Shown here piece after piece: positions 1 to 64,000 of a DNA stretch of 64,000 nt; position 1 is the first letter of the stretch, and each line of letters opens with the position of its first letter. Position numbers and translations under genes: made by a program. The notes beneath the pieces were generated by a model. It was not told where the DNA came from. It was given only the letters and a program-made list of their open reading frames with translations, and ran no database searches. This DNA comes from Bugulina stolonifera (taxonomy: Eukaryota > Bryozoa > Gymnolaemata > Cheilostomatida > Bugulidae), in the NCBI GenBank assembly GCA_935421135.1, contig OW285195.1, positions 7,168,701-7,232,700 on the forward strand, read 5' to 3'.

Positions 1-1994
1 GCCAGTGTACATATGTATATACTAATATATACAGGTCAGTGTGTATACTTGTGTATTATCATTATTATAATTATTTCATTTAGCTAGCTGCCTACAATCT
101 GTGTCTGTTTAGCTTGTATATTATTCTGCACTGTGTTGCAATATTATGTATTCATCCACTAATTGTACATCTGGCAGTGTTATAAACTCTAACTGGTATG
201 GAATGCAGCAAAATTTTCTCTAATACATTGTACAGTAGGTACATGAACTCATGTAGCTGATTTACTCCACGTATATGTATATTATATTACATCATATATT
301 ATCATATTATATTATCTACTCTACTTTATGTAATAAAATAGGACTTAATGTTATTTTTGATAAACATTTACCCGCGTACATTAAAAATCTGAAAATTTTT
401 ATTTGCATGTAATTACTTGATAGACACCGAAATTAAATTTAGACCTACATACATAGGCCTACTTGCACCTGTTTTACATATAATATGATGAAGCAAATGC
501 GGTGTAGAACAACCTAATCTTAGAATTATATTTAAAATAATAAATAATTTAGTCCAAGTTCCAATCAACTCCAAGCCTCAGTTTCAGAGGTACTCTATAC
601 TATACATAAACAAACCTTCCCGTGTAGCTTTATGTAATTTCTTCTTCCGTCTCTGCATTGTCCAATTTTACATTTAAACTTGTAATTTATATAATAATAA
701 ATGAAAGTAAATTTTCTTCACTGCCGTTGATATATTAGTTCACGTTAAAGTAACAAATACTATATTATCAGCTCCAGTAACAACACAATACAATACAAGT
801 GATGACGATGTAATTATATAGTTTTAATTGATAAACTCTCTATTCTAACCTATTGTACTGAATATAGCCTCTGCACCTAACGTGACATGAAAAGATGTGG
901 CAGTTTGAAACATTTCAAGGCAAAAATTACATTTCCTAGCCTAAGTTTAAACTACAATAAAACACTTGTTCACATTTTACCAATATACTTGGCACATTAC
1001 ATAGTACATGTACATGTGCATGTATATATAATAATTACTGTAGGCAAAAATTGTTCAAGCCAGAGACCCCCTAACTGTGTATACAGGTTTTAGACCCACA
1101 GGCTAAGATGGTGTATTTTCTATCTTATCCATCTAGTTGGTGTATATTATTGTAATTGATACAATCACTGATAGCTATACATTATAGTTATCATTTGGTG
1201 GTATTGTATGCCAATTCACCAGATAGCACCCCATAGTATATTATCATCTATTCATATATTATATTATTTGTTGTTTTTAACGAACTGCCAGCTACTAATG
1301 AGGGATGAGAAATTATAAGCTTCCCAACCACATCCTCTAGTCTCCCCCATATCACTAGATACGATAAACAGAGAGTAGATATCTTACAATGTATTGTAAT
1401 TACATTACGTTATATTATGACATCCTTGCATGTCAATTGTGTGCAATTATTCAGTTTTGTGGGAAATTTTGTTTTTTGCAACAACTTGTGAATAATAATA
1501 TATGACTGCTATTATTATGTGGGGAGATTACCGATATTCCTATCATATCGATATCTGTGTGAATTTTATCGTATGCAGAATGAACAGCTAGGCAACCATA
1601 TAGAGAGCTCCAGCCTTCCGGAATGTTCATAATATTATTGCACAATTATTGTATATTTTAAAAACTTTTCAAGTGAAGTTTTACCTCAGTTGTACAGGCC
1701 TACGTATAATAGGCTAAGTCACCCCATAAAACCATTGCAAACCCACCCCTAAGGTTTCCCCAAGTTAGCTCCCATGCGACGTAAATGGGAAGACTCGTAC
1801 CGGATGGCTGGTGCACGGCGGTATGACTTGATGAACCTACAACCCATTTGCCTTCAGCAGGCAAGTGAACTTGTTTGTACACTGCAGTTAATGACTTGAT
1901 GGGAATTGTTTGCACCATAACCATGGGAGGACAATTCCAACTTATGTCCCCCAATGACTACTAGGGAAGACTAAAGATTGTAGTGTTTCTTTAC
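1..1994. other. Non-coding sequence left of the last visible SHANK exon
   Basis: AT-rich sequence with no exon that I could support. It is probably an intron of the SHANK gene, because the exon ending at 1995 stops inside the SH3 domain in phase 1. An open stretch on the minus strand at 1700-1954 reads through a block that looks more repeat-like than coding, and it does not continue the SH3 fold. The palindrome-rich string around 1005-1025 is typical of the window. Confidence 0.5.
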
Positions 1995-4900
1995 CTGTTA
2001 CGAGATCTGCTTTAGCTAGCTTCAGGTGGCCATGTGCATCGGAGTTGTAGTCCCTTGTACAGACGAATGTCTTGCCAGGAACAGTGTTCGGTAGATGGAA
2101 GCTGGCAGCAGACTTGATCGATGCTCCTCGACTCAAACCAGAACGACTTAAAGTACATGAGTCATAGAGGCCTGAAACAGATGACTTGCTGTCAAAGGTA
2201 GAGCAGTGTGTGGGTAATGCAGTACATGGGAGTGAGTGTGTGTGCAGCAACAGTGCTTGGACAATATAGTAAATGTAGATGTACCGGTCACAAGGATTTA
2301 AATAAATATCTAAATTTTACAGTCCAACTTTCTTGCTAATGCATATTATTGATAATAATTACATATTGCAACGCTATAGATGAATAAGAAAATAACAAGA
2401 GGAGTGCAAAGTAATACGTATATTCAATGCATACATGCAAGAGGCAACTCAAGGCTATATGCCTACCCGGAGCTTCCATGACATACAATGTACATGTATC
2501 TATTGCATGTACACCTATGTTATAACAGTGTATATCCTACATACACTAGTGCATTCTGGGTATATAAACTTAGCAAAAAATACGTTTAAACTAATAAAAC
2601 AACAACTAGTGATAGGAACAGCTGATTTGTGATTACCTCCTATGGCACTTGCTAAACTTAGCCTTGACCTAGGTAAGTAAAGCCCTGGAATAAAATTTAG
2701 TAGGTTAGTATTATTTAGTAGGGTAGCCTTTCCATGACAGAAATATGCTGGACTTATCAACTACCATTAGAGGTTGTCCTTTCTCCTTATAACTTTAAGA
2801 AGTGCATAACTCCCAATTAATAGTAATATTATTATAAAAAATGGCTCATCTAATGACGAATCTATAGACCTTACGGTCATGGGTTCAAGTCCCACATGGT
2901 TCTGTCAAGGAAGGTGAGATCCATGCTGGAATGCACACCACTACAGGAAATATCCATCGCCTAATGTTTCCTATATCACACTTGTCCACTCTGCCTCTCT
3001 CTCAATTCAGAAGTTAGTGTGAAACCAAACAAGAATAAAAGATTTATGGACTACGACATAATGTGCATCACATATTACCTCACAATCTGCTACATGTTAT
3101 CCAGTGCAATGACTCACCAAGATGGCCGAGGTCCGACTTCATCATACTATCATTCCGATTAGCTCGGTTCCCGTTGAGTATTATATTGTCTACAGAGGAA
3201 AGGTTCATCACAGATGCTGATAGGTTGATACGGGGATCACTCTTAGACAGGAGTCTCATAGCCTCCAAGTTGGCGCCTGCCAGACGTCTGTTGGTATTGT
3301 ACATGGGTGATTCCTCAAACGGCACTACAATCCAGTCCAGTATCAATATGCTAAAGTGCACTTAGGTGATGCCAAACTATTTATAATAAGCAAGCTTGTA
3401 ATTTTATCGTAATCTGCATATTCCCGTGCAATATCACTTAGTTGTGATATTACACACACTGCATATAGTTACATAAATTTACATATCGAAGTCGAAGGCA
3501 TTCATATTGTTGGGTAAAATTGTTTCCTGGTACAAATAATTTCGCACAAATTAAAGTATTTTGAATAAGCTGCATATTACAATATTTCATAGAACGACCT
3601 TTCACGACCTTACAAATAATTCCCAAATAGTCTCTTCACCTTCACTGTCCATTGATTACATTTCTGTTCATAGTGAACTGATATATAACCTATAACGAAT
3701 TGACCTCACTGTAATCTAACCTAACATACTGTTGCAGTTGTACAGGGTAATTCCGATTAGCTGTATACATCATCTGTTGGATTCACATCATACGATCCAA
3801 ACAATTTTAAATTCACCATAAATATGATTTGATTCACTTGTATCTAAGTCACTTACCGACTAAGTCACTCACCATAAATATGATTTGATTCACTTGTATC
3901 TAAGTCACTTACCAACTAGAAGTCTATCATGTTTACTCAATATGTTGGCAGCCTCTTTGTGGGAGGAAATATTTGCTACGTCATACGGAGTCTGCCGAGC
4001 ATTGTTCAGGATTTTCTTGTCAGCACCTCTAACCAATAGGGTTTGAAGACAGCCGAGCTGCAGGGAATAAGTTAAATATAACAAAGTAGAACAGTCTATC
4101 GCTTCACTAACAATGTGCAGATAGTACACTTTAAAGCTCTCCTATTTCGGAATATGAGGAAGTTAAAGGACTTTGTCATTCTACTGAAATCTCATACAAT
4201 CTCACAGAATAAACAAGCCTGACTCTTTAAATATGAGAAACAGACTTTTTATACGATGAAGTCTGTATTCATAGTGCGGGCTTTCTTCTTACAATTGCAA
4301 TGCAACACGTGTGTTCACTGCATGTATAAAAAAGATAAAGGAAACCCCTTTATGAGCAACCATGTGCTTTGCTTCTACTTTTGTATCTGTTAGAAGTCAC
4401 AGTGCCAGTTACACCACACAATAGTTAGGCTCAGTACCTAACACAGCTACTATACTTTGCTAATATAATAGTGGTGTACTAGCAATATTGTGGTTGGAGT
4501 TGTCCTACCAATGACTGGTATATACACATGGAAAATTCATCTCACCTCATTGTTAAATGCACTAACATGGAGAGGGGTAGCACCTGTATGACTCTGATAG
4601 TCCAGTTCAGCCCCATAGAATATCAACATCTCTGCTACCTTGTAGTTTCCTACTTTACACGCCTACAATATACATGCACATGTCTATACGTAAACAGTAT
4701 AAATGTCTGTGTATATATATATTATTATAATCATATGCATGTCTACGATAAGTAGTATTATTATTTGTCGTAATCCTACAATGCACTATAACAGCAAGTA
4801 AAAGTTAACAGTTACCGAAACAGTTTAGATGTCATGTATAGCCTACATATAGTAACCATATAGCCCTACAAGTACATACCTACATGTACAATAGTATGTA

Positions 4901-7900
4901 TGTTTCTACAGCGTACATTGTACAAGTAACACTTAATAGGTACTTAAACATTGTAATAATTAACATACAGTGAATTTGACACAACGAAATAGTGGTAATA
5001 TTCTGTTGATGCTCTCAATTTGGGAGTTATCTTCCCCTTCCCTTTATATGAATTGTCCTATGAATCCTCATGGTGTATAATAATGAATGGGTAATAGTAA
5101 AATATTATATTGTGCCATAATTTACGAAAGACTGCAGCTTCATGCTGCCGACATAGAATAGTGTAAGGCGAGAATTTGCCAACTCCACACAGCGATTCTA
5201 TGGGAAAGCAAAAAGAGGAAAGAAAAGTCATAATTCATCAAGATTGCCAGAAGAGAACTTTATGTATGAATGAGTCATGAATAGTGGAGTAGAGTGGGGG
5301 TGGACTTGGATAATCCTAGTTGATTGTTAATCCATTCATAGTAACCACAGCAACAACTAGTTAGTTTTAAGGAGGACAGAGGAAATGTACTCAAAACATG
5401 GTATATATGACTTGTTTAATAGCATAGCCATGTCAAATGTTAGCCAGCTACATTTAAGTGTGTACTAATAATCTATTGCTTCCCCCATCATACCTCAAGC
5501 TGGTTACAAGTTTCAGTTACTGTGAGCTGGAATGTCCTCAAATTATTGAATATACTGTACTTAGTTGACCATGTGACAGTCGTGCTTGACCTCTGGTCAT
5601 TCGGTTTCCCATAACCAAAGCTGACCATGATATCTATCATACAATACTGCAGTGTACACATAGGTACCTCTGTCATGTGCAGTAGTGGAAAGAGTGATAG
5701 CCTCTGATCTAATATTCATAAGTGAGGCCTTTATATTGATGTACCCAGAGTAGACAACCCTTTACTTTTGTTTTAGCAAAGAACTAAGGCAGCATCAAAT
5801 TACTCTACCTCTGTTCCTAACCTGTATTGCTCTAGCGTGGTGTATCATCCCATCATACACTATTCTAGTTTATTACTCTTATACCTGTCTAGTGAATTAT
5901 ACGAGTGGACCAGGAAGGCAATAAGTAGACAGGTGTACCTGGTGTAGCTCTGTATTTCCCTGCTCGTCTTTAACACCTATATGTGAGTAGTCTCTAAGTA
6001 ACAGCTCTGCACACAGAGCAGGTGAGCTTCTCTTCTTACACATGTGGTATAGAGGGGTCAGTCCTTTACAGTCCTTGTAGTTAGGGCTAGCTCCTAACTC
6101 TAGCAGTGCCTGTAGACATAGTATACATGACAGGAAGTACAGGTTACTACTGTAAGGGCATATTTCCGCACTTGATGGTGACAAAATATGTAGAGGTCTT
6201 ACGAATTAAATAAAACATCATGTATTTCCATGACTCATCGGCTATGATTTAAAAAAGAAATTGTCTCAAAAGTGTTATGGTTAGACGCAGCTGATTTATA
6301 ATCGAACAGTACTGCATTGGTTTACACAACATCCATCTTTGAACTGTAAGAGAAGACAAACCTTAATAGCCTCAGCATTGCCATTAATAGCTGCGGTATG
6401 GACAGGGGTGAGAGATCTACGGTTCCTAAAGTCAATGTGAGCACCACCGCTAACCAGCTGCAAGATAAGACTCCGGCAGCGAGAAACTTTGGTGGCTATA
6501 GTCAGTGGCGTCTCTACAACAGCACTCAGTGTATTAAATACATAGTCCCATTAAATGATCCTACAAATCAACGAGAGAAATGAAGAGATACATGTGGACG
6601 TCCCTGTGTCTGACCGCTCATAGTGTTAGGGTAGGTCTACACATCCATAATTAAATCAGTATCCGAAACTGAATTAACTTGATTCAACCAATCAATACAT
6701 CAGATACAATGTGTTGATGCCCCTCCACCCAACCTCGGGGTTTCCTTACTGCGGGGTAGTGGTTCACAGTACATAGAGCTATACAGATGTTTTTTAAAAC
6801 ATGTCAAGAAAGACGTTAGTAGATGACAAACACAATATAGAAACACTGATCGACACATGCATACATACATATACGAGTATATTCCATGTAGGATACTAAT
6901 AGGTTGCTATGACAACCGATAATCTAAGGCATGAGCCTCACCTCCGCTATCAGCGTCTATATAGTTTGGATCCACTCCTTTCTCCACGAACTTGGTTACT
7001 TTGTCTGTACTGTTACTCTTAACTATCTCACAGAAGTGTTTGAGGGTGCCCTACAAGGAATAATATAGCTGTCAGTATGGGTGGTTCCAATCTTACTTCA
7101 ATCTCCCTCAATTAAGCCGCGTAGATTTAGATATGCACCGACAATAAGTTTCAACTGCAACTATGTTTGGGAGATAGACAATGGGGTTTTCTAAAAATCT
7201 TTCCAACTGTCCTTATACATGTTATGAAACATACATTTTCTAACTACATATATAACATAACTGTTGTTATTTTATAAAGTTATCATCAACAAATATATGA
7301 GCTGACAACTCCTAATTTGTGACACGCTTCCATGCAAGTGATTAGTCTTTGAAAGGGTCTCTTATAATCATAATAATCTAATGTATTATGAATACAACAA
7401 ACTACTTGATTATTGATCTAGAGATGCTGTTACCAGTGCACATCAAGCACTCATCCTCAGAACGTCACGTCACTGCCCGTCACTCACCTTATTATGCAGC
7501 TGCCTCAACTTCCTGTAGTTAAGATTAGTCAGCCTGTACACTCTTCTCTTACACTTGAACTCTACTTGACCTATCGGCCCTATAGAAATAATATATTGTA
7601 CACAATATAGCAATAGAATAACAAGAGAGCTTGTGTTTAATAGACAGATGGCTAAGACAGACTTACGGACAAATGGTCTGCCATTTTTACATAAAATACA
7701 ATATAATAATAATAAAGCCCCCTTGGTAGTTGAGCCAATGATTACAATTCAACTACAGGTTATTTGGTAGCAATGGTAGGGCTCCTGAGAATTATTTATA
7801 ATATCCAATGCATCTCTCTTACCTTCCATTGGAAGATATTAGTGGGTTAATAATTTTATGATGAATAATAAAACGAGACGCAATTTTAGAATTTATTGAT

Positions 7901-10900
7901 GATGACACTAGTCTTGACGAAAATAAATTCAAAAATCTCATTTTATTATAAAATATGATTATGGAAAAAAGTTCTCATTTCATTATATACATGTTTGTAT
8001 CTTACCCTTTGGTTTATAGTTGTCTCCCTTACCTATTAGTTTATAGTTGTCTCCCTTACCTTTTAGTTTGTAGTCATCTAAAGGTCTCTCCTCGTCTAGA
8101 AACTTGCCGGCCTTCCCTCCCTGAGGTGAGAGGTAGAACCCATAGTTTAGAGGGTCATGTAGCTGCTCCCCAAACTCCTCTAGCACCAGCCTCTTAGCTT
8201 CCCACACATTCTCATCAGGGTCAAATGTAAAACATTTCTGAAACATAGATTGTATTAAATGGTATTATTATGTGAGCAAGAGGACTTTGACTTTAAATTT
8301 CTATTTGAAAAAGTTACTATAACATACAATGTAGTGACAATGCACTCTGTATTACACACAACAGCTGGTTTAGAGAGGTAGAAGTAGCAATGTAGAAATG
8401 TTTTTTTCAAACAATTTCGGAGAAAAAATTCACCCAAAGTCATTTGAGTTCAAAACATTACGAAGTGCTGATAACTCCGGACAAGCCCAAATATGATGTT
8501 GAATTTCGTTGTTAGTACACAGTATTGTGTAACCTCTTTCTGGAACTACATGTAAGTGTGATCTACTGGACACCCTAACACTGTATGTACTGAGATCATT
8601 CCCTTCTGATAGAATGTTGTACAGTGTGTTGTCATGTAGATAGAAGTACATGGGGTACAGTGGTGTTGTCACAGGTAGTACACCCTTATGTCTCATCATA
8701 TACCCATGTAGAACCGGCAAATACAGCAAAGCATGGCATAAGGTCAGCATGTCTCGAATGTCGGTAATTCCTAATGCCAGTAATTTGTAGTCAAGATAAG
8801 CTAATTATGGTGTTATACTGACTGCTATGACTGTGTATTTACATGTATAGTCACATGTACTCATTACACGACCAAAATAGCTACGCTGATCTAAGTCTTC
8901 GATAATTCTGTCTGCCTGGCTTGCATACACCTAAGCCCTGCCACTTATACAGTTATACATCTACAGTAGGATGGATAATGAAAAGTTTTGACAGGTATTT
9001 GCAGGTGATTATTATAGTTGATGGCTGTTAGATCTACATGTACTTGTGACTAATTATCCATAGCGACCTGCTTTCACCACAGTCTGTTGCCAAAATTCAT
9101 ACTTTAGCCCATTATAAGGAATTACTCCCCCTGTTTTCATGTAGCATAACTTTATATAGTACTGTGTATCTTATTTTTATATATCTTACTTTCCACTTCT
9201 AACATGACCGCGGCAAGAACCTATAACAGACTTTGTGTGAGTGTATTATATAAGATTATGTAATTACACAAGAGGTCATGAGAGGGAACAACCTTGACAT
9301 ATAAGCAATATACAAGTAAGTCTAGAGAAAGATGAGAGAGAAGACAACTTTGATCTGGTATCTCAATGTTTGAAGGTAGAGCATTATGAACTGAGTAAAA
9401 TTAGTACAAACACCTACATGTAGCTGCAAACATATCAGTTCTGTGCTACACCCCAACCAACTGACACCCTACCCAACTGACATCCTATCCAACTAACACC
9501 CTATCCAACTGACACCCTACCCAACTGACATCCTTTCCAACTGACACCCTATCCAATTGACACCCTACCCAACTGACACCCTACCCAACTGACACCCTAC
9601 CCAACTGACACCCTACCCAACTGACATCCTATCCAACTGACACCCTATCCAACTGACACCCTACCCAACTGACATCCTATCCAACTGACACCCTATCCAA
9701 CTGACACCCTACCCAGCTGACACCCTACCCAACTGACACCCTAGCCAACTGACACCCTAACCAACTGACACCCTACCCAACTGACACCCTATCCAACTGA
9801 CACCCTATCCAATACTGACACCCTATCCAATACTGACACCCTACCCAACTGACACCCTACCCAACTGACACCCTATCCAACTGACACTCTACCCAAATGA
9901 CACCCTACCAAACTGACATCCTATCCAACTGACACCCTATCCAACTGACACCCTACCCAACTGACACCTTAGCCAACTGACACCCTACCCAACTGACACT
10001 CTACTTATCAGACACCCCCAAAGGGTGATACTCCCTCATCTTATTAGATAAACTCCGTAACTTTATGCCTATTGTGTTGCAAAGAGTGACTGTTGTTAAC
10101 TCTGTTATACCATTGTTAATGATTTCTGTCTGCTACTGGAATTAGTTTATCAGATTATTAAAGCTCTACAAATAAAACTATTACTACTAATCCTTTAATC
10201 CACAGCAATGAATCAGTGAGATTATCCCTTTGTTAATCCCTGATTGACAATCATACAGTAGGCCTACTAGTAATAGCAACTAACTTATTCACTAGGTAGG
10301 TAGGCCTACCATAAATACACAATGTACATGTACCTCTGGGACACTGTGCCCTAGACTACAGGAAGTAGTTGAAAGCTGGAAAGACAACTGAAGTGCTGTA
10401 ATACAAGTTCCTCCTTGAAAGCCACTTATACAATATTGTGTGTTATGTCTACTACTGCATGAAAGTGAACTAGTGAACTACATGTATATTATGAGGAGAA
10501 ATCCACTCGTCCATTAGAAAATAATTAAGGAAAATAGCATTTCCATTTATGTGAATTTGGATTTAATTTTTTATAACGTTCTGCTCCGGTGGTGCATTTC
10601 AATCTGTTAGATCACACAACAAATAAACAATGTTTATACATGTGTAGGTAGATTATGTCACACATCAAAGTGATAGCTGCCAAAACACACACTCATGAGA
10701 TAATATATTTGTAGTTTTATATCACCTATTATGGGATTTGTGTGACTCATAAACATATGGTCTGCACTGAGACATGTGTGATTTTTAATTTCCCTGATTC
10801 AATATACATAAAGGCCTACATGTAGAATAAGGCCTACATGTAGAATAAGGCCTACATGTAGAATAAGTATCACGCTGCATACTGATGAAATATTAGACCA

Positions 10901-12280
10901 GTAGACACATTATACATGTATGTACATGTAAATCTGGATGATATCCGCATGTATATGTAGCTATATTGGTCTATGTAATATACTATGCTGATTATTAGAC
11001 CCACAAGCAGTGGGTGTACATATTATTATAATGTACAAGTGAACCCTACAGCTCTACTTGTGTTACTGGGAATATTATGTATAACATATTGGTTTACTCC
11101 TAAATGGTGGAGGTATGCTGAATATTACCAGAAAGTGCACCAAGTGCCAATTCAATTGTATCAATGAAAGTTCAAACATGTAACATTGTACAGTAATACA
11201 CGGATAGGTGTGCAGCTACATGACACAAAATATAACACATGAATATAAGACAATTACTCAAATGCTATAGACCTGCTGTAAGGTAGGAGTATTATAATAC
11301 TACACGCGTATGGTATTATAATACTACACGCGTATGATATTATAATATTGCATATGGTATTATAAACGTATAATAAATGATATTGCTATTTGAGTTGCAT
11401 GATATACATCAGTTTATATGAATATGCACCATTGCCAAGTTTACACGGAAATGAGGAAATTTTCCTGATTCGAAGTTTTCCCACATCATATCCTACATTC
11501 AAGTGTCCTACTGCCCAGTGTCTTACTGCCCACTCCTACTGCCCAGTGTCCTACTGTCCAGTGTCCTACTGCCCAGTGTCCTACTGCCCAGTGTCCTAAG
11601 CTGTGTCGCTTACTAGGCCTATATATAATCCATTTACTGTATATATAGGCCTAATAGTATTATAATGTACAAGTATATACATGTATGAGGCCGATGTACA
11701 ATGTACATGTAGCCTGTAGCTATTCCAATGCAACCTGACTCCTTAGCTCACATAACAAAGCCAGGTAGACCTTATACCTGTACCTAAACAGCATTTCTCT
11801 TTGTTTGATTTCATGACCAAATTGTGATAATGTCGTGAGATAAGGAAATCATGGTGCCTATTGTATAGTCAACAGTTACTAAAAAACTATATTTACCAAA
11901 AATATTATTAACCTACTGAACTACTAAGTAAATATGCTACTATTTTACCCAGTTAGCAAGGGTATGGTGCAGGCCTGACGTTGGTCTACTGCTGGGTTGC
12001 ATACAGTTCGGACATAACGCATGACAATTGACACCCTTATCTACCCTACTAAAACCTACGTGAACAACCACCTTCCAACAAAAGTCTGAATATAGCTTAC
12101 CACTATGAAGTATAAGCAATTTACCTGCACATTATAGTCTGGGAAAAACACATTCACTCTGATATTCCCTTGTTCATCCTGCACTAGTGGAGTTGTCCCC
12201 TTCTCGCTGTCACTAATAATAGACATGATTATCTCCCCTGTGTCTGTACTTGTTGTCCTCTGGTCACTTGGGGATACCAT
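1995..12280 (-). CDS. SHANK: SHANK scaffold protein, 5' part (N-terminal ubiquitin-like domain, ankyrin repeats, start of SH3)
   Basis: Minus-strand exons, all GT-AG and phase-compatible: 12280-12125, 8237-8060, 7579-7488, 7050-6942, 6513-6362, 6109-5939, 4662-4546, 4057-3913, 3324-3118, 2171-1995 (1504 nt, about 501 residues). The first ATG has an in-frame TGA shortly upstream. Residues about 37-140 match the SHANK N-terminal ubiquitin-like/SPN domain (DPLNYGFYLSPQGGKAGKFL; CKRRVYRLTNLN). Next come ankyrin repeats containing STDKVTKFVEKGVDPNYID, LLELGASPNYKDCKGLTPLY and FYGAELDYQSHTGATPLH, then VVPFEESPMY, a known SHANK junction after the ankyrins. The last exon begins an SH3 domain (GKTFVCTRDY). 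In animals SHANK organises postsynaptic and junctional complexes, and the SPN domain of vertebrate SHANK binds Ras/Rap. PDZ, proline-rich and SAM parts are not in the window. The join 3118 to 2171 is in phase, but a 16-nt microexon between them cannot be excluded. Exon 2 has three possible donors. Confidence 0.9.
2860..2960 (+). repeat. tRNA-like SINE fragment
   Basis: Contains a good pol III B-box-like string, GGGTTCAAGTCCC at 2881-2893, followed by sequence of the style seen after the other tRNA-like copies in this window. No convincing A box was found, so this is a truncated or decayed copy inside a SHANK intron. It is not a functional tRNA: there is no cloverleaf. Confidence 0.4.
3815..3913 (-). 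repeat. 56-bp tandem duplication covering a SHANK splice donor
   Basis: The block at 3815-3870 repeats from 3871 to about 3913 with very few changes. Read on the minus strand, each copy carries a GGTAAGTGAC donor. The donor at 3912 is the one that continues the ankyrin exon. The second copy, about 56 nt into the intron, cannot extend the protein because reading through the first donor gives GT AAG TGA, a stop. Confidence 0.75.
8007..8060 (-). repeat. Tandem 27-nt units giving three in-frame splice donors of SHANK exon 2
   Basis: On the minus strand the exon 2 end is followed by two near-identical 27-nt units, each starting GTAAGGGAGACAACTATAAA. Donors GTAAGG, GTAAGG and GTAAGA therefore occur after positions 8060, 8033 and 8006. 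Because 27 is a multiple of three and the phase is unchanged, each step would add nine residues (style GKGDNYKLI) between the ubiquitin-like domain halves. The first donor best matches the family spacing to CKRRVY; the others are potential alternative sites. Confidence 0.8.
8430..8750 (-). other. Unidentified 106-codon open frame in SHANK intron 1
   Basis: An ORF opposite nothing else, in the intron between SHANK exons 1 and 2. Its composition is protein-like (MYFYLHDNTLYNIL; YTILCTNNEIQHHIWACPEL) rather than low complexity, and it ends in TGA. The alternation of aromatic strands with a C-terminal W loosely recalls a PH domain, but the match is too weak to name. It could be a decayed gene fragment, part of a nested gene or a transposon remnant. 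No obvious partner exons were found. Confidence 0.25.
9456..10005. repeat. 16-bp minisatellite, about 34 units
   Basis: Head-to-tail units of CCAACTGACACCCTAC with scattered C/T and other single-base changes (CCCTAC/CCCTAT, GACACC/GACATC), lying in SHANK intron 1. There are no unique spacers between units, so it is a simple minisatellite and not a CRISPR-like array. Confidence 0.9.
10811..10867. repeat. 18-bp direct repeat, three copies
   Basis: Three consecutive copies of AAGGCCTACATGTAGAAT. Each copy contains CTACATGTAG, a perfect palindrome of the kind over-represented throughout the window. Confidence 0.85.
11508..11598. repeat. 15-bp minisatellite in SHANK intron 1
   Basis: About six imperfect copies of CCTACTGCCCAGTGT. 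The unit length is a multiple of three, which is why an ORF runs through it. I see no reason to call it coding. Confidence 0.75.
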
Positions 12281-12725
12281 TAAGAACTTATACGGTCAGC
12301 TTCACTAGAAACATCTACAAGTGGAGCCAAATATGTAGTTTTACTACATAAATTATGTGTAATATAGGCGACGTGACTACCTTATGGTTGTTAGGCCTAT
12401 ATAATAACATACCTCCCAGCATGAGGTCTAAGAACACCATGTTGTTGATTTTGTGTGCTATTGTACATTTACAGTAGTTATCTCTTGTAAAGGGCATCTA
12501 TGTCGAAGCATGTATGAGCAATGTGACCTTGCCTTTCGGTGAAATGAATTACTGGGAGGGAAACCTATGAGGCTAGCAGCTAACTGATACACCGCCCTCA
12601 AACACTTATCAATTTTACTTCCCACAACAGGTAGGAAAGCAATAATCTAAAGAAATCTGAACTTGTTCTACTTTTTTGAGTGGGGAAGGCACTTCACCAA
12701 TGGCAAAGTAACTAAAGGGGCACTT

Positions 12726-12806
12726 TAAGGTTGGATGCAGGAATCGAATCTGTATCTCCTACATGGAAGTCTAGAGTCCTAACCTCCAGGCCACGGCTGA
12801 TCCCTC
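12726..12806 (-). repeat. tRNA-derived SINE head, minus strand
   Basis: Read on the minus strand this is tRNA-like: GATCAGCCGTGGCCTGGAGG gives an A-box-like segment, and GATTCGATTC (12741-12750) a B box. The opening CAGCCGTGGC is shared with the SINE at 59896, so the two probably belong to one family. Confidence 0.6.
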
Positions 12807-15800
12807 ATGTATATGTTGTAGTATCAGTAAGCAGTAGCAGTAATTACCTGATGTGATTATCCATAGAAAGTGAACCGAATGTCCAATGATAGTGAGGTAT
12901 GACAAAATAGCTCTTATATTTTAAAAGTTTATCTGGTGTGAATTTTCACCAGATGTTCAGGTTTTCTGACTCAAATCATAGTATAACTATCTTCATCTGT
13001 CTATCTGAGTTGGCACTAGTGTCACAATATAGATAATCTCACACCATGACACTGGTAATCAACTAAGATGTGATAACTGATAACTTTCATGCATGACTAT
13101 AAATTATAATATAATTATATAGATTTGTAGGATATACATAGTTTAATACTACCAGTAGTATATAATTTATACATAGATAATAAATATAATATAGGTTGAG
13201 TTATACATATGTATACCATGGTAAAGTAACATTATCGGTCAGAATATCAACTTGAGCTAACCAGACTGAGCAAGTCACAGAAACTGTGACTTAAACATAA
13301 AATAGTGTGTGCAAATTTTCAATGATCTCCAACAGGTTTATGCTCGATCAGCACTACATTTGTACCTTTCGAGATATTGTTAAGTGAACTTTGAACTCTA
13401 GGTTACATGCTATGCTTGAATACTATTAGAATTCAAGTCGCGAGGCGAATTTGTACAAATTACCCCAAAAAATTATAATTACTATATTTCTTATTTTAAT
13501 AAATATTTAAAAGAAAATAATTTCATTTTTAGCTCAAATGTTAGGTGCCCAGTTTCCAATAATTTAAAAAATTGCAATGCGTGATGAAATTGATCCTACT
13601 ATAACTATCGGGCTAGACGGAGGAGAGCATCCCAACGTGCCAAAAATATGAAGTGTAACTCTACTACATGAACATGTAAATGCAGCGCTTTAGCAGATAA
13701 GCCCTTAAAAAAGTCACCCACACATTTAGAAGCCATACAATACTGGCTTGCAAAACAAGTAAGTATACACCAATGTAACTTCTGCAGCGCTACTTCATGA
13801 CCCACGTAAAGTAGCGCCACTGCATAGGCTCTATGCTATAGAACATGGCTCTATAATAGAACATGGCTCTACTATAGAACATGCCGTAACGCTATAGAAC
13901 ATGCCGTAACTATCCAGTATTGTGGAATAAGTGAAACCTTTCCGTGTTTCAGTCATTAATTAGACTTAGGCTCCTAATCCTAGTAATGAAAGGGTGCAGA
14001 GAGTATTGTTAGCTTAGTGTCAACTTGCAGCCTCAAAGGCCTGTGTATCAGTCAACTACATTGTAATAGCCTAAGTTCCACCAGTGGAACCAATGTGGTA
14101 GAGTAGGACTGTGCATTGATGTGCACTTATTATACAGGATACCATTTAAAGTCATAAAAATGTGGAGCATGATACGCTTCATATTTATATCGTGATTCAG
14201 AACCTATTCTATGTTATTGGGAAACATATTAATTGTACATATACAAACTTTTGTATACACAAGGGTCATCTCAATACCCAGTACAACTGCTGCTCGTCGC
14301 CACACGTTTACAAATCTGCAGCAGTGCAAGGGTTGGGTGAAGTCACAGTGAAGTACAGGATAAAAAAACAAACAGACCAAATGACCACTGTTGGTGTACT
14401 CATAGGCTATTTTCCCACTCGCTGTTAAGAAGTTATACATAGAACAGTTGAATGGAAACACTATGAACTTTTGTAAATCTCATTCATAATCACAATTGAA
14501 AATGAAAAACATAAAACTTGTATAAATAAATGTTAACTAAAATAAAATAGAATCAGACTATTAGGTAATATTAGAACCACTGATGGCAGTTAAAATATTA
14601 CTTTACAAGTTAGTTTGAATTTTAATTTGGTTAGCTCAATTTGAATTTGTTGAATGAAAATGGCAATTAAAACCAATCACATACAAATTCTGCTTAGTAC
14701 GAGAAAGTCACAAAATAGTACAGTGACTACCATAGTGATTTTTGTGTTCACTTCTGATTGTTCATTGCATTTATTAATACTACAGTCATGTAGATGTCAA
14801 TCTGACTGAGTGTAAGTGTGGTAAACTGGTAAAAATAAAAAACACTCTAGTAAAGTACATAGCTACTATAAAATCTACAAACTATAATAATGCTTATCAT
14901 AATTGCACTCACTTAAATACGCATAGAGAGTAAAGAGAAAATCTACTGACTCAACCAATTTATTGCTAGTTAATAAATAGTGGTATAAATGTGAACATTA
15001 ATATAGGACTAATTATAATAATAGTAAATTTATTTTGACTTCCAATTTAGCAGAGTTGCCACACTTGCTTTAGAAAAACTCGATCTAAACAAGAAAATGA
15101 TTAAACTGCAACTCAACTTGTAGTTGATCTAGATTACTTGATAAAAATTTGAGTTTCTATGAACATGTGAACTTGTACTGTACATGTAAACATGTACTTG
15201 TAACTTCACTTGAAGGTTTTGACTTTTAATTTGAATGAGTTCACGCTAAGAGTTGGCCATGGTAACTGAGTTTCCAAAAGAAATTGCAGACAGCTTTGCA
15301 ATACAGTGACTTAGGTACTTACATGAGCAAAGTCTAGTGTTGGTGATCGTTATGTAGTAGGGCCTAGAACACAGCAAACTTTTTATTTAATAGTTTTGAT
15401 TTCATTAATAACAATTTAATATAATTTAATAAAATATAATTTAAATAAATTTGTTTAAAATAAATTTAAATCATAAAAGCATTACCCGATGTGGTCAAAT
15501 TAAACAAAGTAACATTGAACACTCTGCTTAATTTCAGATAAAAATACTGCTGTTGTTACTGCTAAGCAAAAGCACAATAAAATTATAAAATATCGTGCCA
15601 TAAAATTTGCTCAAATGGGTACGATTTTAATCAACAACCATGCCACATTTTAAAGAAACGAAACTACATCTCGCAAATTTCGGTTCGTAAATTTTCTCGT
15701 GTAGTTTTCTCTTACTACTAGCGTAGTTATCTTCTCTTTTTTATTGACCTATACCAATAGCCCAAAGCCAGCCCAGCTAGATTATTTGGAAAATCTCAGT

Positions 15801-16838
15801 ACACAATTGACAGTATAAGTATGGAATTTTTTTGAAACAATAATACTTGCATAAGGGCATAAGCATATATAAAAAAATTAATAATAAAGGAGTTTAATTG
15901 TACATTGCAAGGCGTGATAACTACTGAACAAGTACAGGTCAAATGTCCTGTTCATTTCCTCTTCCTCATGTATATAATAAATATACAATATACATGTAGC
16001 TGTAGTCTCACCGCTCACCGCTAATTGTGTACGTGTATGACTTTTAATTGTGTGTATAAGAGGATAAATACCTGAGCTGCACATGTAGGTGCAATAGTGC
16101 AGTAAATACTTATACTGAGCTTGTACTAACCTTTGTTCTACTGTAGACTGGTGCTTATGATGCAAAACATCCTATTATATTGAATCACACGTAGAGCATA
16201 TAGCATCAGAGCTACAGCCCAGATGTCTAAAGCTATGGATTGCATTTATTACACACATTATTGTGTGTATAACAATAAGATATCTGTAAGCCCACAACAA
16301 TACAGTTATTATGACTTGTGAGTCACTGAAGACTGTAATACTATCAATATCCTGTCATAACAGGTACAAATGTTGCCAGAAAGTAATAAATCTGGTGAAT
16401 CCTCAGTATTATCTCTCTATGACTCTGTGGCTATTCCCAGCCAGTACTAAAAATATAATATTCTATTTGGAAAATAGTTAGGCTAAGTCTAATCAAACTA
16501 TGAGTTATAGTAACTGCATGTATATATAGATATACTATACCAATGCTAGACCTGTACTGTACATGTACTTAGACACATATTAGTGTGTAGTATAATTGTT
16601 GATGTAGTTATATATTGGAGGAGGTATATGTATAATACCGTTTCACATATTACACATGTATTCAATTATTTATCCCTTCTTTGGACTGAACTGCTTACTA
16701 CGTATGTCCCCACCAATTCCAACTGTATTTTACAACACACATACGGCACACTCACATGAAGTCTTTGATTAGCTGCGTACTTACCTATTATACCTACATT
16801 ATACACATATACATATCATACCATTGATGCTACACTTA

Positions 16839-16860
16839 CACTTACTTACTTACTTACTTA

Positions 16861-16901
<41 letters not shown>

Positions 16902-16902
16902 G

Positions 16903-16964
<62 letters not shown>

Positions 16965-16979
16965 TTTACTTACTTACAT
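16839..16979. repeat. (CTTA)n microsatellite
   Basis: About 35 tetranucleotide units of CTTA with a few interruptions (TTTA, CGTA). Simple sequence. Confidence 0.95.
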
Positions 16980-17734
16980 ACTTATGGAAATATCTAGTCA
17001 TCACTACCAACAACGTGCAGTCTCAAAGAAATGAGTAATAATATAGCACAATCATGCAAAACATATAATTATCCCTTCATACAAGTAGTGTCGAACCTAA
17101 AACATCGATGTGTTCACAATGTGTACGACGACGCATAGCCTGAGTTGTTATTTGTAAACTCTGAGTTGTAAGTTTGTAAATAACCCTGACATTATGTAAG
17201 GGTGGTTTTCTAGCCTCAGTCTCTGCTCTATTGACATAATGCATCACTGTTGCCCCTCAACCTCTTCAGTTGAGTAATTGAGCCACTTAAAGCCTAATTA
17301 CCTGTTCATCAACAGTAATAAAGATGACAACACTGGTCAAGTGCTTGAAGATGGAGAATGGACATGTCATTATAATAATATTGCTTGTCATTCTGATACA
17401 GGCAGAGAGAGAATTAAACTAAGCATATTAATGATAGGTGTGTGATATGTTACATAATATGATAGAGGTATAGCAGGGTGGTGTCTCCTTCATCTCTCTA
17501 ATTATGATGTAAGGATAAGTCCTTCACCTGCCATTTTACTTACATGTACTAATTTACAATATGTTATTGTGATCACATGTCTAGATGATCGTACACTGGG
17601 AAAACTACATGTATGTGCATGTAGATAATGTGCATTATAACATGTCTTACAACTCCTATTTGAAATTTACACTTACTTATGAAACTCACTATTCCATTAT
17701 AAAATATAATATGTGATATAAAGATAGCATTATA

Positions 17735-17905
17735 CATGTAGTAGTACATGTATATCTACATGTATATACATGTAGATATACATGTAGTAGTACATGTATA
17801 TCAACATGTATATACATGTAGATATACATGTATATACATGTATATCTACATGTATATACATGTAGTAGTACATGTGTATCTACATGTATATACATGCACG
17901 TATGT
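17735..17905. repeat. Palindromic TACATGTA/TATATACATGTA array
   Basis: Repeats of strings such as ACATGTATATCTACATGT in alternating order. Because the units are self-complementary, both strands remain open as Tyr/His/Val-rich frames. These frames are not genes. Confidence 0.85.
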
Positions 17906-20100
17906 ACACGTATGTATGTATGCCTGTGACTCCATGAATGTGACATGTATTATTGAAATGGTATAAATAATACATAACTACTAAATATGAGAAACATAGC
18001 ATAACACATCTATCTACTACATTAAATCCACTATATACTCAATTCACTAGGGATCGCACTTAATACTACTCTCAACACTAGCAAGATCACACAATAATAA
18101 TGGGCCTACATAGTACATAGCACACGTCATATTATTCGCGCATATCAATATTATATCTAAATCCATACAATAACATTATTCACAGGTAGCGAAATGAGAA
18201 ATGACAACTCCAACACCAACTTCGCTAGAATTGCAGTTTCTCATTTTGTTGATAATTCTGTTGCCATGTGATCAGGCCATCTTAAGTCAACAACTAAAAT
18301 TACAGACTATATAGTTTGTTGCTCAACCAAAGCAATAATTGCTGGTACCCAAGCTATAGTTTCATCTAAGCACAGGCTATGCTTGTACTAGATGTCCTAT
18401 GTACAATGCAGTACTATGGGTGCTATTCAGTTACAGTTTCAGTCTGAAAACGGGATTTTAGTTAACAGAGAGTAATTGTCTGTTCTGTATCATGTGTTTG
18501 TATTCTTAGCTGTAGGCTATATTAGTCAATACTGTAGGTTATTATCTAGAACACTGTTTTAGTATGTCATCACGATTGTATGAATGTAGTGTATAGCATA
18601 CAGCAGCACCTACCAGTCTTCTCAGATATACCTTAGTGTGCTAAATAGTCTACCTGTATGTCTCTCCCTTAGATCCGTAGCACCAAAGGATTTATACAAA
18701 CACAATACACAAACAACAGGATGTGACAAGGCAACTTTGGTACCAAAATAATAACAACATCATTACACAAGGACTAAGAATGATCCTCGGCCTTAACCAC
18801 TTAAGTAGTATCAACACCAGATGATGCTTCTAGTTAACAAGTGTGACAAAGGCATCAAACACAGCACCTTATGTAGTGCAACACAATGTATTACATCTTA
18901 TTCTTGGTGGTAAATTCCTTGCAAAATGAAAGATCACAACATGTATTATTCTCCTGTAATTCTATGTGTTATAGCTGTATTCTATCGATGTATTATAGTT
19001 GTGTTAGATGTATGTTATAGAATAATCCACAACAAAAATATTCCACATAGTTATTATACTTATACTTGCTGTACAACTACATGCTGTATAAACATACATT
19101 TTATAACAGTGTGCCAACTTGCCTATATACCTTCAATAGTATACTCTGTAATTACAAATTTGCTGTATATTTCAAGTTAGGTGTGAGGTGCTAACCAATG
19201 CAAGCTCTTTATTATTATGATATTTTATTACAATGGCAGTTTCATCCTATTATGTAATGCTTTGCAATGATAATTCTGGCCTTAGCTTTAGAAAAACACT
19301 TCCTCTAAGTAAAGTTGTCCTTCTCTTTTATTTTAAAACACTTGGCTTCAGTTTACCAGTAGGCTACAACATATCCACACACAGTCAGTCAGTGGCCGAC
19401 AACAGAAGACCCACCTTTTATATAAATCTCTTGTTACCATGGTACAAGCATACACTTCCTGCAGCCTTATGCAATAAGCAAGTATAATAGACATCCTTGT
19501 ACATACACTTGTAGATATGATATTCAATTGGCACAAGATTTATCACCTTGGTTACTTCCTGTACACACAAAAATTTGTTGTGGTGTTGCGGTGACAGGTT
19601 GTTGTAAACTGTATTTTAGTCATATTTACTACAAACTTGCTCTACCCCTGAATGTTCTCTTAGTTTACAATAATTACACATGCACACACTAATCTAATGT
19701 TTATTTACATCACAACATACGAGTATTACATACATGTGTGTGTGTAAGCTGCGCATATTATATAATGTACATTACCAGCATTGTAAGTACAACTCTTTAC
19801 TAGGAGCTGGACTACATGTATAATAATATTTTTATATGAATGTTTTTATATGAAGTGATTATTATAGACTTGCATGCATGTATAATTGTATGTACTATGC
19901 TGTGACTTGACAGTATACAGATGCAGTACATTTTTCCTCACTACATAAAGAGTCTGCGACATGTACATGTCAACATGATTCAAAAATGGAACTTACCGTT
20001 ACTGTCATCTGAATTAATCCAAGATTTTGTCCAGTGTTATATATTATATCCTTTATACTCTGTATACTGCCACTGAACTACACGTATTAGTATAGGACAC

Positions 20101-20281
20101 CTGAACAGCTCAAGCTGGATGTTTTCTACAGCAATATTGATTTGGATATCTGCAGTGTTTACTTTGTCAGATAAATTAGCGAATAGATTTGTCCTGAAGG
20201 TTTCTAATAACTGTAGTAACTGGCGGAACAGTTTATACTCTACTGTCTCACAGCCTCTCAGGATTAACTTTATCCAATTAT
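20101..20281 (-). other. Candidate exon of unknown gene, possible GAIN-like segment
   Basis: Minus-strand open block of 181 nt with a TTGTAG acceptor before 20281 and a CAG|GTGTCC donor after 20101. It encodes amphipathic sequence (LLQLLETFRTNLFANLSDKV; VENIQLELFR). The pattern of a helix followed by ENIxLELxR faintly recalls the first part of GAIN domains of adhesion GPCRs. No neighbouring exon joins in phase without a stop, so this may be a lone or decayed exon. Confidence 0.3.
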
Positions 20282-21055
20282 CTACAAGCAACTTACTGTA
20301 TCATCACTAACCCAATATGATTAGTCAAATAAGGAATAGACTGAGTGCCAGAATCAAAGTACTGAGTACGGGTGTTCGAGTAGGCACCCATAATCATACA
20401 GCCACTAAAAATGTAGTTCAAGCTTTCTCATTAATCATCCGAAAAATGAAAGCCATGAGGTTGTGATAACATCTTGTAGTTTTGAGTCGAGTCTAGCTTG
20501 AAAGAATTTAAACAATGCAAACAGGCGACTCTATTAAGGTTATATTAATTGATAAATTAGAGAGATTAGGTCTCTACTTCATTATGAGGAGGTAGAAAAT
20601 AAATGATCAGCTAGATTCATCTAACAATCATGGTTATCACATGACAATTCTCTTAGCTATAACAGCTCACAGCAGAGTGTGGATGACAAGGTTGCTTCAA
20701 TAAGCAAAGGAAGGGTCAAAACAGCCTATAGCAGTGGTAGAAGGAGCGACAGCCCATGAACCAGGTTTCGCTTGCTCCACTCAATGACGATAAATCCTTT
20801 AAAATGTTTATTGCTTAAAATCAACATGTCCCTCTTACACGGCAATAATGTTATTTTAATAACATCTAACTAACGTGAAACTGATGTTGAATGTAATTTA
20901 AATGTTCAGTTATTGTTATGTATAGTAGTTATGTGCAGTTATACAAGTACTCAGGTTACGCCTGTTCACTCTACTTGTTATACACATGTAGGACTAGGAC
21001 TTGTATAAGGACTACTTACTAATCACACTGCCTGTGCATTTTGATTACCCTGCAG

Positions 21056-21196
21056 GGTGCAACTATACCTGTACAGCACTCTACTAAGCTAAACACACGC
21101 CAACTGTTTACTAATTGTTGTATAATACAGCTAGACCTAGATGTAATTAGACTGCTACCCAGGAGTTGTCTTCTTAGTATATATACCTTAGAGAAG
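21056..21196 (+). other. Candidate 141-nt exon, function unknown
   Basis: A block bounded by CCCTGCAG and AAG|GTAATT that is open for 47 codons on the plus strand. The minus strand is also open over the same block and ends at a possible donor, so the coding strand cannot be decided. No family resemblance was recognised. Confidence 0.2.
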
Positions 21197-22857
21197 GTAA
21201 TTCCCAATTTCTCATATAGCGTACATACAACGCATCAATTTGACTTATTTATAGCATATGAATGAAATACATGTACAAATTTAAACTACATGTATATGCT
21301 GCTTTTTGGATTCTTTGATTGACCAGCGCTTTTTCTAACTAGTACAGACTAGTAAATCATAAAGGTACATAAGGTTAACAGAGCTGAAGATTTGTGATCA
21401 TGAACTGTAAAACTTGTAACACATGGCAATGCACATAATCATGTTGTGGACTGGTACAGAATTCACTCTAATTTCTTTGTTATAATTTATATTCTAATAA
21501 TTTACCACAATGATTATTATTATATTATTATATTATTATTATTATGTAAGCAAGTAGAGATAGGTTCAGTTTAATGGCATTCATTCATGTGATCATGTGT
21601 ACAAATAATAAACTTTATTGGTTTGGTTTATGCTCAACCTGAAATTATATATTATTTCCTGGATGAAGAGATGACAACTCCAAGCCAAGGGCATATTAAA
21701 AGTTATGAACAAACCGTTTGTGGACTACACGTCTGCACCTAGTAACTAGTTTCCTGTTCAGAAAACTAGTAGACCTGATTACACCTAAGCCAACATTCAC
21801 TTAATTCCACAATTAATAATTAAACACTACGCTATCCCCCAGTTACAAGCTACCATCATACAAGTCATGTACTCCTATGTGGCTACAATGCTGCCTTTCA
21901 TTATACTAGAAGCTGAATTATTACATGTGCAGATCACTCCACCCAGTTACAGTTAGTTACCACACACATGTACATGTATATGTTTATGTTTTGTATCATG
22001 TAGTGTGTCTCTATTTTTACCAAGTAATGTATTATAGCTCAGAGGCTTATCATAGTAATGTTTAGTCAAAAACAAGCTACATGTATAATAACCTAGAAAG
22101 CCTGACATGTACATGTATATACTGTACACATAATTCAGTCATGTCATTAAAAATATGCATGCATTTCTATTATACAGCTGATGTATAATAGATCACTCTT
22201 GTTGTTTTTACAGATTTATTTTACACAGCATGTTTTTAGTTTCTCTTTTAAATGCTTTAGATAAGAATTATATAATTACAGCGCCACTCAAAGCTGTACC
22301 TGTATCGCCTGTATGTACATGTAGATGAACTCTACGAAAAAGAGAGTACAGTGGCCAGGTCAGGGAGAGAGAAGACAGGCGGGCATGTACATAGAACTGT
22401 TATGCAGAGAATTAATATAGCAAACCGAACTTTAGAATAAAGACTACATGATGCACAATAAAGATAGAAATAATTATAGATGTGTATTCAAATACCACTC
22501 ACCGAATATTGTCACATGTGGCTAGTCTTCTAGCGCAACATGTAGATGTACACTATAAATGTAAATGTAGAACTAACTGTATAGTAGGTATAAATGTACA
22601 TGTAGCTGTAGTTGTTGACGTATTATAGGCATAGAATGATGTAGACACTACCAAAGTCTCATACTAAGCACCATACCATATAGAGAGTAGAGGTATATGC
22701 TGTGAAGGTATAATTGTTATCTAGTACTTTGTATGACTAATACTAACTGGGCAGATACACATGTTACCCAATTCTCGAGGGATTTATTTGTTCAAACCTT
22801 CAGTTTTTATAGTTTTGGTGTAAATAAGTGATTGATCCCTCCCTCCTTCATTCATAA

Positions 22858-23440
22858 CCTACAGGGATGGATATACTGTAACATACAGGAGTGGATATAC
22901 TGTAACATACAGGGATGGATATACTGTAACATACAGGGGTGGGTATACTGTAACATACAGGGGTGGATATATTGTCACGTACAGGGGTGGATATATTGTA
23001 ATATGCAGGAGTAGATGTACCATAAAATACAGGGGAGGATATATTGCAACATACAGGGGAGGATATACTGTACTTTACAAAGGAGGATAAGCTGTACCTG
23101 ACAAGGAGAGCAGACTGTAGCCTACAAAAGTGGATATACTGTAAAATATAGGGATGGATATACTGTAACATACAGGGATGGATATACTGTAAAATACAGG
23201 GGTGGATATATTGCAACATACAGGGGTAGATATGCTGTAACATGCAGTGGTGGATATACTGTAAATTACAGGAGTGGATATATTGCAACATACAGGGGTG
23301 GATATACTGTACTTTACAGAGGAGGAAAAGCTGTACCTGACAAGGGGAGTATATAACTGTAGCCTACAGAAGTGGATATACTGTAGCCTACAGAAGTGGA
23401 TATACTGTAATCTACAAGGGTAGATATACTGTAATTTATT
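22858..23440. repeat. About 24-bp minisatellite
   Basis: Roughly 24 imperfect units built on GGATATACTGTAACATACAG, with divergent units such as those containing AGCTGTACCTGACAAG occurring twice, which suggests a higher-order duplication. Units are near 24 bp, so long frames stay open on both strands. Not coding. Confidence 0.9.
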
Positions 23441-24014
23441 TTATTTATAAGACAAAAAGCTAGAGTACTGTTTTACTCTCCCGAGACTAGTGTTAATCAG
23501 TGTTTAATCAACCAGGTACTGTATTTCTATAGAAAAGCAGTATAATAGTGCAGAATGTCAGACATAACACCAGCTATTTGTCATAGTAACTAAATGATCC
23601 TCTCCTTTTCTTGAGTGGCCGAGAGATCACCTGAGAGAGGACAACTTCTTTTATGGTCAATAGCCCAATTTCCATGGTACACATGGTCTAAATTGTCATA
23701 CAATAATTTCATGTTAACAGGTATCGTAGTATGTGCAATTCGTACCATACGAGGACTTACAAAAATGTAGGTGTGAATGAAGTATATCACATGTCATGCT
23801 AATATTGTAGTGGGTTTTAGCAAGGATTTACCCTCCGGTGTCTCTCGACAACTCCATAGAGTTGTATGGACACTTCGGCAACAGCTTCCGTGTAAGCATT
23901 GATATAATCTCATACCTAAGTGCTTAAACAGCAGAACTCCAGTCCTTTTGGTAGCGCAATGTAGAGTATATTTGATGTTTCAACAGCTTGGAGTAGTAGG
24001 TAAAAGAATAATAT

Positions 24015-24677
24015 TGTGATGGTACGCCCAGTCGTATCTTACATCTGACACTCATTATTGCGTGCATACATGTATATATCTGCTTGTACTCTACTCTTAT
24101 ATTGTTATATATGATTGTATGATTATTTCTAAGTCTTTTAATGCCTTTTATACCCATGTACAGAGGCCCGACCTCTCAGAATCCATTGATATTCATTTTG
24201 TACATGAATTGGACCATTATAAGCAACTTTTGTAGAACCCGACCTATTTTGGGTCGGCCGTCGGGCTTCCGGCGGCCATCTTGTTGCGCAACTTCCGGAC
24301 GACCACACGTCGTCTTTTCCCGACGTCACGTCGGCCGGAAGTCCTTATACTATATAAAGGGCACTGTTTTACTGTTCATTGTCTCAGTCTACACTTGGCT
24401 TTCAATAAAGACACATCTATACTTGATACAGGGACTTTCTCTTCCTTTTACTAGGTCATTCGCTTTGCGAACCGCCTACTAGGTTGAATTACTCTCTTTC
24501 ACTGTATAGTCTGAAGGTCGGACTTGAGATCAGATGGGTCGTCTTTGGTAGTATTTGGGCTACTGAGACCGCTCGATCTTTCATGTAATGCGAAGTCCTA
24601 TTACCACTCATAGGCACTTCATTTCTGGGTCGATAGTCGTCCAAGGACGACCGCACCAAATCACAGAAACCATTACA
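24015..24677 (+). repeat. 5' LTR
   Basis: 663 bp, TG...CA ends. U3 holds a GC-rich promoter block and a TATA box at 24351. AATAAA lies at 24404-24409, so transcription probably starts near 24380 and R is short, about 50 nt. An open frame of 113 codons inside it also appears in the 3' LTR and is a by-product, not a gene. Confidence 0.95.
24267..24360 (+). promoter_or_regulatory. LTR promoter: YY1-like, ETS-like, CRE-like motifs and TATA box
   Basis: Within about 95 bp: GCCATCTTG (24275-24283, YY1-like), the palindrome TTGCGCAA (24284-24291), ACTTCCGG (24291-24298, ETS-like), GACGTCAC (24322-24329, CRE-like), CCGGAAGT (24335-24342, ETS-like) and TATATAAAGG (24351-24360). This matches the layout of animal housekeeping promoters. 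The motif names are from general knowledge; binding is inferred. The same block recurs in the 3' LTR 4349 bp downstream. Confidence 0.65.
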
Positions 24678-24678
24678 T

Positions 24679-24698
24679 TGGTGGCAGCGGTGGGATTC
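24679..24698 (+). other. Primer binding site, complementary to tRNA-Leu(AAG) 3' end
   Basis: TGGTGGCAGCGGTGGGATTC begins one base after the 5' LTR. Its reverse complement, GAATCCCACCGCTGCCACCA, reads as the T-arm and acceptor end of metazoan tRNA-Leu(AAG) plus the added CCA. This is the minus-strand priming site. Confidence 0.85.
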
Positions 24699-25011
24699 TA
24701 AGGTCGTACTCTTACGATACGAAGAGAAGGAAGGTGACCTCGGCCTCGGGTGACCGACCGACCTCATTCTTCAATACTTCTACGGCGATTTAGGACTCGG
24801 ACCCGGGAACCTTGGATACGAGAAGGTGACAAACGCTAAAGTGCACCCATAATTCTCGTGGTTCCGCTGGATGTAGCCCGACCTACGCCGGATCTTCAAT
24901 CAAAGACCGACCTCGGATCCAGAACAGATTGACGGTACTCAGTACGACCATTAGGCCGACACGGCCTAACAAACCAAAGCAGTTTTACTCACTACCCGAC
25001 ACCCTACCGAC

Positions 25012-28000
25012 ATGGACCGAATAAGGAACCTGCTTCAGCAGGTAATGTACCAGGCCGAGCAGGACCTCAAAACACTCAGCTACAACGGACAAGAGGACGT
25101 CGAACTCTTCATAGAAGACTTCACCGCTATGGCAGAGCGTTGCAACTGGAATGACAGAGCACGCCTCATACGGCTTAGAGCCGCCCTACACGGGCCCGCA
25201 CAAGAATGCGGCCGACCCCGATCAGTCGAAGAGATATTTTCCCGACTGAGGGAACAGTATGGACTATCTGCCAGAGAAGCCCGATGGAAGCTGTCCACCC
25301 TGGAACAGCCAGCCCACACGTCACTCAGAGACTATGCAGCTCTCATCCGCAGACTGATGGCAACAGCCTTTGAAGGGGCACCCCCTGCATCTTTGGAAGA
25401 GTGGGCTGTAGAGAAGTTCTGCCTCTCAGTCCACGACCGTGGCCTACGCTGGTACTACACATGGTTACAGCCCGATGATATGGAGGAAGCCCTGGAAACC
25501 GGAACAGCCTTCCAGAGTAACAAGGGTGGCAAGGCCAACCCTCCAAAGCCACAAGAGGAGCTTCCCGCCGACCTCCTACGGAAAGCCCTACATACCCTCC
25601 TACAGAAATGTCAAGGCACAGATGACGGGCCGACGGACACACTAGAACCCGTCCCAGTAGACGAACCCATTCCTACTGGAGCCCAGCAAGGAGAAGGTGG
25701 ACCACCCCACATTGGTCGTCCACAAAGGCCGACGGATACACCAGAACCCGTCCCAGTAGATGAACCCATTCCTACTGAGGCCAAACCCAAGAAGAGTGGA
25801 CCGAACCACAATGGTCGTCCACTGAGGCCGACGGACACATCAGAACCCGTCCTAGTGGAAGAACCTATACCCACTAAGCCTAAAGTCAAGAGTAGCCACT
25901 CCAAACAGAAAACCCCACGGGTAACTAGCCCATCACACTCCAGGCCGACGGCGTCACCTGCACCCGTCACAGTGGATGAACCCAAACCCACTAGGCCAAC
26001 ACCAGGCAAGAAACGACCCCACTCAAAGCCGAACACATCCGAAGTGACCACAGATCACCCCCCAAGGCTGAAAGGACGACTCATATGTCCCGCCCCGTCG
26101 GACCAAACCTCACAAGGTAAACCCGACCTATCCTCAACTCAGAAGGATCAACAGGATCTGGCCACGTCCAGACCCGACAATAATCAGCAATTGATTCCCG
26201 CCCAAATTCAGTATGCCCCGACGGACGACTTATCGTGTGTAGAACTGCCAGACACTACAGTCCAAGTCCGCGGCCTGAGGATCGACACGGAGCAAACCGT
26301 GCTGGACCAAAACAGAGAGCTACCTCTGAACCTCTCGAAGAATGTTCAAGTTTCAACAGCCCGACCTGATCCAGAGGACGCGAAATGTCGCGTAGCCGAA
26401 CCTCAAGACATAATCCCAACGACGGAGATACAGTCTATACTGCCAGCAGTTCAAGTACACAAAGCAAAACGCTCTTGTACGGAATCTAGCATTGCCGAAC
26501 AGTTTCAGCCGAAGATACAGATTGCCGAACTCTCGAAGTCCCCTAAAGTGGATAAGAAGCAATCGAAGGCAACTATTGCCGTGTTCCCGCGCTTATTTGA
26601 CGAGTCGAACAAAGAAAATGTGCCTGAGGCATTGCCTACAATTGAGCCAATTGCTCATCCCTCGGCTAGTATAAATACGACAGCTCACAGACGAGTAGTC
26701 CTTTCTCGTCCAGCACTTCACCGAAGCACATGTACCCCTACATGTAGCAACTCCTGCACTCCTCGTGTCACTGGTGAAGTTAATAGCAGCACTCGTATCC
26801 TTTCTCATTCTCGTGCAGACGAGACGGCTACTCCTCCTAGTATGGATCACTCCAATCAGCCTGTCTTCACGGCTGAAGGTAAGCAAATCTCAGTGTTACC
26901 AGTAAGGACCGAATCAGAATTAGAGGTACAATCAACACCTGTGAGACTGTCAGGCATGAATTCTCTCTCCCTCCCCACTCGGCATAGACCAGTCGGGACA
27001 GAGGAGAATTCCCCTGAACATTCTCACAGGAAAGAGCATGAGTTAGAAGGCGGAGGCTACACATCAGATGAATTATGTGTTGTAGATGCATCTCCTCTAC
27101 GGAAGACGCTCACGCCAGACGGCACGCCTCCACCCACTCCACCTCCTGTTACCTCTACCCTGAAGTTAGCTACAATTAAGCTGCACAAACTCACTGACAA
27201 GCTGCCCATCGAGTCGTCCCAACATTCCGGAGCCACTAAGCCATGGATTAGTACCTTCACTCAACAAGCCCGAGACGACTTGGCTAGAAGGAGTCAACCT
27301 AACCTCAAATGTGCAAAGTGTGGCTTCTCCGGCACCCTCAAGAGACTGAACATTCACATTTGGCAGCACTTTGCCCGCTTCTACTGTCGCTGCGGACGCA
27401 GCTCAGTTAGCCGTGATGCTCTAGGCCATCACTTCAGTCGGAGATCCAGTATCTGTGGGAAACGTCTCTTCCTCACGGACGGGCCCAGCTATGGGGCCCT
27501 CATGGAATGGTGGGGCGTAAAGGATCCCCCACCATTTCTACCATGTCGTCCTACTATGGACGGACAGTCGGGGACAAATAAACCAGTTTATTTGCCCAGC
27601 TCCTCCTCCACAAGGAAGCGACCTCCCAAGAGACGGCACAGCCCATCTCCAGGACAGACCCCCGACTCCGCACCTTCTGATGCTACCTCCTCCTCTTCCT
27701 CGTCGCCTACCACTCCTGCTGGACCTTCTCTCTGGCGACCTCCTGCTAGTACCTCCGCAGTAAGTGTCGGCCCCCCTGGCCGACGCGGACGTCTACCCTC
27801 TTGGAAGACAAGGCCTGCTCCACGGAAGAGTATGCCTGCTCCTCAGTCAGGCCCTCTCTACGAAGGCTCTCCACCCAAGGTCTCATGTGCAGCTTCTTGT
27901 ACAGCTTCTCCGACTCTACTGATCGAGCCACTGCAGCCCAGGCCCACACTAGAGGTCTCACCGCACCGCTCTCCTTATACACCTGCCAGGGACCTACTCC

Positions 28001-28350
28001 GAGCCACTCCAGACTCTCCTGCCGTCCAGTCCCCACCTCCTGCATCTCCTGTACTAACTCAGCCGAATGCCACACGTCCTGCATCTCCGGATCCGTCGTT
28101 CATGCAACAACTTGCTGAACTCAAGCCACGGATTCACTACCTTGCCAGCCGTCAACAGGTGGGGGACACTCTACGCCAACATCTGGAACCTCTCTATGCT
28201 CGAGAAATAGCTCTTCGTGAACTAGCCAACCAGCATCTAAACCACCCCCAACAACTCCAGCTCGTACAAGCAGACTTGGATATAGTATCCAGAGAATCTA
28301 CACTGTACCGTACCCTTCTTAACTTGACACTAGAGACACCCATGACCTAG
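25012..28350 (+). CDS. Gag-like protein with internal repeats and C2H2 zinc finger (1112 aa, single exon)
   Basis: Residues about 1-165 have the Ty3/Gypsy Gag pattern: YNGQEDVELFIEDF, NWNDRARLIRLRAALHGPA, LREQYGLSAREARWKLSTL, then a DYA..I..L...A helix and an EW.V..F segment. Residues 170-700 are Pro/Ser/Thr-rich and include four copies of a motif like PVPVDEPIPT, near residues 207, 240, 273 and 311. A canonical C2H2 finger is C767-x2-C770-x11-H782-x3-H786. It is followed by a second Cys/His cluster (C792, C794, H806, H807, C815) and a DGPSYGALMEWWG segment. The tail is a predicted helical region after residue 1030. There is no CCHC knuckle and no enzymatic domain. The frame is intact from an ATG after a 330-nt leader to a stop 13 nt before the 3' LTR. 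The probable role is particle formation and RNA packaging, using enzymes of another element; the finger function is unknown. Confidence 0.85.
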   Translation: MDRIRNLLQQVMYQAEQDLKTLSYNGQEDVELFIEDFTAMAERCNWNDRARLIRLRAALHGPAQECGRPRSVEEIFSRLREQYGLSAREARWKLSTLEQPAHTSLRDYAALIRRLMATAFEGAPPASLEEWAVEKFCLSVHDRGLRWYYTWLQPDDMEEALETGTAFQSNKGGKANPPKPQEELPADLLRKALHTLLQKCQGTDDGPTDTLEPVPVDEPIPTGAQQGEGGPPHIGRPQRPTDTPEPVPVDEPIPTEAKPKKSGPNHNGRPLRPTDTSEPVLVEEPIPTKPKVKSSHSKQKTPRVTSPSHSRPTASPAPVTVDEPKPTRPTPGKKRPHSKPNTSEVTTDHPPRLKGRLICPAPSDQTSQGKPDLSSTQKDQQDLATSRPDNNQQLIPAQIQYAPTDDLSCVELPDTTVQVRGLRIDTEQTVLDQNRELPLNLSKNVQVSTARPDPEDAKCRVAEPQDIIPTTEIQSILPAVQVHKAKRSCTESSIAEQFQPKIQIAELSKSPKVDKKQSKATIAVFPRLFDESNKENVPEALPTIEPIAHPSASINTTAHRRVVLSRPALHRSTCTPTCSNSCTPRVTGEVNSSTRILSHSRADETATPPSMDHSNQPVFTAEGKQISVLPVRTESELEVQSTPVRLSGMNSLSLPTRHRPVGTEENSPEHSHRKEHELEGGGYTSDELCVVDASPLRKTLTPDGTPPPTPPPVTSTLKLATIKLHKLTDKLPIESSQHSGATKPWISTFTQQARDDLARRSQPNLKCAKCGFSGTLKRLNIHIWQHFARFYCRCGRSSVSRDALGHHFSRRSSICGKRLFLTDGPSYGALMEWWGVKDPPPFLPCRPTMDGQSGTNKPVYLPSSSSTRKRPPKRRHSPSPGQTPDSAPSDATSSSSSSPTTPAGPSLWRPPASTSAVSVGPPGRRGRLPSWKTRPAPRKSMPAPQSGPLYEGSPPKVSCAASCTASPTLLIEPLQPRPTLEVSPHRSPYTPARDLLRATPDSPAVQSPPPASPVLTQPNATRPASPDPSFMQQLAELKPRIHYLASRQQVGDTLRQHLEPLYAREIALRELANQHLNHPQQLQLVQADLDIVSRESTLYRTLLNLTLETPMT

Positions 28351-28363
28351 TGTGAGGGGGCTA
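28351..28363 (+). other. Short polypurine tract before 3' LTR
   Basis: The bases TGTGAGGGGGCTA lie between the ORF stop and the 3' LTR. The purine run GAGGGGG is the likely plus-strand primer. It is shorter than many retroviral tracts. Confidence 0.6.
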
Positions 28364-29026
28364 TGTGATGGTACGCCCAGTCGTATCTTACATCTGACAC
28401 TCATTATTGCGTGCATACATGTATATATCTGCTTGTACTCTACTCTTATATTGTTATATATGATTGTATGATTATTTCTAAGTCTTTTAATGCCTTTTAT
28501 ACCCATGTACAGAGGCCCGACCTCTCAGAATCCATTGATATTCATTTTGTACATGAATTGGACCATTATAAGCAACTTTTGTAGAACCCGACCTATTTTG
28601 GGTCGGCCGTCGGGCTTCCGGCGGCCATCTTGTTGCGCAACTTCCGGACGACCACACGTCGTCTTTTCCCGACGTCACGTCGGCCGGAAGTCCTTATACT
28701 ATATAAAGGGCACTGTTTTACTGTTCATTGTCTCAGTCTACACTTGGCTTTCAATAAAGACACATCTATACTTGATACAGGGACTTTCTCTTCCTTTTAC
28801 TAGGTCATTCGCTTTGCGAACCGCCTACTAGGTTGAATTACTCTCTTTCACTGTATAGTCTGAAGGTCGGACTTGAGATCAGATGGGTCGTCTTTGGTAG
28901 TATTTGGGCTACTGAGACCGCTCGATCTTTCATGTAATGCGAAGTCCTATTACCACTCATAGGCACTTCATTTCTGGGTCGATAGTCGTCCAAGGACGAC
29001 CGCACCAAATCACAGAAACCATTACA
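28364..29026 (+). repeat. 3' LTR
   Basis: 663 bp, the same length as the 5' LTR and with no difference that I could find by reading. Its AATAAA (28753-28758) would end the transcript. Followed by ATAT, the target-site duplicate. Confidence 0.95.
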
Positions 29027-29790
29027 ATATATAGACTATAGTTGAAATTGCATACCTTATATACTAAATAATGTTTGATTGCAAACGCACCAATAAGAAG
29101 TAGAAGTGCTTCCGACCGAAGGCCGGAAGCCAATCATTAAAGGGATTGCACCATGACGGCAGAGAACGACTAACAATGAGGAAATACTAGCCGTCAGAAA
29201 TACTTAATTAATGTAGGATTGCGAAAATCCGGGTCAGTAAGGAGAGTTGTCGGTCCATTACTATTGACGATAATAGAATATAAATAGACTGCTTTGCATT
29301 CGTAATTGCTTCTACCGTTTACACGCTAAAAATATGATATATACAGTGTATATAAGAAAGGTTATTAGATTATACTGAGAAAATACATGTCAATATAATC
29401 TAACTAGTTGAACATAGCATTCATTATCACAATTTTGATTGGACCAAGTTGTGTTGCATGATTATGTAACATGGGGTAGCCTACACAGGTAAGAGAAAAC
29501 AATTTCACAGTGAGCATGTAAAAGAAGAAAGGCAATTCCATATACAAATTGTGTGTAACAAAAAAATGTTTGTGTTGCATAGTCTAGTATAATTATAATA
29601 GTAGGACCATTATTTTCATGGGTGTATATTTGCATGAAGAACATACTATTTAAAAGATTTGACAACTCCAATTCCTTGAATTATTAGAATGTAATATATT
29701 ATACAATGTATAATATACTCTACTGTAAAGTCACTAGAAAGCAGAAGTTTGTTTACCTTTTTCATGTGTGTATTATAGTAATAGTATTAC

Positions 29791-30597
29791 TGTAATGGTT
29801 TCTGTGTTTTGGTGCGGTCGTCCTTGGACGACTATCGACCCAGAAATGAAGTGCCTATGAGTGGTAATAGGACTTCGCATTACATGAAAGATCGAGCGGT
29901 CTCAGTAGCCGAAATACTACCAAAGACGACCCATCTGATCTCAAGTCCGACCTTCAGACTATACAATGAAAGAGAAAGATCCGACCTAGTAGGCAGTTCG
30001 CTAAGCGAATGACCTGGCAAAAGGAAGTGAAGATCTCTGTATCAAGTATAGATGTGTCTTTATTGAAAGCCAAGTGAAGACTGAGACAATGAACAGTAAA
30101 ACAATGTCCTTTATTTAGTATAAGGACTTCCGGCCGACGTGACGTCGGGAAAAGACGACGTGTGGTCGTCCGGAAGTTGCGCAACAAGATGGCTGCCGGA
30201 AGCCCGACGGCCGACCCAAAATAGGTCTGGTTCTACAAAAGTTGCTTAAAATGGTCAAATTCATGTACAAAATGAATATCAATGGATTCTGAGAGGTCGG
30301 GCCTCTGTACATGGGTATAAAAGGCATAAAAAGGACTTAGTAACATTCATGTAACTACATACAATAACATATAGTAAAATACATGAATAAGAAATGAGCA
30401 TAAACACATGGAGACATGTATATAGACGGTAATTAAGTGGTTTGAACATGCAATGCAATTGAAGGTAAGTATACGAACACTAATTATGAGAATGTTAGTG
30501 TCAGATGAGTAGCGCTGTAACAACTACTAGGCACTTAGGGTGCGGTGGAGCTTCGTCCGGGAGTTGGGGTCGTATACAAATGTCCTGTACCATCACA
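29791..30597 (-). mobile_element. Solo LTR of the same family, opposite orientation
   Basis: Reverse complement of an LTR related to that at 24015: it starts TGTAATGGTTTCTGTG and ends GTACCATCACA, with TTAC on both sides (29787-29790 and 30598-30601) as a 4-bp target duplication. It is 807 bp, about 144 bp longer, because the outer U3 (roughly 30335-30585) is different sequence. The promoter block with CAAGATGGCTGCCGGAAG is kept, but the TATA element is altered (CTAAATAAAGG). It lacks an internal region, so it probably arose by LTR-LTR recombination. Confidence 0.9.
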
Positions 30598-30994
30598 TTA
30601 CTATAGCGTTATAGTGTTACAGTATCATTTAGTATTATAGTCTTATAGTACTATAGTATCATAGGATTATAGTATTATAAGTCATAGTAAATGTCACATA
30701 GATGTCAATGTTTGAATGACAAAATGACTTGACCTCTGACCTCGTAGATAGCAACTCACAGTCATTGTAGATATAATTACATACAGAGCCCCTTTCACCA
30801 GTATAATTACAGTCAATAAAATAGTTGATAACGCTCATAGTATAGTATACAGTCATGTACAGTGTACATTAAATGTACTCTGATGCCAAATATGATAAGA
30901 TTACAACTAGGCAATCACTATGCTCACTTGTACTTTGTACTATCCAATCAGCATATCCTATATTATTGAAATGGTTGTAGGCTAGAAGTTAAAA

Positions 30995-33900
30995 ATGGCT
31001 GCCTCAGCTAAACGAGTCACCAATAGTTACAAGTGTGGCTACTGCTGCCGGTTATTTCCTCAACTGGTTGATCCACGAACACTTCCTTGTCTTCATGTCT
31101 ATTGCTTACCTTGTCTGGAAACAGATATTCTACTGAGACAGACCTGTGTGAGATGTAGCTACTGCAAGTAAGTCTTGTCTACTTTTAGTCATAGTGCTTG
31201 TTTATTTTGGTGCTTATATGCTGCATGCTATATTCTACATGCTACATGTATATTATAGGCCTATGTATTCTATGCTATATTATATTTTTTATGTTCTACA
31301 AGTCATGTTACCAATGTTATACAATGTAGTCGACGTGCTATAATATTGGAACTTAAAAGCGCTCTACAAGTTTCTTGCATTTAATTTTTTGTACTCTATT
31401 ACTTTTTCGTACTTGAAGTTGATTATACAATATAGTTACTGCACCTTCCACATGAGAATATCATCTGGTCCCCTTGCAAACAAATGTTTTTTGATGATTA
31501 AATACTGAGTACTGGCGAGGTATACTTGTACAATGTATATTGCATCATGGGTAACTGTATTAAAATACATTGTAGGACAGTCCATGACATCACAGATGTT
31601 ATGAGTCTACCTAAGTCGGACTTGAATGATCCTCTGGAAGAAGAGGTTGAGGTTAAGACTGACATTGTTTACTGTGATCTGTGCAAAAAGACTCCAACTA
31701 AAGCTGTTACCTTCTGTGTGGAGAGCCAGAAAAAACTCTGTCAACAGCACATGCAGGTAGCTTTACCGCTACATGTAGAGTTAGGTGCAGAAGTAGGGAA
31801 ATTTGAGATAGCTTTTGTTCTTTGTCAAAACTTAAGCAGGAAAAGTTGTCTTCTCTATATTTTGTTAGTTGTCCGCTCTTACCCCAAAATCCAATCACAA
31901 ACAGGGAATTAAGGGTATCTAAATTTCTCTACTACTGCACCTAGCAGTACGTGTACACGTAACTGTCCTCCATGGTCATATACAGTTAGAAACGAATCAA
32001 TTAGTGTATGTACATGTATGTACGTATGTACGTGTACTTATGTAGATGAAGCAAATAATAGTGAGTCATTTCCCCTTTCCACCAACTTCCTTTTGTCATT
32101 CTAGTTTGCTGAGGCATACATGGGGGGACAGCACCAGTTTGTACAGATCAAGGAGTACAAGCAAGCACCTGACAAGTACGTGTGTGTGAAGTGCACTGAC
32201 CACCCAAACCACCAGCTGAGCGAAGCATGTTCTGTTTGTCTTACACAGTTCTGTATTAGATGTGACACTAACTCTGTTTGCAAAGATATTACAGGTATAT
32301 ATTTAGACTACGTTGCACAGTGTTTTACCAACATACACTAAATCTGTGTATATGCCTAATTTTAAAAATAAGATAGGGACACGTTGAATAATTAACACCA
32401 TTGATGTCCCTGCCTTGATTGACCAAACAGTAGATCTTTCAGAGGATCATTCAGATTAGATTTAGGTAGACTTGTAACATCTGTGTTGTCATAGACTGTC
32501 CTATTTTAACACAGTTACCCATAATGCAATATCAGTATTCAGTGTACTTCACCAGAAACCATCAAGAAGCATTTGTTTGGAAGGGAACTAAATAATATTT
32601 TCATGTAGAGGGCGCAGTCAATATATGTATTGTATTGCATTGCATTGCATTGCATTGCATTGCATTGCATTGCATTGCATTGCATTGTATTGCATTGCAT
32701 TGCATTGTATTGTATTGTATAATCAATGTCAAGTACAAAGAAGTGAGAATTAGTAATCCCAATCACCGAAAGTTTTAATAAAATTTGTTCTGTACTTAGT
32801 AAAAGCGTTTCCCAAAACCGACTGGCTAATTCCACAAATATCAAAATCGATAGTTGGTACCAATTTTTGAAATAATTCTCTAGACGTCTGGCATCCAGAA
32901 ATAGCCCTATGATATACCGGAGTACCACATGTATTATAGGGATCAGCAGAGAGCGCCATACTGTCCAATCTCTAACATCTTTGTCAAATGAGCTGAAGAA
33001 TGTTCTAGAAGAGAAATCAAAAGTTCTCTCTAACAAGATTGTGGAGCTGGCTAACATAGAGAAAGAGGCATGGAATGAACTGTCTGAAGTTGAGGATAAG
33101 GCTGAACAGATGTTTTTGACCGTAAACAGAATTACAGAAAAGAAGGTAGGATTTAGGGATTTATATGTTTAGCAAACACTGGGCTCTTGTCAGTCATTGT
33201 ATCTGCATTTGTTCGCCTATATATAATATGGATATGTGGAAATATCTACAATCTGAAAATATATATGTATACAGTGCAAACAATACACACCCAATGCAAT
33301 TGCTACCATGCGTTTTGTCCTTTACGACATGACTACAAAATATCCTTACAATGTACAATTCGTTTGGTTTTTTTGACTGAGGGTTATTCTTTAGACATTC
33401 CCAGAACTGAGGTACTATCAATTTCCAGTATCACTCAAGTGGAAGTAGCTTAAAAGTGGTTCATTGATTTGCCTTATAAAGCTCTCACTCAGTGTAAACT
33501 AATTAGCTTGAAGCCAGCTGGTACATGGGTTATCTGGTTTGAGAAGTGAGCTGGTTTTCTGAATTTCGATGCATAAGATGTCGGACAATCCCCCCCCCCC
33601 CCCCCAGTGTAAAAAAAGGCTTACTGCTAGTTACTGATCACATGATCAATTGATTGCCAAACCTCACTGATCAGCTGTGTGCTGCAACTTCATGAAAAAC
33701 CTTAGTGGAATAAACATAGGATCAGTGAGCATTCATTTCGCTATTCTTTTAGATTGCAGCCATTAGGAAAGAGTCAAATGAGCTGAAAAAGGAAATTCAG
33801 GCGTATTTTGATGCAACTGAACAGAAGGTGGAGGAGTTTGAACAGCACACTCTGGAGAAATGGTCAGAGATGCAAGGTCTGTGGAACTCTACCCAAGAAA

Positions 33901-36276
33901 TGATCAATGGCTACAACAACTCAGATATTGTCAGCACATTCAGAGAAAGGGCAGAAGAGTTGGAGGAAGCTCAAGACATCAGTATGATTCATCCATGTGC
34001 TCTTCCACGCAAGACTTTGGTACCTACCACCAGTGAGTATTCATTGACAATACTATTTTTCATTAAACACTTACAAGTACATACTTTTAAATTAGTAGTC
34101 CGGTTTTGTAACAGATAGTTATTATCATAGTTATCCCCCTTTTGGGTGTCATTATATTACTGGTGGAAGGATTGGTAATTCTCATTGACTTTTCACATAA
34201 ATTGCCTTGTGTGTATGAAGGCTCCAGTACTCATTTGTTGAATTGAATGATTGCCCTGAGCAATGCCAATTAACAGATTGAATGTTGGTAGAGGTATCAG
34301 ATACCATAATATTGTAGTAGATTTGTGTTAGATTAACGCACGAGTGCTGATATTAGCACGGATGCGGGAAGTGCTTGGTAGTTGGTAGTGGGCTGCCAAG
34401 GTAAACTTCCACACATTACATAAAGAGTGAACAGTTAAGTAAAGCTCTTGAGATTATTGGAGAGAACGTAGGTCGATGCTTAGACTCATTGAAGAGCCAA
34501 GGGTCGGCGTAGGTTCTATAGTTTATACTCTAAAGGAGTGTAGAAAGTATCTGTGTTGATGAAGGGACGTAGACCCGATGCTAGATTCATTGAAGAATCC
34601 GGGATATTGGCACAAGAGATAGTCCATATGGCTGCAGGCTACGCTGATTTACTACAATATGTAGATGGTTTATACACGTATACCTACTTTGCTCTGCAGG
34701 CTCACCATGAAATCTAATAATAATAAGGCCTAATTATAGTTGGTACACTAATTTATCCATTTGTTATATAAATTCTACTATTTAGTTACACAAGTACACT
34801 TTGTCATACGTGACTCTTTTATAAGTTCCATGATTCCTAAACCTAATACTGTTTGTAGGCAAGGTAGGATATCTCGGCCAGAAGTTGCTAAGAATACCAA
34901 AGCCAACTGACTTTACTCCTACACTACAAGTAACTGATGATAGAAAACAGTTTCTGACGGCTAACATTGCTGTAGATGGAAGAGTTCTTTGTGAGACTAA
35001 ATCTAATATAGAGATAAGAGACCCTGATACTTTGAATATCATCAAGTCAGTGAGCAATACACCTGCAATGCATTGGTGGGAGATCATACAACCATTTGAT
35101 TTCATGATTGGACAGTGCCATAACGTGAGGGAAGAGTTGAATGAGGTTGTACTCCTAAACCCAGATAGCTTAGAAAGAATGTGTACAATTTATAAGAGGG
35201 ATAAATTTGATCTTTATCAGTTGGCACAGTGTGGTTCAAATGTGTACATGGTGAATTCTAAAAACAAACTATTGGTAGTCTGTCCACTCACTAACAACAA
35301 GTGCGTGTTAAAGTTACCAATTCCTGGTATGGTGCAGCCGGTAAACATCTGTGCTCTCCCAGACTCCACCATTTTAATTGGAGACTTAGTTGAAAATGGT
35401 GCCGTGGTTAGATACAGACTGGACAAGGCAGCAGGGCAGCTGACAGAGCTGTGGAAGATTCCTCATGTAGAATACCCAACTGGTATAGCATATGATGATG
35501 GAGATGAATTGATATATGTTTGTTCAAGGAACGGGCCCATTCTGGTAGTTTCCCTGGAAGGTACATGTAGCTATACCTATTATATACACATGCTATACCA
35601 TACATACAGTACATGTATATGATTGTACCTGGTGGGCATAGAAATCAATATAATATTATAACATATTCATTTTTTCTTCGTCAACAGAAAAAAAATTTTA
35701 GAATAAAGATTTTCACATTATTTGTTCAATAGTTCAACAACAACCAATACTTAGTTCATTTGATAAATTGAAAGGATGAATAGAACAGTCTTGATTGCTA
35801 CAGTATAAATGAGTCAATGTGATCCAGAATTACATAGCAAGAAGGTATGTTAGTAGAGGGAAAAGCATAGGGAAGAAACCAGAGCACAGACTTTAAAATA
35901 TTCAGCTGGAATATACTTTTTTATTGTTTCAATGTTGTTCTAACATTAGGGTTTCACCTTGCCTGATCATGCACTTGTCACTTTTATCATTATTTTTACC
36001 ACTTTCTCCCAGTCTGCAATTGACAACAAAATAAGCCAATATTAGTAGTTTGCTTTTATAGAATATAACAAATTGATTGCAAGCATAATTATTTCATATC
36101 ATGCGATGATGATTATTATGATGATTATTGCGTTCATGTTTACAGGCACCGTACTGCAATCTATACCATATGACGACTTAGGTGTGAGTGGTGCAAGTCA
36201 CATGACTATATCAGCAGGTAGATTATTCCTATGTACTGGGGCTGACAAACTCAGAGGTTATACCCTGACCTACTGA
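30995..36276 (+). CDS. TRIM-like RING/B-box/coiled-coil protein with C-terminal propeller-like region
   Basis: Seven exons: 30995-31167, 31576-31756, 32105-32294, 32940-33145, 33753-34032, 34859-35560, 36146-36276 (1863 nt, 620 aa plus TGA; all junctions GT-AG and in phase). Exon 1 is a C3HC4 RING: C14, C17, C32, H34, C37, C40, C54, C57. Exons 2 and 3 carry Cys/His groups typical of B-boxes (CDLCKKTPTKAVTFC; CVKCTDHPNHQLSEACSVC). Exons 4 and 5 are Glu/Lys-rich coiled coil. Exons 6 and 7 give about 275 residues of repeated beta-strand pattern (VVCPLTNNKCVLKLPIPG; PTGIAYDDGDELIYVCS), resembling an NHL/YVTN-type propeller, though no canonical NHL repeat is obvious. By family it should be a cytoplasmic E3 ubiquitin ligase with a propeller for target or RNA binding; the target is unknown. 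Confidence 0.85.
31779..31931 (+). repeat. Dispersed repeat, copy A
   Basis: About 150 bp in intron 2 of the TRIM-like gene that is clearly related to 59077-59216, in the same orientation. Shared strings include TTGAGATAGC, CTTCTCTATATTTTGTT and GGTATCTAAATTTCTC-like ends. The ends are undefined and there is no ORF. It is an unclassified interspersed element. Confidence 0.7.
32626..32720. repeat. (TGCAT)n pentanucleotide microsatellite
   Basis: About 18 units of ATTGC/TGCAT with some TGTAT variants, inside intron 3 of the TRIM-like gene. It creates open frames on the minus strand that are not coding. Confidence 0.95.
33590..33605. repeat. C16 homopolymer
   Basis: Sixteen consecutive cytosines in intron 4 of the TRIM-like gene. 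G-rich on the other strand, so quadruplex-prone; its length is likely to vary and to be hard to sequence. Confidence 0.9.
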
Positions 36277-36367
36277 ACAACAGTTTATTAGTATTGATGT
36301 CATGAGCCAACAAAGTAGGTGACATGTTGATCGACAGGTGAATTGTACTTTCTTTGATATTCCTACC

Positions 36368-36373
36368 AATAAA
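36368..36373 (+). terminator. Polyadenylation signal AATAAA of the TRIM-like gene
   Basis: AATAAA 92 nt after the TGA stop, the first hexamer downstream and at a normal distance for an animal 3' UTR. Confidence 0.6.
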
Positions 36374-39091
36374 TACATGTAAGTGCTGCATTATTTTATA
36401 CTACATGTATACAATATACATGTATATAAAAATTGTATTAGCCATGCATTATTAGTCTACATGCACATAGGCTATTATACTTTTGTCTCTTTTTGTTCTT
36501 AGGCATTTCAGACACACAGTAATAATATGCAACATGATTAAAACATCGTTGAAAACTTTAGATATTGCTATGAAGCTTGCTGCATGGATAAAAAGCACCG
36601 TTATTGGTTTTTCTTCTCTGTATGTTAAGTTTCTCTATCTCAAGAGTTTTTACATGATTTTCATTGGAGTTATTCTCTCATTATTACAGCTTGCTTCTAG
36701 TGTGTAAGTCTTTTGTGATGATTATGTGATTAGTGTACATCCAATATTTGAAACGTTCTGAAATAGACGTGTATATACATGTACATGCGAATTTATTGAA
36801 CTTGCTTATTTTATTTGTTTAGACGTGTGTATCTTTGCGCTAAAGCCAGCAAGATCAAGATGTATGTTGAGCAGCACACACTAATGAACCTAACAATGCT
36901 AAAATCCAAACATATGGTTATTAGAGTAGCAAAGCAAATGTGCCAATATGTGATTGTATTCTGATAATCTCTATGGGAGAGACCAATTAGAACAGTTGCT
37001 AGTGGATTTACAGTTGTGAAGAATAGTCATATATACAATGTAGACTGAGGTGTTTAAGGTGCATTGTTGTCATTTCTAGTGGTATTCTGCTGCTTTATGA
37101 TATATTTACCTATGTTTCCCTATTATACACAATGTAATATGTAGGCCTAAATTCCTTTATTGACATGCATTCCTCTATTTATGTATTATGTGGCAGTCAG
37201 TGACACTGTCAACCTTCTTGAGGCTACTAATCTGCCTGATGACTCTACATTGGGTCTTTACTAGTGTCTACTATTTTGGCTTGATAAAAAAGACTAGGCT
37301 ATGGGTGTATAGTTTACAAGTAGTCATACATGTGTATGGTAGATTTGTTTATCAGAGCTGCAGTGCTCAAATAGTTTGGTTGCGCTATTGCTCAAGGTAC
37401 ATTTCTAATGGTTCCTCATGAAGTGTGTAGTTATGTATTGCTGTTCTTTGTTGTTTTGTGTGTGGAGGCAATTGACACCACATGCCCCAAACAGTTACAG
37501 TCTGCCTGCTATGTTTGGGACCATGAGGTCATTGTGTATAGGTCAACTTGTTGTAGAGATTTTGTGTTCGTAACAATGTCTGAACAACGGCAAAGGAACA
37601 TTCTAGCAGCAACTGCAACCAAACTCTGAAGAGAAATATGTTCTGTGTTATTTGTTGCTTCTTGTACACGTGCTAATAGTAATACTAATGTACAAATGTA
37701 CATGTAAATTGTATATTATAATATACATGTACATGCGCCTCCACGCAGTTGTCAAAATGGAAGTGTTTGTCTTCTCTCTAAATTAGAAAGCCTATCACAA
37801 CACTGCCGGTTGAGTTAAGCGCCTGCTACATATACCGAATCTCAATGTTACTGCCGCACTGGTATCATGCCGCGACAGAAAGACTACAACAAATAGTGGG
37901 TGTTCTTTATTTGTAATAAAACTCAAGGGGTATTTTTGTGACCCCAGATTACCAAAAGACTATGAGATAGTGGAATCTAGAGCTAACGCATGCGCTCTTT
38001 TAGTAAATATATAAACATCCGGATAAATTCCATTAATATTGTGGTGCAAGTCGATCACCTATCAAAATTTACAACCAGGTAAAAATTCTATTATATTATA
38101 GTATTCCTTGAAGGTTCTCTGCTTCCACAATATTGTTTGCATTCTACATGAATGGTATGCACATTGAAAACAACACCGAGTTTATATTACTTTACCATCT
38201 ATCAAGTTGATAATCAACATTTGATTTTCGACTAAACGACCTGTCAGTCCTGTGGTGTGTGCTTTCGCAAATTTATTTAAAAATCAGTATTAAAATGAAA
38301 TATAAAATGCCACCATAAGATAATCATAGTAGTGATAAGCATTGATGTTGAGTAACATGATTATGCTTAAAGGTATAGAGGCATGAAAATATTATATACT
38401 TAGTAATCCCGTGGCTACTAAACTAAAACTATTTACCTCATAATTTACCTCAGATGAGGTAGGACTCCGCCAGCAATTTTATGTAAATCTCTAAGGGAGC
38501 CTCTAGTTTTAACTATTTTTGGACTAGGGGGTCTGCAATTTTTTACAGTATATCACTGTTTAGGATTGGAGGTCGGTTTCTCATCTTATCTCACGAAATG
38601 ACTATATCCTTCACTATTATTTTCCAGCAGATCCAGCACAGTTGTCAGTACGCGTATTGTAGCAGTTATTCTATCACCTGTTAGTCTTAGACTAATTATT
38701 TCAAAAGCCGAATTAAGAAAAAATAACTCCAAAAGTATCACTTTCAATGTAAACTAACCTTCATTTAAAAATGGGAAACCAAGTTTAGGAACTTTTATAT
38801 ATAGCCTAAAATTACGTAGGCCTAAGATAGTAAGTGTTTTTTTAAAATGAATGTCATGTGAGTTGAGAAAGTTATAAATAAAGCGTTTAGTCATTTTTGA
38901 TTGATTCCAACCTCTCAGTCTGTCGATCGACCATCCTAATCCATGTCAGTGTACCACTAAGTCAACCTGGCTTTTTCCATGACATGTTGCACTATTGTGA
39001 AATCTGACTGAAGTTGTGTATGATGGCAGAAATATTATATAGAAGACTACAAAGCCTAATCGAGTGATTAGTGGCCTATGTTTTGTAGAGC
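36374..39091. other. Intergenic region with probable ARMC2 5' end
   Basis: No recognised gene. Short open frames at 36483-36707 and 37188-37629 lack family features. A string ACAACCAG|GTAAAA near 38080 could be the donor of a non-coding first exon of ARMC2, because a TTTTGTAG acceptor sits just before the ATG exon (39089). This is suggestive only. Confidence 0.4.
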
Positions 39092-42000
39092 ATGGAACCA
39101 ACTCCACCAACGGGAGGTAGACCTAAAGTTAAAGGGAGGGGAAGACGGTACAGTAAAGATGTAGAATTTTATGAGGTGCCGCCTGATGTCAAAACACCTG
39201 CTCAAATTGTCAGTGAAGCCAAGCGTGAACTGCAGGTGGGTTAAAATTATTTCAAGGAAAGATGTACTGTACTGTGGTTAAGGTATAAGGCTACTGTGTT
39301 AAGTGATAGGTACTGTTGGCCCATTACTTCAACTCCAGTTACCTGCCATTGTGAAAAGGAAAATTAAGGCTGCTCATAGAGCCCATTGCAATTAACTCAC
39401 TCCTAGCAACACACTACATTCAAAGTTGTAGCTGAATTTATTACCTGTTAATTCCGCTTATTAAATGCATTTCAATCTTAATTGGTAATATGTGATATTG
39501 CTGGTATTGATAGTAATTTGTTTTGTTTTGATTTAAACTGTATTCAATTTCACACTTGAGGTACACTGATTTCAGCGAAAATTGTAATTTGGACTGCTTT
39601 ATACTTACACCTACAGGGGCATTTTTTCAAGTTTTTAAACTGGGGTCTCCATAGGCCGGGGGTCCAGGGGGCCGCCTAGGCCCCCTGGCGGGGTCCGGGG
39701 CAGCGCCTCGGCCCGCCGGAGCTTTTTCAGCATAACTCACAAAAAAAGAAGGGTTTTAGAACACTGCACAACGTTGCTTGGATTTCATGTTTATTGCAGC
39801 TAGATAGCACACTACTGAAAAAATATATTTAGGATTAGTTTGATTGCTAGCTACATGTATATTGCCGGGTAGCGTCTATATCCAAGAACTTAATTAAGTT
39901 CAGAATAGTACATTCAAAGTACATGTAATTACTAAAAAAAACTGAGTCTGAGTCATGCAAGACCCAGAAGTGTGGGTGCGACTTTTATAGCTAGGCTGTG
40001 TGTAGGGGTTCTGGTTAGTGTCATGAGACTGTATCTGGGAAGGTCACAGAGAGTACCTGATATCCTAGCTGGAAAGAGTAAGAAACTGTATGAGTTAACT
40101 TCAGTAAGATAACTTTATTGAACAACAGTCTACAGAAAACCAAAGCTAGAATGAAAAATTGTGCTCCTAATATATGAATTACAGTTCTCAACCAAGGCCA
40201 CAAGGTCAAAAATGCGATAAATCAAAAAGCCAAAAAGGGTCAGAGCTATAATAGGTACAAACTGGTCTCGAATTACAAGTATAGTAAAATGTATAACTAC
40301 ATATCAAAAAGGCTATCGGCACATTTCAGAGATAAATACATAGCAATAATCGATATCATATAGATTTACAGGAAGGGTAATAAAAGATAACCAAAAATGG
40401 GCAACATGTATACATGTGATTCACACGACAAAGCAGTCAAATAAAGACAATGCAAAGGGATATAGCGGATGCTTACTTCCAATTATATCTGAAGTTATAG
40501 TCGTTTGGGAGTCTGCATCACTCAAGATTTTTATTCCTCATGTTTCGACACTAGTTCTAATATCATCATTAGCAATTTCATCTCCGATGGTGATACTTGG
40601 ACTAGCATCGAAATATAAGGAGTAAAATTCAAAAAAGTGTCTAGTACTACTTTACACCATAAAACATCTTCAAATGTACATGTGTATATAGTAAATAAAA
40701 AATAATGCTGTTACCAGACACTGCTATTGCTTTAAACCAAAACTAAGTTCTAACCCCATGCTTGCACAGCTTGGTGCTTGGTTTCCTTCACCTCAACTAC
40801 TGTCTACCAGAAACAACCATCTCTACTTCACCCGCACATGGTGCTGTGTTATCCGGAACAGATAATTATGCTCCATCTCCTGTTCCAGCCTGTAGTCTTG
40901 TAAAACAGAAACTTTTATACATTTGAAGTTGAATAAAACCTAGTAAACCCTAGATTAGTTATAATATTGTGGTGGACGACCACAGCGACACTTGTTTGCA
41001 AAACAACGTCGACCCTTAAGGATATCCTGAGATACCTGTATATACTTATCACTGTAAAGGACTAGCCACACTGTTGTTACTTTTACTATGAATGTTTACT
41101 ACCCATATATATTACATTTTTAGAACTATTACAACGGCAAATTTTTAGTCATCCTTACCTAATGGGATCTTGGATAGTTGTACGGGGCTTGGCGAAAGTT
41201 AGAAGTCACTCTGTTTTATCTATAAAAGAGCAAGATAATATTTTATAAATCAGTCTTCCCTATGCTTTTAACTAGTACACTTCTTTAAACAAATAGAATA
41301 TGTAACCAGCACCAGAGTACTCTGAACTTGTTCTGTCTAGTTAGGAGCATAACTGCAAGGAGGGTGGACTTGGTGGTGCATAATCAATCAAGGCTAGGTA
41401 GCCATCTATTACATTGCTAAAGCTGTTGGGTAGTTGTGGTAGCGAGGGTCATTGTTCACATCCAAGACAATATATCTAACTAATGAACCCTATTCTACAG
41501 TACATCTAGAGTTCTAATAAAATTAAACCAAATAAAAATAAAAATGCTAAATCAAAGCGCAATTCTGGTGCTTCTAAAATTAAGTAATAAAACTCTTGAT
41601 ATAATCCAGACTCCACAGCATCATATCAATATTCATGCAGGGATCTCATTGTATCAGTTTGAAATTACAAATAACAAACTACATTTTTCATATTGATATT
41701 GTAAAACTTTCACAACAGTAGAATAGAATAAAAATAATGAAACTGAGGTTCATTATTAACCAAAGGTAAACATAACATTAAATAATATTTTAAAATTGTG
41801 TTTTATTAACATGAAATAATATTTTATCTTTATGTTTAATTTTGGTTAACAATGAACCTCAGTTAACCAATCAATAAATTTATTAAATATGAAAATAAAT
41901 TAAAACTAAAGTGAATAAAACGGTTTAAGTAAAGTACTAAAAATTGAGCAAGTGTTAGAATTTAATAAAAAATATAATGAAGTATAATAATTATAATATA

Positions 42001-45000
42001 ATTAGCAATATAAATAAAATATATATAATACAAATAATAAATAAAAATACAAGCAATATTATAGGCCTATATTATAAAATAATATTATCTATATTCAATA
42101 ATATAATAAAAATATTGATTTTTTTCAAATTTTTGCAACTGTAGAGTCACCCGTTGGAATTTCTTATCAAGAAAAATATTTACCTGTAAGTTGAACAAAT
42201 AAATTAAGATTTACTACACACCTGAAAAACTTGGTTAGAGATGTTTGTCTTACCTTTTTCATCTAGGTTCCATTCTTTTCTATTTTATTTGGGCAACTGG
42301 GCAACAAACCGCGACTACTAACTTTGACCTTGACCATAGCAAGTAAAAGATTAACTTGAAATGTTATAAAGTCATAGCCCATCTTTTGTTAATCAGCATT
42401 AGCTAAGTTGGGGCTTTAGCTCAATCCCCATAATTACTGCTTAAGCCTAATGTTAGCTGGCTAACTGCTATTCACCGCGGCACACTTATGTGTATGAATT
42501 GCTAAGAGATGGTGAATGCATTCAAACGACGCTTTTGATTGATTTTTCTGATTTTATTGGACTGTGCAATAATATAATAAATGTCTTTTATTATTTTTTT
42601 TTTGACATAGAAAAGGGGGGTCGCGCGACCCTGGCGCCAGTAGCAAAAAACGCCACTGACCTACTTTTACTGCTTTGTATACAAACTTCACCTTTCTATG
42701 CACATGCATAATATATATATACTGTATATATACATAATGCAAAGTATATTTTGATTTTAAACAGGCCAAGCAGAATCTCCGTGATAAAGTACGAGGGGTA
42801 GCTACTACCCGACCCTACACTCCAAGAGAAGATGGTAGGACTTTGTTTGGGCCAACATCAGCAGATGCATTGGATAGAGCTGCTAGCTCTCTAAGGTGCG
42901 ACTTGCTATATGATTATTACATTCCGCCAACACTACTGCTGCTGATACTGCTGCTGGTACTACTGCTGTTTATTCCTTTTTTGTGAACAATATGCACCAT
43001 TCTGCTATACATTATTAAATGATTCTGTTGCATTTTTAGCATAAACTCTCAGTTTTTGGATGGGTTGGATACATCCCGTCCCTCTAGTGCTATTAGCACT
43101 GGGTCTAGACCAGTAAGTGGATTGAGACCTCTCTCAGGTTCCAGTACGTCTTCTGCAGTATATAACTCACCACACAGACCACCCACGGAGTCATCTCAAA
43201 GACCACTCATGGAAGCATCCTCCAGGATGGTAACTTCAGCATCTTCCGGAAGCATCTCATCTGCAGTATCACGTAGATTAGCTCCTCTAGAGAGAGAGGA
43301 AGGGGTAAGCATGTGGGACCTAGTCAGCAACAGTCGTAATTATGTAGGAGAATCAAATTGTGCGGATATGCTAACGAGGTCACTTGGTAACGTACATATT
43401 ATACATAGTAATGTAGTATGGAGATTGTAGGCTGAACCTGTCATCGATTCCTGGCAATAACAGGGCAGAGTAGTGGTTTACATGCTGAGGGTCACAGGTT
43501 GAAGTCCTACTCACTCCTATCATGGAAGATCAGCTTTCCTCCCAAGGCCCAGTTTGCATCTCACTATCTCTCCTGCCAGCTGCAGCTTTATAGATTCATT
43601 AAATAGAGTGAAAAACTGCTTAACAGGATAAAGAGGCCAATTTACTAGAACTGTGCAAATGAAGAGTCACCAAACACCCATATTTTATTGTCGCGAGATT
43701 TTTATACTTAAGTTGCTTGTAGGATGATGGCAAACCGCCAAGACCTCTCTCTGGTGAGAACAGACGGCGAGTCAGGAGTCGTCAGAGTCACAGAAGTTCT
43801 TCAACAACAGTGAGCAGTCCTCCTGCTCAAGGAGAGGAAACCAATAGATCTGGGTCACTGACTGACCTAAATAACTCAGACGATAAGGTGAGGATTGCTG
43901 GTAGAAAGCAGAACCTTGTCATCTGCATAGATGAAATAGTAAATTAAATAAACTGGCAATGGCTCCTTTTGCAAGTAATTTAATTTTTTTTCTATTGTTA
44001 ATTTCAATAGATGCGGTCTCTCAACTCTGGAGGAGCACAACTCTCATTTATTCCAATTTTTATGTGTGCAACTCTTTAATGCGCTGATACAAAAGGAACT
44101 TATCAATGATGGTGTTTTATCCCCACACTTGTTCTGTAGATGTTACTTATTTACTTTTAGGTGCTTGGGAGCCGGCGTGTTCACAGTGGGCCTAAAGAGA
44201 GGACAAATTCTCATTTTGTAACATTAGAGGAGAGGGGAGAGGGTGATGGGCAGGAGGTGACACCCCATACTAAAAGGCTCACTTCTAGTGCAGGTGACAT
44301 GTCTAAGTTTGTCTTTTCAGCAAGTCAACAAATGAACAAATTAAGTATAGTGCCTGGTGTAATGTGTGTTATATTGGAGCAGATAGTTGCCATACTGTCC
44401 ACTGCTGTATACTCTCCAATAACTCAACGTCACAGTGTTGAGGAATGTATGTTCTCTTACCATATACAATTGGTAAACAAGACATCTACAGTGACGTATG
44501 TAATAAACACTTACTTTTAGATGTGTAATATAGAACATATCAATGTGAACGAGCTTCTTCACAAATTCTTACATCGCTAACAAGAGAGTATCAGCACTAA
44601 GTAGTTTCCTAGAAAGTCTATTGACCAGGATTTTAATTATTTAATGATTAGTACTAAGTGGAATCAATACCTACCATCAGCCCAATAAAGTAAACAGCTG
44701 GCAAAAGTTGGTCCAATGATAGATGTGCATTTCATGCACATATAGGAGCACTATCTGCATACGTCTACATTTTTGTGTACACAATGTACATAGATCTATA
44801 TGTACAGTATGTGTGCACAATGTACATACATCTATATGTACAGTATGTGTGCACAATGTACATACATCTATATGTACAGTATGTGTACACAATGTACATA
44901 CATCTATATGTACGGTATTTGTGCACAATGTACATAGATCTATATGTACAGTATGTGTACACAATGTACATACATCTATATGTACGGTATGTGTGCACAA

Positions 45001-48000
45001 TGTACATAGATCTATATGTACAGTATGTGTGCACAATGTACATACATCTATATGTACGGTATGTGTACACAATGTACATAGATCTATATGTACGGTATGT
45101 GTACACAATGTACATAGATCTATATGTACGGTATGTGTACACAATGTACATAGATCTATATGTACGGTATGTGTACACAATGTACATAGATCTATATGTA
45201 CGGTATGTGTGCACAATGTACATAGATCTATATGTACGGTATGTGTACACAATGTACATAGATCTATATGTACAGTATGTGTACACAATGTACATAGATC
45301 TATATGTACGGTATGTGTACACAATGTACATAGATCTATATGTACGGTATGTGTACACAATGTACATAGATCTATATGTACGGTATGTGTGCACAATGTA
45401 CATAGATCTATATGTACGGTATGTGTACACAATGTACATAGATCTACATGTATATGTACGGTATGTGTACACAATGTACATAGATCTATATGTACAGTAT
45501 GTGTGCACAATGTCTTTCTTTTTGCGTGGCATTTATCATTGATCAGTCAGGGACACTTTACCACATCTGTGAGAATAACCCATCACTGGTATATCCCTAC
45601 ACAACAAGTATTATATCATGTATAATATTATATCTGTTATACTACTACAGACATCCCTGGCTGTTCATTGATATATCCCTACACACCATGTATTATATCA
45701 TGTATATTATATCTGTTATACTACTACAGACAAACAAGGGAGAGGAAACTCCGAGTATATTGAGTCTACTCTTCAGCCTCTTATTGATACACTTAGACGA
45801 CCAAACATTGATGACTCAGTCATATCCGATACATGTAATACCATTTATGAGCTACTGGATACAGGTGAGTCATATCCGATACATGTAATACAATATATGA
45901 GCTACTGGATACAGGTGAGTAGTGAAAAAGATTACATGTAACTAATTAAATGTTTCATATGAATAGACTGTATTTATCGTCCATAATTCTTTGTAAAATA
46001 GTCTGTATTTATCGTCCATTATTTGTTGGTTATAGTCTATAAATGCTGTCCTTGTGTTATTGAATGTTTCTCTATATTGCAGCCCATCTATTAGGCAAAG
46101 CTTGTAGTAAAAGAACATCTATTCTCAAGTCTGTATTCAAGTCTATGGAGAGGTCCAACCCAGCTGTACTTCTGTCTCTTTCCAGATTAGCTCTCGCTGT
46201 AAGTGTAAATATATAATATACAGTACATTGCTCGGCCGTGCTGTCAGTTGCAAGTGCGGCCGTTGATGAACGCTTGTCTGGACCTGTCTTTAGTCATACT
46301 TGATGTCACTTTATTGTAATGCAATTTAGACTTTTGGGTGTCGTTATCAGTAATATGTTTAATTATTAGTGTAGTTTTGATATTAAATTGATTTTTCTAA
46401 CATTTGCGATACCCTTTTTATATACCTTCTACAGCTGAGAGTTAGCGAGAAGTACTTGACCTTAGCCTGCAAAGTAGCTTTTAAAGTCAGTCGAGATCGA
46501 AATAACGATGACTTGTTTATGGAAAATAACATTATTGGTAAGTACATGTATATATTTGATGTGCTGTGCGGTGACTTAACCATTGTCTAAAGAGAATACA
46601 ATGTAGTAGCTAGTTACTGTATACCATCTGCATGGATGCTCTACACTTTGTAGGAATTCCCACAAGCTATTTACCAGTTAGGGATTAATTGAGCCTTTTC
46701 TTTGGTGAATCTCTCAAAATAACAGGCTATCGAATTCATATAAACAACATGTAGGTTTATTAGTGGAATGCAACAAGTCTGTGAGCAGCTACCCCACATG
46801 GGGTAGGAGATGCTAGAAGAGGAACTTCCTCTTCTAGACTATATGCATGTATATACAACTTTACCAGGACTATTCCTTCACAGGTGACTGCATGTCAATT
46901 GTCTTTGTTATCTTCATTAGATCTGATGCTAGACACAGTGATAGGTTTAGACTGTGAGAAACAAGAAGATGCTGTTCTATACTGTTGTGGAGTTATTAAA
47001 TTCTTAGCCACCAACCCTAAACTAGCTGAGATTTTGACTAAGAAATGTACTATCTACACTCTCTCTTCCATCTTGTCTAAGATAAATAAGAAGGTAAGTC
47101 ACACACACTACCGGCTCCTGTCATAACCTTCTGTCATAACCTCCTGTCATAACCTCCTGTCATAACCTCCTGTCATAACCTCCTGTCATCAAACTATCTT
47201 ATTATGTCGCCAAGTCACACACATCACTGACAGCTGTCAGCATGTTGTGTTAACAAGCCTGACACATTATTGGCTAATGTCATAACCTCATGTCATCAAG
47301 TCATCTCGTTATGTCGCCAAGTCACGCACATTACTGACAAAACACTTTTTATAGGTTCATGCCACTCTCTACATGTTATACATTTCTCTCATGATTATAG
47401 TGTACACCTTCATTCTCTTCCTACCTTCCATGTGAAGTTTAAAGGGCTGTTCACTAGTCGCATTTAGTAAGGATGGATGACTCCTTGAAATGTTTCCCCC
47501 AATCATTAATTTCACTGTATCTCATGTCATGCCTAATAAGGTTTTTTCTTTTTTACATTTACATGTAGAAGCTGTTATTTTCTGTGATCAAACTTATTTG
47601 CTTATGGAAGCATATTCTACTCAAAGTTTTATCGTCTGCTTGCCTACAGATAGATGACAGCGATAAGCCCAAAGAGATCTACAGTCGGGTGCTGCTGCTC
47701 GTTACGGCAGCTTTCCGTAGCTTTGCTGAGTTGAAGTCTTGTGTTAGTCAGTTCACGTCCCACTGTGTCATAGATGAGCTATGTGTTACAGCTGTTCTCC
47801 TACCTAATGAGACTGACATGATGGTGAACGTCTGCAGTACTTTCAGGTGAGTGGAGACAACTCCATCCAGTAATACGGACAATTTCAGACTCTCAGGGAT
47901 TACTTTGAAGACAAATCCTATTGACTCATCAGTTTTATTGACTATGATATAGATTACCTGTATTGTATACAATGTACATTGTATGTGTGATTGCACTAAT

Positions 48001-51000
48001 ATTATAGAGACTGAGCATTGTACAGTGATAGTTTGATGTTTGGTTCTTTTTCTAAGGCCTTTAGCGTTCGTTTATCTGCATGTGTAATATTTTCCTCTGG
48101 TTTATATTACATTATCTCACCTTAGCTTTTATCGTTACAAGACCTGTCGAAATGATACTTCTAGTTGCATTGTAACTGTTACTACAGTATGTAGGTCTGT
48201 AACATGTTATTATTTTATATATTATATTAATATTATTGTTTTATTGTTTGCAGCAAGCTAACTGAACACAAGTCCTGCTGTGAGGTGCTAGGGAGACACC
48301 CCCAGTGCTACCGATCTTTGCTCAAAATATTAGACAACTACAAGTTTGTGGAGGTACGTGAATAAATCATGAAAAACACAGACTATCTTTTATAAGCGAT
48401 AGGGAACACAGACTGAGTTATATTAGCTATACGGAACATAGGGTATGCGAGTTGACCAATAGAATTAGGTATAGCTCAAACCTGTGTACTGTATCGCGCA
48501 TACATGTAACATGCTCCCATTCCTTTGGTAATTTTAGCTATCATCACAACAGCTTATCCACACAGATGGAAACGTCACCAATTTGGAGTTGTCTTAAACA
48601 GTAACAGGGGTTTTATACGTTGCGTGTGGTATTTTAATTTGTAGTTAAATTCTTGTTTAGATTAGTAATTCCAAGTGCATGATGGAATAATGCATGACTA
48701 TCATTGAACAAATCATTATGTGAGAGTTATTGACTATATTGTAAGATAATATATTACTGTTATTTCACAGCATAACAGAAAGTTAGATCAGCACACTAAC
48801 ACCACCTACATGTTAATTGGTTCATATACTTGTAGAGGCTGACCCTGAGGGTGTGCTTTGTCTTAGGAAATCTTGCTCAACATGACGAGGAATCTCGTCT
48901 CACTCTCTTTCATACTAATGACTCTGTGTCTATACTAGTGAATACATTTGAGTTCTACGTAGAGCTAGTGATGAAGGTAAGTCGGGGGGTAGTACACACC
49001 ACACGTTAGTTGTAGGATACATAATTAGATTCACAGTATTAATAATCAACACTTGAATGGGATCATGAAAATAAAGCAATGCTAGGAATTATTATTACCA
49101 AGTCACACACACACACTGTAACTCTCTACTAACCATTGGTTGGTTAACAGCTGCATTGCTCTATCTTGTCTGGCCATACAAGTTAGAGTAAGTACTTTAT
49201 ACTACTACATAACTAGCGATGGGTCCAGTTACACTCTCTGGTTAAGAGACATTTTGAAAATGTTAGTTTGAAAAAAGATGTTCCGAAAACATTTAGTTGG
49301 AAAACATTTGTCTCGAAACTGCACAGTTAACACGTAGGAGAATACAAATCACAGATACTTAGCTCTTCCTATGTTGAAGAGCAGAGTTCAATTAGAGATG
49401 TTACACAATTCTGACCAATAAAAATTTATTTCAACTCTAGGAGTTCAATACAGAGATTTTATTATGTGGCATTCAATTAATTCGTCAGTTAATCAATTCC
49501 TATTTGTTAGCAATGACTGTAAGCTGTGTACCTTTGTAATATATTGTATGTATGACTGTATTATATTATGAGTTGTCTTTCCTCTGCAGGGAATAACAGA
49601 ATCTGAGACAGATAAGCTGAAGGTGGAGAGTGGAGTGTTGACTAAGGTCATCAGAGTTATAGCTAACCTGTCCATGAGTGAACAAGTGGGCCTCAGTCTA
49701 TGTGATAACAGGAAATGTATAGAACTTCTGCTACAGATTATAGGTGAGGGAGATAACTTCTATGTGATGTCATCATCCATCAATCATGTGTTGTATGATA
49801 GAATATTTTATTGGCCGTGTATAGATAGACTGGCACATGCTTTGTAGGGAACTAGTGAATACACATTTAACATAATACAGACGTAGTACACATGTGATAA
49901 TCTTAGTTAATTGTTCATTATCATGCACAAACTCTATGCTGACTGTTTCCCCAAAAATGCTGGCTGTAACACATGAATAGTACACTATAGTATGCCATAG
50001 TATCAGATAGTACAAAGACTATCTGGATATTCATGTACAACAGATATTTTTTACAACTTGGATGTTGTTCAGGTTTGAAGGAAATAGTGGGGCTGGAGGA
50101 GCTGGCACTAAACGCAATGAGTACAATAAACAACATCTGCTTCTACAGTATATCTGGTACAGTTATGGAGGAATATGAAGTAGACATATGTAGAGGTCAG
50201 TGTATAGTCCTTCTACCAACTGTTAGTGTATAATTCTGTTGAAGTCAGTGTATATTATTGTCCGTATCAGTGTGTAGTGTTGTAGAGGTCAGTGCATAAT
50301 ACTCTTAGTGTATAGTACTGCAGAGGTCAATGTATATTATAAGTATATAATAGAGTATGTCGTTTCATAGGGTTGATGAAAATGCTGTTGAGAGACCACA
50401 AGGACCCACTGCTGGCTGAGGCTTGTAGAATATTTGGTAACCTTACAAGGAACAGATTGGTGCGCGAGTTCCTCACAGCAAACTCTGGTAAGTACTAAGG
50501 GGAGGTTTTTGACTTGCCACTAAACTTTCATCCATACCCAATCACTTTATGTTTGACTAGCAAACCTCATCTATGGCCCCGAAGTTATTTTGGCATCAAG
50601 TCTGTACTCTACACAAGAGATCTTTGTTTAGTATAGCCACAGTATTCTATAGTTCTACATAATCATTGAAGACTTGAGCTGATGTGCTTTAACTTGGAGC
50701 CTGGTGACTAACTAGTTAGATGCTAGGGTGACTGTCTATCGTCTTCAAGTGGTTGTTATACATTGCATATCTCCATTGTAGTACTAGAGATAATGGTGGC
50801 CTTGCTAGACTCTGGAGATCCAGATCTGGTGTACTTCTGCTCTGGAGTTCTTACTAATCTCATGCATGATGCAGATAAGAGACCCATTCTAAAGAGAGAA
50901 AATGGAATAGCTAAGTATGTACCACACAGAAGCGTTTTGTTGAGAGTGTATGCTGCCAAGATGTCATGTTCGTCATATTGGATGAAAGTGCAATCAGCAG

Positions 51001-51951
51001 ATCTGTTGGCATTACTTACAATAGAAAATGATTGTTTGACCTTGGTTGACCTTGGTTGAAATGCTCGCACTAAATTCACTCCAACGGTCTTCTGCATTCT
51101 CATGCTTGTACCAGTTTACAACCTCTAATTCCATGTAAATATGAAGTGCATTTGTATGAATTATTATATGACTGGTACAGAGTCAGTTGTGTTACTAATA
51201 TATGCATAGCCTGTGCTCTATGTCATTGTTGTATGCTGTTAGGTTGCTAGATGTACTGAGAGACTTTGCTACCTCAGACTGGCAGTTAGCTGGGCTAGTC
51301 TGCCAAGTATTCTGGAACTACAGCGTTGACATTCGCAGCAGCAACATGACTTTCGGGGAGAAGGAAGGCCAACAACTGGTCTCTCTCCTCACTGACTATA
51401 TTGGTGAGTAGCTGGTCAGTCAGTCACACTGTCAGTTTGTTATACATAGTTATAGTCATAGTCATAGTCATAGAGCAGTCAATTAGTCAGACAGTTAATC
51501 AGTTGGTCATGCATGTAGTAATGCAGTTCATCAGTTATACAGTCATCTAGTATGTCACACAATTAATCAGTCAGTCAATTGATCTTATAGTCAGTTGTTC
51601 ATACAGCTAGTCAGTCATATTATAGTCACAGTTAGTCATACAGTTAGTCAATCAGTCATGCAGCTATTCAGTCATATTATAGCCATGGTTAGTCATACAG
51701 TTAGTCAGTTAGTCAAACACCCATAGTTGCTAATACGACTGGATAGTAAGTAATACAGTCAGTGACTAACTAAAAGTTATTTATTCACAGACAATGCACA
51801 TCTGCCTTCTGAGAGCGACTCATCATCAGAGATGAGGCAATACCTCCATGACTCATGGATATCAGAGTTCTGTGCTGTAGCAGCTCAACTGAGGAAGCGG
51901 GTTAAATCTCATCAGTCAAAGTTTGTAGAACTTTCCCCTCCTCGCTCATAG
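39092..51951 (+). CDS. ARMC2: Armadillo repeat-containing protein 2 (ARMC2), 18 coding exons
   Basis: Exons: 39092-39235, 42765-42895, 43040-43304, 43723-43887, 44161-44293, 45730-45864, 46083-46198, 46435-46537, 46921-47093, 47650-47846, 48254-48353, 48836-48976, 49590-49743, 50073-50195, 50371-50487, 50782-50914, 51243-51403, 51791-51951; 2652 nt, 883 aa, close to the vertebrate length. The N terminus has the ARMC2 signature QIVSEAKRELQ then TTRPYTPREDGRTLFGPTS. Exons 3-5 are Ser-rich and disordered. Exons 6-18 form helical armadillo repeats (LYCCGVIKFLATNPKLAEIL; LRVCFVLGNLAQHDEESR; VYFCSGVLTNLMHDADKRPI; DWQLAGLVCQVFWNYS). The C-terminal WISEFCAVAAQL matches the family end. In vertebrates ARMC2 is needed for sperm flagella and radial spoke delivery, so a ciliary role is expected here. 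The start ATG is the first in its exon, after a TTGTAG acceptor. Confidence 0.93.
39620..39725. repeat. GC-rich hairpin element in ARMC2 intron 1
   Basis: A sharply GC-rich island in AT-rich sequence. CAGGGGGCC (39665-39673) pairs with GGCCCCCTG (39679-39687) around loop GCCTA, and a further GC-rich near-palindrome follows (GGGTCCGGGGCAGCGCC). It looks like the terminal hairpin of a mobile element; its other boundary is unknown. Confidence 0.55.
41741..41864. mobile_element. MITE-like inverted repeat, 124 bp
   Basis: AACTGAGGTTCATTATTAAC at the left end matches, in inverted orientation, GTTAACAATGAACCTCAGTT at the right end. The inner sequence is also largely self-complementary (AAATAATATTTT near both sides). 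It lies in ARMC2 intron 1 with no coding capacity. No clear target duplication, so the superfamily is not assigned. Confidence 0.65.
42618..42631. repeat. Perfect 14-bp GC palindrome
   Basis: GGGTCGCGCGACCC, followed by GGCGCC, after a T-rich run and 134 bp before ARMC2 exon 2. Possibly part of the same repeat insertion that fills intron 1, but the link is unproven. Confidence 0.5.
43445..43620 (+). repeat. SINE-like fragment with B box in ARMC2 intron 3
   Basis: AGTAGTGGTTTACATGCTGAG followed by GGTTGAAGTCC (43497-43507) resembles a shortened tRNA head; the sequence after it (CATGGAAGATCAGCTTTCC) has no coding features. Degenerate copy. Confidence 0.45.
44764..45510. repeat. 36-bp minisatellite, about 20 units, in ARMC2 intron 5
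   Basis: Tandem units of exactly 36 bp. Each contains AATGTACATAGATCTATATG or the variant with ATACATC, then TACGGTATGT or TACAGTATGT. Left-end units are mainly the variant type and right-end units the main type; one unit near 45450 has a small insertion. A 36-bp period without stops leaves 250-300-codon frames open on both strands; these are repeat artefacts. Confidence 0.95.
45591..45729 (+). repeat. Duplicated acceptor region before ARMC2 exon 6
   Basis: The block ending CTGTTATACTACTACAG at 45650 is repeated with the same end at 45729. The downstream acceptor keeps the frame. The upstream one is 79 nt away, shifts the frame and would meet a stop within the exon. Confidence 0.8.
45815..45914 (+). 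repeat. 50-nt tandem duplication of the ARMC2 exon 6 end and donor
   Basis: The last about 46 nt of exon 6 plus GGTGAG reappear immediately after the true donor, giving a second donor at 45915. The offset of 50 nt shifts the frame, so the first donor (after 45864) is the coding one. The two copies differ at two or three positions. Confidence 0.8.
46790..46837. repeat. Two adjacent hairpins in ARMC2 intron 8
   Basis: TACCCCA/TGGGGTA with a 2-nt loop (46790-46805), then CTAGAAGAGGAA and TTCCTCTTCTAG flanking one base (46813-46837), a perfect 12-bp inverted repeat. Confidence 0.7.
47117..47341. repeat. 13-bp repeat and 105-bp-spaced duplication in ARMC2 intron 9
   Basis: Five copies of GTCATAACCTCCT follow exon 9. 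A longer block with TTATGTCGCCAAGTCAC occurs near 47200 and again near 47315, showing a second, older duplication. Confidence 0.75.
51430..51730. repeat. Degenerate CAGTCAGT/TCATAGT repeats in ARMC2 intron 17
   Basis: Irregular runs of TCAGTCA, ATAGTCATAGTC and GTTAGTCATACAG-type words over about 300 bp. Low-complexity, no gene. Confidence 0.6.
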
Positions 51952-54900
51952 GAACTCATGTCACCAGAAATTGTAATATTTTTTGTGCACTGCATGGTGT
52001 CTGAAGTGGCAAAGAGGTGGTCGAACCAGCAAATTTTGATTTACAAATACCAGCCAATGCCTATAGACTATATGTAGAGGATACAGTGTACTACCGTAAG
52101 ATCTCGTCCATATATGTTACAAACATGAGTGAATTTTAGCTTCATATTCTGTAGAATTATCTTCTCGTGGCTTCCACAATCTTCTACAGTTGTTATGATC
52201 AGTCTATTCTCTATTGTTATTTCTCACAGTTATAACGTAACAGCCGAATGACACATTGCATACATACATGTATTTTGCATTTACATGTATGTAGCTTATG
52301 CAGTTGTATAAATTTTATTTGGCATAGAAAAATGGATAGCTTTTAAACTGCACAGCCTGTTATTAATGTACTGTTAAGTGTGAGATTGTGAGTTGTCTGC
52401 ACATGTGCATGTGTCATTCTCATTGCTCATTAGTATTTTTGTATCCGTCCTAAATCGTTTGCTGTTGATTGTTTAACTATTAATTTAATGACTATTTGTC
52501 AAAGTTATTTTAAATTTAAGTTAGTGATCAGTATTGCCAGATTTACCCCACAAATAGCCTACAATGTATTTTATATTATTTATTAATGTAATGTCTATTG
52601 CTGTAGAATTATTTTTCTTAATATTTATTTTTGCTGAAACATCTTCTCAGCATGATTTCTGTGATATGAGTAAAAGACATACTTGGAAGATCTCTCTCTT
52701 GCTGCTTGAAACAGCAACATGCTTTGAAATAAATTCATGAAAACAATGAGGTGTAACACTAGTATTCCTTTCATATGTACAATGTAGCTTAGGGAAACTT
52801 GTAGATATCAATTGGTAATATATTGTAATGGTTATACTAAGGTATAGACAGGAGAAAGATGAGCACTATGACCTAGTGTCTCTATCTTATTACATGTAGA
52901 TGTGCTTTCTTTGCTATTGCTGTTAGGAGTTGTAATCACTTTTTTGCTATCGAAATATGAAGCATTTACCATCTCAAGACAGTGTTATGCTGTCTTTGTA
53001 TACTATCGCAGTCATTATGTTCACTGACAGGAGTTATCCTCTCTCAATACGAACATGTGACGTCTATTGAATGGAGTTACTTCCTGTTCATGTAATTTTG
53101 TACTTTCACGTTGTATCTACTATGTACTATCAAATACTAGAATTTAAAAATAAATTGCTTTCTTTTCTGCTTATGTCTTTCACAGGCATTGCACACAAAT
53201 ATTACCCTGAATACAGACCTAAGTGACCACATAGCAAAAATAATGTCTGAAGTGCAAAATATGACTACAATATATACTGTCCTTCACCAATGGGTAATTT
53301 CTAGGAGAATGTACGGTTTGAGTTTTCACCTATTGAACATGTTAACTAATTGTATTTTACTTTCTAGTAATTGGTAGGTAGTTTACCATATCACAATTTA
53401 CCTAGCTTCATCAAACGCTGTTAGACAGTGCGTTGTTGTATGTTATTAACATCATTAATGTGCAGGTCTGTTTGCCCTAAAATATCTAGGGAAGCAAATG
53501 GGCTTACAGCCAAGTACAAGTACATCATATATCAGCCATCTACAACTATTGATGGCTCCAACCTCATCAAGTTGTAAAAACACCAACACGCTGTCACTAG
53601 TACATGTAAAATAATTCCGCTATTTTTTGCATCTATCGTTGTTGCTATCTGTCTGTCAGCATTAGTGCATCAATGTCACTAGTGTGTACACTGTTAATGC
53701 TTGATGGGTGTTCCTCACTAAAGTCTGATATCCGTCTCGGGATAGAATCGGTGCAGGTGGTACTCTCTCCATCTATGAGTATGTTCTGTCTGTTGCTAGA
53801 GGAGATGAAGTGCATGTTTGTTGGTGGTAGTGATCTATTAGTTTCAGCTCTGTGTGGCTTTAACCCTTGACTTCAAATGAGAGATTTTTCTGTGTCTGTT
53901 GGTTTTGAATTATTACTCTTTTGAGGTAAGATACCACAATAGTTGGATGGCTTGATGTATTGCAATGAGCCGACAAGGTGGTCAACTAGATTTATCACAA
54001 AACCAACTCATCATATCATATCTCATCATATTATATCTAGTGACAAGAGTTATGCTCTCTTTGTAGTCTAATATACCTACTATCATAATAAATTATACAA
54101 TTTACTGATGGGAGTTATGCTCTCTCTATGCAGAAGTTACACTCTCTCTGCACTACCATGTGATAATATTACTGGCAGGAGTTAGGCGCTCTAACCATAC
54201 CTCCATTATTGATATCTTCATATGATATGGGACAGTGCAGTATTCTTGAAATTGTCCAAGTTCAAAGTAGACTATACTTTGTAAATTGATCTAATCCTCA
54301 ATTCACTGTTGTAGTGCAAAGAGAAGATGATTTTATGCAAGATAATTATGTATTATATGTATGCTGTAATATTTTATAAAATGATACCTAATAATACTAT
54401 AACATTGTGCATATGCTTTATATTTCTTAATTATCGCCATACGTGTATTGAATTGTTGAACATAAAATGAAGGTTAGAGAAGTTTGCCATGTGTTATAAT
54501 TATCTCTTGGTACAGGAGTGACATCAACATTGTATATGGTGTATTCGTGTGCTTACAGTTCTATCTGTAAAATCAGCTGATATGTTAGATGTCAGTGTGT
54601 TACCGGTCATTGTATTATGTAATTTGACTCTCCAGTATATTTATTATATAATTGGAATGACATCATAGAATGAATGTAGAGTGTCTTTCCTTCTATTGAT
54701 AACATAGTAGGAAAATGCAAATTTATGCATTTTATGCAGGATGATGCGCTTCATAGCCCATATTGCATAATTACCATGTACATGTATGTGAGTATACAGT
54801 ATTCTGTACAGTTCTCAAAATCTTTGGAATAATAAAACAATATAGTATAAAACAAGGTAGAACACACATCTTGTTATTCTATTATTTGCTATACAGCACA

Positions 54901-57900
54901 GTTACGATAAAATATCTCATGGATGGATATATGTATATTATGTATACGGATATCGCATAAATGTACTTGAACCGACGCCTGTTTTTAGACATCCCCAGGG
55001 CGTTATATTTATGTTTTTCAACTTTTTCTCACGAAATAATAGTAATTATACAGCACTAACATAACTTCATAGAGCAGAGTTTTTTATACTCTTATTCACT
55101 TTGTTATGCACCTCCTTGTAGGATGTATATTCAAAGCCAATTTAAAAGCAGTTTTGAAAACATCAAGATCTCGGCCAGCTCAGTTACTGTACATGACCAA
55201 TTTCTTAGTATTTGGTGATAAATATATGGAAAAGGTAAACCTAATTAGGCACCTGACCAAATTTGACACCTAAATAAGTATGGAACTGTATTTTCTGCAA
55301 TTCACTTCTAGTGGGCGTTTTCCATAAACAAGTCTTTGATCTTCATTATTCATTTTTTAAAAATGCGAATCTGTCTATAATTTATATTATTTTTAAATTT
55401 AAAAATATTTAAAAGTCAAAAAACACTCTACGGTTGTCTGGTAAATTCTGGTTAGATATAAAGAACTCACCAGTATCTCTGGCCTAAAGGCAGACAACAC
55501 TCTGCCCCATTATTTCCCAAACTGGTCAGCCTAAACTAATGGGCCGTGTTTTGCCAAATCTCTATCATCATTCAGTCGACCTGTTTACAAGTTGAGAGCC
55601 AAATCGTCGATAATACTTGGCAAGCAAGTGAAGCAAGTAATCCATAGCTAGCCTTGGTTTCTACAGATACAATACAATACTAGTTATATGACATGGGTTC
55701 CTCTTTGCAATATGGTATATTTTACCCTTGAAACCCCACTACACTCATCCGCAATAATCATTCACAAAGATTGAGGAATGAATTATGCAATTTTGAATGA
55801 GAGATTTTAAAAGACATCACATCACTAGTTGTTACAGTTTACCTTGCTGACAGCCTATATAGCATTATGGACTACATTGCAGTGTTTTGAAATTATCTAG
55901 AAAAATCTACGTAATAATTAACCTTATTATTTAGAGCCAGAACGCTGACTAATGTGTTATTGGCGTGATTGGGGGAGCGCTGAAAGAGTGAAAACGCTGC
56001 TACAAAAGCTAGCAGTCTAGCAGAGTATTAGTTGGTATATGTTGGTATACATCATAGCTTGCTGTTCCTACATTTACAAGCGTGCAGATGTGCTTCTATA
56101 AACTTGCATCCAGTTGTTCAACTATGAATTTACAAGCTTAGAAGCCAGGCTACTCTTATCATCTTTTGATGGACTTTGCCCCCAGTTTATCTGATAATAT
56201 AGGAGGTACACCCAAGATTTTTTCATCAAAATTTCTCATTCATGTTAAAATAGAGCTACGGTTAAGTATTATTTTCTCTGAAGCACATTAGATTAAATAA
56301 ATGCAAAATAAGCTCATAAATTGGGCTGAGTGGGACAGACATCTTGATTTATGTGAACTAATACATCTATGATTTGAACTCATCACTTGCCAATTTTATG
56401 CTATTATGTTCTAACTTAATCCATGTCATGTATATTTATAACTGAATTATGTTTAAAGTAACAAAAAACATTATGTGGAATATTTTAATCCAACTACAGT
56501 AACACTAAGCTGCCCTAGACATGAGCTACTAAGGGGTGTAGAAAGTTTTTTCAGCAAAGGGGTTCAAGGGCAAAGGGAGCAGTTGTTTAGGCTGTTCGCT
56601 GCTACGGTGATCACAAGCTGTGATACTGCTGCTAGCGAGCTAACCTTGTATATTACATCCGAAGGAGCAACAAAACAAAAATTTGAATTGAAGTGTAATT
56701 ATTACAAGTTTGAGTGGCTTGTAAAGTTCAGGTGTTGGTGTCACCCCTGCCAAATGCAAATCATTTAAATAACTCCTTCACCTTTAACCTCATCGTTAAG
56801 GCGTAATATAGCTGAGTTTAAAGTTACCACCCATTCTAATTCTGATTTTTTAAACAGATTAAAAAAATTGGTTGTTTAACGTTCCTTAATTTAGAGATTA
56901 TGTTTATAATGTCAATTTGTAGAACTTGCTATCTTTTTTAATAAATCTGATGGCAGTTCATCTAAATATTACGATTATTTTCAGGCGTTCTGCAATAATA
57001 CATGTACTTTTGAACAGCAGCTGCAGTGGAACAAATGAAAACGCATATTTGTGCTTAAGCAAGTAACAATATTAATAGTTGGCTTATTGTGAACTAATTT
57101 ATTTCAATCTATGTAATGCAAGCCTAGTAACAATATAGCTAACCTTATGGCTGGAGTCGTCTGCTCATTATGTTCTGCTGATTCTTGGGAACATTCCCAT
57201 CTGATCTCTTCTGACTTCAACCCATCAAATATTATATAGATATAAAAACTAAATCAAAATAAAAAATAAGCCTTGTTTTAGAAAATAAGCCTTGTTTTCA
57301 ATAGAAGCTATATAGCATGCGCTACTGAAAATAAATCAATAAACCCATTTCCTAATATTCTAGTAGTATTAATACACAATAACAGTACAGAAATGTTATA
57401 TTATACAGAGTCAAAACATCGTCAAACTTTTGTGAAATTAGAATTTGGCAGCACAAATAAGAAAGGGCATAGTAAAACTAAAGAAGAGGAGAGAACTTGT
57501 GAGAATGAGATTCATTAGTGGGCACCAGTCTCAAGGTCAGGTATGATTGGTTGTATGAAAAAAATCCTTATAATTTCATAGCTCATACATGGAACAATAT
57601 GCACTGTATGAATTGTTTGACTATGCCTACAATACAAGTACAATCATGTAGAATCATATGGAGTGAAATCTTAAGGACAGAACCAGAATACAGTGCCCAT
57701 CATTTCTTTCAGAAATCTTTAATTCCATGCTATCACCATAGTAACAAATCATTGCCCGATCAGCGGAAGACAGCTTCCTTCTCTAACAGTTTTTATGCAG
57801 GAGCAGGTAACTTTCATATAAAAAAAATATATTTTGAACATTCATGTTATTGCCCAATAGCTAAGTCAACAGCCATCCAAGTACTATCAGCTTGTGACTG

Positions 57901-58315
57901 ACACTCTGTCTGTTCCCTTGGTGTAGACCTGTAGGTTACTTCTCTAAATAACGCAATCCAGTTTCCCAAGCTAAGACAATCTCTGGGCCTAATCCATCCC
58001 ATAATCCCCTTTACACAAACCTATTTAGTCAACATCTACATGTGTTTACTTAATCTGTTTTATGAATGAAACAAGGAAAACCTGCGGGCTAATGTCTATT
58101 ACACGGCTGGTTTGGAGATCAGCCACATAAACAGAGAGTTGTGTAAGGCAAGCAGAGTTTAGAAATAGTAGCATGGTTAAATGATGACCACACAGCACCA
58201 GATGACACCCCTGCAGGGTCAGTGAAGCTGAACAGAGCCTCTCCATCAAATGGATATAAAACTGTACAAACTCACCCATTCTCGGTCAGTCTGTGTTTAG
58301 AGATCAGATGGAAAT
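51952..58315. other. Gene-poor interval between ARMC2 and the Ig gene
   Basis: AATAAA at 52728-52733 may end the ARMC2 transcript. Beyond it I can name no gene. Weak plus-strand exon-like blocks with plausible splice ends are 53187-53293 (TTTCACAG acceptor, TGG|GTAATT donor) and about 55122-55234 (CTTGTAG acceptor, AAG|GTAAAC donor, reading CIFKANLKAVLKTSRSRPAQ). A protein-like frame lies at 56475-56768. None shows a recognisable domain. Several GGAGTTATGCTCTCT-like words recur between 53020 and 54190. Confidence 0.4.
52728..52733 (+). terminator. Possible ARMC2 polyadenylation signal
   Basis: AATAAA about 780 nt after the ARMC2 stop. No earlier canonical hexamer was noticed in the 3' flank. 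Confidence 0.4.
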
Positions 58316-61300
58316 ATGAGCTCTGCATTAAATTCCATAATATTAGACTGTCTGCTGATAGCAACGGCTGTATACCAAGGTACGTCAAATAGTAATGTAA
58401 TTATATAAAGTATTTCTAGCCTGTAATTTATTTATATAAATATAATAAACTTTATTTCGTAAGCTGTATTATTTTGGAAATGCATTCGTCATCTAATATT
58501 ACTGGAATGTATGTGATGAAGCATTTATTATGAAAAGTGTTTCTTGTGTGCAACCTGTGTTCTATACTTACAATAATATTTTGACTAGCCTTGTTGCGTT
58601 TGAGAAAGTCTGGTTTACGGTGGAGTGTACGTCATATAACACGAGTGTCCTTGTGGCAATCTTGTGCTGAAGGCTGTGCTTGTTTGTATCTTTTGACAAT
58701 CTAAACTGTTTAACATGAGATTTCCTTAATGAAACTAAAATAATAATTATTGTTGTTTTTATGAAACTACTAAATTCTCACCCATACACCTTATTAGTTT
58801 CAGCTTGGAAAGAACACGTCGTTACACACGGATTAGTTATCATATCATCTTTTTTTGTTTTTGATTGAGTAATGTATTATTTATTACCTTATTTTTGCCA
58901 AACTATTTTGTGCAAGCATAATTAATATTATATTTCAAAGTGAAAACAAGGCAACAAAGAGCCTATCAATGTCAGAAAGTATTGCTAAGCCATGTATTTA
59001 CCAATCTTTATTATTATACATGTACATGTAGTACATCGTTAGTCCTGTGTGGGATTACATGCAATGCAATACAGGAGAGTAGGTGCAAAAGTGAAGAAAC
59101 TTGAGATAGCCTTTGCTCTTCGCCGCAGAAGTTTTCTTCTCTATATTTTGTTGGTAGACCACCCATACCCCAAGCCCCGATCCCAAACAAGGAACTAAGG
59201 ATATCTCAATTTCTCCACACAAGTGGATCCGGTGTGACAGCAGTAAAAATCCCTGAGTGCCATGAAAAGCCAATCAAGGCTATAACAACTGGGGGAGGGG
59301 GGCGCGGGGCGGGGCGAAGGCAGGCATTTGGGTCGGCTCAAAAACTGACTCATTCACAAACATTTTAGCGTCGACTTCACAGTCTAACAGGAAGTTTAGG
59401 TAAACTGGTCACCTGTAGATACATAGTTGTGTTATAAGCATGAGGCAGGAATACCCTAACTCAGAAATCATCTTCCCACAACTGAAAATAGTTGTTCCAG
59501 CCCTGGTAAAGGCACTAACAGAAGGCAAGAAATTATACATGTAGGACTAAGTTATACAAATAAAGCAAGTAAAGTTTGTGTTGTGCATCCAAGGAACTCT
59601 GACATTAACTTCAGCACATAATTTCCGTGAAATATGTGCTGCAACCATTAAAAGACATCAATTTTTTGTCTAGTAACTCAACGTCATTATTAGAGTGATG
59701 AAATGTTGCCTCATTTAGTGATGAAAAGTTTACCAGCTTATCATGTCCATTCATTACCACAACTAATATGTTCTTTAGGTTTTCATGTATTTGAAAGATT
59801 TACATTCTTAAAAGCCTCTAATGACAACTAGAGAGCAATATTTAGACAATAATCCAATTAAGTACATACTTGTATGTACTGTGTTATATAATCCTGTGGG
59901 AGCAGCCGTGGCTTAGGGGTTAGAATGCTGAGCTTTCATGCTGAAGGTTCCAGGTTCGAATCCCGGTCACGGTGGTGTTAGGAAGAGCATTCAGCCACAA
60001 TTGCTCCTGTGCCTCATATAAAAGTCCTTGGGGTCATTGCAAACCGGCATGACTTCAAGGCAACTCCTCTACCCCCGCCAAAAAAAGGCCATGTCATCTG
60101 GGCCTTTCCCACAGGGAGTTGGCCAGTACTGGCACCTGGCAGTACAAGCTGCAAGGGGCTGGTCACGCTGAGGAGTATTAGCCGGTGAGTTTTTATATAA
60201 TCTTGTGATTTATTTCAGTGGTGCCACTACAACCTATACCCAGAGTGCGGCGTTCAGGGGAGACAATCGCAGTAGCAGCAGGACAAACGTTGCAACTGGA
60301 ATGCGTTGTAGAAAATGTACCAAGAAAGCTAAAGGTATTTATTAGACCTAGAACTAATAACAATACTGATTAATACTGTATTTATTTAAAAACACATGCT
60401 ATACCTATATACCTCTGTAGATGTACAAAACCCGTCAAGGTCAAAGTCCTTGTCAAGCAAATATAATAACGATGTTCCAACGTTCCGCATATTTTACAAC
60501 GTATACATACCAATATATTCAATATAATGTATTAACTTTTAGATAAAATATACCAGACACTTTACACAAAAGTCTAATTACTTATTCTGGAGGCATAGCT
60601 TAGGTATCTATACTTTACATAGCCCATGCACTTATACCTTACATAGCCATAAGTAGCCCCTATACCATAAGTAGCCTGAGTACCTATACCATAAGTAGCC
60701 TGAGTACCTATACCATAAGTAGCCTATGTATCTATACCACCAGTAACCTATGTACCTATATATTATATTATAAGTAGCCTATGTACCTATACCATAAGTA
60801 GCCTATGTACCTATACCATAAGTAGCCTATGTACCTATACCATAAGTAGCCTATGTATCTGTACCATCAGTAACCTATGTACCTATACCATATTATAAGT
60901 AGCTTATGTACCTATACCATAAGTAGCCTATGTACCTATACCATAAGTAGCCTATGTACCTATACCATAAGTAGCCTATGTACCTATACCATAAGTAGCC
61001 TATGTACCTATACCATAAGTAGCCTATGTACCTATACCATAAGTAGCCTATGTACCTATACCATGAGTAGCCTATGTACCTATACCATAAGTAGCCTATG
61101 TACCTATACCATAAGTAGCCTATGTACCTACATGTATACTTTACATAGCCTGTGTACCTACACTTTACATAGCATGTGACAATGTCAATGCCATGGTACA
61201 TGTAATTAGAAAATACTGTCTAAACATGACGATGTACTGGGAATTCTGCATGCCATTTATAGACATAAATAATCCATCAAGTGAATGATATTAGTGAGAA

Positions 61301-63945
61301 CACAGCATTCTATGACGGTATACAATCCTCAGATATTATCATAATATTATTGTAACAGCTTTGCTAACAATTACTTTACGTGACTAATTATTGTCTTTCA
61401 TAGATTATCTTTTTTTTGTCTTGTCTGTTCTCTTTCAGAACTCTTGAATTAAGCTGCTTTATTCAATAAAAAATATCACAATAACATGGTCTTTGCATTG
61501 CTTATCAGCATAAAACTGGTATTCTGTTATAATGTTTTAGAAGGGGCATGCAACGCTTTTCTCAAAGGCTAGAAGTTTGTAGCAATAGAGCATAACATCT
61601 CCATGAATTACACGTAATGCTATTTTCCAAAGTCTGATTAAAACGGAAAAAATGGGGCCAGCTAGATTTTAGGGTTTTGTGAAACTAACAGTACCCTGCC
61701 TGAACGTGATTGCTTTCAAGAGTAACTGATATACTCACACCAGAACCTGTAATATACATGTACATGTACATGTATGTATATATCACTGATCTACATGTAT
61801 ACAAACTAACGGAGTTGAATATGCATGAGCAACAGAAGCAAAAGTCAGCCAAAACAAAGACTGTTCATGAGATCACACAGTTCTACCTGTCCACTATATC
61901 TCAAGTATTTTTTTGAAACTAGTGGCAACCAAAGAGTGAGATAAAACCTTATCTGATGCCAATGGTGAAGTGCCTGAGTTACTGGCTGTCTAGGGCAGTA
62001 GAATCAGACAAAAAACTTACCCATAGCAGATTAGCTGAATAGATACTGAGCTAGAACCTATCAAAACGTCAATCAGTCAAAATCTGACACACCCAGAACT
62101 GACGACATTGCGTCAGTGTTAAATATTCTGGTATCTATGTGTTTTATTACTTACTGTATAAAATGTAGAGTTTACTATTAAATGTAATCAAACACCATTA
62201 TAATTATTATAATATAATTATACAAACCATCTAACACTGCCAATAATGACTAATTTTAGAATGGATAAATTTTATCTATTTATGGATGCATAATTTGCCA
62301 AAGGTATTGTTTCGTGTCATAAGTCTCCAATAAAAGTCTCAGTCTGCACAATTTCTGGCTGCAGGCTAGAATAATTATTCTATATTAATTGTTTGCTTCA
62401 GACATAAAAATATGTACTACAACTATAATAAGCTTATCATTGCTTCCTCTAGAAATAATGTATGAAAATTCTATAGATAGTTTATGTATCTAGAGATTCA
62501 GATACAAAGATTTTACCTGCTTTAGCAATGTAAGCATTTTACTTGCTTTAGAAATGCAAACAGAGATGAGATTCCGATTCTTCCATTACTTCTGGCATTC
62601 TATTCATGCTGTATTTTGCACTTGACCACCCTTTCTATATTATTCTAGAGTAATACAATGTTTTAATGTACATGTACATTTGTACAATGCAGAATATTGT
62701 TGTTAGCTCGACACTTTCATTTGTCCAATAACTTTTTGGGGAATGTGTTGTGACAGCGTGGTCCTGTGAGAGGCCAGCTAACTATTGTGACTTTTTATCA
62801 AGATAACGACAGGCCGGTAGCCCTTTCCACGCTACATTGAGCACCTGTTAAATAAGTGCCGCTTGACAACTTGAAGATATCGCCAAAATATGCACCTAAT
62901 ACTAGATGGTGCTATATAGACTACCTTCTAGTGTGGCAATTATGTGCTCTTTTTCGTTTACCTAGTATGACATGAAGTAACATGTGCTCTATTTCGTTTA
63001 CCTAGTATGACATGAAGTAACATGTGCTCTATTTCGTTTACCTAGTATGACATGAAATAACATGTGCTTGTTATTTGGATTTATGACAGGTAAAATGGGA
63101 GAGATGTAAGAGAATGAGAGATGATGGTGCATGTGAATCCTACTCAGGTATCTCCTCTAGGAACAAGGTCAAATACGACAGGTACTTTGGCATCCAACAG
63201 GAAGGGACGGAGTCGTATATCTTAACAATATATAACATGAAACCAACTCAGTCCGGCACCTACTACTGCTCCGTCAAGACAGCCCTATTGGCTAAAAGAA
63301 CCTACGACTTTCTGCATGTAATTGTGTACCGTGAGTTGACCTTGACCCTAGTGCCGCTAGTGCTCTGTTATTGACCATGTCAACTGAGAACGTTGAAGTT
63401 GTTAATATATCATCATCTGTTAATTTCTAACTTTTCATGCAGTGCAGTGCTTGTTGATGTAATGACATTTGATTGTCCAACAAATATTGTGTCTATACCA
63501 TGTCAGAACAGCGTGTGAGATGGATGCTTAGGACCAATTTGGGGTTTGTCACATGTCACACCAACTTAAACTAGTAAAGTCTATTAATATACGACACTAC
63601 ACATTTAATTTGCTCATCACTCTCTATAGGAGAGAGTCTCCACTGTCTCTGTACATTATATAAAAGACCAAATAATATATGTACGCACATCCATGTGTAC
63701 AGCAGCAAAAAGCCATATCTAAATCTGGATAGTCCTACACGATAACAAGACATAAACTAGACGATGCGTTTTCTATAATTTCAGAAGTCCCTGTAATAAA
63801 CTTCCTGGCAACTACGCCAGATACAGTGATGTTAGAGGGAAGCGCGGTACACCTCAACTGTCAAGCATCAGGACACCCCCAGCCTGTGGTTCATTGGGAA
63901 AGGGCGGGTGGTTCAAAACTTCATAGCGGAAGCCCCAAACTAATG
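58316..63945 (+). CDS. Immunoglobulin-superfamily secreted or membrane protein, first four exons (partial)
   Basis: Exons 58316-58379, 60219-60334, 63090-63330, 63785-63945, GT-AG and in phase; the last ends in phase 0 at a GTAAGT donor, so the gene continues past the right edge. Exon 1 encodes a short hydrophobic signal peptide (SIILDCLLIATAVYQ). A short upstream ATG GAA ATA TGA lies just before the start. Exons 2 and 3 form a V-type Ig domain: C50, W63, YILTIYNM, then SGTYYC with C120. Exon 4 starts a second, I-set-like domain (VHLNCQASGHPQPVVHWE). Such proteins act in adhesion, self-recognition or as receptors, including receptor tyrosine kinases. The C-terminal part needed to decide is missing. 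Confidence 0.82.
59077..59216 (+). repeat. Dispersed repeat, copy B
   Basis: Related to 31779-31931, in intron 1 of the Ig gene: GAGTAGGTGCAAAAG, TTGAGATAGCCTTTGCTCTT, TTCTCTATATTTTGTTGG, ATATCTCAATTTCTC. A second member of an unclassified interspersed family. Confidence 0.7.
59896..60188 (+). mobile_element. tRNA-derived SINE
   Basis: Starts with a tRNA-like head: A box TGGCTTAGGGG (59909-59919) and a perfect B box GGTTCGAATCC (59953-59963), closed by CCGGTCACGG. A tRNA-unrelated body of about 200 bp follows, including a short A-rich run (CCAAAAAAAGG). Located in intron 1 of the Ig gene, ending about 30 bp before exon 2. The 3' boundary is approximate. Confidence 0.75.
60640..61135. repeat. 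24-bp minisatellite, about 20 units, in Ig gene intron 2
   Basis: Units of GTACCTATACCATAAGTAGC plus CTAT, with variant units at both ends. The 24-bp period leaves roughly 100-codon frames open on both strands. Not coding. Confidence 0.95.
62941..63060. repeat. Three 40-bp direct repeats just upstream of Ig exon 3
   Basis: Three consecutive 40-bp units containing TTCGTTTACCTAGTATGACA, ending 29 bp before the first base of exon 3. They therefore occupy the usual branch-point zone. Confidence 0.9.
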
Positions 63946-64000
63946 GTAAGTCACGAATGGGACTAAGTATACGGATATGCCACTAATCCAGTCGCTAATC

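What the first reader, a model, noticed from the sequence alone, without database searches (positions are those of the whole stretch)
24015..29026. Intact gag-only LTR retrotransposon carrying a zinc finger, apparently recently active
Seen: 663-bp LTRs without visible differences, 4-bp ATAT target duplication, primer site, purine tract and a single uninterrupted 1112-codon ORF. Known: gag-only non-autonomous LTR elements are described mainly in plants, and animal Gag genes are usually domesticated singletons. Inference: this is a mobile, trans-complemented animal family whose Gag lost the CCHC knuckle and has a C2H2 module instead.
Basis: partly seen in the sequence, partly recalled or inferred. 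Interest (0 to 1): 0.75.

Follow-up and report, generated by a model that had tools for sequence, protein, structure and literature searches.

The report
Gag-only retrotransposon with intact partner
A bryozoan genome carries hundreds of recently copied jumping elements that keep only a capsid-type gene with an unusual zinc-finger-like module, and they appear to be copied by the enzymes of a much rarer element with nearly identical ends.

Summary
The window lies in the bryozoan Bugulina stolonifera. The element has identical 663-bp LTRs, an ATAT duplication, a tRNA-Leu(AAG) primer site, a purine tract and one 1112-codon ORF. The ORF starts with a Gag capsid domain (Pfam Retrotrans_gag above cut-off) and later carries a C2H2+C2HC-like module. 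Its start occurs 273 times in the genome; 118 of 150 scored copies lie in frames of at least 1100 codons. The capsid domain (nonsynonymous/synonymous ratio 0.24) and above all the zinc module (0.036) are under purifying selection. A partner was found: a Ty3/gypsy lineage with 27 places, 7 in single frames of 1573-1580 codons. It shares the LTR (up to 99.7%), leader (about 95%), last 64 internal bases (100%) and ATAT target preference, but its Gag is only 32-36% identical. A third, Gag-plus-protease element (122 copies) uses the same leader and most of the LTR. So one LTR/leader chassis carries three different Gags, and by these counts gag-bearing non-autonomous copies outnumber the Pol source about 15 to 1. 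The nearest described kind is the wheat Cereba/Quinta pair. Mobilisation by the partner is strongly inferred, not shown by experiment.

The parts
24011..24014 (.). 5' copy of the ATAT target-site duplication (second copy 29027-29030)
   Evidence: matching flanks also in other copies
24015..24677 (+). 5' LTR, 663 bp, TG...CA; TATATAA at 24351, AATAAA at 24404
24679..24698 (+). primer binding site, complement of the host tRNA-Leu(AAG) 3' end
24678..25011 (+). 334-nt leader shared with the autonomous partner (first 309 nt 94.8% identical to L070) and with the Gag-protease family
25012..28350 (+). single ORF, 1112 codons, Gag-type protein
25012..25521 (+). Gag capsid (CA) domain, residues 1-170
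   Evidence: PF03732 6.6e-07, 29.9 bits, above cut-off; model pLDDT 85 and Arc/PNMA2/retroviral capsid matches; ratio 0.24 for residues 1-165
25598..25891 (+). 33-codon tandem repeats; copies differ here by in-frame indels, often of 99 nt
27277..27561 (+). most constrained block (residues 756-850) with C-x2-C-x11-H-x3-H followed by C-x-C-x12-H-x7-C
28300..28363 (+). last 64 internal bases, identical to the 3' end of the partner copies L070 and L072; they hold the last 16 codons of both ORFs, the stop and the purine tract
28351..28363 (+). polypurine tract region
28364..29026 (+). 3' LTR, identical to the 5' LTR

Best explanation
This is a young, gag-only, non-autonomous Ty3/gypsy-type LTR retrotransposon that makes its own large Gag protein and borrows protease, reverse transcriptase, RNase H and integrase from a rarer autonomous element (L070/L072 type) in the same genome. 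Shown: same or nearly the same LTR, leader, primer site, purine tract and target-site preference in both; partner copies in single frames of Gag-Pol length; selection on this element's capsid and zinc domains; hundreds of copies, many young. Inferred: both RNAs start in the same LTR promoter; their Gags co-assemble into mixed particles; the shared leader is the packaging signal; the partner's enzymes copy and integrate both RNAs; LTR sequence is exchanged by template switching in mixed particles.
For: Partner: L070 has LTRs 99.7% identical to the window LTR, leader 1-309 at 94.8%, last 64 internal nt 100%, and protease, RT, RNase H and integrase in Ty3/gypsy order. 27 of 150 scored RT places belong to its lineage (at least 96% aa identity; older relatives such as L071 included), 7 of them in frames of 1573-1580 codons. 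Target site: ATAT in 8 of 19 readable gag-only 5' flanks and in 5 of 5 of the autonomous lineage; background in the window 1.2%. Copies: 273 ORF starts; 118 of 150 scored zinc-module places lie in frames of at least 1100 codons. Young: 0, 0, 1, 1, 0, 0 differences over 663 bp in the six other gag-only LTR pairs compared (of nine seen), 0 in the window. Selection: 0.24 capsid, 0.036 zinc block, 0.41-0.71 linkers and repeats. LTR exchange: autonomous L068 (the L070 element) and gag-only L047 LTRs are identical over 570 columns, and starred branches of the LTR tree force at least 3 label changes for the autonomous group.
Against: No RNA, protein or mobilisation data. The seven full-frame partner copies were seen only as open-frame lengths; their LTRs were not read. 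The two partner copies read in full (L070, L072) are both broken in pol. The partner's Gag differs by about two thirds of its residues, so co-assembly is not obvious. The packaging role of the leader is inferred from conservation only. Copy counts come from short patterns and from capped candidate lists. The LTR tree has few well supported branches (4 starred of 27), and in the leader tree starred branches force only 1 change. Another autonomous family (L079) shares the last 10 LTR bases and the primer site.
Confidence: 0.85

Rival explanations
1. It is a passive internal-deletion derivative of the partner whose leftover ORF does nothing for mobility.
For: Shared LTR, leader and last 64 internal nt, including the final 16 residues of both proteins in the same frame.
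Against: Its Gag is only 32-36% identical to the partner lineage's, and a starred branch (100/99) separates the partner's Gags from it. Most indels between copies are multiples of three and the ratio is 0.24 and 0.036 in two domains.
Confidence: 0.04
2. The Gag-zinc protein does not supply capsids for the partner but diverts the partner's Pol to its own RNA, as an interfering parasite. This rival shares the trans-mobilisation of the best explanation and differs in who gains, so the two overlap.
For: Gag-bearing copies far outnumber the partner (273 and 122 against 27), and the Gags differ strongly. The selection data fit equally well.
Against: Nothing direct. 7 of 27 partner-lineage places are still in full-length frames, so interference has not ended partner activity.
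Confidence: 0.25
3. The enzymes come from another autonomous family, and the likeness to L070 only reflects shared ancestry of the LTRs.
For: Many other Ty3/gypsy-like RT places are present. L079, another autonomous family, shares a 29-nt stretch, the last 10 LTR bases plus the primer site, at 96.6%.
Against: Beyond those 29 nt the fetched stretch of L079 shows no DNA match to the window element, and that of L080 none at all (L080's LTR may not lie within the stretch), while L070 shares nearly the whole LTR and leader.
Confidence: 0.06
4. A host gene or domesticated gag that happens to sit between LTRs.
For: Long ORF under selection.
Against: Hundreds of copies, with matching target duplications where both ends were read.
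Confidence: 0.01

Closest known systems
RLG_Cereba / RLG_Quinta pair of wheat (PMC11302176; abstract and section 5 read)
   Same: Autonomous single-ORF Gag-Pol element and a shorter gag-only partner with identical primer site and LTR termini; Gag conserved at protein but hardly at DNA level; the gag-only ORF also carries an extra domain (DUF1).
   Different: Animal host; near-whole LTR and leader shared, not half; the extra region is a zinc-finger-like module under extreme constraint; two different gag-bearing families on one chassis; gag-only copies outnumber the partner here, while in Einkorn 935 full-length Quinta stand against 2,658 Cereba.
TR-GAG elements of plants (only term counts in the listing seen; details recalled)
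   Same: LTRs, primer site, purine tract and a Gag ORF without pol.
   Different: Described in plants; here a partner with near-identical LTRs was found.
HeT-A of Drosophila (recalled, no call)
   Same: Animal gag-only retroelement that relies on another element's enzymes.
   Different: Non-LTR telomeric element; not related in mechanism of integration.
Arc, PNMA2, PEG10 (domesticated Gags; fold matches)
   Same: Capsid fold.
   Different: Host genes, not mobile (recalled).

Membership tests
Ty3/gypsy (Metaviridae) LTR retrotransposon, for the partner | Protease, RT, RNase H, then integrase | tested here: met
   PF13650, PF00078, PF17917/PF17919, then PF17921 and PF00665 in that order on the two frames of L070
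Ty3/gypsy (Metaviridae) LTR retrotransposon, for the window element | Own RT and integrase | tested here: not met
   One long ORF only, no Pfam Pol domain in it
Non-autonomous gag-only LTR element (TR-GAG / Quinta kind) | LTRs with TG..CA, target duplication, primer site, purine tract | tested here: met
Non-autonomous gag-only LTR element (TR-GAG / Quinta kind) | Gag domain present, Pol absent | tested here: met
   PF03732 29.9 bits, cut-off 24.1, on residues 1-182 (the whole ORF gave no hit); capsid fold
Non-autonomous gag-only LTR element (TR-GAG / Quinta kind) | Autonomous partner with the same primer site and LTR termini | tested here: met
Non-autonomous gag-only LTR element (TR-GAG / Quinta kind) | Demonstrated mobilisation by the partner | not testable with these tools
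   No expression or mobility data
LARD / TRIM | No coding capacity (recalled definition) | tested here: not met
   1112-codon ORF under selection
Domesticated gag gene | Single or few immobile copies | tested here: not met
   273 ORF starts
C2H2 zinc finger | Match to a curated zinc-finger profile | tested here: inconclusive
   Best zf-C2H2_4 12.5 bits, cut-off 27; motif and invariant ligands; model unreliable, pLDDT 37
Gag with CCHC knuckle | C-x2-C-x3-5-H-x3-5-C | tested here: not met
   None in the ORF; present in L080 of the same genome

The most novel reading that the evidence does not exclude
An animal retrotransposon that works as a multipart system: one rare chassis element codes Gag and Pol in a single frame, hence presumably at one-to-one ratio, and the bulk of the particle protein is outsourced to two far more numerous elements on the same LTR/leader chassis that carry Gags of other lineages, one of them with a strictly conserved two-finger module as a new RNA- or chromatin-binding part. 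The other autonomous families sampled (L079, L080) keep Gag and Pol in overlapping frames, so the loss of that device in the partner may be what made the outside Gag supply pay.
Probability: 0.3. Interest if true: 0.75.

Novelty: new variant of a known kind. Interest (0 to 1): 0.6.

Why it matters
Gag-only partners of LTR elements are, in the papers seen here, described from plants. Here is an animal case with the partner in hand, with young copies and full-length frames on both sides, and with selection data that show the borrowed-enzyme element still needs its own protein. It makes a general question testable: whether such elements are parasites, or Gag suppliers on which the enzyme source has come to lean. 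The zinc module, more constrained than the capsid itself, marks a function of Gag that none of the profile libraries searched names.

Tried and rejected

Counts with limits: one search scored 40 of 300 candidates, 40 of 1,929, 40 of 59, 40 of 298, 150 of 537, 150 of 671. The 30 junction loci L039-L068 are the first 30 exact matches in coordinate order, on two chromosomes: 21 gag-only, 4 Gag-protease, 5 autonomous lineage, sorted by DNA likeness of about 1.5 kb after the junction. L069, L070, L071 and L072 are the same elements as L039, L068, L058 and L064. In the codon counts rows L005 and L012 are one locus, and L007 and L008 look like a segmental duplicate; the window was a row. In one search six loci (L001, L009, L010, L068, L073, L074) were left out as duplicates of others or without use, matches under 250 bases were dropped (L006 among them), and rows with identical 12-base flanks on both sides were counted once.

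Literature: eight searches, most of whose listings are capped. No title or abstract start in those listings describes a gag-only LTR partner pair in an animal or in Bryozoa; most subscription papers are not held. Seen: PMC11302176 abstract and section 5; PMC10213821 passages. All other papers: listings only.

Full report
Observation. The element is at the stated coordinates. The LTRs 24015-24677 and 28364-29026 are identical over 663 bases, with ATAT on both sides. One base after the 5' LTR, 24679-24698 is the exact complement of the 3' end of the host tRNA-Leu(AAG) plus CCA; ARAGORN names tRNA-Leu(aag) in 2 of 2 fetched genome sites out of 8 that carry that 3' end. The ORF 25012-28350 runs to 13 bases before the 3' LTR.

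Host. The window is part of a 234,951,659-base genome held as 27 contigs. It is an animal, a cheilostome bryozoan.

Copies. The LTR-primer-site junction occurs 478 times with at most 2 mismatches (control 0), the start of this ORF 273 times with at most 3 (control 0), and the first look for the LTR alone had 1,929 candidates, of which 40 were scored. A search with the zinc module scored 150 of 537 candidates: 130 score exactly like the window's own copy, 128 lie in open frames of at least 1000 codons and 118 in frames of at least 1100; 2 have a stop within the match. The commonest frame lengths, 1159 (38 places) and 1126 (21), differ by 33 codons, the unit of the tandem repeats at 25598-25891. 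Since the best matches are scored first, 118 of 150 is not an unbiased rate.

Age. Six of the nine other gag-only-sized LTR pairs were compared: they differ at 0, 0, 1, 1, 0 and 0 of 663 positions, and the window pair at 0. These pairs come from the best LTR matches, so they are the young end of the family; other gag-only copies have LTRs down to about 96% and ORF pieces down to about 91% identity with the window.

Not a truncated copy. Among the 40 best LTR matches there are 11 same-strand pairs with element spacing. Ten, the window's own (4,349 bp) included, are 4,022-4,556 bp apart, too short to hold a pol besides this ORF. The eleventh, 5,693 bp, is the autonomous element L070.

Partner. 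L070 (C2:7173500-7181000) has LTRs 99.7% identical to the window LTR and identical to each other, a leader 94.8% identical over 309 bases, and a last 64 internal bases that are identical, including the purine tract. Both proteins end in the same 16 residues. Between lies a Gag-Pol frame with protease, RT, RNase H and integrase. The L070 copy is itself broken by a frameshift between RNase H and integrase; L072, 95% identical, is broken elsewhere in pol. Copies in longer frames exist: of 27 places of this lineage in the RT search (at least 96% amino-acid identity, three of them partial; 150 of 671 candidates scored) 7 lie in single frames of 1573-1580 codons, the length expected for the whole Gag-Pol. 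A DNA search gave 27 places at 82% or more, 21 of them at 91% or more (40 of 59 candidates scored). In the partner, Gag and protease share one frame; in two other autonomous families of this genome (L079, L080) Gag and Pol lie in overlapping frames.

Third family. L069 (the locus of L039) and three further loci (L042, L053, L054) share the leader and the LTR from position 84 on, but carry another Gag. In L069, the one read further, a Gag frame of 314 codons overlaps a 548-codon frame with a protease-like domain (Asp_protease_2 22.6 bits, just under the 24.3 cut-off), and no RT is found before a truncated 3' LTR. Its start occurs 122 times (control 0). Its Gag is nearer to L079 and L080 (49-50% identity) than to the partner lineage (38-41%), while the window Gag is a long branch of its own (31-38% to all six others); a starred branch (100/99) separates the partner's Gags from the other four. 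So three Gags of different lineages use one LTR/leader chassis.

Shared integration. Flanking 4-mers just outside complete LTR ends are ATAT in 25 of 46 upstream cases and 20 of 29 downstream cases; 19 of the other 21 upstream ones keep a central TA. All 8 complete solo LTRs read there have matching duplications, the non-ATAT ones (TTAT, GCGA, GTAC, ATAA) included. By type, among the 30 junction loci, ATAT stands before 8 of 19 readable gag-only copies (2 unreadable) and 5 of 5 of the autonomous lineage; the 4 Gag-protease loci were unreadable because their LTR 5' end differs. The rate of ATAT in the window outside the element is 1.2%. The same preference is what one integrase serving both would give; the autonomous sample is small.

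LTR exchange. In a tree of 31 LTRs the autonomous L068 (the L070 element) is identical over 570 columns to the gag-only L047 and one step from the window, while other autonomous LTRs lie elsewhere among gag-only ones; starred branches force at least 3 changes for the autonomous label. In the leader tree L068 groups with the autonomous L064 (81/82 support, not starred), and starred branches force only 1 change. Few branches are well supported (4 of 27 and 1 of 18). This suggests, and does not prove, exchange of LTRs between the two kinds, as template switching between co-packaged RNAs would do.

Selection. In 36 rows the capsid part (residues 1-165) has a ratio of nonsynonymous to synonymous change per site of 0.24 (distinct variants 38.5 against 44.5). 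The zinc block 756-850 has 0.036 in 17 rows (6 against 32). Linkers and repeats have 0.41-0.71 and the two C-terminal parts about 0.28. The zinc block differs from residues 331-755 by Fisher p 2e-7 (variants are counted once per codon but are not fully independent). Most indels between copies are multiples of three: frame-breaking ones occur in 5 of 48 partial rows and in 1 of 4, and 2 of the 48 rows (L036, L038) have a premature stop. An element that merely rode on the partner's proteins would not show this; the protein most likely acts preferentially on the RNA that encodes it, or on its kin (inference).

CCHC. No CCHC motif is found in the window ORF or in the Gag parts of L069, L070, L071, L072 and L079; L080 has one, above the Pfam cut-off.

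Reading. The closest described system is wheat Cereba/Quinta, where a single-ORF autonomous element and a gag-only partner share primer site and LTR termini and the gag-only element is proposed to supply Gag (PMC11302176, abstract and section 5). The bryozoan system has the same build in an animal. It adds a second gag-bearing family, a strictly conserved zinc module and the reversed abundance. Its working is inferred: common LTR promoter, Gag made mostly by the gag-only copies, Pol from the partner, shared leader for packaging, tRNA-Leu priming, integration at ATAT. Whether the gag-only element helps or robs its partner is open.

Noticed in passing
window 29791-30509 (- strand): An older LTR on the opposite strand, 93.5% identical over 720 bases to the LTR region of the Gag-protease family (L053), begins 765 bp beyond the element.
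   Followed up: partly
L069 (C1:371500-381499); start pattern genome-wide: A 122-copy family with Gag and a protease-like domain in overlapping frames, 32-codon repeats and, in the one copy read, no RT, on the same leader and most of the same LTR.
   Followed up: partly
L077:1290-1590: Synonymous divergence from the window is about 0.34 in the zinc block against 0.14-0.19 in its neighbours, with 2 nonsynonymous differences; suggests recombination with an older version of the module.
   Followed up: partly
L007 and L008 (C11, about 26 kb apart): Two copies share a 1-nt deletion and the same 12-base 5' flank, so one probably arose by segmental duplication and not by insertion.
   Followed up: no
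L080:1038-1919: Another autonomous Ty3/gypsy family of this genome keeps a CCHC knuckle in its Gag (zf-CCHC above cut-off) and has Gag and Pol in overlapping frames.
   Followed up: no
L079:890-918: A different autonomous family shares only the last 10 LTR bases and the primer site with the window element.
   Followed up: no
window 9448-10017, 22868-23458, 44774-45513, 60596-61130: Tandem repeat arrays; that at 44774-45513 has a 36-bp period open in several frames, that at 22868-23458 a 24-bp period.
   Followed up: no
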